Origin: Candidatus Polarisedimenticolia bacterium
GTDB lineage: Bacteria > Acidobacteriota > Polarisedimenticolia > Gp22-AA2 > AA152
Direction of reading: 5' to 3'
Length of the DNA: 64,000 nucleotides
Assembly (NCBI GenBank): GCA_036004685.1
Contig: DASYRE010000031.1
Span: 1-64,000 of the forward strand
This document shows, piece by piece, positions 1-64,000 of the stretch. Numbering within the stretch: the first letter of the stretch is position 1; each line of letters begins with the position of its first letter. Below the pieces are notes generated by a model. The model ran no database searches. It was not told the origin of the DNA and saw only the letters and a program-made list of their open reading frames with translations. The translations under genes and the position numbers were made by a program.

Positions 1-122
1 CGAGGTCGCCGAGGCGCCCGGATCGCAAGGCGCGCCAGAGCGTCGCGTACCCAAGGCGGTACGCAAGCGAGGCGCAACGCGGCGAGCCGGGATGGATCGG
101 GGGCCGAATGTAACATGATTTT
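1..122. repeat. REP-like palindromic intergenic sequence
   Basis: No gene is visible at the left edge. The stretch holds an inverted repeat, GCGTACC and GGTACGC separated by about 6 bases (near 46-65), followed by a GC-rich tail ending in GAGCCGGGATG. A similar layout (GCGAGGC-GTA-GCCTCGC, then GCGCCGGGATG) occurs at about 20013-20050, so this may be a member of a dispersed palindromic family. Only two loosely similar copies are in the window, so this stays tentative. Confidence 0.25.
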
Positions 123-134
123 TGAGACGCGACA

Positions 135-728
135 CTAGGGAAGCTTCGCCGGTCCCGGGATCTTCCAGGCTTCCCACAACGTGATGGCGAGAAACAGGAC
201 GCTCATGACGTCGAAGTTCAGGGCGACCACTTGAGCCATCGTCGCGGGATTCGGGAGGATCGCGAGAGCCATCTCCCTCCCTTCCTTCTCCAGCGCCTGC
301 TGGATGAAACTGCGGTTCACCAGGAAGCTGGCGTAGAAGAAAGCGGACCCGGCCACGATCAAGGAGAGGATCTGGAGTCCCCGGGAGCGCTTGTTTCCGG
401 CCAGCATCGTCGTCCCTTTGCCGACGGCGATGCCGATCAGGATCGCGACGAGGCCGAATGCAGTATTGGTCCAGACGGTGATCAACCACCAGGCGAGGAC
501 GCCGAGGGTGCCGCCGAGCAGCGCGCCGAGCAGCGCCATCGGATAGTTGACGTCCTGGCCCTGCGCCTGGATGTCCCGGGTTCGCTCCGCCTGGAGATTG
601 TTCGCGCAGGGAGGGCACAGGATCCCTTCGGTCGTTTGCACGCGGTCCTGCGTGGCGCCGAGCTCGGTGTTGCATCGGTTGCATCTCGGCAAAGAGGAAG
701 CATGAGCGGTCGCGGCACTGGGTTGCAT
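135..728 (-). CDS. Zinc-ribbon membrane protein, unknown function
   Basis: 197-residue protein. I chose the ATG at 728 because a strong ribosome binding site (AGGAGGT) lies just upstream on this strand; longer readings to 926 have no such signal and look low-complexity. The N-terminus carries two CxxC pairs (CNRC near residue 15 and CPPC near 36), the pattern of a zinc ribbon. The rest contains about four hydrophobic segments, so it is probably an integral membrane protein with a small cytosolic zinc-binding head. Zinc ribbon plus membrane region is a common layout of uncharacterised bacterial proteins. It is divergent from the SIR2-like gene. No enzymatic motif was recognised. Confidence 0.75.
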   Translation of the reverse strand: MQPSAATAHASSLPRCNRCNTELGATQDRVQTTEGILCPPCANNLQAERTRDIQAQGQDVNYPMALLGALLGGTLGVLAWWLITVWTNTAFGLVAILIGIAVGKGTTMLAGNKRSRGLQILSLIVAGSAFFYASFLVNRSFIQQALEKEGREMALAILPNPATMAQVVALNFDVMSVLFLAITLWEAWKIPGPAKLP

Positions 729-994
729 GACACCTCCTGTTGAAACCCCAGGTGCAGAAGATAGGCCGCGCGTCCTGGCTGTCAACACCGGAAGATGGCC
801 GGTGACGCCGCGATGGACGCCCGCGGCCTCGAGGAACGACAAAAGGATGACGCTCACGCACGGCGCCCGCGCCCCGCGGCCTGAAATCCGACGAAACCTC
901 CGGCCCGCGCGGCCGGCGGCTTGCAATGCCCTGGCGCGGCCCTATATTCGATCAAGGGAGCGCCGCCACACGGCTGGCTCCGAGGTCCCGCAGG

Positions 995-2107
995 ATGCAC
1001 CGCGCCATTTCCCACCCACCCGCGGACGGGCTCATCACGACGGCCGCGCCTCCGACGACCTATTTCCTGGGCGCCGGGGCCACGCGAGCCGACTATCCCG
1101 AAATTCCCCTCATGGACGAGCTGCTCCACGAAATCATCCAGAGCGGCTTCGCCGCGAATCTGCTCGTCACCTTCTTCGCGGACGTCTTCGGGGAAGAATG
1201 CGTGCGGCCGGGGGCCGAAGCGGCGGAGCGACCCCGGATCGACGACGTCTTCACGCTCATCGATGCCTCGCTCTCAGGCCGCGCTCCTTCTCCCGCCGGA
1301 AGGTCGCGCGAGCATCTGATCGAAGTCCGGGGGCACCTGATCGCCTCGATTGGCAGGGTCATCGCCAGGGCGATCGGCGAGGGCCAGGGAAGAATCGCGC
1401 GACGTTTCGCCCGGGCGCTACCGGAGGCCGGGACCACGCTCCTGTCGACCAACTACGACATCGTGATGGACAACGCCCTGCTGGGACGAACTCCGAAAAA
1501 CGTCAACTACGGGCTCCCGGTCCGCGAGGCGGTGCAGCGCCGCGGCGACCTCCACGCCGGGCGGTTCGACGAGATGCACCACTACCGCGCCATCCCCGAC
1601 AGTCAGGAGATCGTCCGGAGGGGAAGAATCCCGCTCCTGAAGCTCAACGGCTCGCTCAACTGGCTATACTGCCCGCGCTGCGACGAGCTCGACATCACGC
1701 TGCTCGAAGGAAAAGGGGCGCTGACGCTCCTCGACGATCCCGCGCTGGGCCGGTGCTGCATGGAGCGCTGCACGTCGCCCTACGAGGCGGTCCTCGTGGG
1801 GCCGAGCCTCGATCAACGTTACGAGCACCGGGTCCTGCGGGACACGTGGACGCGGGCGGAGCGGGCGCTGCAGAGCTCCAGCCGCCTGGTGATCGTCGGC
1901 TACTCGCTGCCCGATGCCGATTACCTCATCCGATCGATGCTGGCGCGCGCCTTCGGCCACCGCAGCCGCGACGTGACGGTCGTCGGCATGCCGGCCACCT
2001 TGATGGAGCGGCACGTGCTGGAGCGCCGCTACCGCCGGCTCTTCTCGCGCTGCTCCTTCGCCTTCGAGGGGTTCGCCGCGTTTCTGGAGAGACTGGTTCC
2101 GGCGTGA
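995..2107 (+). CDS. Stand-alone SIR2-like NAD-binding protein
   Basis: Rossmann-type SIR2 family protein. Numbered from the upstream alternative ATG at 926, visible motifs are GAGAT (49-53, NAD-binding loop), STNYD (174-178, the conserved Asn-x-Asp), a LNGSLNW motif (240-246), a probable zinc site CPRC (249-252) with CC and C (277, 278, 282), and VGYSLPDAD near residue 340. SIR2-like domains of this kind occur in phage-defence NADases and in deacetylases. The motif normally read as L-H-G-S here has Asn241 in place of the catalytic His. I prefer the ATG at 995 because the domain starts soon after it; neither start has a strong ribosome binding site. It ends about 10 bases from a convergent gene. 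Role in defence is an inference. Confidence 0.8.
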   Translation: MHRAISHPPADGLITTAAPPTTYFLGAGATRADYPEIPLMDELLHEIIQSGFAANLLVTFFADVFGEECVRPGAEAAERPRIDDVFTLIDASLSGRAPSPAGRSREHLIEVRGHLIASIGRVIARAIGEGQGRIARRFARALPEAGTTLLSTNYDIVMDNALLGRTPKNVNYGLPVREAVQRRGDLHAGRFDEMHHYRAIPDSQEIVRRGRIPLLKLNGSLNWLYCPRCDELDITLLEGKGALTLLDDPALGRCCMERCTSPYEAVLVGPSLDQRYEHRVLRDTWTRAERALQSSSRLVIVGYSLPDADYLIRSMLARAFGHRSRDVTVVGMPATLMERHVLERRYRRLFSRCSFAFEGFAAFLERLVPA

Positions 2108-2116
2108 CGGCTCCGC

Positions 2117-4180
2117 TCACCGCCATTTGAGGAGGGTGAAGAGGTTGCTATAGGAATCGGTCCAGAGGACCCGGCGCGGCGGCGCGGCGGCCGCCGCCTG
2201 GCGCACTTCTTTCCGGTTCAGGAATTCCTGGTTGTGGGTGAGCAGCACCCAGGTCGCCGCGCTGACCCTTCCCTCCCAGTCTCCCGGCGAGTCGACCATG
2301 AGAGGCCGGTACCCGAAATCCTCCCCGACGCCCCACACTACCGGACGCAGATCGACGTGGAGGTTCGAGATGTTGGCTGCAATCAGGCCTCCCTTCGCGA
2401 GATGCCGCCGGTAAGCTCCAAAAGCCTCCCGGGTCAGCAGGTGTATGGGTACCGAATCGCCATTGAAGGCGTCCAGGACGAGAACGTCGTAGCCCTGTGG
2501 CCGCTCCCTCTCCAGCGACAGGCGGGCGTCGCCCGGCACGATCTCGTGCCTGGCGCTGCTGTCGCGCAAGTAGACGAACTGCGACTCCGCGAGCAGCCCG
2601 ACGTCGGGATTGATTTCGTAGAAGCGGTAAGTGTCCCCCTCCTGCCCGTACGTCGCGACGGTGCCGACTCCGAGCCCGACGACCCCCACCCGCAGCGGCT
2701 TCTCGTGCGGAAAATATCGCAGCGCCAGGCCGACCCCGCTGTTCTCGCCGTAGTAAGCGGTCGGGGCTCGCCGCAGCGAATCGTCGGTAAACTCCCAGCC
2801 ATGGCTGACCCGGCCGTGGAACAGGCTGAGGCGATGCCGGAGAGGGTCGCCCCGATCGCTCTCTTGCACCCTGAGCACTCCATAGAAATTGCGCAAGGCG
2901 ACGTTGTAGGCGAGCAGGTCGGCCAGCGCCTGAAGGGTGAGCACGGCGTTCAACACGACGACGCCCGACACCGCCGCCGTGACGAAAGCGATCGAGCGGG
3001 CCCGGCCGGACTTCGGCGCCGACGCGGAGGAGCTGTAAAGATAGGCCACCAGGGCCACCACGAAGGTGGTCCATATCCCCACGTTCAGCTCCAGATAGGA
3101 TCGAAAGATCGCCGGCGCGATCAGCGACACGAAGACGGCTCCCAACGCTCCGCCCGCCGCGATCATCAGATAAAAAGAGGTCAGGTACTCCGGCGCAGGC
3201 CGCAGCCGCACCAGCTCTCCATGGCTCACCATGCAGGCTGCGAAGAGACCGAGCGACAGGATCGACACCTGCGTCAGGACGTCGGCCGCCGGGCCGCGAA
3301 TCAGCGCCCACACCATGGCACCGGCCGCCACGACCTCCAGCGTCCAGAAGACCTTCCGCGAATACCAGCGATCCCTCTCGAAGCAGATGATGAACGAGAC
3401 CAGGTAAAGCGTGAGGGGCACTACCCAGAGAAATGGAACGGAGGCGATGTCCTGGCACATCTGGTTGGTCACGGCGAGGAGCATGAGCGAGCCGTTGACC
3501 GCCAGCAGGAGCCATAGGATCTTCGCGGCCAGGCGCGGCGCGCCTGCGTCCCGCGCCGCCGCGCTCCGGCGGGTTTCCTGAGCCGCCGGCGCCGAAGGCG
3601 CGCCTTTCCAGATCGATGCCGCGCACAGGACGCAGGCGGCGCAGAACAGGACGAACCCGGCGGACCAGGCGAGCGATTGGGCGCGCAGCGAGAGCAGCGG
3701 CTCGACGGCGACGGGGTAGGTCAGCAGCGCCAGGAGCGAGCCGGCGTTCGAGAGCGCGTAGAGCCGGTAGGGTGAAAGGCCCGGCATCGCCAGCGACCGC
3801 CACCGCTGGAGCAGCGGCCCGGTCGTGGCGAGCATGAAATAGGGCAGGCCGATCGTCGCTCCCAGAAGCGTGAGAATCCGCAGCGTCGGACGTCCGGGAT
3901 CGGGCGGCTTCCATCCGGGGCCCGGCAGGATCGGCATCAGCAGAATGGCCGCGGCGAGCAGAGCCAGGTGCAGGACGGCCTGGGAGCGGGGCTTCAGGCG
4001 GCTGCTCGACCAGTGCGCGTAGGCGTAGCCTCCAAGCAGCGCCACCTGGAAGAAGAGCAGGCAGGTCGTCCAGACCGAGGTCCCGCCCCCGAACCAGGGG
4101 AGGATGACCTTGCTGATCAGCGGCTGGATCTGGAATAGCAGGAAGGCGCTGAGGAATATGGTGACGGCGTATCGGCGCAA
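2117..4180 (-). CDS. Fused membrane/spermidine-synthase-like protein
   Basis: 687-residue protein of the fused MFS/spermidine synthase type. The N-terminal two thirds hold many hydrophobic helices, beginning with the family-typical opening FLLFQIQPLISK and ILPWFGG. The C-terminal third is a spermidine-synthase-like Rossmann domain: GVVGLGVGT (nucleotide loop), YEINPDV (acidic end of strand 2) and VLVLDAFNGDSVP, ending with the conserved DSYSNL segment. Family members have uncertain substrates; true polyamine synthesis has not been shown for most. No decarboxylase or other polyamine gene lies nearby. The gene runs convergent with the SIR2-like gene and divergent from the AbiEii-like gene. Confidence 0.88.
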   Translation of the reverse strand: MRRYAVTIFLSAFLLFQIQPLISKVILPWFGGGTSVWTTCLLFFQVALLGGYAYAHWSSSRLKPRSQAVLHLALLAAAILLMPILPGPGWKPPDPGRPTLRILTLLGATIGLPYFMLATTGPLLQRWRSLAMPGLSPYRLYALSNAGSLLALLTYPVAVEPLLSLRAQSLAWSAGFVLFCAACVLCAASIWKGAPSAPAAQETRRSAAARDAGAPRLAAKILWLLLAVNGSLMLLAVTNQMCQDIASVPFLWVVPLTLYLVSFIICFERDRWYSRKVFWTLEVVAAGAMVWALIRGPAADVLTQVSILSLGLFAACMVSHGELVRLRPAPEYLTSFYLMIAAGGALGAVFVSLIAPAIFRSYLELNVGIWTTFVVALVAYLYSSSASAPKSGRARSIAFVTAAVSGVVVLNAVLTLQALADLLAYNVALRNFYGVLRVQESDRGDPLRHRLSLFHGRVSHGWEFTDDSLRRAPTAYYGENSGVGLALRYFPHEKPLRVGVVGLGVGTVATYGQEGDTYRFYEINPDVGLLAESQFVYLRDSSARHEIVPGDARLSLERERPQGYDVLVLDAFNGDSVPIHLLTREAFGAYRRHLAKGGLIAANISNLHVDLRPVVWGVGEDFGYRPLMVDSPGDWEGRVSAATWVLLTHNQEFLNRKEVRQAAAAAPPRRVLWTDSYSNLFTLLKWR

Positions 4181-4360
4181 AGAGACCTCGATGAGTCGTC
4201 CTAGATACGCCCGGCCGTCCCATTTGTCAATCCAGCCCCGAGGCGCTGCCCGCGCGCCTTTCCGGGGGAAAATCCTCCCCGATCTGGAACTCGGAGCCGT
4301 TGTCGGCTACTCTATTGCACCCGTCCCTCTCGAAACCCAGGTCCCGGCGTCTTTGCCGAT

Positions 4361-5347
4361 GTGGAGGAATGCGTGCCCGGGAACCGACCGAAGGTCGTCC
4401 CTTTGCCGGCCGGCGCGGACCGCGTGAAGATCAAGCCGCTGCAGGCGCGCCTGCGGGCGGAATCGGATCGCGCCGGTCTCGCTCCGGAAGTCGCCGAGCG
4501 CGACTACGTCATGTCCTGGATCCTCGCGGGAATCGCGAGCGTCCCCTCCCTGAAGGAGACGCTGGTCCTGAACGGAGGAGCGGCGCTGCGGAAGTCGTAT
4601 TTCCCCGGCTACCGATTCACCGAGGAGATGGACTTCACCGCGGTCGGCGCGGTTCCGGCCGGCCCGGCGCTCGATCAGGCGATCCTGGAGGCCACGTCGA
4701 ACGTCGTCCGGATGCTCACTCCCTATACTTCCGTTCAAATCCACTGCGAGCCCGGCGGCCGCCGGGCTTCGCGCGAGGAGAAGAAGGCGTTCGAGATCAC
4801 GGCGCGGTTTCCATGGCAGAAGGAGGCCCCGCCCGTCATCGCCCGCATCACCATGGACGAGATCTTGCTGACGCCCTGCGCCTCCCGCCCCATCCGGCAC
4901 GATTACGGCGAGACGATCGAGCTGCAGGTCCTCGTCTGCTCCTTGGACGAGATCGTCGCGGAGAAGCTGCGGGCGATTCTCGAGCACGGCGCCGCCGGAA
5001 AGAGCGAGGCGATCGATCGACGGATTCTCGATTATTACGATCTATGGAAAGTGCTGGAAGCCTTCGGAGGGCGGCTGGACGTCCCCGACTTCCCGGCGCT
5101 GCTGCGCGAGAAGTGCCGCAGCGGAAACCTGTCTTTTCAGGGGCCGGAGAGCTTCTTCCCCGAGCCGCTCCTTGCGAAGGTCCAGGCGGGGTGGGACAAG
5201 GCGCTGAAGTCGCTCTCGACCGAGGTGCCGCTCTACCAGACGGTCGTCACGCGTCTTGGCGCGCACGTCTCCGCGCTCCTCGCATCGCCACGCGTCCCGA
5301 AAGTCTCCGCCACGGAATCGCCCTCGGGCGAGTCGCCCGCCCCGTAG
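4361..5347 (+). CDS. AbiEii-like nucleotidyltransferase (orphan toxin-like)
   Basis: 328-residue protein of the AbiEii/DUF1814 nucleotidyltransferase family, whose known members are toxins of type IV toxin-antitoxin and abortive infection systems. The core motif is visible: NGGAALRKSYFPGYRF (71-86) followed by TEEMDF. Family members usually show a D-x-D metal pair here; this copy has Glu89-x-Asp91. Downstream EIVAEKLRAIL is the conserved helix with the Glu-Lys pair. The start is GTG at 4361; GTG at 4373, behind GGAGGA, is an alternative. No AbiEi-type antitoxin is adjacent: the upstream gene is the divergent membrane protein and the downstream gene converges. It could be a solitary housekeeping paralogue rather than a toxin. 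Confidence 0.8.
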   Translation: MEECVPGNRPKVVPLPAGADRVKIKPLQARLRAESDRAGLAPEVAERDYVMSWILAGIASVPSLKETLVLNGGAALRKSYFPGYRFTEEMDFTAVGAVPAGPALDQAILEATSNVVRMLTPYTSVQIHCEPGGRRASREEKKAFEITARFPWQKEAPPVIARITMDEILLTPCASRPIRHDYGETIELQVLVCSLDEIVAEKLRAILEHGAAGKSEAIDRRILDYYDLWKVLEAFGGRLDVPDFPALLREKCRSGNLSFQGPESFFPEPLLAKVQAGWDKALKSLSTEVPLYQTVVTRLGAHVSALLASPRVPKVSATESPSGESPAP

Positions 5348-5366
5348 CGCGTCACAGACCCCGTAG

Positions 5367-5413
5367 AAAAAAAGAGTGAGGAGGGGCCCCGATCTGTTTA
5401 GGATCGGGACCCC
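5367..5413 (-). terminator. Intrinsic terminator of the VIT/VWA gene
   Basis: A stem of GGGG and CCCGATC paired with GATCGGG and CCCC, with one C-A mismatch and a 7-base loop, lies at 5383-5413. On the minus strand it is followed by a run of seven T (5367-5373) after about nine bases. It sits just below the stop of the minus-strand VIT/VWA gene and between convergent genes. Confidence 0.6.
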
Positions 5414-5453
5414 CAACTCATCCTTCGTATTTGCCCTTGGGAAGAGTCGCCCG

Positions 5454-7892
5454 CTATTTAGCGTGCTGCTTAACCCAGTCGGATAGAGCCTGGATGGCCG
5501 GGTTCGCCGAGGGAAGCGACGCGGCCCGCGCCATGCCCGCGCCGGCGAAGACGATCCGCCCGCCTGAGCCGCCGCCCGTCCACGTCTCGGGGCGCGCTGC
5601 GGCGAGAAGGGTTCTGAGCTCCGCCATCTCGCGGGCCGCGAGGCTCGCGACCAGCGTCCGGCTCTTCCCCTGGGTCCGCCAGAGCTCCCCGTCGCTCTCG
5701 ACGCTAAGCTCGGTCCCGCCGGGGAGCACGACGGTGATGCTTTCGAAGGACCGCGACGAGTCCCCTTCCTCGCGATCGACGCTGTCATTTGCGGCGCCGC
5801 CGGCGTTCTCCCTTCCGGATCCGTCCTTTCTCTTCCTCCCGAGCTTGTCCAGATACGGCTCGGCCTTGGCGGTCTCTCGAGGCGAGGAAGAAGGAACCCC
5901 CGCACCCGTCGAGGCCGGAGGCGCCTGCGCCTTGGCGTCCCCATACCCCTGGACCATCAACGATTGGCGCGCCACGAACCCCGTCATGTTCCCGGCCACG
6001 CCGAAGTTCCCCTCGTAGGAGACGTCCTGCGGCATCTCGACGGGCACGTTGATTTCCGTCGAGGACCCGCTGTAGTTCGACACCTCGCTGTCGACCGCGA
6101 CGAGCGACGTGTAGGCCGTCATCAGGCGGTGGCGAAGGCCGAGCCTGGTGATCGCCTCGACCACTTCGGGCTGGGCCCCGTCGTGCAGCTCGCGCTCCAG
6201 ACGATGAATCCGGGCGCGCGCCCAGAGGCGCCCGAGCGCCTCGTGATCGGCCGCTTCGGCCGGCAGCGTGACGACCCGGCGCAGGACGCGGCGCAGCCCG
6301 TGCGACGTTCCTTCCAGACGAAGCAGGCCGGTGCCGGGGCGGAGGTAACGGCCGTGGACGACGAGCGGCGAGCCAGCGAAGAGATCGGGGATGTTCCGCG
6401 GCTCCTGATCCTCCACCTCCAGATCCTTCCAGGTCATCCGGATGTCGGTGAGGACGGGCGTCTCGATCCGCTCGACGAAGCGCTCCACCATCTGGTCGGG
6501 AGTCTCGCGCGGCGCGAGGAACGCCGCCTCGCCCCGCCCCTCCTCGGCCAGTCCTTCCAGGAGGTAACGGTTGACCGAGGAGCCGATCCCGAACGAGAAG
6601 AGCCGGGCGCCGCCGAGCAGGCGCCGGACCTCGCCGAGGATCTCGCTCTCGTTGCCGATGTAGCCGTCGGTGAGGAACGCGACGATGCGCAGCCGCTCCG
6701 GATCCGCGGGCCGCGCGAGCGCCGCCCGGATTCCGGAGATCATCTCCGTGCCGCCCTCGCCCCGCAGCGAATCGAGGAAGATCCGGGCGCGCCGGAGATT
6801 CTCGGGCGTCGCGGCCAGGGGAGCCGGGCCGAGCCCGGAAGCCCGATCCGAGAACCGGACGATCTGGAACGTGTCTCCCGGCCGGAGCGCCACGAGCGCC
6901 TTCCGGACGACGTTCTTCGCCGCCTCGATCGGGACGCCCATCATCGAGCCGGAGCAGTCGAGGACGAAGATCAGCTCGCGCGGCGCCGCCTCCTCGTCGC
7001 CCGGCTCGGCCGGAGGCTGCAGGACCAGCGTGAACACGCCCGGCCCGCTTTCCTCGGAGGCATTCCGCCACGCCAGGATCCCCATCTCGGTCGCCTCCCC
7101 GCCCAGGCGCCAGAGCAGGCGGAAATCGCGGTTCAAGGCGGCGCCGCGGCCGTCCTCGTCGGAGAGCCTCACTTGGGCGGCCTTCTCGTCCTCCTGCGTG
7201 ATGCCCACCCGGTGCGAAGGCGACCGGAGGTCGCGGATCTCGATCCCCTCGTCGAGCGCCACCCGCATCGTCAGCCGCTGCCCGGTGACCTGATCCGGGA
7301 CGACGACGGGGGGATCGATCTTTCCGGGATCGGTCTGGCGGCAAGGGATGAACCGCGGCCCCACGACCGTCGGGAAGACGTACTCGCAGGCGCCGTCCTC
7401 GCAGCGGATCTCATGATCGAAGGAGAGAATCACCTGCACGCGCGCGCCCGGAATGATGTTGGCCACCTGCTGGGCGAAGACGTTCGGCCGCTCCTGATCC
7501 AGCAGCCCCGCCACCCGTCCCCCGGCACGGGCCTGCTCGTAGATCGCCCGGGCCTCGGCGCGCCGCTTCATGTCGCCCTGGATGAGGCGATCGCCGATCC
7601 GCAGGCTCATGTCGGTGACGGCGGCGCCGGCGGGCAGCGGAAAGATGTAGAGGCCGTCGACCGGATAGGGGTTCGGGTTCTCCCACGATTGCGTGACCAC
7701 GGCGTGCGCCACCGGGCCGGTGATCACGACCTTCACGTCGGTGGACTTCAGGAGAAACGGGTCTTGATTCTCGCTGGCGCCGGCGAGGCGCGGCCCTCGC
7801 GGCTCGGAAGCGAGCGCTCCCCCGCCCGGCGGCAAGGCGAGCAGGCACAGCAGAACGATGCGGAGCAGGTTGCGGGTACCGGACGCGGTCAT
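5454..7892 (-). CDS. Secreted VIT and von Willebrand A domain protein
   Basis: 812-residue exported protein. It begins with a signal peptide (hydrophobic core about 9-21). Residues about 43-182 form a VIT domain with typical segments (ENPNPYPVDGLYIFPLP, AGLLDQERPNVFAQ, VANIIPGA). A VWA domain follows from about 306 with an intact MIDAS motif DCSGS (Asp312, Ser314, Ser316), so metal-dependent ligand binding is likely. The C-terminus has low-complexity and a small predicted beta domain with no assignment. The ATG at 7892 has a good ribosome binding site (GGAGGAG). The gene is divergent from an ECF sigma factor and carries a matching ECF-type promoter, so it is a probable direct target. Family proteins resemble inter-alpha-trypsin inhibitor heavy chains; the bacterial role is unknown. 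Confidence 0.9.
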   Translation of the reverse strand: MTASGTRNLLRIVLLCLLALPPGGGALASEPRGPRLAGASENQDPFLLKSTDVKVVITGPVAHAVVTQSWENPNPYPVDGLYIFPLPAGAAVTDMSLRIGDRLIQGDMKRRAEARAIYEQARAGGRVAGLLDQERPNVFAQQVANIIPGARVQVILSFDHEIRCEDGACEYVFPTVVGPRFIPCRQTDPGKIDPPVVVPDQVTGQRLTMRVALDEGIEIRDLRSPSHRVGITQEDEKAAQVRLSDEDGRGAALNRDFRLLWRLGGEATEMGILAWRNASEESGPGVFTLVLQPPAEPGDEEAAPRELIFVLDCSGSMMGVPIEAAKNVVRKALVALRPGDTFQIVRFSDRASGLGPAPLAATPENLRRARIFLDSLRGEGGTEMISGIRAALARPADPERLRIVAFLTDGYIGNESEILGEVRRLLGGARLFSFGIGSSVNRYLLEGLAEEGRGEAAFLAPRETPDQMVERFVERIETPVLTDIRMTWKDLEVEDQEPRNIPDLFAGSPLVVHGRYLRPGTGLLRLEGTSHGLRRVLRRVVTLPAEAADHEALGRLWARARIHRLERELHDGAQPEVVEAITRLGLRHRLMTAYTSLVAVDSEVSNYSGSSTEINVPVEMPQDVSYEGNFGVAGNMTGFVARQSLMVQGYGDAKAQAPPASTGAGVPSSSPRETAKAEPYLDKLGRKRKDGSGRENAGGAANDSVDREEGDSSRSFESITVVLPGGTELSVESDGELWRTQGKSRTLVASLAAREMAELRTLLAAARPETWTGGGSGGRIVFAGAGMARAASLPSANPAIQALSDWVKQHAK

Positions 7893-7929
7893 GTCTCCTC
7901 CTTCTTCGAACGTTTTTGGTTCCTGCTCG

Positions 7930-7956
7930 TGAGACCGCCGCGCCCGGAAAAAGTTC
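7930..7956 (-). promoter_or_regulatory. ECF-type promoter of the VIT/VWA gene
   Basis: Read on the minus strand: -35 GAACTT (7956-7951), a 16-base spacer, and -10 TCTCA (7934-7930), 38 bases before the start codon. The same -35, spacer length and -10 occur in front of the divergent sigma factor gene. The pattern matches the sigma-E consensus class (GAACTT-N16-TCTGA). Confidence 0.75.
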
Positions 7957-8003
7957 CCGTCACCCGCCCATTTCCCAATCGTCTTTTTTGGGGGGGTTCT
8001 CGG

Positions 8004-8030
8004 GAACTTTCCGGCGCTCGAGCTGTCTCA
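8004..8030 (+). promoter_or_regulatory. Autoregulatory ECF-type promoter of the sigma gene
   Basis: -35 GAACTT (8004-8009), 16-base spacer, -10 TCTCA (8026-8030). Transcription would start around 8037, giving a leader of about 50 bases to the ATG at 8086. Alternatively the message could be leaderless with the ATG at 8038. The mirror copy for the divergent gene lies about 50 bases away. Confidence 0.75.
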
Positions 8031-8085
8031 TCTCTCGATGAGAAGCTCCGGGACTTTTTCCCGCAGACGTGGCATTCTTGAGGGC

Positions 8086-8676
8086 ATGCGAAACCTTCGT
8101 CTGGTGAGCCCCGATTCCGAGGAGGAGCTCGTCCGCCGCGCCCGCCTGGGAGACGCCGACGCGTTTCAAAGCCTGGTGCGGCAGTACCTCCCCCGGCTCT
8201 GGAAGGTCGCCTGGCGGATACTTCGCCATCGGGAAGATACGGAGGACGTGATGCAGGAAGTCTTTCTGTCGGCCTACCGGGCGCTTCCCGAGTTCCGAGG
8301 CGAGTCCAGCCTCTCGACCTGGCTGCACCGGATCGCCGTGACCCGGGCGCTCAACCATCGGGACAAGGCCGCCGAGCGGATCCGCCGCGTCTCGGACCCC
8401 TGGACGGGCTTCGCGGGCGAGCGCTTCCGGAGCGCCGAAGCTTCGGAGACCGCCTCGCCGCTTCGCACGCTCGAGACCCGTGAGCTGATGCGCCGGGTCA
8501 GCCAGTGCCTGGAGAAGATGCCGATGTCCTTTCGGGCGGTCCTCTCGCTGCGGGACGTCGAGACTCTCTCCTACGAGGAGACCGCCCGGATCCTGGGAAT
8601 CGCCCTGGGGACGGTGCGCTCGCGCCTGGCGCGCGCCCGCCTCGCCTTGAGGGAATGCGTGCAGGAGGAGGGGTGA
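8086..8676 (+). CDS. ECF RNA polymerase sigma factor (RpoE-like)
   Basis: 196-residue sigma-70 family factor of the extracytoplasmic-function type. Region 2 is visible (GDADAFQSLVRQYLPRLWK through DTEDVMQEVFLSAYRALPEF) and region 4 near the end (LSLRDVETLSYEETARILG, then LGTVRSRLARARLALRE, the recognition helix). There is no region 1.1 or 3, as usual for ECF factors. It directs RNA polymerase to promoters of the GAACTT/TCTCA type seen on both sides of this intergenic region. I start at ATG 8086 because it fits family length; ATG 8038 is in frame and could be a leaderless start. The stop overlaps the start of the anti-sigma gene (TGATG), so the two are translationally coupled. Confidence 0.9.
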   Translation: MRNLRLVSPDSEEELVRRARLGDADAFQSLVRQYLPRLWKVAWRILRHREDTEDVMQEVFLSAYRALPEFRGESSLSTWLHRIAVTRALNHRDKAAERIRRVSDPWTGFAGERFRSAEASETASPLRTLETRELMRRVSQCLEKMPMSFRAVLSLRDVETLSYEETARILGIALGTVRSRLARARLALRECVQEEG

Positions 8677-10064
8677 TGGGCCCGCCCGAAGACCTCCATC
8701 CGACCGAGGCGATCTCCGCCTATCTGGACGGGGCCGCCGACCCCGAAGAAAGAGTCCGGGTGGAGGAGCACCTGCGCGACTGCGTCCTGTGCCGCGACTT
8801 GGTCGACGACTTTCGCGCCCTTTCCACCTCGGTGGCCTCCGAAGAGCCGCCGCCGATGCCTTCCTATCTCGCCACCCAGATTCGCTACCGGATCGAACAA
8901 GCCGCGAAGCGCAGCCAGCGCGACCGGCTCCGAACTCCCTTCTGGAGGAGCCCCTTCGCCCTGGCCGCGGCCGGAGTGGCGGTCGCCACACTGGTCTGGC
9001 TGGCGGTGCGCCAGCAGATGCCGCAGCCGGCGTCCCCGCCTCTCAGAGACCAGGATGCCGTGCAAGACGGCGCTGCCGCGACCCCCTCCTCGCCTCCCGA
9101 GGCCAAAGGGGTAAGCGGGACCTCCCTGGCCGAGAAGGAAAACTCCGACGCCATCATGGTCCACCTGGGGAAGGACCTGAACCGGCTTAATTCGAAGACT
9201 TCGCCGGAGACCGCCAAGAAGCAAGAGTCGATGGCCGACGAGAAGGCGCGCCCGGACGAGCGGCGGGCCTCGCAGGAGGAGAGCTTCAACGAAGCTCAGG
9301 AGACCGACGGCGACGCGAGCCCGGATCGGGCCGAGGGCTATGAGGACGCCCTGCAGACGGAGGGCGCGGCCGGCGGAAGCCGCGCCCCGGCACCTCAACC
9401 GCCCCCGGCGACGGCGGAGCCTTCGGAGCCGCCGGACAACGCCCCGCCGCCGGCCGGCACCGCCATGGGAGCCGGACCTGGGTATGGAGAGGCACAACCC
9501 CTCTCCGGCCGCCCGCGCAAGACGTACTATCCGGCAAGAGGGAAAGAAGCGCGGGAGATGGCCAAGGCGAAGGCAGACGCCGGGCGCGAAGCGCTTCTCG
9601 AGGCTCCGGCCCCCGGCCCGCGCTCGCTTCTTTATGAGACGCCGGAGGCCACCGTCACCCTCTCCGAGGAAGGGGTGATCACTCTGGTGCAGCGCGGCTA
9701 TGCCTGCTCGGTGAACGTCGCGACGCAACCGGCGGATGGAGGCAACCTCGTGGCGCCCTTCGAGCTGGAGGCCCTCTTCAACCGCGCCGCTTCCCGGGAA
9801 ATCGGGGCGTCCGCGGCCCGGGCCGAGGCGCCCGAAGACGCTTCCCAGCAGGACAAAGGGGCCCGGTCCAAGACCCTGACGCTCCGGGACTCGCAGGGAA
9901 GCATCATCTATAAGGCGCAGTACGGCGACTCCCCCGAAGTCGCCGCCTCCCGCTCCGTCCTCGATCTCGAAGCCGAGATCCGCCAGGCGGTCTGGACGCG
10001 CTTCCGCCCGAATCTCGAGCAACGCTGCGGCCCGATCCCCGGCAGACCGAGTCCTACTCCCTGA
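8676..10064 (+). CDS. Zinc-finger anti-sigma factor, membrane-anchored
   Basis: 462-residue protein starting at the ATG that overlaps the sigma stop codon. Residues about 10-55 are a zf-HC2 anti-sigma domain with the HxxxCxxC signature (EHLRDCVLC), which binds zinc and holds the sigma factor. A single transmembrane helix follows at about 91-111. The large outer part is rich in Ala, Pro, Glu and Gly, with a more ordered C-terminal stretch that shows beta-strand-like pattern and no recognised family. The layout suggests a sensor that holds the sigma factor until an envelope signal arrives. The extracytoplasmic region is longer than in classical RseA-like proteins. Confidence 0.85.
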   Translation: MGPPEDLHPTEAISAYLDGAADPEERVRVEEHLRDCVLCRDLVDDFRALSTSVASEEPPPMPSYLATQIRYRIEQAAKRSQRDRLRTPFWRSPFALAAAGVAVATLVWLAVRQQMPQPASPPLRDQDAVQDGAAATPSSPPEAKGVSGTSLAEKENSDAIMVHLGKDLNRLNSKTSPETAKKQESMADEKARPDERRASQEESFNEAQETDGDASPDRAEGYEDALQTEGAAGGSRAPAPQPPPATAEPSEPPDNAPPPAGTAMGAGPGYGEAQPLSGRPRKTYYPARGKEAREMAKAKADAGREALLEAPAPGPRSLLYETPEATVTLSEEGVITLVQRGYACSVNVATQPADGGNLVAPFELEALFNRAASREIGASAARAEAPEDASQQDKGARSKTLTLRDSQGSIIYKAQYGDSPEVAASRSVLDLEAEIRQAVWTRFRPNLEQRCGPIPGRPSPTP

Positions 10065-10267
10065 CGGCTTGTAAACTCCCCGCTTTGCCCGCCGGCTTTG
10101 GACGCTGCAATCGGTATCGCCGATCACCCGAAACCTAATCCTCCCGGCAACGTTCGATAAATAATGGCCGGAAACTCCGGCGGTGCGCTAAAAGCGCCTC
10201 AGATCTCTTAGAATCCCCCCGCGAGCCCGACCCCCGGGAGGGGCCGGCGCTGCGACAAGGAGGAGGC

Positions 10268-12931
10268 ATGTTCGCGAAGGCGTGGTTCCTGGCGGCGATC
10301 CTCGGCGTCCTCTTGGCCTCGCCGGCTCAGGCGGAGGCCCCGCCCACCCCGGAAGCCTATTTCAAGTTCCAGCCGGGCGCCGAAGGGCGCCTGATCGACT
10401 ACGAGCAGCTCCTCGGGTATCTGGAAGCGCTTGATAAAGCCTCGCCGCGCCTGGAGCTTCGTCGGATCGGCACGTCGCCCCAGGGCAAGCCGATGATGGT
10501 CGCCTTCATCTCGAGCGAAAAGAACATCGCGGGGCTCGACGGCCTGCGCGAGATCAACCAGCGCCTGGCGCTCGATCCGTCGATCCCCGATACGGAGCGC
10601 ACCGCGCTCACCGAACGAGGCCGCGTCTTTCTCCTGGCGACGCTGTCGATGCACGCCGACGAGATGGCGCCCACCCAGTCCTTTCCTCTCTACGCCTACG
10701 AGCTGGCCGTCACCCGCGATCCCGCCGTCGTCCGCCAGCTCGAGGAAACCGTCTGGATGATCGTGCCTTCCCAGAATCCCGACGGCCTCGACATGGTGGT
10801 GGAGAACTACCACAAGTATCGTGGGACGCCCTGGGACGGCTCGTCGCTGCCGCGCGTCTACCACCGCTACGTGGGCCACGACAACAACCGCGACTACGTC
10901 ACCCTCTCGCAGGAGGACACGCGCGCCATCGCGCGCCTGTACTCCACCGAATGGTTCCCGCAAGTCATGGTCGAGAAGCACGGCATGGGCTCGGCCGGGC
11001 CGCGCTATTACTGCCCTCCCAACCACGATCCGATCGCCGAGAACGTCGACGGGGAAGTCTGGAGCTGGATCAACGTCTTCGGCACCAACATGGCGCGCGA
11101 CATGGCGCACGACGGCCTCAAGGGCGTCTCGCAGCATTGGGAGTTCGACAACTACTGGCCCGGCTCGACCGAAACGGCGCTCTGGAAGAACAGCATCGCC
11201 CTGCTGACCGAGAACGCCACTCCCAACGGCGCCTCGCCCGTGTACATCGAGCCGAACGAGCTGGAAGGCGGAGGCAAGGGGCTGTCGGAGTACAAGAAGA
11301 GCGTGAACATGCCGGACCCGTGGCCGGGCGGATGGTGGCGGCTGAGCGACGCGGTGAATTACGAGCTGTCGTCGTTCCGGTCGTTGCTGCGCACCGCGGC
11401 CGAGAATCGTTTGGACCTCCTGCGCTTCCAGAACGATCTCTGCCGCCGCGAAGTCGCCCGCGGCCGGAGCCAGCCGCCTTACTACTTCGTCCTGCCGCCG
11501 AGCCAGCGCGATCGCGGCGAATGGGTCAATCTCGTCAACCTCCTCGCCGAGCACGGCGTGCGGCTGTTCCACCTGCCGCACGAAGTCGCCGCCGGCGGCC
11601 GGCGGTTCGAGGCGGGCTCGGTGGTCGTGCCTCTGGCGCAGCCCTTCCGTCCCTTCATCCAGGAGGTGATGGAGAAGCAGCGCTATCCGATCCGGCACTA
11701 CACGCCCGACGGCGAGATCATCCGCCCCTACGACATCACGAGCTGGTCGCTGCCGCTGCATCGCGGCGTCGCGGCGGAGGCCGTGGGCGCGCGGCTGCCG
11801 GAGATGGAAGCAGCGTGGCAGAGCTTGCAGACTCCCCTCACCCTCGGCAACCGCCCGTCGCGGCTGCCGGCCGGGACCTGGGGGATCGCGTTCCGGCCCG
11901 ACGAGAACGAAGCGTTCCGCGCCGCCTTCCTCGCCTTGGCGACCGGACGTTCCGTTAGCCGGACGACGACTCCGGCGAGCGCCGGCGGGAATCCTCTTCC
12001 CGCCGGAACCATCATCGTCCGCGGCGGGACGGGCACCCCCACGGAAGCGCTCCTAGAGAAGGTGGCCGTGCCTCCGGTCGTACTGACAGCCGACCCAGGC
12101 GGGAAGCTCGACCCCGTGAAGCTGCCGCGCGTCGCGCTCGTCGAAACCTACTTCCACGACATGGAGGCGGGATGGACCCGCTTCCTGTTCGACACTTACG
12201 GAGTCCCCTACAAGGTCGTGCACCCCGGCGAGATCGAGAAGCTCGACCTCGCGGCCGGCTACGATCTGATCGTCTTCCCCAACAACAGCAAGGAAGAGCT
12301 GATGGAGGGACACTTCAAGCAGGACGAGAAGGTTTCGATTCCCGATCTCCCGCCCGAGTTCCGCAAGGGGATCGGCTCGAAGGGGATGCAGAAGCTCATC
12401 GCGTTCGCCGAACAAGGCGGAGTCATTCTCGCTTGGGGAGAGTCTTGCGATCTCTTCCTCGGGGTCCAGGAGATCAAGCACGGCAAGGAGAAAGATGCGG
12501 AGGGGGAGGAATTCCAGCTCCCCGTCGAGAACGTCGCCAAGGAGCTGGGCAAGAAAGGCTTCGCCGTGCCGGGCTCCTGGATGCGCGCCCGCTTCGCCCA
12601 GGACAGCCCGCTGACCTGGGGGATGCCGGAAGAGGGCGGCTACTTCTTCCAGGGAAAGCCGGTGTTTCGCACGTCGGTGCCGGGGCCCGACATGGATCGC
12701 CGCGTCCTCGTCAGCCATCCCGAGACCGAGATCCTCCTCTCCGGCTTCGCCGAGAACGAGAAGCTCCTGGCCAACACCGTCGCCGGCGTCTGGGCCCGCA
12801 AAGGCCGCGGCCAGTTCGTCCTCTACACCTTCTCCCCCAACTTCCGCGGCTCGACCCCCTCCACCTCCAAGCTGATCTTCAACGCCCTGCTCATGCCGAG
12901 AATCACCTCGGCGAAAGCGACGGCCCCGTAG
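10268..12931 (+). CDS. Secreted M14-family zinc metallopeptidase
   Basis: 887-residue exported enzyme with a signal peptide (1-22, ending AQA). The peptidase M14 (zinc carboxypeptidase) signature is present: HADE (His129, Glu132) as the first two zinc ligands, GHDNNRDY (203-210), KHGMG with His238 as third ligand, and LLTENATPNG carrying the probable catalytic Glu. The remaining C-terminal half is a long extension containing a region like class I glutamine amidotransferase folds (GVILAWGESCDLFLG), as in other large bacterial M14 proteins. An excellent ribosome binding site (AGGAGGAGG) precedes the ATG. It probably cleaves peptides outside the cytoplasm; substrate unknown. The 203-base gap upstream shows only short palindromes. 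Confidence 0.88.
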   Translation: MFAKAWFLAAILGVLLASPAQAEAPPTPEAYFKFQPGAEGRLIDYEQLLGYLEALDKASPRLELRRIGTSPQGKPMMVAFISSEKNIAGLDGLREINQRLALDPSIPDTERTALTERGRVFLLATLSMHADEMAPTQSFPLYAYELAVTRDPAVVRQLEETVWMIVPSQNPDGLDMVVENYHKYRGTPWDGSSLPRVYHRYVGHDNNRDYVTLSQEDTRAIARLYSTEWFPQVMVEKHGMGSAGPRYYCPPNHDPIAENVDGEVWSWINVFGTNMARDMAHDGLKGVSQHWEFDNYWPGSTETALWKNSIALLTENATPNGASPVYIEPNELEGGGKGLSEYKKSVNMPDPWPGGWWRLSDAVNYELSSFRSLLRTAAENRLDLLRFQNDLCRREVARGRSQPPYYFVLPPSQRDRGEWVNLVNLLAEHGVRLFHLPHEVAAGGRRFEAGSVVVPLAQPFRPFIQEVMEKQRYPIRHYTPDGEIIRPYDITSWSLPLHRGVAAEAVGARLPEMEAAWQSLQTPLTLGNRPSRLPAGTWGIAFRPDENEAFRAAFLALATGRSVSRTTTPASAGGNPLPAGTIIVRGGTGTPTEALLEKVAVPPVVLTADPGGKLDPVKLPRVALVETYFHDMEAGWTRFLFDTYGVPYKVVHPGEIEKLDLAAGYDLIVFPNNSKEELMEGHFKQDEKVSIPDLPPEFRKGIGSKGMQKLIAFAEQGGVILAWGESCDLFLGVQEIKHGKEKDAEGEEFQLPVENVAKELGKKGFAVPGSWMRARFAQDSPLTWGMPEEGGYFFQGKPVFRTSVPGPDMDRRVLVSHPETEILLSGFAENEKLLANTVAGVWARKGRGQFVLYTFSPNFRGSTPSTSKLIFNALLMPRITSAKATAP

Positions 12932-12963
12932 GAAGTTGTGGGGAAACAATCAAGAGGGGCGAT

Positions 12964-13578
12964 TCAAGGCGTGAGGTGGCCGGCTGACTGCCAGGCCTTG
13001 ATCGCCTCGATGGGATGGACCAGCATGATGACGTTCAGCGTCAGGTTGTCGCGCACCCAGATCAGGCAGACGACCTCCATGACGAGGACCGCCGTGACGC
13101 TGACCCAGGGGCGCATCCGGGACGCGAACAGGAAGCCGAGCGCCACCATCACGACGTCGCTGCACGAATTGAGCACGCTGTCGCCGACGTAGCCTTGGGC
13201 GATCGTCGCCTCCCGGTAGCGGTTGATGATCACCGGAGAGTTCTCGAGGATCTCCCACCCCGCTTCGATCAGCAACGCGATCAGGAACCGGTAGCGCACC
13301 GGCAGCCGCCGCGCCACGAGCCACAGGAAGGCGAAGAACAGGATCCCGTGCACGACGTGTGAAAAGGAATAGGCGTCGAGAACCCGCTGCGAGTTCTCGC
13401 TGCTCCAGATGTCGCCGTCCCACCATCCGAACCTTCCGTCCGGCCCCAGCGGCGAGCGTCCGATCGATCTTTCGACGATCGCCGTCAGCGCGATCACGGC
13501 GAGCACGGCGAGGACAATCCACCGGTGGCTTCTCAAGAAGCTCAGAGCACGGCGCAGGCCGGGCTCAGGCTGGTGCAT
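12964..13578 (-). CDS. DUF2585 membrane protein, copy 1
   Basis: Membrane protein of the DUF2585 (UPF0314) family with about four or five hydrophobic helices. Family motifs are clear: GRFGWWDGDIWSSENSQR, DAYSFSHVVHGILF, EAGWEILENSP, QGYVGDSVLNSCSD and a C-terminal WVRDNLTLN segment. Function of the family is unknown. The ATG at 13578 is used; a TTG at 13614 is an in-frame alternative. A close paralogue lies directly upstream on the same strand, and the DNA in front of both starts is similar, so this is a tandem duplication. Confidence 0.85.
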   Translation of the reverse strand: MHQPEPGLRRALSFLRSHRWIVLAVLAVIALTAIVERSIGRSPLGPDGRFGWWDGDIWSSENSQRVLDAYSFSHVVHGILFFAFLWLVARRLPVRYRFLIALLIEAGWEILENSPVIINRYREATIAQGYVGDSVLNSCSDVVMVALGFLFASRMRPWVSVTAVLVMEVVCLIWVRDNLTLNVIMLVHPIEAIKAWQSAGHLTP

Positions 13579-13646
13579 GGGCTTTGATAGGTGAAGCGGG
13601 GTCGATAGGCACAAGCATCATTACCACATTTCAAGCGCGCAAGTGT

Positions 13647-14318
13647 TCAGGGTACGACGTGCCGAGCTGACTGCCAGGCCTGGACGACGGGGATGGGGTG
13701 GAGAACCCGCAGGACGCTCAACGTCAGGTTCTCACGCACCCAGAAGAGGCAGAAAAGCTCCAGGACGACGATGGCCGCCACGCTTGTCCGCAGGCGCATC
13801 CGCGAGGCGCACAGGAAGCCGAGCGCCATCATGAGGATGTCGCTGCAGGAATTGAGGATGCTGTCGCCGATATAGCCCTGAGCGATCGTCCCTGCGCGGT
13901 AGCGCTCGATGACGGGCCGCGAGTTCTCGAGGATTTCCCAGCCTGCCGCGAGCAGCAGCGCGATCAGCAGCCGGCGGCGAAGCGGAAGCCGCGGCGCGAC
14001 CAGCCACAACCCGGCGAAGAAGAGGATCCCGTGCACGATGTGCGAGAACGAATAGACGTCCATCACCCGCTGCGAGTTCCCGCTGCTCCAGATGTCGCCG
14101 TCCCACCAGCCGAACCGGCCGTCCGGTCCCAATGGCGAGCGCCCCATCGACGTCTCGACGGCCGCCGTCAGCACCAGCACCGCGATGGCGCCGAGGACGA
14201 TCCACCGATGGCTTCTCAGGAAGCTCAGGGCGCGGCGCAGGCCGGTCTCAGGCCAGCCTGTTGCATGGGCTTTGATAACTGATACTTGGTAGAAAGAGCT
14301 CATAGGCATAAGCATCAT
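13647..14318 (-). CDS. DUF2585 membrane protein, copy 2
   Basis: 223-residue paralogue of the downstream gene, with the same motifs (GRFGWWDGDIWSSGNSQR, SFSHIVHGILF, QGYIGDSILNSCSD, WVRENLTL). I start at ATG 14318 (ATG 14315 and 14309 also possible) because no ATG lies in frame closer to the conserved core. Comparison with copy 1 shows a 5-base length difference just after a shared AAAGCCCATGCA block. The ATG used in copy 1 is therefore out of frame here, and the N-terminus differs. Function unknown. Confidence 0.8.
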   Translation of the reverse strand: MMLMPMSSFYQVSVIKAHATGWPETGLRRALSFLRSHRWIVLGAIAVLVLTAAVETSMGRSPLGPDGRFGWWDGDIWSSGNSQRVMDVYSFSHIVHGILFFAGLWLVAPRLPLRRRLLIALLLAAGWEILENSRPVIERYRAGTIAQGYIGDSILNSCSDILMMALGFLCASRMRLRTSVAAIVVLELFCLFWVRENLTLSVLRVLHPIPVVQAWQSARHVVP

Positions 14319-14391
14319 TATTCTAGCCAGAATCGACGTCGGCGGCATTTCCTTGCAAATTCCAGGGTCAAGCGGTATATGAATCGACATC

Positions 14392-15723
14392 ATGTTTAGA
14401 AGAGCCCTCGCGCTGACGGCTTTCATCCTCTTCCACGGGTCACTCTCCGCTGCCGACTGCAGCGGGACTTCCGTGGGATTTCTGCCGCTCAACGACCTGG
14501 GGCCCGGCACCTACCAGGGGTTCGAGGGGGGCCTCTATCCGGGAGGCTCGAACGCGCGCCCCGCCTCGCACGAGCAGGCTCTCGATCGGGTGGGGCGCGT
14601 CATGCTCCTGGATCCGCAGGGACTGCCGGATGCCGCGAACGGCAAGATCGTCCTGATGTCGGTGGGCATGTCCAACACGACGCAGGAGTTCAGCACGTTC
14701 AAGCCGCTCGCCGACGCCGACCCGGTGAAGAATTCGCGGCTGGTCGTCGTCGATGCGGCGGAGGGCGGGCAGGATGCCACTATCATCTCGAATCCCGGAG
14801 CACTCTACTGGACGCACGTCGACCAGAAGCTCGCGAACGCCGGCGTGACCCCTTTGCAGGTGGAGGCGGTCTGGCTCAAGGAGGCGCGGGTGGGTCCCAC
14901 CGAGGCGTTTCCGCTGGACGCGCAGATCCTTCGCGACGAGCTGCGCTCCATCGTCCAGATCGTCAAGTCGCGCTATCCCAACACCCGCAGCGTCTATCTT
15001 TCGAGCCGGACCTACGCGGGATACGCGAGCTCGACGCTGAACCCGGAGCCCTACGCCTACCAGTCGGCCTTCTCGGTGAAGTGGCTCATCGAGGAGCAGC
15101 TCAACGGCAGCGCGGCGCTCAATTTCGATCCCGCCAAGGGGCCGGTGATGGCGCCCTGGCTCTCCTGGGGACCGTATCTTTGGGCCGACGGGCTCACCCC
15201 GCGCAGCGACGGGCTCACCTGGGCCTGCGACGACTTCCAGCCGACCGACGGCACCCATCCTTCGACCTTGGGGAGAAACAAGGTCGCCGGCCTCCTGCTC
15301 GATTTCTTCAAGACCGATCCGACGGCGGCGCGCTGGTTCGTGGACTGCTTTCCGTCGGATCCGGGAACCTTCGCGGCTCCTCCGGAGGCGCTTGGCCTGC
15401 GGGTGACGGAGGCGGGCGGCGGGGCGGTGGCGATTTCCTGGGCGAGTCTCGATCCGGTGGTGGGAGCCGGCGCGCTCTACGACCTCTTGAGCGGAGCGAT
15501 TTCCCAGCTGGTCTTCGATCGCGGATATGGACGGGCGGGCTGCCTCGCCAATTCCCTGGCCGACACCCCCTTCACCGACTCGCGCCCCGGGCCGCCGGTC
15601 GGCCAGGCAGCTTACTATCTGGTGCGCGGCCGGAACGCCTGTGGATTAGGAACCTACGGCGACAGCGGCTTCGTCCCCGATCCCCGTGACACGCTGGACG
15701 CCGGCACTCCCCCCTGCCCGTAG
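14392..15723 (+). CDS. Secreted SGNH-hydrolase-like protein
   Basis: 443-residue exported protein with a signal peptide (1-21). The body looks like an SGNH/GDSL-type fold: a strand followed by GMSNTTQEF with a candidate nucleophile Ser, a central SRYPNTRSVYLSSR segment, and near residue 280 DGTHPSTLGRNKVA, which carries a D-x-x-H pair typical of the SGNH catalytic dyad. After about residue 330 a smaller C-terminal domain with paired cysteines resembles a fibronectin-like fold. The same C-terminal style (GLGTYG-type ending) occurs in the PPC protein at 54.5 kb. Substrate unknown; carbohydrate esterase is possible. Confidence 0.65.
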   Translation: MFRRALALTAFILFHGSLSAADCSGTSVGFLPLNDLGPGTYQGFEGGLYPGGSNARPASHEQALDRVGRVMLLDPQGLPDAANGKIVLMSVGMSNTTQEFSTFKPLADADPVKNSRLVVVDAAEGGQDATIISNPGALYWTHVDQKLANAGVTPLQVEAVWLKEARVGPTEAFPLDAQILRDELRSIVQIVKSRYPNTRSVYLSSRTYAGYASSTLNPEPYAYQSAFSVKWLIEEQLNGSAALNFDPAKGPVMAPWLSWGPYLWADGLTPRSDGLTWACDDFQPTDGTHPSTLGRNKVAGLLLDFFKTDPTAARWFVDCFPSDPGTFAAPPEALGLRVTEAGGGAVAISWASLDPVVGAGALYDLLSGAISQLVFDRGYGRAGCLANSLADTPFTDSRPGPPVGQAAYYLVRGRNACGLGTYGDSGFVPDPRDTLDAGTPPCP

Positions 15724-15762
15724 CCAAGGCTCGGTACTCGCCTCCTCCTTCCCGGCTTCCCT

Positions 15763-15799
15763 GGTTGATTATCAACCGTGTAATGGTTGATTATCAGCC
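15763..15799. promoter_or_regulatory. Twin near-palindromes, candidate operator
   Basis: GGTTGATTATCAACC (15763-15777) and GGTTGATTATCAGCC (15785-15799) are two copies of a near-palindrome with starts 22 bases apart, close to two helical turns. Such spacing suits cooperative binding of a dimeric repressor. They lie between the stop of the SGNH-like gene and the DUF4097-type gene. The binding protein is unknown. Confidence 0.4.
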
Positions 15800-15911
15800 A
15801 CCAAGATGATGGAACTTTCCCGCGCTGATCTCCGTATTCCCGGTCATCTGCCGTCGTGCGTCTCAATGAGAAAGTCTGCCCGTGAAAAGTCTGGCCCTAA
15901 GAGGTTCGTCC

Positions 15912-16559
15912 ATGAAGAAGCTGCCCATCACCTTGAAGACGCTCCCCTTTGCCCTACCGTCCCTACTTGGCATCGTCGCCTTGGCCCTGCTCTTCCCCAC
16001 CACCGGCGCGCTTGCTGCAAGCCATGCTAATACTGAGGTCGAAGAGGTCGGGAAACAGCCCGTCCAGGTCGATTTCCCCTCCGGCGGCAACCTCAAGATG
16101 GACCTGTGCTCGAGCGGCGTGGAGATCATCGGCGTCGACAAGAACCGGGTCCTGGTCAGCTACGACGGCCCCAAAGACAACAGCCGGGTCAAGGTTAGCC
16201 TCAAGACATCTGGCTCCGAGGGGACGGTGGAGGTCGATGGCTGCACGCACGACAACTTCCGCATCACCATCGAGGTGCCCCGGCAGACCCATCTCCACGT
16301 GCGGATGGCGGCGGGCGAGCTCCGGGTGGAAGACATCACGGGCAACAAGGACCTGGAGCTGCACGCCGGCGAGCTGAACGTCGATCTCGGCAGGGCCGGA
16401 GATTACGCCCACGTCGAGGCATCGGTGATGACCGGCGAGGTCGAGGCGGCCGCCTTCGACGTCTCCAAGGGAGGGTTCTTCCGCTCCTTCGAGCGCAAAG
16501 GTCCCGGTCGCTACCGCCTCCACGCCCACGTCGGCTTGGGGCAGGTGACGATCAACTAG
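15912..16559 (+). CDS. Exported DUF4097-like beta-helix protein
   Basis: 215-residue protein starting at ATG 15912, preceded by AAGAGG at a 7-base spacing; an upstream GTG at 15882 is possible. Residues 1-36 are a signal peptide. The rest is made of short beta-strand repeats (FPSGGNLKMDLCSSGVEIIG, LRVEDITGNKDLELHAGELNV) typical of DUF4097/DUF2154-type putative adhesin domains. It resembles the better DUF4097 example at 50.6-51.4 kb but has fewer repeats. No sigma/anti-sigma pair lies beside it. Role probably at the envelope surface; function unknown. Confidence 0.7.
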   Translation: MKKLPITLKTLPFALPSLLGIVALALLFPTTGALAASHANTEVEEVGKQPVQVDFPSGGNLKMDLCSSGVEIIGVDKNRVLVSYDGPKDNSRVKVSLKTSGSEGTVEVDGCTHDNFRITIEVPRQTHLHVRMAAGELRVEDITGNKDLELHAGELNVDLGRAGDYAHVEASVMTGEVEAAAFDVSKGGFFRSFERKGPGRYRLHAHVGLGQVTIN

Positions 16560-16651
16560 ACAGAGGCCGTATCGCGGCGCACGAATCGCCCGAAGGTAGC
16601 GTTCGTGACCCGTGCGCTAACAAGCGAAGCTGTCATTATCGAAATCGGGCT

Positions 16652-16936
16652 ATCTCTAGCCGCAGAGTTCCGACGCATCCGGGCGAGGTTCTGCAAACGG
16701 AGTTCCTGGCGCCGCTCGGTCTGACACAAGTCAAGCTGGCCGAGCACATCGGGGTCTCCGTGCAGCGCATCAATGAAATCATTCGCGGGAAGCGCGGCAT
16801 CACGCCGGAGACTGCGTGGCTTTTCGCACAAGCCTTCGGCACGACCCCCCAGTTCTGGGTCAATCTCCAGACCAACCATGACCTGGCCAAGGCACATCCG
16901 ACCCGCAGCGTCCCAAAGCTCCGGAAGGCCGGCTAG
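16652..16936 (+). pseudogene. HigA-like antitoxin remnant lacking a start codon
   Basis: The reading frame from 16676 to the TAG at 16934-16936 encodes a clear HigA-family helix-turn-helix antitoxin: HPGEVLQTEFL, then LTQVKLAEHIGVSVQRINEI, RGKRGITPETA and FGTTPQFWVNLQ. Homologues begin about 8-12 residues before HPGE. In this copy that stretch reads through SSRRVPT with no ATG, GTG or TTG; the earliest usual start in frame is a GTG inside the recognition helix. No HigB toxin is adjacent. I read it as a decayed toxin-antitoxin module, unless an unusual start such as ATC at 16652 is used. Confidence 0.65.
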
Positions 16937-16967
16937 GGGAAGCGGCTGGGTTGCTGGGAATGTCGCC

Positions 16968-17885
16968 TTACGAGCAATACGCCTCCAGCTGGTCGAGCGT
17001 CATCGTCCAGCCCGCCTTGGCGCCCTTGGTGGCCTGCTCGATCTCCGGCGTCATCACGTGGAACGTCTGGCGGACGTGCAGCTTGGTCTTTGAACCCTGC
17101 TCCTCGAAGGTGACCACGGTCGACATCTGGCCGGCGGGACCGCCTTCGAACTCGCCCGTCCAGGACAGCTTCGCCGGCGGGACGATCTCACGGTACGTCC
17201 CGGTGAACGGGAAGTCCTTCCCGTCCGGGCCGCGCATCGCCATGCTGAAGCTGCCGCCCGGCCGGAAGTCCATCTTGTCGATGATCAGCTTGTAAGGCTT
17301 GGGCGCGAACCACTCCGCCATCTGTGCCGGCTTGGTCCATGCTTCGAAGACCCGGGCGCGCGGCGCATCGATGACGCGCTCCAGCACCAGCTCGAAGGCC
17401 GGCTTCTTGTCCAGATGCTCGGCCAGGCGTCCCAGAGTCTCCTCGCCGCCCTCGATCGCGCCGTACTCCTGGACCACGTGCTCGCGCGCCTCGGGCGTGG
17501 CGAAGACCATGTGGAGTGTCAGCTCGGTCCCGCCGCCGGCGGCCTTCAGGGACCAGGTGGCCCGGAAGCTCTCTCCCTTGGCCCCCTTTCGCCCGCCCGC
17601 GTTGGTGTAGACGATGCGCTCCGGGGGGACGATCTCCTCGAAGCGCGTCAGGTTCGGATACTCGACGCCGTCTGGGCCAATCATGATGTGCCGCCAGACG
17701 CCCCCCGGCTTGAACGCGAACTCCTCCGTCTTGGTCGTGAAGCCCTTCGGTCCCCACCAGCGCTCGACCTCGTCAAGATTGGTGATCGCCTGCCAGACGC
17801 GCTCCCGCGGCGCGTCGATGACCCGCGTGAAGCGGAGCTCCCGATCCGAAGTGTTCGTGGTGGCACCGGTCTTCGTGTCGCTCAT
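16968..17885 (-). CDS. Tandem SRPBCC (AHSA1-type) domain protein
   Basis: 305-residue cytosolic protein made of two SRPBCC/AHSA1 ligand-binding domains. The first (about 18-150) starts FTRVIDAPRERVWQAITN and continues WWGPKGF and FKPGGVWRH; the second (about 160-305) repeats this as LERVIDAPRARVFEAWT, EWFAPKPY and FRPGGSFSM. AHSA1 domains form a hydrophobic cavity; in ArsR-linked proteins the ligand is usually unknown. The ATG at 17885 has a GGAGA ribosome binding site. It is the second gene of an operon behind an ArsR regulator, an arrangement seen very often. A fragment of a related gene lies at 18522-18603. Confidence 0.88.
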   Translation of the reverse strand: MSDTKTGATTNTSDRELRFTRVIDAPRERVWQAITNLDEVERWWGPKGFTTKTEEFAFKPGGVWRHIMIGPDGVEYPNLTRFEEIVPPERIVYTNAGGRKGAKGESFRATWSLKAAGGGTELTLHMVFATPEAREHVVQEYGAIEGGEETLGRLAEHLDKKPAFELVLERVIDAPRARVFEAWTKPAQMAEWFAPKPYKLIIDKMDFRPGGSFSMAMRGPDGKDFPFTGTYREIVPPAKLSWTGEFEGGPAGQMSTVVTFEEQGSKTKLHVRQTFHVMTPEIEQATKGAKAGWTMTLDQLEAYCS

Positions 17886-17923
17886 CTTTCTCTCCGTGAA
17901 GTTCAGATTCGTTTTGGACCGTC

Positions 17924-17989
17924 TTGCTTGAGATCGGCCTCCTGCCCCGGGCCGGTTCTGCTTGAGGTCACCCTCTTGCCCAGGCCGCT
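17924..17989. repeat. Imperfect 33-bp tandem repeat
   Basis: Two adjacent units (17924-17956 and 17957-17989) share the pattern TTGCTTGAG, TC, CCTC-TTGCCC and GGCCG with roughly 80% identity and one gap. The second unit ends on the ArsR stop codon, so the pair fills the space between the two genes of the operon. It could fold or be a remnant of a duplicated ArsR 3' end. Confidence 0.4.
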
Positions 17990-18318
17990 CATGGGTTCTC
18001 CTTGAGGTAGCGCTCCAAGGCGTCGAGCCGGTCGTTCCACGACCTGCGATGGCGCTCGAGCCAGCGCTCCGCCTCCTGCAACCGCTTCGCCTCGAGCCGG
18101 CAATGATGCTCGCGGCCCTGCTTGCGCCGCGTCAGCAATCCCGCCTCCTCCAGAATGCGCAGGTGCTTCGAGATCGCCGGCGCCGAGACCTTGAACGGCC
18201 TGGCCAGCTCCGACACCGTCGCCTCGCCCGCCGCGAGACGCGCCAGGATGCCGCGGCGGATCGGATGAGCCAGGGCGCCGAAGGCGAGGTCGAGCTGCCG
18301 CGCGCTATAGTTAACCAT
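17989..18318 (-). CDS. ArsR-family transcriptional regulator
   Basis: 109-residue winged-helix repressor. The helix-turn-helix region reads ALAHPIRRGILARLAAGE, VSELARPFKVSAPAISKHLRILEEAGLL, then a wing with RRKQGREHHC. Many ArsR proteins sense metals through Cys residues; this one has a single Cys (HHC) and no CxC metal site, so it belongs to the non-metal group linked to SRPBCC proteins. The ATG at 18318 is preferred over a start at 18354: a TTGACA-N17-TATATT promoter places the transcription start at this ATG, so translation is probably leaderless. A near-perfect palindrome covers the start codon, which suggests self-repression. Confidence 0.85.
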   Translation of the reverse strand: MVNYSARQLDLAFGALAHPIRRGILARLAAGEATVSELARPFKVSAPAISKHLRILEEAGLLTRRKQGREHHCRLEAKRLQEAERWLERHRRSWNDRLDALERYLKENP

Positions 18319-18354
18319 ATGGTGAAATATACGAGGAGGCTCCGCGGCTGTCAA
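18311..18354 (-). promoter_or_regulatory. Leaderless sigma-70 promoter and operator of the ArsR operon
   Basis: On the minus strand: -35 TTGACA (18354-18349), 17-base spacer, -10 TATATT (18331-18326), then about seven bases to the ATG at 18318. A 16-base near-palindrome, TTAACCATATGGTGAA (18311-18326), spans the end of the -10 box and the start codon and is a likely ArsR operator. Confidence 0.65.
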
Positions 18355-18757
18355 GTATCGATTGCTGGGCCTCCGTCATGGACGTCGGTGGTCCACGCGG
18401 CTCGGCGATGTATTCGCGACCGCCTCACGGACGCAAAGGGCTCGATACCCCAGCGCCACCCGTGCGGAGCAGATGGGGCGGGTTACATGTACCTGCTTGA
18501 AGTGAAGGCTGGGATGATCGGTTGGTGGCCTGCTCGATCTCAGGCGTCATCGCGTGGAACGTCTGGCGGACGTGGAGCTTGGCCTTCTGGCCCTGCTCTT
18601 CGCCCGCGCTCGAGCTCGGCCGACCCGCCGGGCAAGAAACCGGGAACTCCCGGGCCGATTTCCTGAATAGACATCCGAAGGGAAAAAACTCGAGCGCCGG
18701 CTCTCCGTCCGAAGACGGTGAGCGGCGGGAGACCTTTCGGTCCGAAGGAGGTCCGAC
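18355..18757. other. Gap of 403 bases, gene remnants
   Basis: No intact gene is supported. The only recognisable content is the SRPBCC fragment at 18522-18603. The last part carries the ribosome binding site (GAAGGAGG) of the BNR-repeat gene starting at 18758. Open frames crossing this stretch on both strands have no family signature. Confidence 0.5.
18522..18603 (-). pseudogene. SRPBCC gene fragment
   Basis: About 80 bases closely match the 3' part of the SRPBCC gene at 17029-17107. The minus-strand translation EEQGQKAKLHVRQTFHAMTP is nearly the same as EEQGSKTKLHVRQTFHVMTP of the intact gene. Similarity stops abruptly on both sides, so this is a leftover of a duplicated or recombined copy. 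Confidence 0.75.
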
Positions 18758-19915
18758 ATGAGCGGAGCGAGACATGTGAGGCGTCTGGCGGTGGCGGCGA
18801 TGGCCGTGGTGGCGGTCGTGCTGGGGTCGTGGTCGGGAGATCTGCACGCGGCCAGAGGCACGCCGGGGCAGTGGAACCTGGCCACCGGAATCTGCGGAAC
18901 GGTGGTGGATCTGGCGACCCAGGGGTACACCGGCTACGTCTTCGCCGCGGTGCAGTCGCAGAACCAGTTCTGCGCCGGTGTCTACCGGAGCAGCAACGGC
19001 GGCGCCAGCTTCTCGAAGGTGGGGATCACCTACCCAGGCTACAGCCAACCCACCATCTTCGACCTTTCCAACGGGCCCGGCGCAGCCATCTATGCCGCCA
19101 CCAGCGCCGGCATCTGGCGAACCTACTCGGAGACCATGGTGACCTGGGAGCGCCTCACCAACGGTTTCCCGGTGAATGAGTACGGTGTCGTGCTGGGGTG
19201 GATCTACATGGTGGACTGGGTGTGGGGCAGCAACGAATTCTACGCCACGTTCGATCCCGAGGCGCTCAATGGCGGCGGGCTCTATCGCAGCACCGACGGC
19301 GGCAGCTCCTGGACGCTCGTGCAGCCGGGCCTGGACGCGGTCTCAGTGAACCACGGCATGCAGTGCGGCGGCACCGGTAACTTGACGGTCGTCGCCGCGG
19401 CCCGACCCGACCGCGGGGGACTCGCCGGCGGATTGTGGGTGAGCCGCGACGGCGGCGTCACCTGGGCCCGCTCGCTGACCTGGCCGACCGCCCGCGCCAT
19501 GGACGCCGGCATCGACTGCAGCGGCAATCAGTACATCAACAAGAATTTCACCCACATCTTCGTCACCAACGGCGATCCCACCGTGAACGCCGCGGTCTAC
19601 CGCAGCACCGATCTCGCCCAGACGTTCGTGCCCGACAACCAGGGCATTCCCACCTGCTGCGGCTCCACGATTCGCGACGACCGGCTGGGATGGACGCTGG
19701 GCAACGTGGTGGGGAGCTGGGCGCCAACCAGCGGCGGGGACGGGCTGTACACGCGTAACATCGAATCCAAGATCGGCGCGGCCTGGTCGAAGTACACCGC
19801 CAACGGCCTGCCGTTCGGCGCCGCCATCGCCGACTGGGTCTACACCCCCGATCCCGCCACCGGCATATTCCAGTACGTGGTCATCGTCAATGGAGGCATC
19901 TACTACAAGCGCTGA
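18758..19915 (+). CDS. Secreted BNR/Asp-box repeat protein
   Basis: 385-residue exported protein with a signal peptide (about 1-31, ending LHA). The mature part contains Asp-box/BNR-type motifs, S-x-D-G-G-x-x-W like, at YRSSNGGASF, YRSTDGGSSWTL and VSRDGGVTWA, and a fourth degenerate one at YRSTDLAQTF. These mark a beta-propeller of the sialidase/photosystem-assembly type. No catalytic residues of a sialidase (Arg triad, Asp, Tyr/Glu) could be identified, so an enzymatic role is not claimed. The start has a strong ribosome binding site (GAAGGAGG). A strong intrinsic terminator follows the stop, so it is monocistronic. Confidence 0.8.
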   Translation: MSGARHVRRLAVAAMAVVAVVLGSWSGDLHAARGTPGQWNLATGICGTVVDLATQGYTGYVFAAVQSQNQFCAGVYRSSNGGASFSKVGITYPGYSQPTIFDLSNGPGAAIYAATSAGIWRTYSETMVTWERLTNGFPVNEYGVVLGWIYMVDWVWGSNEFYATFDPEALNGGGLYRSTDGGSSWTLVQPGLDAVSVNHGMQCGGTGNLTVVAAARPDRGGLAGGLWVSRDGGVTWARSLTWPTARAMDAGIDCSGNQYINKNFTHIFVTNGDPTVNAAVYRSTDLAQTFVPDNQGIPTCCGSTIRDDRLGWTLGNVVGSWAPTSGGDGLYTRNIESKIGAAWSKYTANGLPFGAAIADWVYTPDPATGIFQYVVIVNGGIYYKR

Positions 19916-19941
19916 CCCTGCACGGCAGCGTCATGCGCGCG

Positions 19942-19971
19942 AGGGGTGGGCCGCCGGGCCCGCCCCTTTTT
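19942..19971 (+). terminator. Intrinsic terminator after the BNR gene
   Basis: GGGGTGGGCC pairs with GGCCCGCCCC around a 4-base loop (19943-19966, one T-G pair), followed directly by TTTTT. It lies 27 bases beyond the stop of the BNR-repeat gene. Confidence 0.8.
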
Positions 19972-20135
19972 CTTATCAGGTCGCAAAGGCGCTGCCGATT
20001 TACATCCAAGCGAGGCGTAGCCTCGCCCGTCGAGCGGCGCGCCGGGATGCTGCGGCTCCAGAAGCCGGCCAGGAGTCCGTCACCGTTTCCGAAGCGGTGG
20101 ACCGCCTGAACGAGTCGAACTCCAGGCGAAATGCG

Positions 20136-22859
20136 TCACCGGGGGTTCGCTTTGCGCGTCCAGTCGGTGATGAGCGTCACGGGTGAGGCGAGGTCCTCCT
20201 CGCGAGGGACGGTCACCAGGAAGCGGTTGCCGTCGGGCGCCACGTCGTAGGGCCAGAGCCCGGAAGCGCCGTGAAACTGGAAGAGCTTGCGGGACGAGCC
20301 TGTCTGGAAGCCCGCCGCCGACGGGATGATTTCCACCGACACCAGGAAATTGCCGGGATCGATGTAGAACAACTCGCGGCCGTTTCGATTCCAGCGCGCC
20401 TGCCGTCCTCCCCCCTGCGAAACCTGCCAGCGACCTCCGGGCTGAGGATACGCCGCGACGTAGACCTGGTTCCGGCCCGTCTCCCCGGCAGTGTAAGCGA
20501 CGAAGCGACCGTCCGGAGAAAACTGGGCGCTGAGGAAGAAATCCTCCGACTTGATCTTGGCGAACAGCGTGGGTTTCCCCCGGCCCGCGGCGGCGATGGA
20601 GTAGAGCTCGCCGTCGAATGGCTTCGCCGCATCCTCCGGCCAGTACAGCAGCACGTCGCGCCAGGACGCCATCGGCCAGATGAAATCGGACTTGGAGTCG
20701 ATGATCGGCCAGGATCGGGTCCCATCGATGCTGAGCGCATCCAGCTTGGCGTTGCCGGCACCGTTGGTCGGCACCGCAACCGACTTGCCGTCGGAGAGCC
20801 AGGCGACGTGCGGATGGTCGGCGTTATCCACGGTGAGCTTGTTCCGGCGGCCCGTCTCGAGATCGACCAGCCAGATGTCCGAGGTGCCGTGGTCCGGATT
20901 CGCGATGGAGAGCACGGCGCTGCGCCCGTCCGGTGAGATGCTCGGCGTGCCGCCGTACGTATAATCCGCCGGCTCGCCGACGTCGCCCAGGATCCGCCCG
21001 GAGCGATCGAGCCAGCGCAGCTGCGTGCGTGTCTGGTTGCTCCCCGTCATGCAGAGGAGCACGCCGCTCTCGGAGGCCGCGAAGACCCCCCGGCTGAATC
21101 GTTTGTCGATGCGAACTTCGTCCACGAGAGGGACGGCCGGACCGTCAATCTTCAGCGCGGCTGTGTCGAATCGCTGGGCCACCAGCACGGTGCCGCGCAC
21201 ATAGATCAAGTGTCCGCGCGAATAGATGATGTTGGACGCCACGTGCAGCACCTCGGTTCGCCGGTTCGATCCCAGCTCACCGGCGTAGATAGTCGGTGCC
21301 TCACCGCTGCCGGCCGTGGCGCCGTGACGAGCCAGGTAAAGAAAGTGCCGGCCATCCGGAAGAAAGTGCGGATAGCGGTGGCTCTTTTCCGTGAGGGCGG
21401 CGTCGAGGGTGGTCGCCGCGGTCACCGGACCGCCTTCGCTTGAGACCCGGGAGACCGGACCGAGCGCCCCGCTGGTGAACAGAATGTCGCCGGCCCGGTT
21501 CCAGGTTCCGCCCCGGGGGTCCACGTCGTCCGCCAGGGTGATCACCGGGCCGCCCGCCACATCCACCCGTTTGAGCTTGGCGTTGGCGAAGAACCCCAGC
21601 GATTTCCCATCCGGAGAAAAGAACGGTCCCTGCGCGGATTCCGTGCCGGCGAGCGGGTGGGCGTCCGCCGCTCCCAGCGAGCGCACCCAGAGCAGGTCGG
21701 GCCCCTGGCCGTTGCGGGCGCAAAACGCGATCGTCGAGCCATCCGGAGAAATGGCGAGGGGCAGCGGGTTGTCGGTGCTCGACGAGAACAGCACGCCCGG
21801 CGGCGGCTCCAGCAGGGCCTGGGCAAGAGGCGGCTCGGGAGGCGTCCGGGTGGCTACGAAAACCGCTGCTCCGGCGGCCACGACCGCCAGCGCCGCCACC
21901 ACCCAGGCGACCACTTCGCGAAGCGGGCGCCCCTTGACCGCCGGTTTCGTGGCACCGGTCTGCCAGCCGCCCTCGGCGATCCAGTCGAGCTGCAGCTTCA
22001 AGTCGTGCGCGTTCTGAATCCGGTCGGCCGGGTCCTTGGCGAGACAGGCCTCCACCAGCCGGTCGAGCGCGGGCGGCGACACCGGCACCGCCTGGGAAAT
22101 AGGCGCGGGTTTGGAGCCCATGATGGAGGTGATCAGCGACGCCTGGCTCGCGCCGCTGAAGGCCCGCCGGCCCGTCGCCATCTCGTAGAGCACGCAGCCC
22201 AGCGCCCATATGTCGGCGCTCACCCCCGCCTCTTTTCCTTCCAGCTGCTCGGGCGCCATGTATTGAAACGTTCCCACGATCGTCCCCTCGGCCGTGAGCG
22301 GCTGGGCCATCGTGGGCGATTGCGTGAGCGCCGTCATGGAGACGCCGCTGCCGCTGTCCCCTCCCGCCAGGCCGGTGGCGCGCGCCAGGCCGAAATCCAT
22401 CAGCTTGGCGCCCGATTTCGTGAGCATCACGTTGCCGGGCTTGAGGTCGCGGTGCACCACCCCCGCCCGGTGCGCCTTGTCCAGCGCGTCGGCAATCTCG
22501 GCGCCGATGCGCAATACCTCGGGCGTGGGCAGCGCCCGCTTGGCGAGACGCTCCGCCAGCGTCTCGCCTTCGATCAGCTCCATCACCAGATAGTCGGTGC
22601 CGCCCTCTCGGCCGATGTCGAAGAGCGTGCAGATGTGCGGATGGTTGAGCGACGAGACCGTTTTCGCTTCGCGCTCGAAGCGGGCGCGGACTTCGGGATT
22701 CGACGAAAGGTGTTGCGGCAGGACCTTGACGGCGACTTCGCGCCCCAGGCGCGTGTCACGCGCCCGATAGACCTCGCCCATCCCTCCCGCGCCAAGCGGA
22801 GAGAGCACTTCGTAAGGCCCAAGCCTTTTTCCGGCGTTCAAGCTCATCGTTTCGGCCAT
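20136..22859 (-). CDS. Serine/threonine protein kinase with TolB/WD40-like propeller
   Basis: 907-residue membrane kinase of the PknB type. The kinase domain starts near residue 13: GAGGMGEVYRARD (glycine loop), VAVKVL (ATP Lys), HRDLKPGN (catalytic loop), DFGLARA (magnesium), and APE at YMAPEQLEG. All catalytic residues are intact. One transmembrane helix follows (VVAALAVVAAGAAVFVA). The outer half is a beta-propeller of TolB/PD40-like repeats with the recurrent S-P-D-G motif (ISPDG, FSPDGKSLGFF, FSPDGRFVAYT). The start at 22859 has a weak ribosome binding site; 22847 is an alternative. The receptor-like layout suggests sensing outside and phosphorylating inside. Two more kinases of this layout lie at 38-44 kb. 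Confidence 0.92.
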   Translation of the reverse strand: MAETMSLNAGKRLGPYEVLSPLGAGGMGEVYRARDTRLGREVAVKVLPQHLSSNPEVRARFEREAKTVSSLNHPHICTLFDIGREGGTDYLVMELIEGETLAERLAKRALPTPEVLRIGAEIADALDKAHRAGVVHRDLKPGNVMLTKSGAKLMDFGLARATGLAGGDSGSGVSMTALTQSPTMAQPLTAEGTIVGTFQYMAPEQLEGKEAGVSADIWALGCVLYEMATGRRAFSGASQASLITSIMGSKPAPISQAVPVSPPALDRLVEACLAKDPADRIQNAHDLKLQLDWIAEGGWQTGATKPAVKGRPLREVVAWVVAALAVVAAGAAVFVATRTPPEPPLAQALLEPPPGVLFSSSTDNPLPLAISPDGSTIAFCARNGQGPDLLWVRSLGAADAHPLAGTESAQGPFFSPDGKSLGFFANAKLKRVDVAGGPVITLADDVDPRGGTWNRAGDILFTSGALGPVSRVSSEGGPVTAATTLDAALTEKSHRYPHFLPDGRHFLYLARHGATAGSGEAPTIYAGELGSNRRTEVLHVASNIIYSRGHLIYVRGTVLVAQRFDTAALKIDGPAVPLVDEVRIDKRFSRGVFAASESGVLLCMTGSNQTRTQLRWLDRSGRILGDVGEPADYTYGGTPSISPDGRSAVLSIANPDHGTSDIWLVDLETGRRNKLTVDNADHPHVAWLSDGKSVAVPTNGAGNAKLDALSIDGTRSWPIIDSKSDFIWPMASWRDVLLYWPEDAAKPFDGELYSIAAAGRGKPTLFAKIKSEDFFLSAQFSPDGRFVAYTAGETGRNQVYVAAYPQPGGRWQVSQGGGRQARWNRNGRELFYIDPGNFLVSVEIIPSAAGFQTGSSRKLFQFHGASGLWPYDVAPDGNRFLVTVPREEDLASPVTLITDWTRKANPR

Positions 22860-23068
22860 CCCTACGGGCGAGGCGTCGCGTAGCGAGGCAGTATAAGCTG
22901 AAACCACCTCCCGCCTCCCCGGAGAGCCCGCGTCCGCTTCCCTCCACCCGCCGGTTCTTGATAGTATTTGTCCGCCCTTTTTGACCCCCAGGCCACGGCA
23001 ACCCAGGCACCCGGACGACCGTCTCCCGCGCCGCGGCGGGCGGCCCGCCCCGTCACCGAGGAGGCCTC

Positions 23069-24265
23069 TTGCGCATCCCGACCTTCAAGATGGAGCGGAT
23101 GCAGTCCACGTACGAGAACTACGTGGAGTACAACCTCTCCGAGTCCGGCGTCCACCCGATGCGCCTGGATGAGCTGCTGGACGGCTCGCCGGCGGCGCTT
23201 TCGACCGAGCGCCTGCTCGCAACCGAGCTCGGCTACTGCCAGTCGAACGGCACCGAGAAGCTGCGCGAGCTCATCGCCCTGTTCTACCCCGGCGCCACGC
23301 GCGAGAACGTCATCGTCACCAACGGCGGCGCCGAGGCCAACTACGCCTCCTTCTGGACGCTGCTCGAGAAGACCGACCGCGTCGCCCTGCAAATCCCCAA
23401 TTACTTCCAGACCCCCGGCCTCGCCCGCATCTACGGCGAGCGCGCCGATTTCTTCCGCCTCGTCCGCCGCAAGGAAGGCGCCGCCACCCGCTGGGCGCTG
23501 GACGTGGAGTCCCTGCGCCGCGCCGTGACCAAGAAGACCCGCATCATCCTGGTGACCAACCCCAACAACCCCACCGGCGCCATCCTGACCGAGGCGGAGA
23601 TGGACGCCATCGTCCAGATCGCCCGCCGCGCCGGCGCCTGGATCGTGGCCGATGAGATCTACCGCGGCGCCGAGCTCTCCGGGACCACCACGCCAACCTT
23701 CTACGGACGTTATGCGCGCGTCCTCATCACCTCCGGCCTCTCCAAGGCCTTCGGCCTCCCCGGCCTGCGCATCGGCTGGGTCGTCGGCCCTCCTAAGACC
23801 ATCGAGGCGATCTGGACCCACCGCGACTACACCACCATCGCCCCCTCCATCGTCAGCGACCACCTCGCCCGCATCGCCATGGAGCCCGCGCGGAGGGAGA
23901 AGATCTTCCAGCGCACTTACTCGATCATCCGGACCAACCTGCCACCGCTGGAGAAGTGGATTGCGAGCCATGGAGATCTCTTCGATTACACGCCCCCGCA
24001 GGCAGGAGCGATTGCGTTCCTGAAGTATCGCCTGCCGATTGGGTCGATCAAGCTGGTGGACAGGTTGCGTAAGGAGCAGTCAGTGCTGATCGTCGCGGGA
24101 GATCAGTGCGGGTTGCCGAAGCACATCAGGATTGGGTACGGGAGTCCGGTGGAGTATACGGCGAAGGGGTTGGGGAAGATTGACACCTTAATCCCCCGAC
24201 TGCGCAATCGTCGGACCCCGACTCGTGCACCGCATAGACTCACATCCACTTCGATTCGGTCATGA
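23069..24265 (+). CDS. Class I/II PLP-dependent aminotransferase
   Basis: 398-residue enzyme of fold-type I. Visible features are NGGAEANY (PLP phosphate region), NPNNPTGA (the Asn that contacts the PLP ring), DEIYRG (Asp pairing with the pyridine nitrogen) and SGLSKAFGLPGLRIGW, where the Lys is the Schiff-base residue and Arg binds the substrate carboxylate. The start is TTG at 23069 behind a GAGGAGG ribosome binding site. Substrate cannot be read from the sequence; relatives act on aspartate, tyrosine or unusual amino acids. The last about 20 residues (after LIPRL) look unlike the family and may be read-through into non-conserved sequence. No pathway partner lies nearby. Confidence 0.88.
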   Translation: MRIPTFKMERMQSTYENYVEYNLSESGVHPMRLDELLDGSPAALSTERLLATELGYCQSNGTEKLRELIALFYPGATRENVIVTNGGAEANYASFWTLLEKTDRVALQIPNYFQTPGLARIYGERADFFRLVRRKEGAATRWALDVESLRRAVTKKTRIILVTNPNNPTGAILTEAEMDAIVQIARRAGAWIVADEIYRGAELSGTTTPTFYGRYARVLITSGLSKAFGLPGLRIGWVVGPPKTIEAIWTHRDYTTIAPSIVSDHLARIAMEPARREKIFQRTYSIIRTNLPPLEKWIASHGDLFDYTPPQAGAIAFLKYRLPIGSIKLVDRLRKEQSVLIVAGDQCGLPKHIRIGYGSPVEYTAKGLGKIDTLIPRLRNRRTPTRAPHRLTSTSIRS

Positions 24266-24323
24266 CGCCAAAACAGCTCCTGAAAACCATTTAGTGCGCC
24301 GCGACTCTTGAGCGGAGAAGAAT

Positions 24324-25280
24324 ATGGCTGAGCCGTATACAATACGAGTGTTCGTTCCGGAAGGTGACCCGGAGGGAGTGAAGATTGTCGAACTCCTAAA
24401 TTGGACCGGCGTCGGTATCGCCTTACCACGCTCGGCCTGGCCGAAAGTGGCCGGACGCTCGGAGTTCAAAAGAGCGGGCGTTTACATTCTCACTGGTACA
24501 GCGGAAGGTACCGACGATGAGCTCCCGACGATCTACGTAGGTCAAGGCGACGAGATCGGCGCGAGGATCGAATCACATTACGCGACAAAGGACTTCTGGC
24601 ACTGGGCATACGCGTTCGTCTCCAACGCGAACGCTCTGAATCGTGCCCACATCACGTGGCTAGAACACGCGCTGCTTCAGCGAGCGCAGAACGCTGAACG
24701 TTGCCACCTCGATAACGCGAACCAGCCAAGAGAGCCCGGACTGTCGGAGTCTGAGCGTGCCGACACGCTGGGTTTTCTGCGAGAGATGCTCCGGATTCTC
24801 CCACTCCTAGGCGTTCGCGTGTTCGAGAAGCCTACTCCGGTCGCTACGCCTGGGACGGGTCCCCCGACAATGCGGGGTATGACGGACCCATCTGATGAGA
24901 GGGATGCAGTCGTCGTGCCAGCTCAGGAGGACGGATTCAGGAAGGTGTTCCTGGGTGAGAACTGCTGGCATGCGATCCGCATTGGTGGCGGAATGCTCTC
25001 CAAGATCAAGTACATCGCGGCATATCAATCTGCACCGGTATCCGCAATCACCCATTATGCTCGCGTGAAACGAATCGAACCCTACGGTGACGATAACAAA
25101 TACCAGCTTGTGTTCGCGGAGCCCGCCACGCTGCTTCCGAGACCGATTCCATTTGCCGACGCACCACAAGGATCAATGCAAGGACCGCGGTATACGAGCC
25201 TCGCACGCCTGCTCTCCGCAAAGCGGGTTGTCGAACTATTCGGTCGGTCTCTGTCAGTCATTTCGGCGCGCTCGACTTAA
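24324..25280 (+). CDS. GIY-YIG nuclease family protein of the defence island
   Basis: 318-residue protein. An N-terminal GIY-YIG domain is visible: GVYILTG and, 15 residues later, TIYVGQGDEIGARIESH, giving the GVY/YVG pair and the catalytic Arg region, followed by a Glu-bearing helix (TWLEHALL). The C-terminal part (from about 195: VVVPAQEDGF, WHAIRI, YQSAPVSAITHYARV) is a separate beta-rich domain seen with nucleases; I recognise the pattern but cannot name the family with certainty. Ribosome binding site GGAGAAG. It directly precedes the type III restriction genes. Base composition is lower in GC than the flanks, matching the whole island. It may be an accessory nuclease of the restriction system. 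Confidence 0.7.
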   Translation: MAEPYTIRVFVPEGDPEGVKIVELLNWTGVGIALPRSAWPKVAGRSEFKRAGVYILTGTAEGTDDELPTIYVGQGDEIGARIESHYATKDFWHWAYAFVSNANALNRAHITWLEHALLQRAQNAERCHLDNANQPREPGLSESERADTLGFLREMLRILPLLGVRVFEKPTPVATPGTGPPTMRGMTDPSDERDAVVVPAQEDGFRKVFLGENCWHAIRIGGGMLSKIKYIAAYQSAPVSAITHYARVKRIEPYGDDNKYQLVFAEPATLLPRPIPFADAPQGSMQGPRYTSLARLLSAKRVVELFGRSLSVISARST

Positions 25281-25419
25281 ACCACAAGCCCCTATGGATC
25301 TCGGGGTAGAATTCACTCTTGGCTTAGCAGGAAGTGGAGCCTGAAATAACTGGAACTGCTTTGCCTCGCTCCCTGAGCATCCCGAAGGTATTCACTATTG
25401 TCACAGAAGAGTGACTGCA

Positions 25420-27510
25420 ATGACCGATGAACAACGCCAGGAAATCATCCGCCGATTACAACAAGGCGAGGTGCTTTCGGCAGACTGGGTGCGAATCCTC
25501 TTCCCACCAGAGAAACGCGAATACGAACTCGTCTATTACGGGAAGGAACGCGAGGAAGACATAGTTGCCAACGCTATTGCCGTGCCCCTTCAAAAGGTTC
25601 GCACGTTCGGCGAGAACGGAGACGGATGGCACAACATGCTTATCTTTGGCGACAACTTGCAGGTGATGAAGACCCTGCTTGAGATGAAGCGGGAAGGACG
25701 ACTCTGCAACGGTGATGGAACGCCTGGAGTTAGGCTTGTCTACATTGACCCACCGTTCGCCACAAAACGAGATTTCAGCGGCTCGAAGGATCAAAGAGCT
25801 TACCAAGACAAGATCGAAGGCGCCGCTTTTGTCGAATTTATGAGAAGGCGTCTCGTCCTACTGAAACAACTACTGGCAGACGATGGCAGCATATATCTCC
25901 ATTTAGACACAAAGAAACTTCATTATCTCAAGATTATAATGGATGAGTTGTTTGGAGAATCGCGATTCTCAAGTGAGATCATATGGAAGCGAACATCTGC
26001 CCATAGCGACGCGAGTGGATATGCCAACATTCATGACTCTATCCTCTTTTACGCACAATCAGAGATTACACCTTTCAATTCTCAATATCGGCCCTACGCC
26101 GAAGACTATGTTGCAGGGCGCTATAAACACATCGAGACGACCGGACCGAGAAAGGGAAAGAGATATGCCGACGATAACCTCATCGGCACAGGTTTGAAAG
26201 GGGGTGGCTACCCATACAAATGGAAGGGCATCTTTCGGACATGGCGATGTCCGGAAACAACCATGAAGCAATATGAAAAAGATAATCTTCTCTACTACAC
26301 AAACAAGGGCGTAGCACGCATCAAGCGTTTTGTGGACGATCTTCCTGGGGTTTCTCCCGCTGATGTCTGGCTGGATATCAATCCAGTAAATTCCCAGGCC
26401 GCTGAACGCATGGATTATCCAACACAGAAACCAGAATCATTACTTGCTCGCATAATCGCTACGTCCTCTCGCGCTGGCGACTTAGTTCTAGATGCATTTG
26501 CGGGATCAGGAACGACCTGTGCCGTTGCAGAGAAACTGGGTCGGCGATGGGTTGGCGTCGATTGCGGCAAACTAGCCGTTTACACTATCCAAAAACGGAT
26601 GCTCAATTTGCTGTCCGGGATTGGCAACCAAGGCGAAGTCCTTAAGCCCAAGGCGTTTGGGCTCTACAACGCCGGTCTTTACGATTTCTCAAAGCTCCGA
26701 TCGTTGTCGTGGGATGCGTGGCGCTTTTTCGCACTGCAATTGTTTCAATGTCGAGACGAGGCTCATAGAATCGGCGGCATCCAGCTCGACGGCTACCTTA
26801 GAGGGACAAGCGTGCTGGTGTTCAATTATCAGAAGCAACCCGGTGTGAGGATCGACGAAGAGACGGTGCAAAGCTTGCACGAAGCCCTTGGATCGAAGGT
26901 GGGCGGCCGCCTTTTCATCATTGCACCCGCGCTGGTTTTCGATTTCCAGCAGGACTACCTGACGCTGGACGGCGTGCGCTACTTCGCTTTGCGCATACCC
27001 TATTCGATCATCCACGAACTTCACCAACGAGAGTTCACGGCGCTCAAACAACCTGTGGACGAGTTGGCAGTCAACGACACGGTGGATGCGGTTGGCTTCG
27101 ATTTCATTCGCTCGCCCGATTTGCACTACGTGGCCACGGCAGAAGGACAAAAGGGCGAGCCGTTCAGCGAAGGCGTGATCCACATCAAGACATTCAAGAG
27201 CGAAGCCGCTGTCCGGGACTCCACCAAGAAGTCTAATCGCGAGACGCTTTCGATGGTGATGCTTGACTTTGATTTCGACACGGAATCAAACGTATTCGAC
27301 GTCGACGCGGTATATTACGCTGGGCCGATACAGAAAGAAAACTGGAAGGTGCGGTTTCCGCTCGAATCGGTCGGCAAGCAGCTCATGGCGGTGTTCGTGG
27401 ACATCTACGGCAATGAGGCACGAGACGTCATTCCCGCCAGCAAGTTTGGTCTGGGTCTCGCACAAGCAGCAAAGCCCGCCAAGAGGGCGCCAAAGAAAGC
27501 GAAGAAGTAA
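25420..27510 (+). CDS. Type III restriction system Mod: adenine-N6 DNA methyltransferase
   Basis: About 696 residues from ATG 25420; GTG 25411 is in frame and possible. The beta-class order is seen: DPPF (motif IV, near residue 110) comes before DAFAGSGTT (motif I, S-adenosylmethionine binding, near residue 357). The target-recognition region lies between them. Together with Res it forms the type III complex; Mod sets the recognition sequence and protects host DNA by adenine methylation. The C-terminal third is a conserved extension typical of Mod in this subgroup, ending in a Lys-rich tail. Its stop is 6 bases from the start of res. Composition is AT-richer than the neighbours, which suggests horizontal transfer. 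Confidence 0.92.
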
Positions 27511-27516
27511 TCCACC

Positions 27517-30081
27517 GTGGGCAGCAAAGGTGATAAGCGCACATTTCAGAACGAGGACCTTCTCCTGAAGGTGACCGACAACATCGACCCGAAGACATGG
27601 AACGAGGGGAAGTACGAGGCATTTTTGGACGAGCTCTGCGGCTATAGGGAATACCAAAAAGAGGCCATCCGCGCGACGTTACGCTTCCTACTTGGCGGCA
27701 AATACACCAACCTTCGAGAACTTGCGAAGGAGAATTTCGACGACAACGCGGAGCTGCAGGAGCGCTATGGATCTTGGGCGGGCATGGAGAAGCAGCTTCA
27801 GTTGCCTGAACAGTTAGCCTGCTCTGTCGATCAGGCGACGGGGACTGGAAAGAGCTATGTCCTCTATGGGCTAGCGATGATCTTACTAGCCGAAGGAACG
27901 GCCGATCGCGTACTCGTGCTCTGCCCATCGAACACGATCGAGGACGGCCTTCTGAAGAAGTTTAGGGAGAAGGCTGGCAACAGCGATCTTCGAGATGCCC
28001 TCCCCGACGGCGCGCGATTCGGGACGCCCAAGATTATCAACGCATCGGAAAGCATCGTGGATGGCTCAATCTGCGTAGAGAACTACCATGCCATTCTGGA
28101 GAATACCAAGTCCTCCATACGCGAAAGTTTGAAGGGCAAGGGCGCCCGGGTAGCCGTGATCAACGACGAGGCACATCACGTCGTCAATGAGTCCGGGACG
28201 ACCTCCAAACGATGGAAGGAGTTCCTCGAAGATCCCGACTATGGGTTCAGGATGGTAGTGGGCGTTTCTGGAACATGCTACGTGGGAGACGATTATTTTG
28301 CCGACGTGGTTCATCGCTACTCGCTGAGGCAGGCCATCGAGGAGAAGTTCGTCAAGAGGGTGGAGTATGTGGACGAACTCCCGCCCGCCGCCGAAAAACC
28401 GGAGGAGAAGTGGCAACTGATTTACAACCGACACGAGGACTGGAAGAAGAAACTCAAGGCTAGGGGCATTCGGCCGCTGACGATCGTCGTCACGAAAGGA
28501 ATCGCCGATGCCGAGCGGGTCGCGGAGGAATTGCAGGGCTTCCTCGAAGAGTGGGAGAGTCTCAAGTCTGACCAGGCGGCGGCAAAGGTCCTGTGCGTGA
28601 CCTCGGCGGCGAAGCATCAGCCCAATGTTGCCAGGCTGCGGGTGGTGGACAGTCCCGCGAGCAAGGTGGAGTGGATCATATCGGTCTCAATGCTCAGCGA
28701 AGGCTGGGATGTAAAGAATGTGTTCCAAATCGTTCCGCACGAAGAGCGCGCCTTTAACAGCAAGCTGCTCGTTGCTCAGGTGCTTGGTCGCGGCTTGCGT
28801 CGGCCAGATGGCTGGAAGGGTGAGGACCCAGTTGTGACGGTATTCAACCACGATTCGTGGTCAAATCGGATCAAGCATCTGGTGAATGAGATTCTGGAGA
28901 TCGAGCGGCGGCTGACATCTACGGTCAGTGCGGCATCGCCTCACAATTTCGACCTACACAATCTCGACTACACTCGTGAAGAGGATGCTACGACTTATGC
29001 CAAAAAGGGGGAATATAGGCTGTTCGAGGGTGGCTATGTTGATTTGCCCACGCAAGTGGAAACGGAGGATGTCACAGTTGGGTTCGAGCGCGCCGTTTCG
29101 GAAGAGCACGTGACCTTCAAGACGACGATTCGTCACAAAACGTGGACGGTCGAGGAAGTCGCTGAGCAGATGTATCAGCGGCTCAAGTCGATTGATGACG
29201 AATCGAAGGATGCCGATGACCCGAAGGATCGAACTAGCTATGCGAAGAGGTTCCCACGGGCCGTGTGCGAGGAGGTCGTTACGGCTTCGCTCAGGCACGC
29301 GAACGTCAGGACAGGCAAGATCACCGATGACAACAGGCAGAAGTTTCTGCAGGCGCTGGGCACACTACGGCGTAAGGCGGCGAAGCGGGTCGTTTACAAG
29401 CTGTCGCCCAATGCGCTGCTGTATGAGAACACCTCCACACGACAAGCAGAAAGCTGTAGCGCTGCCGAATTGCGTCGCGGGTCCAAAACAGTGTTCTACC
29501 CTCCCGGCTGCGCTAGCACTCTCGTTGACGAGCAGAAGGAGTTTTTCCGCGAGGTGGAGGACCCTGATGGTGATTTCCGAGGTGGGCGTGAGGAAGTCAG
29601 TAACACCGCGGACTTCAAGACTCCGCTAAATCTCGCCATTGCGGATGCAACGCCGGAAAGAAAGTTCATTCGCCTGCTGGTCAGTCGGGATAACGCCCAT
29701 ACGTTCAATGCCTGGCTGAAAAATACACCGGTCGGGTTCTACGTGATTGAATATGCTTGGAAGAAAGGCAATAAGCCAAAGCGCGGAGAGTTTGCTCCCG
29801 ACTTTTTCATCAAGCAGGACGATCGCATCTTCGTTGTCGAGATCAAGGGCGACGAGGAGATCGCCGATCCTTCGGCCGACAATGTTAAGAAGCACGAATA
29901 CGCGACTGATCATTTCAAGCGACTCAACCAATGGCTCGAAAAGGTCAAGATATCGACTCGCTATCAGTTCAACATGATTTCGCCGAGGAGCTTCAACGTC
30001 TTCTTCCAGAAGCTCAGAAGCAGAGACGCCGTTGGTTTTCGCTCTGACTTGGATGTCTCCATGACGAAAGCTGCGAGCTAG
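27517..30081 (+). CDS. Type III restriction system Res: helicase-nuclease
   Basis: 854-residue protein starting at GTG 27517. Superfamily 2 helicase motifs are present: ATGTGKS (Walker A, about 107-113), DEAHH (Walker B, about 214), and [10 protein letters not shown] (motif VI, near residue 420). Near the C-terminus is a PD-(D/E)xK nuclease: PDFFIKQ followed by VVEIKGD. Res moves along DNA using ATP and cuts when two Mod sites face each other. All key residues look intact, so the system may be active. It is co-transcribed with mod. Confidence 0.92.
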
Positions 30082-30086
30082 GGGTA

Positions 30087-30212
30087 GTGATTAGCTTCTT
30101 AGCCACGCCGATCGAACTGCACGACTCCAATACACGGTCGAGCTGCGGCGACTACATTAGCGCCTACGACATCGGGCAAGCCGTGCAGGACGGCGCTACG
30201 GTGCTGACCTAA
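30087..30212 (+). pseudogene. Type I restriction HsdR remnant
   Basis: A 41-codon stretch from GTG 30087 to TAA 30210-30212 translates to a piece of the HsdR motor region. It contains TPIEL, then DSNTR, GDYI, YDI and QDGATV, in the order of the HsdR conserved block (TPIEL, NTR, GDYI, YDI, DGATV). Nothing upstream or downstream continues the gene. It follows Res by 5 bases, so it marks replacement or decay of a type I system at the same site. Confidence 0.7.
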
Positions 30213-30314
30213 TGCCAAACTCGGCCGGCCACGCTCGCGCTCGGTTGGTCGCGCGAACGTCATCTGCGTTGCGTCCATCCTTTTGGCTACCTATATTCTA
30301 ACTCCCCTCCACGC

Positions 30315-33300
30315 TCACTCGTCAATCCTCAGCGTCAGCTGAATAGTATCGGGGAAGCCGAGGTGCGAGCCGAGAAGGACGAGGTGATAGAGACCGGGTC
30401 GATCGAGGTGATAACCGCCCTTGCCGTTGAGGAGGATCTTGAATACGATCCACTCCCCGGGCTGAAGGTCCCTTTTCTTGCTCGAGCTCGTCATCCTCGC
30501 AGGGTTCATATTCTTCCCAGGGTTCGCCGGCTGTGCGGAGCCTACCTCCTTCCCAGAGATCACCTTCGCAGGGCCCTTAACATAGGCTGGCTGTGGCGTG
30601 ATTGCGTTCCATTCGTCGTCCAGGATTCGAAAGAGCGCCGTTCCGTCGAAAACCGACAAGGATGCGGGGATCTTGACGGTCTTGGGGGAGATGTTCTTGA
30701 TGGCGACGTAGAGGGCGATGTTTTCGCCGACGTGGTAGCTCTTTTGCGGAGCCGCGAGGCGGCAGAGGGTGGGGAAGGGGCCGTGGCGGACGGCTTGTTT
30801 GGCACCGGGGATCCCCTTGCGACCTTTAGCGATCTTTACGAATCCTCCGGTCGCGCGGCTGAATTGCGCGGTGGCGCCGGAGGTGATGACCTGGATCTCC
30901 GCCAAAGCCTTCGCGCTAATGTTCGATGAGGATTGTCCGGAAAAGGGATCCGTCGTGTCGGCCCCATCCACAAGCGTTACGACTTCGGTGTCGAGAGCGC
31001 CGTGGATGTTGGGGCTGCCGCTATTCTCTATCTCAGTGACGCCAGGAGCCAGGGTCAGGACGTCCTGGTAGTCTCGAGCCATAACGGGCAGGTTTGAGAT
31101 GTAGGCAGCGCTGGCAGTGGTTGCCACCGACGCACTCGAAGTGCTAATGACTTCCGATTGAGCCGCAACGGTTACAGTTTCTGCGTACCCTTGTCCAGGA
31201 ACACCGCCGGGGACTCCTCCTAGAACTCCGCCGATAACGCCTCCAACAACACCACCCTCAACGCCTCCTACCACGCTGCCGGCGACACCGCCAGCGACTG
31301 CGCTATCGGTGCTCGCCACAGGCTCTTCCTTCATCCCCTCGGGCATCACGAGAGGAACTTTGACCTGTTCGGGCTCTACCGGCTCGGTCCGGGGCTGCTC
31401 TTCCACCGCTACGAAGGAGGTGTAGGCGGACACGAGGCGGTGGGATAAGGCGACATCCGTGATCTCCTCGACGAGCTCATGATTTGGATTGCCGATGAGC
31501 TGATTGCTCAGCTCCTCGATCTTCGAACGGGCCCAGAGGGAGGCGATAGCTTCGCCTCCGTCGGAGCGCTCCGGGAGCTGAATCGTGAGGCGGCGCTCGT
31601 AGGGCTGGCCTCCGAGCTTGCCGTGTAGGGTGATGTCACCAGCGCCTGCCTGATCGTAGCGTCCCATCAGGACGATCGGCTTGCCGAGGAAGAGATCGGG
31701 GAGCTGCGCGGGATAGGCGTCGGAGACCTTGAAGTCGCCCCAGTTCACCTCGAGGTCGGTCAGGTAGGGGTTCCGGATCTTGTCGTAGAAGCTCCGGACG
31801 GACTCGCCGGCATTTTCATTCAGGGGCAGGTACTCCACGCCGCCGCGGCCGAACTCCGCCATCTTGTCGAGGAGGTAGCGGTTGGGAGAGCTGCCGACGC
31901 CAAAGGAGAAGAGGCGGGCGCCGCCCAGGTGCTCGCGCAGGTAGGCGAGGATCTCGTCCTCGTTGCCGATGAACCCGTCGGTCATGAAGGAGACGATCCG
32001 GAGGCGCTGGGGATCCTCCGGGTAGCTGAGGGACGCCTCGACGCCGTCGAGCAGGATCGTGCCGCCGTTGCCGGAAAGCTCGTCGACGTATTCGAGGGCG
32101 CGCGCCACGTGGCTGGGGGTCGCGGGGACGGGATCCGGAGCGAAGACTTCCACGTTGTCGGCGAAGCGGATGATCTGGAAGTTGTCGAGCGGATTCAGGT
32201 TCTCCAGGGCGTAGCGCATCGCTTCTTTGACCTTCTCGATGGGCTCGCCGCTCATCGAGCCGGAGCAGTCGACGACGAAGATCATCTCCTTGGGGGTGAT
32301 GCGGGCGTGGGCGGGCTGCAGCTCGGGCTGGATGAACATCAGGAAGTAGCCGGGGTCGCCGGCGGTGGCGCGGTGCGGCAGGACGGTGACTTCGGGAGCC
32401 GAGCCGTCGAGGCGGAAGCGCAGGACGAAGTCCTTGTTGGGGATGGAGTCCTCCTGGCGTAGGCGGACGGTGGCGCGGCCGGGAGCGGGGTTGTCGATGT
32501 CGACGGCGTGCGAGGTCGAAGCGAGGTCGTGGAGGCGCAGGCCGGTCTGGAGCTGGACTTCGAGGGCGATGTCGTGGCCGGAGCGCTCGCCGGGGCCTAG
32601 GACGGGCGGGGTGATCCGGGCGGTGTCGGGGGCGCTGGCACCGGGAGCGGTGGCCCCGCGGAGGACGTCGGCCGGGTCATCCGTGCCGTCATCATCGGTG
32701 TCAAGGTCGTTGTCGGGATCGGAGTCGTCTTCTGCGTCGAGTTCGTCCGTGGCCTCTGGGGCGATCTCGGTCTCAGAATCGCCAGAGGCACCGGCAACAT
32801 CGGCGAGTGTGAGAACGTCAGTACAGATGTTCCCGCTCTCCTGACCCCAAGGAGCGGATGTTCTCGGCCCTGTATTGCCAGGCATGAACCGCTCTCCCAC
32901 GACCATCGGGAACACGAACTCGTAGAACCCGGAATCGTAGGTGAGAACGTCGAAGAAGCGGATGCTGACGACGATCTCCTCGCCGGGGAGGATGTTCGCG
33001 ACCGACTGGGTGAAAATGTTGGGGCGCTCCTGGTCGAGGAGCGCGGCGGTCCGGCCGGAGCGCCGGGCGACGTCGTACAGCGCCCGCGCCTCTTCCCTCT
33101 TCTTGATGGCGCCGCGGATCACCCGGTCGCCGATGCGGATCTCCATGTCGTCCACGGCCGCCTTGTGCGGCAGCGGAAAGACGTAGACCGCTTCGATGGG
33201 ATGGTCGTACGGGTTCTGGAAGACCTGGTTGACGCGGACCTGCGCAACGTTGCCGGTGATCTCGGCATGGACGTCGGTGTGCTTGAGAGGAAAGGGCTTG

Positions 33301-33473
33301 GTCTCGCCCTTTTCGGACGTGGCGCGAAGCTCTCCGCCGGGGATCGGATTAGCCGGGGTCGACTCACCAGGCTGGGTGGCGGGACCTTGCTGGGCTCGAA
33401 GCGCGCCAGGGGCGGCGATGAGGAAGAGGGCGAGAAGAACGACTGCGTGGGCGAGAACGGGGATTCGTCTCAT
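30315..33473 (-). CDS. VIT/VWA protein fused to an Oar-like plug segment
   Basis: 1052-residue exported protein. Signal peptide about 1-27. VIT domain about 60-195 (HPIEAVYVFPLP, TAALLDQERPNIFTQ). An Asp/Glu-rich insert follows at about 235-268. The VWA domain starts near 395 with an intact MIDAS motif (Asp402, Ser404, Ser406). Then comes a Gly-Val-rich run (about 727-760) and a segment at about 790-885 (NLPVMARDYQDVLTLAPGV, NIHGALDTEVVTLVDG, ITSGATAQFSRATGGFV) that matches the plug region of Acidobacteria Oar-like TonB-dependent receptors. No outer membrane barrel follows; instead a 150-residue beta domain ends the protein. The ribosome binding site is GGGAGG. It is paralogous in its first half to the gene at 5454-7892. 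Confidence 0.85.
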   Translation of the reverse strand: MRRIPVLAHAVVLLALFLIAAPGALRAQQGPATQPGESTPANPIPGGELRATSEKGETKPFPLKHTDVHAEITGNVAQVRVNQVFQNPYDHPIEAVYVFPLPHKAAVDDMEIRIGDRVIRGAIKKREEARALYDVARRSGRTAALLDQERPNIFTQSVANILPGEEIVVSIRFFDVLTYDSGFYEFVFPMVVGERFMPGNTGPRTSAPWGQESGNICTDVLTLADVAGASGDSETEIAPEATDELDAEDDSDPDNDLDTDDDGTDDPADVLRGATAPGASAPDTARITPPVLGPGERSGHDIALEVQLQTGLRLHDLASTSHAVDIDNPAPGRATVRLRQEDSIPNKDFVLRFRLDGSAPEVTVLPHRATAGDPGYFLMFIQPELQPAHARITPKEMIFVVDCSGSMSGEPIEKVKEAMRYALENLNPLDNFQIIRFADNVEVFAPDPVPATPSHVARALEYVDELSGNGGTILLDGVEASLSYPEDPQRLRIVSFMTDGFIGNEDEILAYLREHLGGARLFSFGVGSSPNRYLLDKMAEFGRGGVEYLPLNENAGESVRSFYDKIRNPYLTDLEVNWGDFKVSDAYPAQLPDLFLGKPIVLMGRYDQAGAGDITLHGKLGGQPYERRLTIQLPERSDGGEAIASLWARSKIEELSNQLIGNPNHELVEEITDVALSHRLVSAYTSFVAVEEQPRTEPVEPEQVKVPLVMPEGMKEEPVASTDSAVAGGVAGSVVGGVEGGVVGGVIGGVLGGVPGGVPGQGYAETVTVAAQSEVISTSSASVATTASAAYISNLPVMARDYQDVLTLAPGVTEIENSGSPNIHGALDTEVVTLVDGADTTDPFSGQSSSNISAKALAEIQVITSGATAQFSRATGGFVKIAKGRKGIPGAKQAVRHGPFPTLCRLAAPQKSYHVGENIALYVAIKNISPKTVKIPASLSVFDGTALFRILDDEWNAITPQPAYVKGPAKVISGKEVGSAQPANPGKNMNPARMTSSSKKRDLQPGEWIVFKILLNGKGGYHLDRPGLYHLVLLGSHLGFPDTIQLTLRIDE

Positions 33474-33646
33474 GGCGGCACCTCCCAGGCCAGTGAGTTT
33501 GATCCCCCGTTGTCAATGTACGCGCAGAGTCTAGAAGGAGGGAGGAAGAAATGACGCGGCGTGCTGTCTCCAACCCGCGCCGGGAGCGGCATGCGCACCG
33601 CAGCCTAGGAACCAATGAGAATTAGGAGGGGAGTTTCCTTCCAGGA

Positions 33647-34021
33647 TCAGGATTCCTGAATCTTCTTGGCGAGACGGATCAGATCCTCGCGAGTGAGCTT
33701 CTTGCCCTTCATCGCTCGGAAAAGAATGGGAAGAGCATTGAGAAGATCTGGATCGCCCGTGATGTCCGGCGGGATTCTCCCCCCTCCGACAGCTGCCAGG
33801 CTGACCATCTCTCGCCATTCCTCTGTGTTCTTCCGGATCTCGAGTGCGTTCCCTATGCGCTCCAGGACTACAGCGTCCTGCGGTGGGGCCAGGACGCCAC
33901 GCTCGTATCGACTCAGGTTTCCTGGGTCAATTCCCGCTCGGTGTGCGAATGCTCGCAACGTCTGCTTCTTCGCGATCCTGCGGGTTTTGAGCCAATCGCC
34001 GAAGGTTGTGGTTTGAGACAT
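33647..34021 (-). CDS. XRE-family helix-turn-helix regulator
   Basis: 124-residue DNA-binding protein; ATG 34021 is chosen because AAGGAGGT lies 8 bases before it (GTG 34030 would overlap that site). The helix-turn-helix is at about 8-62: FGDWLKTRRIAKKQTLRAF, then RAGIDPGNLSRYERG and PPQD. The C-terminal part (EEWREMV, then LLNALPILFRAMKGKKL) is also seen in antitoxin-like XRE proteins whose partner is a RelE/HigB-type toxin, but no toxin gene is adjacent. Its promoter has a palindromic operator, so it probably represses itself. Confidence 0.82.
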   Translation of the reverse strand: MSQTTTFGDWLKTRRIAKKQTLRAFAHRAGIDPGNLSRYERGVLAPPQDAVVLERIGNALEIRKNTEEWREMVSLAAVGGGRIPPDITGDPDLLNALPILFRAMKGKKLTREDLIRLAKKIQES

Positions 34022-34048
34022 GTATTGCACCTCCTTGCTGTATCACCA

Positions 34049-34092
34049 TTACAACGTTGTAAATAATATACAACAAAGGTAACGAGAGTCAA
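34049..34092 (-). promoter_or_regulatory. Promoter and palindromic operator of the XRE gene
   Basis: On the minus strand: -35 TTGACT (34092-34087), 16-base spacer, -10 TATATT (34070-34065). Immediately downstream is the perfect palindrome TTACAACGTTGTAA (34049-34062). A half-site, ATACAAC, lies on the other side of the -10 box (34068-34074), so repressor dimers could bind on both sides. Confidence 0.65.
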
Positions 34093-34102
34093 GGGCAATG
34101 TT

Positions 34103-34535
34103 GAAGAATTCTTGGCTTTTCAGGCAATGTATCACCTTGCGTGCCCATCCCTGGGCCGGCCGCTCTTTCGAGTCTACAATCGCAGCTTCTTACAAGGTGC
34201 GGCGCGGGCGCGGCCGGGGCGGCCGGCCGGGCGTGGCGCATGACGGATCGGAGCGGGCTTTCATGTTGAAGATCCCGCGGGGCTTTTGGGCCGCGATCTC
34301 GAACCTCCTGATCTCCATTCCGTAGAAGCAAAATCCCGCCGACGCGTAAGGCGAGCTCTCATAGCGCAGCAGGCCATAGCCATACAAGGTGCGGAAACTC
34401 AGGCCGTCAAGGAGTCGTCTCGATTGGCCTCGGGGTTCGGGCAGTACCAGGATGGGGGTTGCGTATCCCGCACCTTACCCCGGTCTCTACGGTCTCAACG
34501 TGCAGGCTGGAAGAAGAATTCGCGGAGGGTGAGCC
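34103..34535. other. Gap of 433 bases without a supported gene
   Basis: No gene with a recognisable family or ribosome binding site was found. A minus-strand frame at 34190-34387 contains a plausible stretch (GFCFYGMEIRRFEIAAQKPR) but then becomes Arg-Pro-rich, so it may be a decayed fragment. The 12-base string TACAAGGTGCGG occurs twice, near 34192 and 34382. Confidence 0.4.
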
Positions 34536-34577
34536 GGGGAGCGGCCACCACCGAGGGGAGGATGGTGGCCGCTCCCC
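34536..34577 (-). terminator. Perfect 15-bp hairpin after the IPT/TIG gene
   Basis: GGGGAGCGGCCACCA pairs perfectly with TGGTGGCCGCTCCCC around a 12-base loop, 9 bases below the stop of the minus-strand gene. There is no T run, so it may stop transcription poorly or protect the message 3' end. Confidence 0.5.
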
Positions 34578-34585
34578 CGCGTGTT

Positions 34586-37153
34586 TTATTCGACCCTTAA
34601 GACTTGATACTTGAGCCAGTAGCTCCCCGTATCGTCGTCGTTGTTGAAGTTGAGCTTGCCGCCGAACTTCGCCGCCGTGCCGGTGAAGTTGATCAGCTCC
34701 TGGCCGGTCCAGGCGAGGTTCTGCGTCCCGAGATTGTCGGGGTCGCCGCCGAGCCAGACGACGAGCTTCTGGACGAGCGGCACCATGAGCTTGACGACCA
34801 GGGCCGCCTCGACCTGGCCCACGCCCGTGAGGATGTTCTGCGCCAGATCGCCGATGAAGCCGATCACCTTGTTGGCGGAGGCGGCGTCGCCGGCGTCCCA
34901 CTCGTAGAGGGTCGTCGAGATGGCCAGCAGCCGGCGGACCTCGGAGGAGCCGCCCTTGACGGGGAAGACCGACTTGTCGGTGCTGTTGAACCAGTCGTCC
35001 TCGCCGTCGTCGAAGCCGGTGTAGTCGGTGGACGACTTGAGCCAGCCCATCTCGTCGGCGACGACGACCCACGAGGCGACCAGCTCGTCGTTCACCGAGA
35101 AGACGCCGACGATGCTCTCCGGATCGGATTCGTCGACGCAGTGCATCTGGGTGAATTCCGCGCGGTAGACCGAGGGGCTGACGTCGTAGAGGGCCCATTC
35201 GGTCACCGGCTGGCCGATCAGGTTGAGCAGGGCGACGCGATACTTGCCGGAGAGCAGGCCGGGAAGGATGACCTCGCCCTGCGTGTCGCCGAGGATCTTG
35301 AAATCGGCGACCACGGCGGTCTCGTTCGTGGGAAGGGTGACTTTGTTCCCCCAGGCGGAGGGAAAGATTCCCTGCCCATCCTGCGGCACGAACGCGATGA
35401 ACAGCGGCTTCGGAATCGACGTCGCGAAGCGCGCTCCCTGGATCATCACCTGCTTGCCGGGACGGCCGGGGGTCGACAGGCCGGTGATCGCCGGCGGCGG
35501 CGGGGGCGGCACGCGCACGAAGACCGGGTAGCGGTTGCTGGTCCGCTTCGTCGTCCCCACCGTGACGCTCACCTCGACCTCGTACTTGCCGGGCGTCATG
35601 CTGCCGGGGAGCTTCAGGGAGATGGCGGTATTGGACGCGGCGCCGGGAGTGCCGGGGCCGAAGGCTCCCGACGAGCCGTCCGAGAGCACCTGATAGAAAG
35701 TCACCTTGTCGAGGCTCTTGTCGGGCGAGAAGTTGCGCCCGATGAGCGTGACGCTCTGCCCGGGGTCGTAACCCTGCCCGACGTCGGGAGTGGTGCCGGT
35801 GATCTGGACTTGCATGGCGGCGTTCATCAGGGCGCTGGCGTTCGGCGCGACCATCTGATTGCCGGACGAGCCCGGGGCCTTCAGGAACTGCGCCGCCGGG
35901 ACGAGCGAGAACTCTTTCTTGACGAGCTGCACATCGAGGGGATGGGCCGGATCGAGATTCCGCATGGTCGCGGGGATCGCCCGGATCTTGGCCGATTCGG
36001 ACACCGCTTTGTAGTCGGCGACGAAGCCGGCGAGCATCTGCTTGCTGACCTCCGGGTGCTTCGCGAGCGTCTTGCTGAACGCCACGTCGAAGGCGGTCTT
36101 CCCGCCGGGGGCGCCGATCAGGCCGCGGTCGATGGTGTGGACGACGGCGGCGAGCAGCGGATCGGGGGCCGGGGCGGCCGCCATGATCCGCTCGAGGCGC
36201 TCGCGCTGCGTGTACACGGGGCGCTTGCGGTTCGGTGGAGCGCCCCGGCGGTTCGGGGGCAGAGCCAGGTTCGGGGCGGCCTTCACGGGAGCGTTGGCGA
36301 TGTTCGAGACCGACGTGCGGGTGGGAGCGCTGGTCATGTCCGCGGCGGCCGTCCCCTTTTTTTGAATCCCCTGTCCGCCGATGAGCGAGCCCGTTGTCGG
36401 GGCCGTGCGCGACTCTTGCTGTCCCGTCTGGATGCCTTGACCCGTGGCGGCCGCGGGCTGTGAAACGGGCCTGCTGATGACCGATCCGTTGGCGATCGTT
36501 CCCGCGGTGGGCGCGTTGCGCATCAGCGATCCCGTGCCGGGCGCGGAGCGCCGCGCCAGGGCGCCCGCCGCGCGGCCGGCGGCGCCGGCCGACATCGACG
36601 GGAAGTGCAGCTCGATCCGATCGATCCCCACGAAGTCGCCCTTGGACCTGCCGTTCCGGCTCTGCAGCCGGAGCGTCACGAGGTGCGTCCCCGGCCCCAG
36701 GTCGAGCGGCTTGAGCGCTTGCGCCTGGCGCATCACGCTCGGGGCGTAGCCGTCGATGCGCCCGACCTCCGTCCCGTCTACGAAGACGGCGTAGACGCCG
36801 TAATCGGGGGCGAGGGTGTAGGCAATCCAGGGCGCAAAGGTGGCTTTCCGGGAGAGCGGGAGCTTGAGCGTCAGTTCGGCGCCCGGCCCCGCGCCCGTCC
36901 ACAGCAGCTGCTCGCCGGAGGACCATTGGGCGCCGAAGCCGTTCATGGGCTGCGCCGTGACCTGGCCCGCCGTGGCCTTGGAATCCCGGACCAGCGACTC
37001 CCCTTCGAAGCCCGGCGCCGCGATCTGAACGAGCGCCGAAGGCCGAAGGTTCCCACTCCTGGCGACTTGTCCGAAGACCTGCCCGGCCGTCACGCCGGCG
37101 GTCAAAACGCACCTCAGGATACAGGTGAGGCAGCGACGTCCCCGAATACCCAT
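34586..37153 (-). CDS. Large secreted IPT/TIG-domain protein
   Basis: 855-residue exported protein; ATG 37153 is chosen because GGAGG lies 8 bases before it. The signal peptide covers about 1-27. The N-terminal third resembles a lectin- or CBM-like beta domain (WIAYTLAPDYGVYAVFVDG, GTHLVTLRLQS). A low-complexity linker follows, rich in Ala, Pro, Thr and Arg. In the middle are two IPT/TIG-like immunoglobulin folds, each with a G-x-x-V-x-I-x-G-x-x-F pattern (GQSVTLIGRNFSP and GKQVMIQGARF). The C-terminus (from about 650) is an unassigned domain with TQMHCVDESD. It was probably adjacent to the Kazal-like gene before the TA cassette was inserted. Function unknown; cell surface or matrix is likely. 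Confidence 0.75.
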   Translation of the reverse strand: MGIRGRRCLTCILRCVLTAGVTAGQVFGQVARSGNLRPSALVQIAAPGFEGESLVRDSKATAGQVTAQPMNGFGAQWSSGEQLLWTGAGPGAELTLKLPLSRKATFAPWIAYTLAPDYGVYAVFVDGTEVGRIDGYAPSVMRQAQALKPLDLGPGTHLVTLRLQSRNGRSKGDFVGIDRIELHFPSMSAGAAGRAAGALARRSAPGTGSLMRNAPTAGTIANGSVISRPVSQPAAATGQGIQTGQQESRTAPTTGSLIGGQGIQKKGTAAADMTSAPTRTSVSNIANAPVKAAPNLALPPNRRGAPPNRKRPVYTQRERLERIMAAAPAPDPLLAAVVHTIDRGLIGAPGGKTAFDVAFSKTLAKHPEVSKQMLAGFVADYKAVSESAKIRAIPATMRNLDPAHPLDVQLVKKEFSLVPAAQFLKAPGSSGNQMVAPNASALMNAAMQVQITGTTPDVGQGYDPGQSVTLIGRNFSPDKSLDKVTFYQVLSDGSSGAFGPGTPGAASNTAISLKLPGSMTPGKYEVEVSVTVGTTKRTSNRYPVFVRVPPPPPPAITGLSTPGRPGKQVMIQGARFATSIPKPLFIAFVPQDGQGIFPSAWGNKVTLPTNETAVVADFKILGDTQGEVILPGLLSGKYRVALLNLIGQPVTEWALYDVSPSVYRAEFTQMHCVDESDPESIVGVFSVNDELVASWVVVADEMGWLKSSTDYTGFDDGEDDWFNSTDKSVFPVKGGSSEVRRLLAISTTLYEWDAGDAASANKVIGFIGDLAQNILTGVGQVEAALVVKLMVPLVQKLVVWLGGDPDNLGTQNLAWTGQELINFTGTAAKFGGKLNFNNDDDTGSYWLKYQVLRVE

Positions 37154-37165
37154 GGCAATTCCCTC

Positions 37166-37227
37166 CTTGCTAGGGATCACGGAGAAGGGCCGCTCAGGGG
37201 GCCATGGCTGCCGGGATTACGGAAATG
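37166..37227. repeat. 62-bp direct repeat, left copy
   Basis: Matches 37871-37932 without gaps at 54 of 62 positions. The shared core is GGGCCGCTCAGGGGGCCATGG. The left copy starts inside the ribosome binding site of the IPT/TIG gene. Together the copies enclose the brnT/antitoxin cassette. Confidence 0.8.
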
Positions 37228-37234
37228 TCTCGGT

Positions 37235-37528
37235 TCAAACCGCAGCCGCCAGGTTTTCGCGAAGCACGCGAGGGTGTCGCGCGGCGATGCGCAGCAGCGC
37301 CAATGCCGGTCCCTCGGGATTCCGGCGGTTCTGTTCCCAGTTGCGCAGGGTATGGATGCTGATTCCCAGAGCGTCGGCAAACTGCCGCTGCGTCAGGCCG
37401 ACAAAGCGTCGAAGGGCGATGACGTCCTCGCCACCGGCCAGCTGCCCGCGGAGGAGACGCTCGCGCTGCTTCCTCGGAATCGCGCGGGCGAAATCCCGGT
37501 CGGTCAATTCACGAATGTCATCACTCAT
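37235..37528 (-). CDS. XRE-type antitoxin partner of BrnT
   Basis: 97-residue antitoxin; ATG 37528 overlaps the end of the toxin frame by 8 bases (ATGAGTGA). The N-terminal part SDDIRELTDRDFARAIP is the toxin-binding segment seen in BrnT partners. The C-terminal half is an XRE/HigA-type helix-turn-helix: LRRFVGLTQRQFADALG, then ISIHTLRNWEQNRRNPEG. Classical BrnA has a ribbon-helix-helix instead; partners with this fold are common and usually annotated only as helix-turn-helix proteins. It should repress its own operon through the inverted repeat at 37834-37856. Confidence 0.85.
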   Translation of the reverse strand: MSDDIRELTDRDFARAIPRKQRERLLRGQLAGGEDVIALRRFVGLTQRQFADALGISIHTLRNWEQNRRNPEGPALALLRIAARHPRVLRENLAAAV

Positions 37529-37819
37529 GTCCTTTCCTTTCCGATTCTCCATAGCGTCGGCGCTCCTTCTTGGTCGCCATGCGCGCACTCATAATCCGCA
37601 CGACGTCGTCCTCACGCTCGGTGTAGACCACCACGATGACTCCCTGTCGGATTCGGCCCAAGGCGACAAAACGGTCCTCTTGGCCAGAGTGCTCTTCGTC
37701 GTAGATCTCCAGGTAGTCACCACCGCTTCGAAACAACTCCGCCGCTTGTTCGAACGAAAGGTGGTGTCTCCTGCGATTGAGTCTGTCCTTGGCGGGATCC
37801 CATTCAATTCGCAGCGCAT
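37521..37819 (-). pseudogene. brnT: brnT-like toxin with N-terminal frameshift
   Basis: The main frame (stop at 37521) encodes a nearly complete BrnT ribonuclease toxin: WDPAKDRLNRRRHHLSFEQA, AELFRSGGDYLEIYDEEHS, RFVALGRIRQG and RIMSARMATKKERRRY. BrnT toxins are small RNases of the RelE superfold. The promoter places transcription start at the ATG at 37819, but that ATG reads MRCELNGIPP, one base out of phase. Adding one G between 37803 and 37807 would give MRCELEWDPAK, the normal start. In the toxin frame no ATG, GTG or TTG is found before codon 27. The toxin is probably inactive while the antitoxin is kept; a CTG start at 37814 cannot be excluded. Confidence 0.7.
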
Positions 37820-37825
37820 GCAGAT

Positions 37826-37856
37826 AGTATACGCCATTGACATACTAGGTCAATGG
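37826..37856 (-). promoter_or_regulatory. Promoter and operator of the brnT operon
   Basis: On the minus strand: -35 TTGACC (37853-37848), 16-base spacer, -10 TATACT (37831-37826), and seven bases on the ATG at 37819, so the message is predicted leaderless. The inverted repeat CCATTGAC-N7-GTCAATGG (37834-37856) is perfect and overlaps the -35 box and spacer, as expected for antitoxin autorepression. Confidence 0.7.
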
Positions 37857-37870
37857 CTTATTCCACTCTA

Positions 37871-37932
37871 CTTGCTTGGTATCACGCAGGAGGGCCGCTC
37901 AGGGGGCCATGGCCGCCGGGATCACGGAATCG
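37871..37932. repeat. 62-bp direct repeat, right copy
   Basis: Partner of 37166-37227 (about 87% identity, no gap). It lies between the Kazal-like gene terminator and the brnT promoter. The pair could be duplicated target sequence or recombination sites of a mobile toxin-antitoxin cassette. Confidence 0.8.
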
Positions 37933-37940
37933 TGCTGGTG

Positions 37941-37973
37941 AAAACCCGAGCCGGCGCCCCGCGGGGCGCCGGC
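37941..37973 (-). terminator. Intrinsic terminator of the Kazal-like gene
   Basis: GCCGGCGCCCC pairs perfectly with GGGGCGCCGGC around a two-base loop (37950-37973). On the minus strand a short T run follows (TTTT at 37944-37941). It lies 35 bases below the stop at 38009. Confidence 0.6.
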
Positions 37974-38008
37974 CTGGATGAGGAAGAAACTGGGGGAACG
38001 GGAAGCGC

Positions 38009-38242
38009 TTACTGGGGGCTCAGCGTCTTGCAATCGTTGTCCGAGAAGCCGGCGCAACGGGCGTGGCACATGTTGGTGTACCGGCACCCGTGGCAGGTCA
38101 CGGGCGCGTAGGCCGTGCCACAGCCGCATCCTCCGCCGCTGGGACAGTTCTTCGCCTCGGCCACCGGAGCGAAGAACTGGATCGTCGCCGCCGCCACCGC
38201 CACGAACAGGAGGACCAGGATCGCGAGCTTGAGCTTGGTCAT
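38009..38242 (-). CDS. Small secreted Kazal-like Cys-rich peptide
   Basis: 77-residue preprotein. Residues 1-30 are a signal peptide (hydrophobic core 7-28, ending AEA). The mature 47 residues have eight Cys (33, 39, 41, 50, 53, 59, 63, 71). The run CGCGTAYAPVTC, HGCRYTN, MCHARCAGF follows the Kazal pattern C-x-C-...-Y-x-P-V-C...-Y-x-N-x-C-x-x-x-C-A-G, although Cys53 replaces the usual Gly-x-Thr part. Kazal domains inhibit serine proteases; here the reactive-site loop would lie just before Cys50. The gene has its own ribosome binding site (GGAGAG) and terminator. Inhibitory activity is an inference. Confidence 0.75.
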   Translation of the reverse strand: MTKLKLAILVLLFVAVAAATIQFFAPVAEAKNCPSGGGCGCGTAYAPVTCHGCRYTNMCHARCAGFSDNDCKTLSPQ

Positions 38243-38346
38243 GGTGCGCTCTCCAAGATGGGGGGTTAGAGGTTCGACTCGGCCTTCGACATTATGCCGA
38301 GCTCGACGACGGATCTAGAACGATCTTGCTTTTCTGGAGGGTAAAG

Positions 38347-41031
38347 CTACCGCAGCGTCAGCATCACGAGATCGGATTGGCGATCGACACGGACGAGGAA
38401 GAGGCCGCGGTTATCGCGGGAGAGGCGCAGGCTGAAGGGCCCCACGCGATCGGGGGCGACCGAGAGGATCGGCTTGATCGATTTCGTCTGCGAATCGAGG
38501 AGGAAAACTCTGTCCTCCCCATCGGTCATGATCAGCCGGCGGCTGTCGTTCAGCCAAGTGGGGAAGCTGCCGGAATCGGTGAGCCGGGAATACTTGCGGG
38601 ACGTCAGGTCGTAGACGACGACGCCGGTGTTGTAATCGGTGCCGCGGTAGATGACCCCGGCGAGCTTCGAGCCGTCGGGGGACCAGGTCGAGGCGACGAA
38701 GGTTCCCTTGCCCATGCCGTGAGGCGGCAGCGGCTCGACCTTCTGCTCGGTCCACCGGCGGTTTGGATCGAAGATGCCGACGCCTTCGCTGCCGGAGCGG
38801 AAGGCGATCCTCTGGCCGTCGGGGGACCAGATCGGAAACATCAAAGTAATGGTCTTGGCCTGGGTGATCTGGCTCAGGCCGCTGCCGTCGGGGTTGACTG
38901 TCCAGATCTCGTAGGATCCGCTCCGATCGGAATAGAACGCAATTCTCTTGCCGTCGGGGGACCAGCGGGGCATCCGATCGCGGGCGGCATCGTGGGTGAG
39001 CTGCCGGCGCGCCGAGCCGTCGGCGCGTGAAATGACGATGTCCTCCTGCTTGCCAACCAGATGGAAGGCCACCCATTCTCCGTCGGGCGAAGGCTCCGGG
39101 GAGGCGACGTTCTCGGAGCCGCGCGTGATCCAGACGGGATCGCCCGTCACCTTCTCGGTGCGCGAATCCATGGAGTACCTCTGGATGTTCTGCTGGACCA
39201 CCGCGGAGCCGTAGACCAACCGGTTGCCGTCGGCGGAGACGCGGAGGTCCCGGGCCGTGCCGGTGGCCGCCTGGGTCACGGGCTGGAAGGCGCCACGGAT
39301 CTTGCCGGTGCTCTCATCGATCGGCACGCGCCAGACGTTCATGTTGCCGTCGCGGTCGGAGATGAAATAGAGGAACCGCCCGTCGGCGGACCAGACGGGG
39401 CTCCAGTCGAGGGCCTCGTCCTCGGTGACGCGCACCGGCTGGCCGCCGACCGCCGGGATCGTGTAGAGATCTCTCTGGCCGCTCGCTCCGACCACGGCCC
39501 AATAGGCGATGCGGGAGCCGTGCGGCGACCAGGCGGGCTGGACCGCGTCGCCGTCCGACAGCTTCCGCTTCTGGCGCGTCTCGACGTTGACGGCCCAAAG
39601 AGGGTCGATGGTGCTGCGGCCATGGGGATCGACCCACCTTTCGAGCTCATAGGCAATCTCGCTCCCGTCCGGGGACCAGGCGGGGCGGTAGCCCTCGTCG
39701 GTCAGCCGCACGACGGAATCCCCCAAGACCCCCATCACGAAGATCCCGCCTCCTTCGCGGTCGGACCGGAAGGCGATCTTCTGCCCGTCGGGCGAGAAGG
39801 CCGGCTGCGAGTCATCGGCGGCCGAGTCCTTCGTCAGGTTGATGGCATTGCGCCCGGAGATGCTCTGCACGAAGACGTCCCAATTCCCGACGGGGCGTGA
39901 GGCGTAAGCGACCATCCGTCCGTCGGGCGACAGGCTGGGGAATACCTCTTCGCCGGGTTGGTCGGTGAGCTGGGTGAAGGTTCCATGGAGGACCGGCGGT
40001 GCCGGGGATTCACCGGCCGGGTTTCCGGGGCGCAGCAGGAAGTAGCCGAGGAGGGCTGCCCCGACCAAGCCCGCGCCCAGCGCGAACAGCAGTCCACGCG
40101 AGGCTTTCGGCCGCACCGCCGGCGCCGCCGTGGCGGCCGGCAGGGCGGGTTCGCTCGTCCCCGACTGCACTTCCTTGCGCAGCTCCACCATCTCGTTCTT
40201 GAGATCCTGCGCCGTCTGATAGCGCTCGTCGGGATCCTTGGCGAGGCAGCGCTTGACGATGCGCCCGAGGTGGCGTGGCAGCGCCGGGTTCAAGTCGGTG
40301 ACGGAGACCGGAGCGTCGCGCAGGATCGACGAGAGGATCGATAGCCGGCTGCCGCCCTCGAAAGGTCTCCGGCCGGTCACCATCCGGTAGAACACGACGC
40401 CGAGGGAGAAGATGTCGGTGCGGTGATCGACCGGCGTGCCTTCGGCCTGCTCGGGCGACATGTAGGCGACGGTCCCCAGGATTTTCCCTTCGGCGGTGAG
40501 CTCGGCGGTCGGAAGGTTCGTCGCCATCGGCTCCCCCGCGGGTTGCTCGCGCAGCTTCACCAGCCCAAAGTCGAGGATCTTGATGCGTCCGTCGTCGCTG
40601 ACCATGATGTTGTCGGGCTTGAGATCGCGATGCGTGATGCCGCGCTTGTGCGCCGCGCTGACGGCGTCGGCGATCGGGATCGCGAGGTCGAAGAACTTTG
40701 CCAGCGGCAGCCCCTCCGCGGGGATCATCTCGCTGAGGGTCCGTCCCTGGATCAGCTCCATCGTGATGTAGTGGAGGCCTTCGGCTTCCTCGACCGAATG
40801 GATGGTGACGATGTTGGGGTGGTTCAGGGCGGCGACCGCCTGGGCCTCGCGCTCGAAGCGGCCGCGGAGCTCGGGGTCGGCGGCCATGGCGGACGGCAGG
40901 ATCTTCAGCGCGACGCGCCGGTTCAGGCGCGTGTCCTCAGCGAGATACACCTCGCCCATCCCGCCGCTTCCCAGCTTCTCGATGACTTTGTAGTGGTTGA
41001 GGGTCCTACCGATCAATTCACGACTCCGCAC
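38347..41031 (-). CDS. Serine/threonine kinase with TolB-like propeller, copy A
   Basis: 894-residue receptor-like kinase beginning at GTG 41031. Kinase domain about 11-275 with GSGGMGEVYLAED, VALKIL, HRDLKPDN, DFGLVKL and YMSPEQAEG, all intact. Transmembrane helix near 322-342 (ALGAGLVGAALLGYFLL). The outer part is a propeller of TolB/PD40 repeats with many S-P-D-G turns (LSPDGRMVAYASR, FSPDGQKIAFRSDR, WSPDGKRIAFYSDR). It is followed downstream by the small Kazal-like gene and preceded by a close paralogue on the same strand; the two genes share most residues and arose by tandem duplication. Target proteins are unknown. Confidence 0.92.
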   Translation of the reverse strand: MRSRELIGRTLNHYKVIEKLGSGGMGEVYLAEDTRLNRRVALKILPSAMAADPELRGRFEREAQAVAALNHPNIVTIHSVEEAEGLHYITMELIQGRTLSEMIPAEGLPLAKFFDLAIPIADAVSAAHKRGITHRDLKPDNIMVSDDGRIKILDFGLVKLREQPAGEPMATNLPTAELTAEGKILGTVAYMSPEQAEGTPVDHRTDIFSLGVVFYRMVTGRRPFEGGSRLSILSSILRDAPVSVTDLNPALPRHLGRIVKRCLAKDPDERYQTAQDLKNEMVELRKEVQSGTSEPALPAATAAPAVRPKASRGLLFALGAGLVGAALLGYFLLRPGNPAGESPAPPVLHGTFTQLTDQPGEEVFPSLSPDGRMVAYASRPVGNWDVFVQSISGRNAINLTKDSAADDSQPAFSPDGQKIAFRSDREGGGIFVMGVLGDSVVRLTDEGYRPAWSPDGSEIAYELERWVDPHGRSTIDPLWAVNVETRQKRKLSDGDAVQPAWSPHGSRIAYWAVVGASGQRDLYTIPAVGGQPVRVTEDEALDWSPVWSADGRFLYFISDRDGNMNVWRVPIDESTGKIRGAFQPVTQAATGTARDLRVSADGNRLVYGSAVVQQNIQRYSMDSRTEKVTGDPVWITRGSENVASPEPSPDGEWVAFHLVGKQEDIVISRADGSARRQLTHDAARDRMPRWSPDGKRIAFYSDRSGSYEIWTVNPDGSGLSQITQAKTITLMFPIWSPDGQRIAFRSGSEGVGIFDPNRRWTEQKVEPLPPHGMGKGTFVASTWSPDGSKLAGVIYRGTDYNTGVVVYDLTSRKYSRLTDSGSFPTWLNDSRRLIMTDGEDRVFLLDSQTKSIKPILSVAPDRVGPFSLRLSRDNRGLFLVRVDRQSDLVMLTLR

Positions 41032-41179
41032 CCATCGCCCGACTTTTCGCGCATTCTACCTTAAGTCCGCATCAGGCAGGGCTTCCTGCAGATCGAGCCC
41101 CCCGCGACGGTCGCGTGATTTTCGTTGGCCGGCGTGAGCGCAGATTCGACGACCCGGCGAGGGAAAGCGGGCGTCCCGT

Positions 41180-43849
<2,670 letters not shown>

Positions 43850-43913
43850 TTCAATGGCAAAACGCTTACCTCAACAACTTTGTCAGCGGAGAGCCGGATT
43901 CGCCCCGAAGGTG

Positions 43914-44963
43914 TTACTTATAGGCGACAGTTTTCACGCCGCGTAATGAACATGCGATTCGAGGAAGCAGCTCATCACGAGATCGGGCAGACGCTGGGTC
44001 GACCGCAGGTATCCGCGGACGTCGCCCATCAGCTTCGTCTTGTTCCAGGGTCGTCTTCGACCGAGGGCGTTTGCTCTTCACGTCTTGGTTCAGCATTTCA
44101 TCGGGGTTCAACTCCGGGCTATAGCTCGGGAGAAAGAACATCCGGATCTTGGCTTCGTGCTTCAGAAGCCAGCGCTTGACTCCCGCAGCGCGGTGCACGG
44201 GATGGCGGTCGACGATCAAGAAGATCGGCTGCTTGACGTGGCGGATGAGCCGCTTGAGGAATTGCAGGAACACTTTCACCGTGAACCCTTCCTCGAACAC
44301 CATAAAGGCGAGGCGACCGCGATTGGTGATCGTCGAGATCAAGTTACAGCGAAATCGCTGGCCCGTCCCGGGAATCACCGGCGTCCTTCCACGACGGCCA
44401 TCGGAACGGCCGACTTGGTGATCCGATCGCAATCCCATCTCGTCGCCCCAGTGAATTTCGGCCGCAAAATGCTTGGCCTGGCGCTCGATCGCCGGGTATT
44501 CCGTCCGAAGCCACAGGCGCACTTCCGCGGGGTTCTGCTCGAAGGCCCGTCGAACCGGCTTCTGCGGGGTCAGGCCCCACGCCTTCAAGTACCGGCCGAC
44601 CGTCCAAACCGAAACCTCTACCCCAAACTCATTCTTCAGCAATTGTTGGACCGCCTCCCGCGTCCACAACGCGAAGGGCAGCCGGAGTTGGTCCGGACAC
44701 TTTCCGATGATCCCTCGAATCGCCCGAGAGCGATCCTCGACCACGAGTCGAGGTCGAGCCGGTCGACCGCGCTTCCGACCCGTCAGTCCCTTCGACCCCT
44801 GCTCTTCGTGGAGCCGCGACCACTTGTTGACCGAGGCGCGTGACACCTTGAACACGGAGGCCGCTTGGACCTGGCGCATTCCTCCCCGAACTGCACGAAT
44901 CACCCGCTTTCGGAGATCTTCCTGAGCCGACGATGACAAAGAACGAGCGTCCTTGATTCGCAA
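43914..44963 (-). pseudogene. IS630-family transposase with 3' frameshift
   Basis: 349-codon frame starting at TTG 44963. It contains the N-terminal helix-turn-helix (RQVQAASVFKVSRASVNKW), the linker with GRPARP, and the DDE core: HWGDEMG (first Asp), LIVDRHPVH (second Asp) and SPELNPDEMLNQDVK (Glu). After NQDVKSK the frame departs from the family. Dropping one A of the AAA at 44072-44070 restores the usual ending (NALGRRRPWNKTKLMGDVRGY to HVHYAA, stop at 43934). The element is thus probably inactive, unless frameshifting is programmed. Inverted repeats and TA target duplication could not be fixed with confidence. Confidence 0.85.
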
Positions 44964-45066
44964 TGCCTCGGGCCAAATGCCCAGTATATTATGCTCCGAT
45001 TAGTAAGAAGCAATTGTTCTCGAGGAACGATTCAGAGAAGTCGCGAAGCGTTAAGACGATACTATC

Positions 45067-45705
45067 CTATTCTTCACAAAGTGGCGTGGGGCACGAGCTA
45101 TTCAGAGGACAGGCATGGTGCGTGGTAGAGCATACGGCAGGCCAACCCTGGCATCCCATCGGACAATCGGTATTTCGACAGCACACCATCGTTCCCACCG
45201 GTACACATATACCGGAACACTGTCTAAATTTTGCCCAAACCGTACAACTACAGCCCCCTTCAGGATCCAAGGCGAGATTTCTCTTACCCTTGAATGAAGG
45301 ATTCCGTGAACTCCTTATGGTCTCCGCCGACGGGACAACAACAACGCAGTATCCGAGTGGATCATCCTTGAGGGCGCAACCAGAAAGCGACACGGCATCA
45401 TTGATCCGTTGTCCAACACGCAGCCACGATGCGATACTTTCGTAATCTTGCTGGCTACTGGGTTTTTGTTCTGATGCCCAGACTTTGAATCGATCCGCGA
45501 AGTGCCGTATCGACTCTTCTATAGCAAACTTCTCCGTGATCGAGATAGGCTTGGCAAACTTGTACCTTACCTCCATCCCATCTATGACAATGAGTGCGCC
45601 TGGCACTTGACTCGGGGGGTTGATGTTTTTGGACTGGGCGAGAGGACCGGAAGCAGCTACTAGGAACAATGCTGCTGATGCAAAGGAGAGGATACGAGAT
45701 TTCAT
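45067..45705 (-). CDS. Secreted Cys-rich protein, unknown family
   Basis: 212-residue exported protein with a signal peptide (about 1-23). The middle (about 40-120) has mixed charge and no motif. The C-terminal 70 residues carry at least twelve Cys in tight spacing (GCSCTVW, QCSGICVP, VCCRNTDCPMGCQGW, ACPLNSSCPTPLC), a disulfide-knotted module. I do not recognise the family. The ATG at 45705 has only a weak TGGGG site. Codon use is more AT-rich than in the neighbours, and it sits next to an insertion element, so recent arrival is possible. It runs in the same direction as the transposase but has no shared operon signal. Confidence 0.7.
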   Translation of the reverse strand: MKSRILSFASAALFLVAASGPLAQSKNINPPSQVPGALIVIDGMEVRYKFAKPISITEKFAIEESIRHFADRFKVWASEQKPSSQQDYESIASWLRVGQRINDAVSLSGCALKDDPLGYCVVVVPSAETIRSSRNPSFKGKRNLALDPEGGCSCTVWAKFRQCSGICVPVGTMVCCRNTDCPMGCQGWPAVCSTTHHACPLNSSCPTPLCEE

Positions 45706-45773
45706 ATCGACCCCACTGTGCCTTAGCGGATATCGTTTGTGTAATCTCTATCACTTTTCGGGGCCTACGTCAA

Positions 45774-47312
45774 CTACCCTCCCGCCACGGGCTCGATGTC
45801 CTTCGCGGAGACCGGCATCGTGCCGCCTTTGACGCGCGTCAGGACGCTGTGGTGGCGGCCGTAGAAGAAATAGATCAGCAGGCCGAGGGCGAGCCAGGTG
45901 AAGAGGCGCCACCAGTTGGCGGTCGGCAGCGAGAACATCAGCAGCGAGCAGGAGAGGATCCCCATGATGGGAACGACGGGCACCATCGGGCACCGGAATG
46001 GGCGCTCGTGGTTCGGGTAGCGGCGGCGCATGATGAGGACGGCCGCGCAGACGACGACGAACGCGAACAGGGTGCCGATGTTGGTCAGGTGGAGGAGCGC
46101 ATCGATGGGGAACAGGCCCCCCATCACCGCCACGAACACGCCGATCAGGATGGTCGAGCGCCACGGGGTGCGGAACTTCGGATGGACGTCGCCGAAGAAG
46201 CCGCGCGGCACCAGGCCGTCGCGCGCCATGGCGAGGAAGACGCGGGGGCCGGAGAGCATCATGACCAGGAGCACGGACGTGATGCCGGCGACGCCCGCGA
46301 CGGCGATGAGCCCTTCGGCCCAGCCGATCCCTTGCTGCTGGAAGGCGCGGCTGACGGGGGCGTTGATGTCGAGCTGGTTGTAGGGGACCATGCCGGTGAG
46401 GACCGCCACCACGAGAATATAGAGGATCGTGCAGATGATCAGGGAGGCCACGATGCCGATGGGAACGTCGCGCTGCGGGTTCTTGGCCTCCTCGGTGTGC
46501 GTGGAGACGGAGTCGAATCCGATGTAGGCGAAGAAGATGATCGCCGCGCCGGCGAGCATGCCGAGCGGCGATCCTTGCGGGTCGGTCTGCCCCGACACGT
46601 GGTGGCCGAAGAAATTCAGGCCGGTCCAGCCGTAGGGGGTGAAGGGGTGCCAGTTGTCCGGGTTGATGTAGAAGGCGCCGACGCCGATGACGAAGAGAAC
46701 GGCGGCGAGCTTGATCATCACCATCGTGGCGTTGAACGAGGCGCTCTCGGAGATCCCCTTGACCAGGATCGCCGTGACGATGGCGACGATGACGATCGCC
46801 GGCAGGTTGAAGTACGACCCGGTGTGGAGGAAGCTGCCGGTCGCCGCGTCGTAGCGCCAGGGTGACTCGCGGAAGGCCAGCGGGAGCTGGACGCCGATCT
46901 TCTGCAGGACGTTCTGGAAGTAGCCCGACCATCCGGTGGCCACGGTGGCACTGCCGACGGCGTACTCCAAAACCAGGTCCCAGCCGATGATCCAGGCGAG
47001 CAGCTCGCCGAGCGTGGCGTAGGCGTAGGTGTAGGCGGAGCCGGCAACGGGAACCATCGAGGCGAACTCGGCATAGCACAGCGCCGCGAAGACGCAGGTG
47101 ATGCCCGCCACGACGTAGGAGAGCATCAGGGCGGGGCCGGCGACGTTGTGCGCCGCGGCGCCGGTGGCCACGAAGATCCCGGCGCCGATGATCGCGCCGA
47201 CCCCCAGGCTGGTGAGCTGGACGGGGCCGAGGATGCGGCGCAGGCGGTTCTCGCCGCGCATCTCCTCCAGGAGCAGGCTCAGCGGTTTCGTCTTGAAATA
47301 GTTGGATGGCAT
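45774..47312 (-). CDS. APC-superfamily amino acid permease (cationic type)
   Basis: 512-residue membrane transporter; ATG 47312 is chosen because GGGAG lies just upstream and the family begins with the segment KTKPLSLLLEEM. About 12 helices, first GVGAIIGAGIFVATG (the conserved substrate-binding loop in helix 1), then SYVVAGITCVFAALCYAEFAS and GSAYTYAYATLGE. This is the pattern of cationic amino acid transporters (CAT, YfnA-like). It follows a second permease with only a 23-base gap and is probably co-transcribed. Substrate not determined. Confidence 0.88.
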   Translation of the reverse strand: MPSNYFKTKPLSLLLEEMRGENRLRRILGPVQLTSLGVGAIIGAGIFVATGAAAHNVAGPALMLSYVVAGITCVFAALCYAEFASMVPVAGSAYTYAYATLGELLAWIIGWDLVLEYAVGSATVATGWSGYFQNVLQKIGVQLPLAFRESPWRYDAATGSFLHTGSYFNLPAIVIVAIVTAILVKGISESASFNATMVMIKLAAVLFVIGVGAFYINPDNWHPFTPYGWTGLNFFGHHVSGQTDPQGSPLGMLAGAAIIFFAYIGFDSVSTHTEEAKNPQRDVPIGIVASLIICTILYILVVAVLTGMVPYNQLDINAPVSRAFQQQGIGWAEGLIAVAGVAGITSVLLVMMLSGPRVFLAMARDGLVPRGFFGDVHPKFRTPWRSTILIGVFVAVMGGLFPIDALLHLTNIGTLFAFVVVCAAVLIMRRRYPNHERPFRCPMVPVVPIMGILSCSLLMFSLPTANWWRLFTWLALGLLIYFFYGRHHSVLTRVKGGTMPVSAKDIEPVAGG

Positions 47313-47335
47313 GCGGGTGCTCCCACGGGTGCGGT

Positions 47336-48925
47336 TCAGATCCCGGATTCTTCGGCGGTGGCGGCCCCGGCTTGCAGGCCGGCTTTCTTGGCGACGCTCT
47401 TCCATACAAAGTAAACGGGAATGCCGGTCAGGACAATCACCAGCCCGGGCCAGGTGGTCTGGGTCTTATAGAGGATGAGGACGGTCATGATGACCAGGGC
47501 GGCAGCTATATAGATGATAGGGACCAGGGGGTAGCCGAAAGCCTTGTAGGGGCGCTCGGCTTGGGGGCGCTTGCGGCGCAGGACGAACAGGCCGGCGATC
47601 GTCAGGACGTAGAAGATCAGGACGGAGAAGACGACGTAGTCGAGCAGGTTGCTGTAGAGGTTGCCGTACATCGCCGCGCCGGTCGCCTCGTTGAGCAACG
47701 GCGCGCCCGAGGCGTCGCGCAGGCGCGTGCGCGGCAGGACCAGGAGCGACGCCCAGACGCACTGCAGGACGAGGCCGACGGCGGGGACGTGGTTCTTGTT
47801 CAGCCGGCCGGTGGCGCGGAAGAACAGGCCGTCCCGGCCCATAGCGTAGTAGACGCGGGCGCCCGCCAGGATCAGGCCGTTGTTGCAGCCGAAGGTGGAG
47901 ATCACGATGGCGACGGCCATGATGACGGCGCCGGCGGCGCCGAAGATGACGGCGAGCGCGGCGGTGGCGACGCGGTCGTCGGGGGCCTGCTGGATCCCCG
48001 CGAGCGGCAGCGTGAACAGGTACGCGACGTTGGCCAGGACGTAGAGGGTGATGACCAGGCCGGTCCCGAGCGCCAGCGACAGCGGGATGTTGCGCCGCGG
48101 GTTCTTCACTTCACCGGCGGTGAAGGTGATGTTGTTCCAGGCGTCGGCGGAGAACAGCGAGCCGACCTGGGCGACGCAGAAGGCGACGAGCAGGCCCAGC
48201 GCGCCGGCGCCGGCGGAGAGCGCCGGGACGAAGGAGAAGTCGGGGCGAATCTCGGCGGCGCCCACGGGGGTCCACATCGACGAGAAGTTGGCGGAGATCG
48301 CCGCGGCGTTGCGCCCCACGAAGATCCCCAGGAAGATCAGGGCGACGAGCGCGAAGGTCTTGGTGAAGGTGAAGAGGTTCTGGATGATCTTGCCGAGCTT
48401 GAGGCCGCGGGTGTTCAGGTAGGTCAAGAGGATCAGGCTCAGGATCCCGACGAGCTGCTGGGTCGAGAGGCTCACGGCGTAATTGCGCGACAGGTCGATC
48501 GGCTCGATGATCCAGGAAGTCGGGGAGATCGCCGGGACGAGGACGCCGAGGAAGCGCGCGAAGCCGACCGCCACGGCGGCGATCGTGCCGGTCTGGATCA
48601 CCAGGAACATCGTCCAGCCGTAGAGGAACCCCCAGAGCGGCGAATAGGCTTCGCGCAGGTAGACGTACTGCCCGCCGGCCTGCGGCATCATCCCGGCCAG
48701 CTCGCCGTAGGACAGGGCCGCGGCGATGGTCAGAAGGCCGGTGACGACCCAGACCATGAGGAGCCAGCCGGCGGAGCCGACCTGGCGCGCGATGTCGGCC
48801 GAGACGATGAAGATACCGGAGCCGATCATCGACCCGGCGACGATCATGGTGGAGTCGAGAAGCCCGAGACCCCGGATGAACCCCGTCGCTTTGTCGGTGA
48901 CGGGCAGGGCGGCGGCCGTCTGCAT
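47336..48925 (-). CDS. APC-superfamily amino acid permease
   Basis: 529-residue transporter with about 12 membrane helices. Helix 1 holds GSMIGSGIFIVSADIAR, the classical GSGIF loop that binds the amino acid backbone; helix 3 region PQAGGQYVYLREAY is also typical. It is more like the LAT-type exchangers than the neighbouring CAT-like gene, so the two permeases are diverged relatives and not a recent duplication. The ATG at 48925 has a GGAGAG ribosome binding site. First gene of a two-gene operon. Confidence 0.88.
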   Translation of the reverse strand: MQTAAALPVTDKATGFIRGLGLLDSTMIVAGSMIGSGIFIVSADIARQVGSAGWLLMVWVVTGLLTIAAALSYGELAGMMPQAGGQYVYLREAYSPLWGFLYGWTMFLVIQTGTIAAVAVGFARFLGVLVPAISPTSWIIEPIDLSRNYAVSLSTQQLVGILSLILLTYLNTRGLKLGKIIQNLFTFTKTFALVALIFLGIFVGRNAAAISANFSSMWTPVGAAEIRPDFSFVPALSAGAGALGLLVAFCVAQVGSLFSADAWNNITFTAGEVKNPRRNIPLSLALGTGLVITLYVLANVAYLFTLPLAGIQQAPDDRVATAALAVIFGAAGAVIMAVAIVISTFGCNNGLILAGARVYYAMGRDGLFFRATGRLNKNHVPAVGLVLQCVWASLLVLPRTRLRDASGAPLLNEATGAAMYGNLYSNLLDYVVFSVLIFYVLTIAGLFVLRRKRPQAERPYKAFGYPLVPIIYIAAALVIMTVLILYKTQTTWPGLVIVLTGIPVYFVWKSVAKKAGLQAGAATAEESGI

Positions 48926-49239
48926 GAATGGCTCTCCACAGGGGGTATGGAGCCGTATGGAGCCACGGTCCCTTTCGGCGACCGGTGGAAAACGCCTCAG
49001 CCTAGCCTAACTTAGCGCCCCATGCAACGGAATTCCATGCAAGCGCGGGGCTTCGGCGGCCCGCGTCAAGGGCGAGGACGGCCGGGGCGGCCCCGGCGTT
49101 CAACCGATGGGCACCCATGCCCCGCCCTTCAGGCCTCGAGCGCCGCCGCCGGGTCGAGCTTCGCTAACATCCCTGATAGGGTTAACCGTTGAGCGACTCG
49201 TCAACCACTGGCCGCGAAGCGTCACAAAGTTCGAAGTTC
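48926..49239. other. Intergenic stretch with possible small RNA
   Basis: Between divergent genes. No protein gene is supported. An intrinsic terminator on the plus strand at 49240-49273 has no plus-strand gene in front of it, so a short non-coding transcript could start in this stretch. A small inverted repeat, CCCTGATAGGG, lies at 49171-49181. The first 90 bases hold the start region of the permease operon. Confidence 0.35.
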
Positions 49240-49273
49240 AGGGCCGTCTGAATTATTCTCAGACGGCCCTTTT
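49240..49273 (+). terminator. Orphan intrinsic terminator
   Basis: AGGGCCGTCTGA (49240-49251) pairs perfectly with TCAGACGGCCCT (49259-49270) around a 7-base loop, followed by TTT. It points to the plus strand, but the only gene upstream runs on the minus strand. Confidence 0.75.
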
Positions 49274-49418
49274 CATATCCGCCATCGTCCTGGTTGGCAG
49301 AAAGTTTCCAACCCTATGACCGTCACGGGCACTTTATAAGATGAGCGCTGGCTGCGTTGCGCCGGAGTGGGAAAGGATGCAGGCTCTTGCCGACCGCGTT
49401 CAGGAGAAGGCAACGGCG

Positions 49419-49934
49419 ATGGTCGACCTGCTGGGCGAGGCGCAGCGCGGGGAGGTGGCCGCCTTCGAGGCGCTGTACCGGCGCCACGTGGGACGGGTGC
49501 ACGGCCTCTGCCGGCGGCTGTCCCGCGACGCGGTGCGGGCGGAGGAGCTGACCCAGGAGGTTTTCCTGCGCGCCTGGAGACACCTCGGCGCGTGCGGAGA
49601 CGATCGGCCTTTCGAGGCGTGGCTTTGCCGGATCGCCATCCACGTCGTCCTGGCGGACAACCGGTCCTTCAGGCGGCGCTTTCGGAGGGAAGCGGTGACC
49701 CAGGACGGAATTCTGCCGGAGGTCGGAGCCGCGGCCGCGCCCGCCGGCCTGGCGCTGGATCTCGATCGGGCGATCGAGAAGCTTCCGCCCGGCGCCCGGC
49801 AGGTCTTCGTGCTGCACGACGTCGAAGGGTTCCGGCACGAGGAGATCGGGAAGTTCCTGGGACTTTCCGCCGGCACCTCGAAAGCCCAGCTCCACCGGGC
49901 CCGCCGGCTGCTCAGGGAGGCGCTCGGATCATGA
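49419..49934 (+). CDS. ECF RNA polymerase sigma factor
   Basis: 171 residues from ATG 49419, which has GGAGAAGG in front and begins as the family does (MVDLLGEAQRGEVAAFEALY); an in-frame ATG at 49341 would add 26 residues. Region 2: LYRRHVGRVHGLCRRL, ELTQEVFLRAWRHL. Region 4: LPPGARQVFVLHDVEGFRHEEIGKFLG, then TSKAQLHRARRLLRE. It overlaps the next gene by ATGA. The promoter it reads could not be fixed; CGTCA near 49320 is a candidate -10 of its own gene. This is a different sigma lineage from the one at 8.1 kb. Confidence 0.88.
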   Translation: MVDLLGEAQRGEVAAFEALYRRHVGRVHGLCRRLSRDAVRAEELTQEVFLRAWRHLGACGDDRPFEAWLCRIAIHVVLADNRSFRRRFRREAVTQDGILPEVGAAAAPAGLALDLDRAIEKLPPGARQVFVLHDVEGFRHEEIGKFLGLSAGTSKAQLHRARRLLREALGS

Positions 49935-50629
49935 CCAGCTGTCTTCGCTTCGAAGAGCGACTGAACGACTATCTCGACGAGCTTCTCACGTCGCGCCAGC
50001 GCGAGGAAGTCGAGCAGCACCTGGAGGAATGCGCCGGATGCCGGGCGGAGCTCTCGGCCCTGCGCTCGCTTCGGCAGCGGGCGGACAACCTGCCTCGGAG
50101 CACCGAGCCGGCGCGCGATCTCTGGCCGGCGATTCGCAGCTCCCTGCCCCCCCGCCGCGGCGGGGTGTCCGCCCGTTTCCCCTTCATCCCGGGATGGAGC
50201 TGGGGAGCGCGCCCGCTCGGCCTCTCGTTCACCGGGGCGCTGGCTCTCGTCCTGATCGCCTTCGGCGCGGTCGTGGCGCTGCGCCGGACTGCGGCGCCGG
50301 CCCGCCCGCCCGTCCCGGCGGCCCCGCCCGGCCCTTCCGTGGCGCTCGCCTCGGTGCGGCGCGTCGAAGCGGAATACGGCAACGCCGCCGAGAGACTCGA
50401 GGCCGCGCTCGGCGAGCGGCGGGCCGGCCGGTCCCCGGAGCTGAGAATCCTCGAGGAGAACCTGCGGATCGTCGAGCGCGCCATCCGCCAGGTCCATCGC
50501 GCCGCCGCCGTGGATCCCGGCCATTCCGTCGACGAGCATGCCATCGCCAGACTTTATCGGACCAAATTCGAGCTCCTGCAGCAGGCGGTCCGCCTGTCGG
50601 CGCGGGAGGGAGAGGAGAAGCGATCGTGA
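49931..50629 (+). CDS. Zinc-finger anti-sigma factor
   Basis: 232 residues; ATG 49931 overlaps the sigma stop. The zf-HC2 motif is seen as EQHLEECAGC (HxxxCxxC), the zinc-binding part that contacts the sigma factor. One transmembrane helix (about 97-117, LSFTGALALVLIAFGAVVALR) follows. The outer region is Ala-Pro-rich, then helical with likely coiled coil (VEAEYGNAAERLEAALGERR, ILEENLRIVERAIRQV). Its stop overlaps the start of the DUF4097 gene (GTGA), so three genes form one translationally coupled operon. Confidence 0.85.
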   Translation: MTSCLRFEERLNDYLDELLTSRQREEVEQHLEECAGCRAELSALRSLRQRADNLPRSTEPARDLWPAIRSSLPPRRGGVSARFPFIPGWSWGARPLGLSFTGALALVLIAFGAVVALRRTAAPARPPVPAAPPGPSVALASVRRVEAEYGNAAERLEAALGERRAGRSPELRILEENLRIVERAIRQVHRAAAVDPGHSVDEHAIARLYRTKFELLQQAVRLSAREGEEKRS

Positions 50630-51408
50630 AGCACGCCCTGACCGCCATGTTGCTGACCATCCTGCTCGCGGCAGGAACGCTCTGGGCCGGGGAGGCGGTC
50701 AACGAGCATCGGAACGTCGCCTCCGACGCCTTGATCGAGCTGAACCTGATCGCCGGCACCGTCAAGGTCACCGGCTGGCAAAAGTCGGAGATGGAGCTGA
50801 CCGGAACGCTCGGCGACGATCGCCAGAAGCTGGAGATCACCGGCGGGAAGGACCGCCTCAAGATCGAGGTCGACTTCGAGGAGGAAGGCGACCACCACAA
50901 CGTCGAAGGGTCGGACCTGGAGCTGCGCGTCCCGCGCGGGGCCCGCGTGAGGATCGAGACGGTCAGCGCGCCGATCACGGTTTCCGATTTGACCGAGCGG
51001 ATCGACCTGAACTCCGTGAGCGGCAAGCTGGAGGTCCAGGGAAGCCCGAAGGAGGCGAAGCTCAACACCGTCAGCGGCGCCATCGTCGTGGACGACGGCG
51101 CCTCGCTCGAGAGCCTCGACACCAACACGGTCTCCGGCGACATCGAGGCACATCTTCGGCTGCGCTCGGGCGGGAGCTTCTCGTTCAACACCGTCAGCGG
51201 CGGGATCGTGCTGCGCCTCCCCGCCAACGTCAGCGCCGATTTCGAGGCTTCGACCTTCTCGGGGAGCATCCACAGCGACTTCGGCGGCAAGCCGGAGAAA
51301 GGAAGCTCGGTCCTGCCGGCGCAAAGCCTCGACTTCACGCTCGGCTCCGGCGGCGCCCGCGTGAAGATCAACTCGTTCAGCGGCCCGATCAAGATCCGCA
51401 AGGAATAG
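50626..51408 (+). CDS. Exported DUF4097-type putative adhesin
   Basis: 260 residues from GTG 50626 (ribosome binding site GAGGAG). Signal peptide about 1-21. The mature protein is a run of short beta-strand repeats with recurring T-V-S-G motifs (VSAPITVSDLTERIDLNSVSG, LNTVSGAIVVDDG, TNTVSGDIEAHL, FNTVSGGIVLRL, FSGSIHSDFGG, FSGPIKIRK), the pattern of DUF4097 right-handed beta-helix proteins. Placement directly behind sigma and anti-sigma genes suggests it is the envelope component of this signalling unit. Molecular role unknown. Confidence 0.85.
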   Translation: MKHALTAMLLTILLAAGTLWAGEAVNEHRNVASDALIELNLIAGTVKVTGWQKSEMELTGTLGDDRQKLEITGGKDRLKIEVDFEEEGDHHNVEGSDLELRVPRGARVRIETVSAPITVSDLTERIDLNSVSGKLEVQGSPKEAKLNTVSGAIVVDDGASLESLDTNTVSGDIEAHLRLRSGGSFSFNTVSGGIVLRLPANVSADFEASTFSGSIHSDFGGKPEKGSSVLPAQSLDFTLGSGGARVKINSFSGPIKIRKE

Positions 51409-51462
51409 CGCGCCGGCAGGCCGCCCGCGACGAAGGCCCCCGATCACCCTGCCTGGTCTATC

Positions 51463-53634
51463 ATGGAGCCCCGCCGGAGTCCGGCGGCCGTCCCGAGACA
51501 GGAACGTGGCGTGGAAACCGGAACCACCCTCAAGCATTACCGCATCCTCTCCCTTCTCGGCGAAGGAGGGATGGGCGCGGTCTATCGCGCCGAGGACACC
51601 CGCCTCGGGCGCGAAGTCGCGCTCAAGGTCCTCCGGCCGGACCTGACCGCCAGCGCCGAACGGCTGGCGCGCTTCGAGCGCGAGGCCCGGGCCGCCTCCG
51701 CCGTGAGCCATCCGGGCGTCGCCACCCTCTTCGACATCCATCACGAAGGCGAGACGATCTTCCTGGCGATGGAATACGTCGAGGGGAAGACGCTGCGGGA
51801 GCTCCTGCTCGGCGGGCGCCTGCCCCTGCCTCAGGTGATCGACTGCGCGGCGCAGGTGAGCGAGGCGCTGAGCGCCGCCCACCGCAAGGGGATCATCCAT
51901 CGCGACCTGAAGCCCGAGAACGTCATGGCGGCCGACTCCGGCTTCTACAAGATCCTCGACTTCGGCCTGGCCCGGATGGCGCTGCGCGAGGATTCGGGGG
52001 CCGGCCCGATGGCGCAGCTCACCCAGGCGCTGACGCTTTCGCGCAACCTCTCGAGCGAGGGGCAGGTCTCCGGAACGCTCGCCTACATGAGCCCCGAGCA
52101 GATCCAGGGAGAAGCGATCGACGCGCGCAGCGATCTTTTCTCTTTCGGGACTCTCCTTTACGAGCTGGCGACGGGCGTCTCGCCGTTCCGGGGAAAGAAC
52201 CTCCTTGCCACGTTCCACGCGATCGTCCACGAGCAACCTCCTTCAATCGGCTCGCTGCGGCCCGACGCGCCCCCGGAGCTGGACCGGATCGCGGCCCGGT
52301 GCCTCGCCAAAGATCCGCGCGACCGTTATCAGACGGCGGCCGATCTGGCGCTCGACCTCCGGACCCTGAAACGCGACAGCGATTCGGGGAGCTGGCGGCA
52401 GCCTTCGCCGGCGGTTTCGCAGGGGGCCGCGACCGCGGCCGTCCGCCCCGGCCGGCCCAGCCACTGGATCCGCAACGCGTCAATCGTCGCGGGGGGCGCC
52501 GCGTTGATCCTGGCGAGCCTCTTCATCTACCGGCCGCGCGGGCCGGAGCCGGAGATCGAGGCGGGACTCTTGCCGGGGCCTCCGTCTCGCGCCTCTCTGG
52601 CGCCCGCGGATCGATCCCGGATCGCCGTGACGCCCTTCGCCAACCGGAGCGGCGACCCGCGCGTCGACTGGCTGAGCCAGGGGCTTCCGGAGATGCTCAC
52701 CACCGATCTGGCCCGGGTCCCGGGTCTCCAGGTGATCTCCAGCCAGCGGCTCGCCGACCTCCTCTCCGCCGCCGGCAAGGGAGAGGTGAAAGATCTGGAC
52801 CAAAGCGCCAGGACGCAGCTCGGCCGCTACGCCGGCGCCGGCGTCGTCGTCAACGGCAGCATCTTCAAGACGGAGGGAGGCTATCGGGTCGACGTGCAGG
52901 CCTACGACACCGCCACGGGCCAGGTCGTCACGGCCCACCGGGCCGAAGGGAAGGAAATCTTCAAGATCGCCGATGAGCTGGGAACGGCCTTGAAGAAGGG
53001 GCTGCAAGTCGGCGGTCCGAAGGAGGCGAGCTTCCCGACCGTCGCGACCTCCTCACCCGACGCCTATCGGCTCTTCAGCGAAGGGATGAAGTTCTACCAG
53101 GGGACGAAGTTTCCGGAGGCGGCGGATGCGTTCCGCCGATCGCTCGCGGCCGATCCCGACTTCGCGCCGTCCCAGCTCCGGCTGGGGATGAGCCTGATGC
53201 TTTCCGGAAAGCGGGAAGAGGGAGTGCGATGGATAGGCCGCGCGGCCACCCAGGGTGACAAGCTTCCGGAGCGCGACCTGATTCTCTCGGAGGCGATCCA
53301 ATCGGCGTTCCATGAGCAAAAAGACCCGAAGGCCCCGGCGCTCCTGGAAAAGCTGACCGAACGCTATCCGAACGATCCGGAATCTCTCTTCTGGCAGGCG
53401 GAGCTTCGTTCCGCCCAGGAAGGAAGCCGGTTCGAGGCGATCCGGATCCTGCATCAGGCGGTCGATCAGGACCCCAACGACGCGCTGGCTGTCTCCGCGC
53501 TCGTCCGCCATCTCAAGGAGCTGGGCCTCGAAAAGGACGCCGCCGCGATCCTCGCGGATTTCCAGAAGCGCACGACGCAGGCGGGCGCGCTTCCCACCCC
53601 GCCGCCCTCGGTCGCCCCCCCTTCGGTTCCCTGA
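51463..53634 (+). CDS. Serine/threonine kinase with TolB-like and TPR regions
   Basis: 723 residues from ATG 51463; GTG 51511, behind AGGA, gives the usual family start and is an alternative. Kinase domain about 25-290: GEGGMGAVYRAED, VALKVL, HRDLKPEN, DFGLARM and YMSPEQIQG, all catalytic residues present. One transmembrane helix near 345-360. The outer part differs from the propeller kinases: first a TolB/FlgO-like domain (RIAVTPFANRSGDPRVDW, GAGVVVNGSIFKTEG), then TPR-like helices (AYRLFSEGMKFYQGTKFPEA, ADAFRRSLAADPDFAPSQ) suited to protein contacts. It follows the sigma operon by 54 bases but has no overlap. Confidence 0.9.
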   Translation: MEPRRSPAAVPRQERGVETGTTLKHYRILSLLGEGGMGAVYRAEDTRLGREVALKVLRPDLTASAERLARFEREARAASAVSHPGVATLFDIHHEGETIFLAMEYVEGKTLRELLLGGRLPLPQVIDCAAQVSEALSAAHRKGIIHRDLKPENVMAADSGFYKILDFGLARMALREDSGAGPMAQLTQALTLSRNLSSEGQVSGTLAYMSPEQIQGEAIDARSDLFSFGTLLYELATGVSPFRGKNLLATFHAIVHEQPPSIGSLRPDAPPELDRIAARCLAKDPRDRYQTAADLALDLRTLKRDSDSGSWRQPSPAVSQGAATAAVRPGRPSHWIRNASIVAGGAALILASLFIYRPRGPEPEIEAGLLPGPPSRASLAPADRSRIAVTPFANRSGDPRVDWLSQGLPEMLTTDLARVPGLQVISSQRLADLLSAAGKGEVKDLDQSARTQLGRYAGAGVVVNGSIFKTEGGYRVDVQAYDTATGQVVTAHRAEGKEIFKIADELGTALKKGLQVGGPKEASFPTVATSSPDAYRLFSEGMKFYQGTKFPEAADAFRRSLAADPDFAPSQLRLGMSLMLSGKREEGVRWIGRAATQGDKLPERDLILSEAIQSAFHEQKDPKAPALLEKLTERYPNDPESLFWQAELRSAQEGSRFEAIRILHQAVDQDPNDALAVSALVRHLKELGLEKDAAAILADFQKRTTQAGALPTPPPSVAPPSVP

Positions 53635-53653
53635 AGTCTGCACCAGCCCAACA

Positions 53654-54313
53654 TCAGGATGTCGGATGAGCCGAGAGGGCGGCGCGCAGAGCGTCGGCGG
53701 CCTCGACGACGGTGCAGCCGGAAAAGCTGGGGCGTGGCGGATCCTCCTCCCAGCGCGCGCCGGGAGGAAAGGCGAAGACGCAATCCCAGATGACGGCGTC
53801 CGCGTCGAGCTCCTCGCCGTGGAGGAGGAAGCCCTTGTTCTCCCGGGCGTTTTTCACGAGGAGGCTGGAAAGCAGCCGCGACTTGTCGTAGTACTGCGTG
53901 ACGCGGGGATCGGGGATTCGGGAGAGGACCCGGTTGATCGGCGGCGCGACGTCGCTGACGATCACCGGCTCCCAGACGACGAAGACGCGGACGTCCTTCT
54001 CCTTCACCTGCCCGAGAACGTCTTGAAGCGCGGAGGCCCCCCGCACGCAGGTGGCTCACGTCGGGGACAGCAGCGCGAGGACCCGCCGATCGCCGGCGGC
54101 GCCGTTGAAGCGCTCCCGGAACTCGGCCAGGTTCTTCGCGCTCAGCTCCAGAAGCGGCGGCTGGCCTTCGGGCGTCGTCCGCGGCCCCAGCATCTCGTAC
54201 GCCGCGATGGCGAGGACGAGCAACAGGACGGCCGCGATCCCGATCGCCGCCCGCTTCAGCACCACGCGCGCCCTCGGACCGGTCATTCCGATTGTCTCCC
54301 ACGGAGCCGTCAT
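53654..54313 (-). CDS. Thioredoxin-like UxxC selenoprotein (in-frame TGA = Sec86)
   Basis: 219 codons with one in-frame TGA at 54058-54056. Upstream part: membrane anchor (about 20-40), then FNGAAGDRRVLALLSPT. The TGA follows, then ATCVRGASALQDVL. Reading TGA as selenocysteine gives SPT-U-ATC, a UxxC redox motif where this thioredoxin-like family has CxxC. The frame goes on without break: VRVFVVWEPVI, DPRVTQYYD, VIWDCVFAFPPGARWEEDPP, a full thioredoxin-like fold. A stem-loop fitting a bacterial SECIS lies directly behind the TGA. The start may instead be ATG 54286 (GGGAG before it). Alternative: a recent nonsense mutation of Cys. selA/selB/selC are not in the window. Confidence 0.7.
54005..54053 (-). 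promoter_or_regulatory. SECIS-like stem-loop after the TGA codon
   Basis: On the minus strand, two bases after TGA, CACCTGC (54053-54047) can pair with GCAGGTG (54011-54005). Inside is a hairpin GTGCGGG / TCCGCGC (7 pairs including G-U) with loop GGGCC (54039-54035). The loop begins 16 bases after TGA and opens with G, as expected for bacterial SECIS elements. Folding was judged by eye. Confidence 0.5.
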
Positions 54314-54526
54314 TTCGGCAAACCACCTTATAGATCACCCGGACTCGGCTCACAAGTACGGGTCCGATCCTTGTGGCGCCGTCACGGCGCCGACGCGTGA
54401 AAGCGCCACCCTGCAATATGCAATCGCCTACGGTGACAGGAGATGAAGCCGACCAAGGCCGAACCAAACGCCGCCGTCACGGTTTCTTGTAGCCAATGCG
54501 CAAGTCTTCCTTTTGACTCGTGATAT

Positions 54527-56164
54527 TCAGGGACAGGGGGATGGATTGGGACGCGGTTGACCGGCGGAGATGACGCCTAGAGACCCTTCGCCGCAGACGT
54601 TGCTTCCCGAGACGAGGTAGTAATAGGCGAAGCCGGCGGGCGGCAACGAACTGTCGGTCGCCCCGGGAGAAAGGAGTCCCGGCGCGAGGCAAATGTGATT
54701 GAAGCTCCACGCGCCGACGATGAATCCGATGTAGAGGTTGTAGGAGTCGACGCCCGGCGAGGATGACCAGGAGAGGGTCTGGCTGTCGACGAAGACGAGA
54801 TTGGTCGCGACCTCGAGCGGCGGATTGCACGGGCCGCACGCATCGCCCCGCCCGTCACCGTTCGCGTCGAGCTGATCCGGATTGAAGAGAGAACAGTTGT
54901 CGCAGGCATCTCCGACGCCGTCCCCGTCGGCATCCATCTGCGCGGGATTGTAGACGGTGGCACAGTTGTCGGTGGGGAGGAACCGGCCATCGCCGTCGTC
55001 GTCCGCGTCCAGATAAAGAAGATAGTAGGAGTCCTCCGCAAGGCAGCCTGAGCCCGCGCAGGACCCCTGGACGCTTGCGGAATGGTCTCCCGCCGCCAGC
55101 GTCATGCTCAAGAACGGGTCCGGGCTCGAGGCGTTCGTTCCGGCGGGGCCGCTCGGGTCGTGGAACTTCAGGGTGCCCTGGAGCAACGAGGCCAGGTCCT
55201 GGCGGGCGTCGAGATCGGCCTGCACGGTTCTTCCAGCGGGGAGGAAGAACCGGAAGTGATCGACGTCCGCCGAGGGGCTCACGACGCCGCTGACCGCTCG
55301 CGGGAGCAGGATCGGAGCTCCGTTGCCGAAGGCGTCGTCGTCCGAAGCCGGTCCGAGGCTCACCGACATTTGATAGAAGGTGTTGGAAGTGCCCACGAAG
55401 CTGCGCAGCTCGCGCACCAGAATCGTGTAAACCCCGTCGGCGGGAAGCGTCGTCTGGAGGAAGGGATCGTTCGGATCGGACGCGGTGTAGGCGTCCTGGG
55501 CGAGGAGGGCCCGGCCCGGATCGAAGATTGTCAGGACGATCTTGGCCGCGGGCTGGTCCGGATTGAAAACCGCCGAATCGATGTCGACGGTCAGGACCTG
55601 GCCGGCCACACCGGCCACGCCGTAGTAATCGAGATCCCCGGGGGGATTGATCAGCGCGTCGATCGAGGGAAGGACCGGAGGCAGGATCGGCGTCGCGGTC
55701 TCGAAGGCGTCGTTCGGGCCGATCTCCAGGGAGAGAACGTAGAGATACGCCGGCCCGCCGGCGGAAGGGTCGAGGTCCCGGACCGCGACGAAGTACTTGT
55801 CGGAGCGGGAGGCTTGGAATGCCACGCTCGGGTCGTCGAAATCTCCCTGGGATTGGTCCTGAGCGAGGACGGTCGTCCCGTCGGTGTCGAGAATCTGCAG
55901 AACCGCGGAGAGCGCGGAGCCGGGCGCCGAAGTGGCCCGGAAGCCGCGGGCCAGGATGTCCGCCTGGATCGTCTGCCCCGCCTCCAGCCTGATCGCGTAG
56001 AGATCAACGTCCCCCGGCGTCCCGATCGTCCCGCCGACGCTCGCCGGCGGCGCGACGGGCTGGGCCGCAGAGGCCGGATCGTCCGGCTCTTTCTCCCGGC
56101 GTAGATCCGCCGACGCAGGAAACGCGATCCAGACTGCGAGCAACCCGAATAGGAACCGCTTCAC
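54527..56164 (-). CDS. Secreted PPC-domain and thrombospondin-3 repeat protein
   Basis: 545 residues from GTG 56164 (AGGTGAG before it). Signal peptide 1-19. Three pre-peptidase C-terminal (PPC)-like beta domains, at about 25-150, 155-275 and 280-390, show the D-V-D-x-Y/F-x-x-x-L/A-G-Q/R-T pattern ([45 protein letters not shown]). Near 395-445 come thrombospondin type 3 calcium-binding repeats ([28 protein letters not shown]). A fibronectin-like C-terminal domain with ASP/Ser-rich strands ends in NPSPCP. No peptidase domain is present, so it is a matrix or surface protein that probably binds calcium. Confidence 0.8.
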
Positions 56165-56255
56165 CGCTCACCTGAAGCTCTTGCTCCGGAACGGAATCTC
56201 CGTCACACGTCCGGAAGCCGGCCTTCGGAGGACGCTCCGTGTTCCGATCCGAATC

Positions 56256-58232
<1,977 letters not shown>

Positions 58233-58287
58233 CGGATTTGTTCTCCAATCGGTTGTTTCCGAACCGGTGCGCAGCAAGGCAATTCCT

Positions 58288-58311
58288 CGAGACTGCCTGC
58301 CCGCAGTCTCG
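58288..58311. repeat. Conserved intergenic hairpin, copy 1
   Basis: CGAGACTGC pairs with GCAGTCTCG around a 6-base loop. The same hairpin and flanks occur at 62446-62469, between another pair of paralogues. There is no T run on either strand. Confidence 0.6.
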
Positions 58312-58368
58312 CGCGACCCACGGCTCTCTTCAGGAGCGCTCGCTCAACCGCAACAATCCTTCCCGTCT

Positions 58369-60366
58369 TCACCGCAGACCTTTGTTCTTCACCAGGACCA
58401 GCATGCACGATTGGAAGTCCGCGGCTCCGGCCTTGCCCGAGATGCAGATCGTGGCGCTGGTATTGTCCGGAACGGCCGCGAGCCGCGCGGCGATGTCCTG
58501 CCGGTTGCCGTCCAGCGTGGCGCAGTCGCCGTCGCTCGGCAGGTTGAACTTGAACGTGACGTTGGCATTGGAGACGTCCCGCGCCTCCAGGTTCTCGGAG
58601 ATCCCTCGCTCGTACAGGAAGCCGAGGACCGGATCGGGACAGGGAAGCGTGGAGGGATCGGGCAGCGTCACGTCGTCGCCGGGATTGTCGGCGCTGTCGA
58701 CCCGGGAAACGTATACCTGGCTGACGGTCGAGCCGGAGATCGGCACAGGGTTCGCGGGATCGCAGACGTCCTGGAGCTTGCAGGTCATCGAGACACTCCC
58801 GCCCTGAGAGTTGAGGTTGAAAGTGGACGGACTGATGGCGCAGTCCGCCTGCACCCGGTTCTCATCAGTCAAGCCGTCGCAATCGTCGTCGACTCCGTTG
58901 CAGACTTCGGCCGTTGGGGTTCCCGGCACGCACTGCTGCGGCACTCCGCCGACGCAGGTGTCCACCGTGCGCCGGCACGCTCCCAATCCACAGGTAATCT
59001 GGCTGGTGACCGGCTGATGGACGCACCCCGACGCGGGATCGCAGCTGTCGGTCGTGCAAACGCTCTGGTCATTGCAGGAAGAGGTGATGTCGGTATGGGC
59101 GCAGCCGCCAGCAGAGCAGGAGTCGGCGGTGCACGCGTTTGCATCGTCGCAACTCAGTGGAGTGCCGCTCTGGCACGTGCCGTTGCTGCAGACGTCTCCC
59201 GCCGTGCACGCGTTCCCGTCGCTGCAGGGGCTGGTGTTGTTGACGTGTCCGGTGCAGGTGCCCGTGTCCGGCTCGCACGTATCGTCGGTGCACGGATTGC
59301 CATCGGCGCAAAAGAACTGCACTATGACACAATGCGAAAAGATGTCACACGCATCGAGCGTGCAATGGTTGCCATCGCACTCGTGAAGAATGTCTCGGCC
59401 GATCCGGTTTGTGCATCCGCCGTTCGAGGGCGAAAAGGCCTGGCAGAACCAGTCGTTGCAGCCATCGTGGGGGAAGCCGCCGCAGAGACTGTCGTCACGG
59501 ATGTGCTGGGAGCATCCAAAGCTCGGCAGACACGTGTCACGCGTGCAGGAATAGGCATCATTGCAGTTGAGCGGCACGCTGCCGCTGACGCAGTTGCCTC
59601 CGCTGCAGAAGTCCGACGTGAAGCAGAGATCGCCGTCGGAGCAGGAGCCAGTAACACTGGTCCGGACGCATTGTCCGGTAGCCGCATCGCACGAATCGCC
59701 GGTGCATACGTTGCCATCGTTGCAGTCGACGGGGGGATTGGCGCACTGCCCCGTCGCGGGATCGCATCGATCCAGCGTGCAGAGATTCCCGTCACCGCAA
59801 TCCTTCAAGGCTCCCGCGCAGATCGGGCCGCCGGCGGACCCGACGCAAATGTCGTTGGTGGTACAGAGACTCTGGTCGTCGCAAGGAGCTCCCAGGGAGC
59901 TTGGGGTCCCTACGCACGCCCCCGACAGATCGCAAGTATCTGAAGTCGTGCAGGCATTGCCGTCGTCGCAGCTCCCCCCCGGCGGCTGGCTCGTGCCCAC
60001 ACAATGGAACGTCGTTCCCGCACTGCCCTGACACGAATCGCCCTGAGTGCAGGGATTCCCGTCGCTGCACGCGCTGCCGGAGGACAGGTTGGGGTGAACG
60101 CAGAACCCCGAATTCGGGCCCGTGGAAAGGCAGCTGTCCTGCGTACACGGATTCTGATCGTCGCAGTTGAGCGGATCGTGCCGGCACGTTCCCGTGCTCG
60201 TATCGCAGGAATCGACCGTGCAGATGTTCAGGTCGTCGCAGGAAGGGCAGGTCAACTCCAAAGCGATCGGATTGTCAGCCGCAAGGGCGAATCCGCAGGC
60301 GAAAAGAACCGGGACGGCAAACGCTGGAGCAAGAAAGAGGTTGCGAAACGCAGGGTCGGCCTTCAT
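58369..60366 (-). CDS. Cys-rich secreted tandem-repeat protein, paralogue 2
   Basis: 665 residues; ATG 60366 chosen over an upstream start at 60474 because a signal peptide (about 8-30, LFLAPAFAVPVLFACGFALA) follows at once. Repeat units as in paralogue 1 (DQNPCTQDSC, DGNPCTQGDSC, DGNLCTLDRC, DGNVCTGDSC). The middle has a variable block (FGCSQHIRDDSLCGGFPHDG, NDWFCQAFSPSNGG) not shared with the others. The MopE-type motif reads VCNGVDDDCDGLTDE. The C-terminal domain is near-identical to the other copies. The intergenic region towards the next copy differs from the two hairpin-bearing ones. Confidence 0.85.
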   Translation of the reverse strand: MKADPAFRNLFLAPAFAVPVLFACGFALAADNPIALELTCPSCDDLNICTVDSCDTSTGTCRHDPLNCDDQNPCTQDSCLSTGPNSGFCVHPNLSSGSACSDGNPCTQGDSCQGSAGTTFHCVGTSQPPGGSCDDGNACTTSDTCDLSGACVGTPSSLGAPCDDQSLCTTNDICVGSAGGPICAGALKDCGDGNLCTLDRCDPATGQCANPPVDCNDGNVCTGDSCDAATGQCVRTSVTGSCSDGDLCFTSDFCSGGNCVSGSVPLNCNDAYSCTRDTCLPSFGCSQHIRDDSLCGGFPHDGCNDWFCQAFSPSNGGCTNRIGRDILHECDGNHCTLDACDIFSHCVIVQFFCADGNPCTDDTCEPDTGTCTGHVNNTSPCSDGNACTAGDVCSNGTCQSGTPLSCDDANACTADSCSAGGCAHTDITSSCNDQSVCTTDSCDPASGCVHQPVTSQITCGLGACRRTVDTCVGGVPQQCVPGTPTAEVCNGVDDDCDGLTDENRVQADCAISPSTFNLNSQGGSVSMTCKLQDVCDPANPVPISGSTVSQVYVSRVDSADNPGDDVTLPDPSTLPCPDPVLGFLYERGISENLEARDVSNANVTFKFNLPSDGDCATLDGNRQDIAARLAAVPDNTSATICISGKAGAADFQSCMLVLVKNKGLR

Positions 60367-60490
60367 GTGGATTCCCCATAAAACGAGTTGATCACCCCTT
60401 TGCAGCGCCTTTTGCCCTGCGCACCTACCACACGGCTTGGGCGCGCCGGGCATGCAGTTCCCAGGAGACGGCACTCTGCGCGATCAGTTC

Positions 60491-62391
60491 TCACCTGAGG
60501 CCCTTGTTCTTCACCAGGACCAGCACGCACGCCTGGACGTCGGCGCCGTCGAACTTGCTCGCGATGCAGATTGTGGCGCTGGTGTTGTTCGGCACGGAGG
60601 CGAGCCGCGCGGCGACGTCCTGCCGGTTGCCGTCGAGCGTCCCGCAATAGCCGTCGGCCGGCAGGTTGAACTTGAAGGTGACGTTGGCGTTCGAAACGTC
60701 TCGCGCGTCCGCGTTCTCGACGATCCCCCGCTCGTAGGAGTAGCCGAGGACCGGATCCGGACAAGGAAGCGTCTCCGGATCAGGCAGCGTCACGTCGTCC
60801 GACGGATCGTCGGCGCTGTCCACTCGGGAAACGTAGACCCGGTTCAAGGCCGAACCCGGGATGGGAACCGGATTCGCCGGATCGCAGACGTCCTGGAGCT
60901 TGCAGGTCATCGAGACGATGCCGCCCTGAGAGTTCAGGTTCATGGTGGAGGGGCTGATCGTGCAATCCATCTGGACGCGGTTCTCATCGACCAGGCCGTC
61001 GCAATCGTCGTCGATCCAGTTGCAGATCTCGGCGCTCGGCGCTCCCGGGACGCACTCCTGGGGCACTCCTCCGAGGCAGTTGTCGACGGTGCGACGACAT
61101 GCCCCGACCCCGCAGGTGGTCTGGGCGGGCTGGTGCGCGCATCCCGTCGCCGGATCGCAACTATCCGCGGTGCAGACGCTGCCATCATCGCAGGAAATCT
61201 GGCTGTGGGTGCAGCCGCCCGACACGGAGCAGGCATCGGCGGTGCAGGCGTTGCCGTCATCGCAGCTGATCGGAACATGCGCCCCGCAGGTTCCCGTGGC
61301 GGGGTCGCAAAGGTCCTGGGTGCAACTGTTGCTGTCGCTGCAGAGCGGCTGGCCTCCAGCGTTGGGAAGGCACGTACCCGCGAAACAGAAATCGAGCTGG
61401 CACACGTTTCCGTCACACTCGGCAACGCCGCTGTGGACGAAGTTGACGCAGCCGCCATTGGAGGACGAGCTCGCCTGACAACGCAGTCATTGCAGGCGTC
61501 TTTCGGCCGGCAGAGGCTGTCGTCGGGAGTGTGAAAACATCCGACGCCCGTTATGCATTCGTCCCGGGTACAGTCATAGGAATCGGCGCAAGGATTAGGC
61601 GAGCCGGGAGTGCAGTTGCCTCCGCTGCAGAAGTCCGAGACGGTGCAAACATCTCCGTTGTTGCAGCTGCCCGTCAGAAAGCTTCGGACGCATTGCCCCG
61701 TGGCCGGGTCGCAGGAATCGCCCGTGCAGGCATTGCCGTCGTTGCAGTTGACCGCAGGATTGCCGCACTGTCCCGTCGCGGGATCGCAGACGTCCTGGGT
61801 GCAGGGGTTCGCGTCGCCGCAGTCCTTCGCCGTCCCGGCGCACACCAGCGAGCCGCTCGGAGACGTGACGCACACATCATTGGAGCTGCAGAGGCTCTGG
61901 TCGTCACAGGGGCTCCCGATTGAGGCAGGAGCGCCGGTGCATTGGCCGTTCTGGTCGCAAGTGTCCGCGGTGGTGCAGGAGTTCCCATCGTCGCAGGTCG
62001 TGCCCGAAGGCTGGCCCGTCCCGGCGCAGACGAAGCCGACCCCTATGACGCTCTGGCAGGTGTCGGCCTGGGTGCAGGAATTGCCGTCGCTACAAGAAGT
62101 TCCTGCGGCCACAGGATGGTTACAACTGAAGAATGACGTCCCAATCGGAACGCAAAGGTCGGTCGTGCAGGGATTGCGATCCTCACAGTCGCGCGGATCG
62201 TGGCGGCAGGTGCCGGTGGTGGTATCGCAGGAGTCGATGGTACAGGCGTTGAAGTCGTTACACGAGGGGCACGTAACTTCCAGTGCGGCGTGCCCTCCGG
62301 TAGCAAAGACGTTTCCCAGGCTGAGCAGGAGCAGGACGGGGAGCGCACAGATGAAGCAGAGGAGGCGACGACAGGCAGGCGCGGTTTTCAT
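60491..62391 (-). pseudogene. Cys-rich secreted protein, paralogue 3, frameshifted
   Basis: Starts at ATG 62391 behind GGAGAACAAATCCG, with the same signal peptide as paralogue 1. The repeat frame is intact to DSLCRPKDACNDC, then shifts at about 61481. One T missing from GCGTTTGTCAGG (now GCGTTGTCAGG) would restore CNDCVCQASSSSNGGCVNFV, joining the downstream frame (CDGNVCQLDFCFAGTC to KNKGLR, stop at 60491). Everything else, including the MopE-type motif (ICNWIDDDCDGLVDE, with Trp for Gly) and the C-terminal domain, is preserved. A recent mutation or an assembly error are both possible. Confidence 0.8.
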
Positions 62392-62445
62392 CGGATTTGT
62401 TCTCCAATCGGTTGCTTACGAACGGGCCATCGCGAGGCAATTGTT

Positions 62446-62469
62446 CGAGACTGCCTGCCCGCAGTCTCG
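62446..62469. repeat. Conserved intergenic hairpin, copy 2
   Basis: Same stem CGAGACTGC / GCAGTCTCG as at 58288-58311, in the gap between paralogues 4 and 3. The whole gap (62392-62511) resembles 58233-58368, so the duplicated unit includes intergenic DNA. Confidence 0.6.
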
Positions 62470-62511
62470 CGCGACCGACGCTCGCTCAACCGCGATAATC
62501 CCTCCCGACTC

Positions 62512-64000
62512 TCACCGCAGACCCTTGTTCTTCACCAGAACCAGCATGCATGCCTGGAAGTCCGCGGCTCCGGCCTTGCCGGAGATGCAGATCGTGGCGC
62601 TGGTGTTGTCGGGCACGGATGCGAGCCGTGCGGCGATGTCCTGCCGATTGCCGTCCAGCGTGGCGCAGTCGCCGTCGCTCGGCAGGTTGAACTTGAACGT
62701 GACGTTGGCGTTGGAGACGTCGCGCGCCTCCAGGTTCTCGGAGATCCCTCTCTCGTACAGAAAGCCCAGGACCGGGTCGGGGCACGGAAGCGTCAACGGA
62801 TCCGGCAGCGTCACGTCGTCGCCGGGATCATCGGCGCTGTCCACTCTTGAAACGTAGACCTGGCTCACGGTCGAGCCCGAGATCGGAAACGGATTCGCCG
62901 GATCGCAGACGTCCTGGAGCTTGCAGGTCATCGAGACGCTGCCGCCCTGGGAGTTCAAGTTCATGGTGGCGGGGCTGATCGTGCAATCGATCTGGACCCG
63001 GTTCTCATCGACCAAGCCGTCGCAGTCGTCGTCGATCCCGTTGCAGACTTCAGGGGTAGGAGCGCCAGGCACGCAGGTCTGGGGGACTCCGCCGATGCAA
63101 ATGTCCACTGTGCGCCGACAGGCTCCCACACCACAAGTGGTCTGGCTGGTAACGGGCTGGTGGACGCAACCCGAGCCCGGATCGCAGGTGTCGATCGTGC
63201 AAACGTCCTGATCGTTGCAGGAGGCGGTGATGTCGGAATGCGCGCAGCCGGTCGCGCCGCAGGAGTCGGCAGTGCACGCATTGGCATCGTCGCAACTCAC
63301 CGGCGTTCCACTCTGGCACGTGCCGTTGCTGCAAACGTCTCCCGCCGTGCACGCGTTTCCGTCGTTGCAGGGAGTGGTATTGTTGGGAAAGGAGCAGTTG
63401 CCCGTCGCCGGATCGCAGAGATTATCCGTGCAGGGGTTGCTGTCCAAACATTTTGTTGGGGAGCCCGGCCTGCAGAATGAGCGGACGCATTCATCGAAGA
63501 TAGTGCACGGGTTTCCGTCGCATTCCCTGAACCCCCCCGAGGTCAGGTTCTGGCAACCACCCGAGCAAAAACCTCCTGTGAAGTTGCAGCCATTGCAAAC
63601 CCAATGTGCGCAAGCACTGTCCGGGGGGCAGAGACTGTTGTCAGGGAAGCTGATGCAGCCCGTGCTCGGGGAGCACGTGTCACGCGTGCAGAATCTGTCA
63701 TCGCTGCAGGGGTTGGGCGTCCCGGGCGTGCAGTTCCCCGAGCTGCAGGAATCCGATAACGTGCATGGGTTCCCGTCGCTGCAGCCGCCGGTGACGTAAG
63801 TCCGGACACATTGGCCGGTAGCCGCGTCGCACGAGTCGGCTGTGCAGGGGTTTCCGTCGTTGCAATTCACGGGAGCGCATTGGCCTGTTCCCGGATCGCA
63901 GACGTTCTGTGTGCATGGATCCGCGTCATCGCAGTTCTTAAGAGCTCCGACGCACGTCGGCGGACCGGCGGGAGACGCGACGCAAACCTCGTCCGAGGTG
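62512..64000 (-). CDS. Cys-rich secreted tandem-repeat protein, paralogue 4 (partial)
   Basis: The gene runs off the right edge; its 5' part with the signal peptide lies beyond 64000. The frame is open to the edge and begins within a repeat unit (EVCVASPAGPPTCVGALKNC, then DDADPCTQNVCDPGTGQC). Repeat units, a variable middle block (GCNFTGGFCSGGCQNLTSGG), the MopE-type motif VCNGIDDDCDGLVDE and the shared C-terminal domain ending KNKGLR are all seen. The C-terminal domain is closest to that of paralogue 2 (both have ISENLEARD and PSDGDCATLDG). Confidence 0.85.
   Translation of the reverse strand, partial: TSDEVCVASPAGPPTCVGALKNCDDADPCTQNVCDPGTGQCAPVNCNDGNPCTADSCDAATGQCVRTYVTGGCSDGNPCTLSDSCSSGNCTPGTPNPCSDDRFCTRDTCSPSTGCISFPDNSLCPPDSACAHWVCNGCNFTGGFCSGGCQNLTSGGFRECDGNPCTIFDECVRSFCRPGSPTKCLDSNPCTDNLCDPATGNCSFPNNTTPCNDGNACTAGDVCSNGTCQSGTPVSCDDANACTADSCGATGCAHSDITASCNDQDVCTIDTCDPGSGCVHQPVTSQTTCGVGACRRTVDICIGGVPQTCVPGAPTPEVCNGIDDDCDGLVDENRVQIDCTISPATMNLNSQGGSVSMTCKLQDVCDPANPFPISGSTVSQVYVSRVDSADDPGDDVTLPDPLTLPCPDPVLGFLYERGISENLEARDVSNANVTFKFNLPSDGDCATLDGNRQDIAARLASVPDNTSATICISGKAGAADFQACMLVLVKNKGLR

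Follow-up and report, generated by a model that had tools for sequence, protein, structure and literature searches.

A predicted membrane-anchored thioredoxin-fold selenoprotein of Acidobacteriota, from a family with many members in mercury-resistance gene clusters

The closest described systems are the thioredoxin/TlpA/ResA-type oxidoreductases (PF00085, cd02966), of which UxxC selenoprotein forms are known. The protein encoded at 53654-54313 on the minus strand of the window, by which we mean the whole 64,000-nucleotide stretch analyzed here, shares with them a predicted thioredoxin fold and the U/CxxC motif at the start of the fold's first helix, and with ResA a putative N-terminal membrane anchor. 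It differs from the PF00085/cd02966 group in having no Pfam match (marginal matches occur in 3 of 29 family members), and its family has invariant residues of its own, namely W114, R137, W176-D177, and W188. Neither PF00085 nor any other redoxin model matched the protein above its cut-off. Glutathione peroxidases (GPx; PF00255) likewise combine a thioredoxin fold with an active-site Sec or Cys and appear among the Foldseek matches, but they have no sequence match to the window protein, which carries a putative resolving Cys at +3. The mercury-linked MerT/CopZ fusion selenoprotein (NF045683), the UxxU metal-binding family (NF041115), and the DF family (NF049942) represent kinds of domain to which some members of the present family are fused or beside which they are encoded. 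What their models recognize, however, is the fused HMA/MerT portion or a neighbor, not the thioredoxin-like Sec domain.

The initial annotation had described the gene as an unannotated selenoprotein, and no NCBIfam (June 2026) or Pfam model indeed matched the Sec domain of the 29 members above cut-off. LcrR and small_SPW0924 gave weak matches that fell well short of cut-off, confined for small_SPW0924 to the hydrophobic helix, and both were rejected. A May 2026 review lists 119 selenoprotein families and subfamilies, none of which was matched to the family in a comparison that covered the entries with a Pfam or NCBIfam model, as opposed to those resting on CDD domains alone (e.g. cd02966 UxxC); with this reservation, the family appears to be an uncatalogued one of a known kind. 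It is absent from the text and table of deep-Sep, and a literature search returned nothing relevant on a mer-linked selenoprotein of comparable kind.

The frame opens with an ATG at 54313, 9 nt downstream of a Shine-Dalgarno-like AAGGTGG (54323-54329, minus strand), contains one internal in-frame TGA (54058-54056), and closes with a terminal TGA that ends at 53654. The two open stretches of one frame split by a single TGA, as first described, are thus borne out; counting that TGA as Sec gives 219 codons plus a stop, and residue 86 then opens a UxxC motif (UATC). Before the TGA, GC content at the first, second, and third codon positions is 0.71, 0.53, and 0.92, and after it 0.71, 0.47, and 0.87; this agreement indicates the same coding character on both sides, again in line with the initial annotation. 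The gene is preceded on the same strand by a gene for a PPC-domain protein (54527-56164), and downstream a Ser/Thr kinase gene (51463-53634) runs toward it; no functional link is suggested by either neighbor.

AlphaFold2, run with the family alignment, returned a model with a mean pLDDT of 91.8 and a pTM of 0.84, comprising a helix at residues 13-42, a strand at 76-82, residue 86, a helix at 87-102, and further thioredoxin-fold elements. The thioredoxin-fold domain takes up the protein from roughly residue 56 onward (53657-54148, minus strand) and places U86 and C89 at the first helix of the fold, in keeping with the thioredoxin-like UxxC protein originally proposed. In Foldseek searches against the PDB, the best matches were TlpA/ResA-type proteins and glutathione peroxidases, at E-values near 1e-3, and sequence profiles reached PDB thioredoxins only marginally. 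The hydrophobic N-terminal helix (54188-54277, minus strand) is most likely an inner-membrane anchor, and the basic residues ahead of it suggest an outward-facing redox domain. We consider it very probable that the gene encodes a selenoprotein with a thioredoxin fold. With less assurance, fold and motif favor thiol/selenol-disulfide oxidoreductase chemistry, in which Sec86 would act as the nucleophile and Cys89 as the resolving residue of the U-x-x-C center.

The selenoprotein might instead act as a glutathione-peroxidase-like peroxidase, given that GPx structures are among the top Foldseek matches and that the invariant W176-D177 lies directly before strand 178-182. Judged by the order of elements, this pair would occupy the topological place of the thioredoxin cis-Pro or of the GPx Trp-Asn, which is catalytic in glutathione peroxidases. 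However, when two GPx proteins from Acidobacteriota were compared with the family by profile alignment, the result was not significant and WD did not fall opposite WN, PF00255 has no match in the family, and the strict Cys at +3 is better suited to a disulfide oxidoreductase. Membership in the GPx family was rejected as having no sequence support, and a peroxidase of this type seems improbable.

About 75 homologous loci were found in some nine phyla, most of which have TGA at the Sec codon and nearly all others Cys. Pfam and NCBIfam overlook this entire family, yet it occurs in 45 of 396 sampled Acidobacteriota genomes (Pyrinomonas methylaliphatogenes is among the same-phylum genomes with a matching contig) and in several other phyla. 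The acidobacterial scan gave 50 matches, 39 of which had at least one in-frame TGA in the matched stretch, and in the loci whose sequence was read out this TGA is the U position of the motif. A scan of a species-level genome collection, with a tighter query set biased toward members with an AWDVYLLY motif, yielded 36 loci, of which about 28 had not come up in the acidobacterial scan, labeled in their MAG titles as Acidobacteria, Zixibacteria, Chloroflexi, Eremiobacterota, Gemmatimonadetes, Armatimonadetes, Actinobacteria, Calditrichia, and Proteobacteria. A search of PLSDB for plasmid-borne copies, with a Cys form as query, returned none.

Alignment of the joined 219-residue product, a check proposed with the initial annotation, places TGA or Cys at exactly the codon for the first Cys of the CxxC motif, where the TGA had been claimed to lie. 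Across 29 aligned rows, column 86 holds only TGA or Cys, and F69, R77, P84, U/C86, C89, W114, R137, W176, D177, and W188 are invariant. Because homologues from dozens of genomes carry TGA or Cys at precisely this codon, the TGA is not a chance occurrence. Cys forms are scattered over several branches (L027; L032/L053 from Pyrinomonas; L042; L046; L054; L058), a pattern in which Sec is, judging from these sequences, the commoner form and has been replaced by Cys several times. Both motif residues are gone from L083, a Calditrichia copy.

A pseudogene or a sequencing or assembly error, whereby a Cys or other sense codon became TGA and the 3′ part was left to drift, might be suspected in a genome assembled in 62 contigs. 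Against this, dozens of independent assemblies have TGA at the same codon, and the hairpin described below is conserved only among TGA members. Close pairs of Sec members, all from elsewhere in the family than the immediate surroundings of the window's own gene, have dN/dS values mostly of 0.05-0.2, and up to 0.3, over 100 codons past the TGA; the downstream drift named at the outset as counter-evidence thus did not appear, and these pairs instead show purifying selection. We regard this explanation as very remote.

Mechanical ORF calling returned an 85-residue ORF and a 130-residue ORF, just as the initial annotation had expected standard annotation to cut the gene in two. Read literally, this output would describe an 85-residue membrane peptide and a separate 130-residue protein starting from the GTG at 54046, a proposal that is scarcely credible: the GTG falls inside the thioredoxin motif, past the resolving Cys, the Cys homologues are continuous single proteins, and the predicted fold needs both halves. 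The gene exemplifies how Sec-containing genes are systematically split in two by annotation.

Immediately 3′ of the TGA, the sequence GTGCGGGG(GGC)CTCCGCGC forms a hairpin (54028-54046, minus strand) in which an 8-bp stem pairs 54046-54039 with 54035-54028 around a 3-nt loop, GGC (54038-54036), whose first base is G. Its energy is −12.6 kcal/mol (RNAfold, 40 nt), or −11.2 in our scan. The hairpin and its G-starting loop had been noted at the outset with a distance of 16 bases from the TGA; both stand, and the distance is corrected to 17 nt. The published bSECIS constraints are a loop of 3-9 nt, a stem of 4-16 bp, a UGA distance of 16-37 nt, a G among the first two loop positions, and an MFE ≤ −7.5 (PMC13188914), and the window's hairpin lies within all of them.

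We scored hairpins by these constraints together with a simple stacking energy and set each against 200 versions of its stretch recoded with synonymous codons. Sec members (n = 50) had a mean z of −2.41 and a mean energy of −8.0, compared with +0.30 and −1.3 in Cys members (n = 6), which are without the hairpin that Sec members carry, and −0.10 and −2.2 at control sites within the same genes (n = 150); the hairpins of Sec members are stronger (Mann-Whitney p = 8e-19). In a gap-free alignment of 34 Sec members, both sides had changed in six of the eight stem pairs, with a covariation score of 0.453 versus 0.199 in shuffles, a value reached by 0 of 500, and slid structures scored much worse. Considered alone, the hairpin of the window gene is not significant against synonymous versions (p = 0.09) because the gene is GC-rich. 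In a second group of family members the best loop lies 20-23 nt past the TGA. The bacterial SECIS layout originally suggested is thus corroborated by the constraints and by covariation in Sec members, and on this evidence the predicted SECIS is the inner 8-bp hairpin. The longer 7-bp stem that had been drawn around it (54053-54047 with 54011-54005; 54005-54053, minus strand) does occur in the sequence, but relatives do not conserve it: the mean longest pairing across 57 sequences is 4.54, against 4.61 by chance. This outer helix was rejected as part of the SECIS and is probably non-functional. An Rfam search of the window gave no match.

The host genome (Acidobacteriota, 3.84 Mb, 62 contigs, 100% complete) encodes a tRNA-Sec with a tca anticodon, SelB, SelA, and SelD. 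The selA, selB, selC, and selD genes, for which a search had been recommended, are therefore all present, and the lack of Sec machinery that would have spoken against the selenoprotein was not observed. Across genomes, selA was found in 32 of 35 with a TGA-containing match, whereas among the 351 genomes that lack a homologue 208 have it (Fisher p = 8e-5, ignoring kinship); the three genomes with a TGA-containing match but no good selA match are fragmented or incomplete. The selD gene of the window's genome (G000:C8, L018) is itself Sec-containing, with a TGA within the active-site motif GGUAAK, and is thus a second gene of the host whose translation depends on UGA being decoded in this way.

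Conservation, covariation, and the presence of the machinery together point to Sec insertion in the window's organism, where the UGA at 54058-54056 would be decoded by SelB and Sec-tRNA(Sec), guided by the hairpin just 3′ of it, so that the frame 54313-53654 would yield one membrane-anchored thioredoxin-fold selenoprotein. Decoding as Trp or unspecific readthrough, to which an open frame alone is no guide since it does not reveal the inserted residue, is highly unlikely, as homologues have Cys and not Trp (barring the one copy without both residues), the Sec machinery is complete, and the SECIS is confined to Sec members. The selenoprotein reading of the window's gene is supported by the computed Sec codon, SECIS, family, and predicted fold.

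A large part of the broad family to which the gene belongs is linked to mercury resistance. Genes for MerR, MerC, MerT/MerTP, MerA, or the DF family lie near the family gene or adjoin it in 24 of 57 extended loci (window included), whereas only 2 of 43 unrelated control loci scored for mer, and both of these had been retrieved through the MerA model. Neighbors of representative loci were identified by NCBIfam as a MerR-like regulator, a MerTP fusion, MerC, ArsR, and a DF family (seleno)protein, and a Pyrinomonas neighbor matched mercury(II) reductase above that model's cut-off. Fusions were also found, to HMA/MerP-like domains in L029, L034, and L042, to a MerT-like region in L032/L053, and to a DF domain in L064.

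The window's own clade (L022-L027) forms a separate branch (support 100/99), and no mer neighbors were seen at its loci. The mer label is clustered outside this clade, requiring 11 changes versus 18.4 in shuffles (0 of 500 as low). MerA gave no match above cut-off in the window's genome, and neither did a MerT search give any, a weak result given that control genomes gave none either. On these grounds a mercury role for the window's own gene was set aside as unsupported.

In the other branches, where the mer linkage is seen computationally, the domain may act on Cys-rich carriers of Hg(II), for example MerP/MerT, by reducing or demetallating them. As a tentative reading, somewhat short of an even chance, the main branches would serve bacterial mercury resistance as a component that depends on Sec, and the window's clade would be a stand-alone form with a related role in soft-metal or redox stress. 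If the mercury reading is true, a selenol outside the membrane would reduce or demetallate MerP/MerT-type carriers or pass Hg(II) on. That family members are repeatedly linked or fused to mer genes offers these selenoproteins a function that can be put to a direct test, and connects selenium use with mercury handling in mostly uncultured bacteria.

Several further observations were made at these loci. The DF family (seleno)protein NF049942 adjoins mer-linked members (L074:1586-1900, L077:1732-2046) or is fused to one (the L064 C-terminus), which suggests a shared mercury-handling role. In Zixibacteria (L077-L081 and L069), an extra region of ~250 residues lies N-terminal to the domain. Elsewhere in the window, the minus strand carries tandem paralogues of ~680 residues each (56256-58277 and 58369-60474), rich in Cys-rich CDDGNxCTxDSC repeats (Pfam Dicty_CTDC) and nearly identical in their C-terminal parts. 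The plus strand encodes an ECF-type sigma-70 factor (49341-49934), followed by an ORF that is Cys-rich at its start and may encode the cognate anti-sigma factor.
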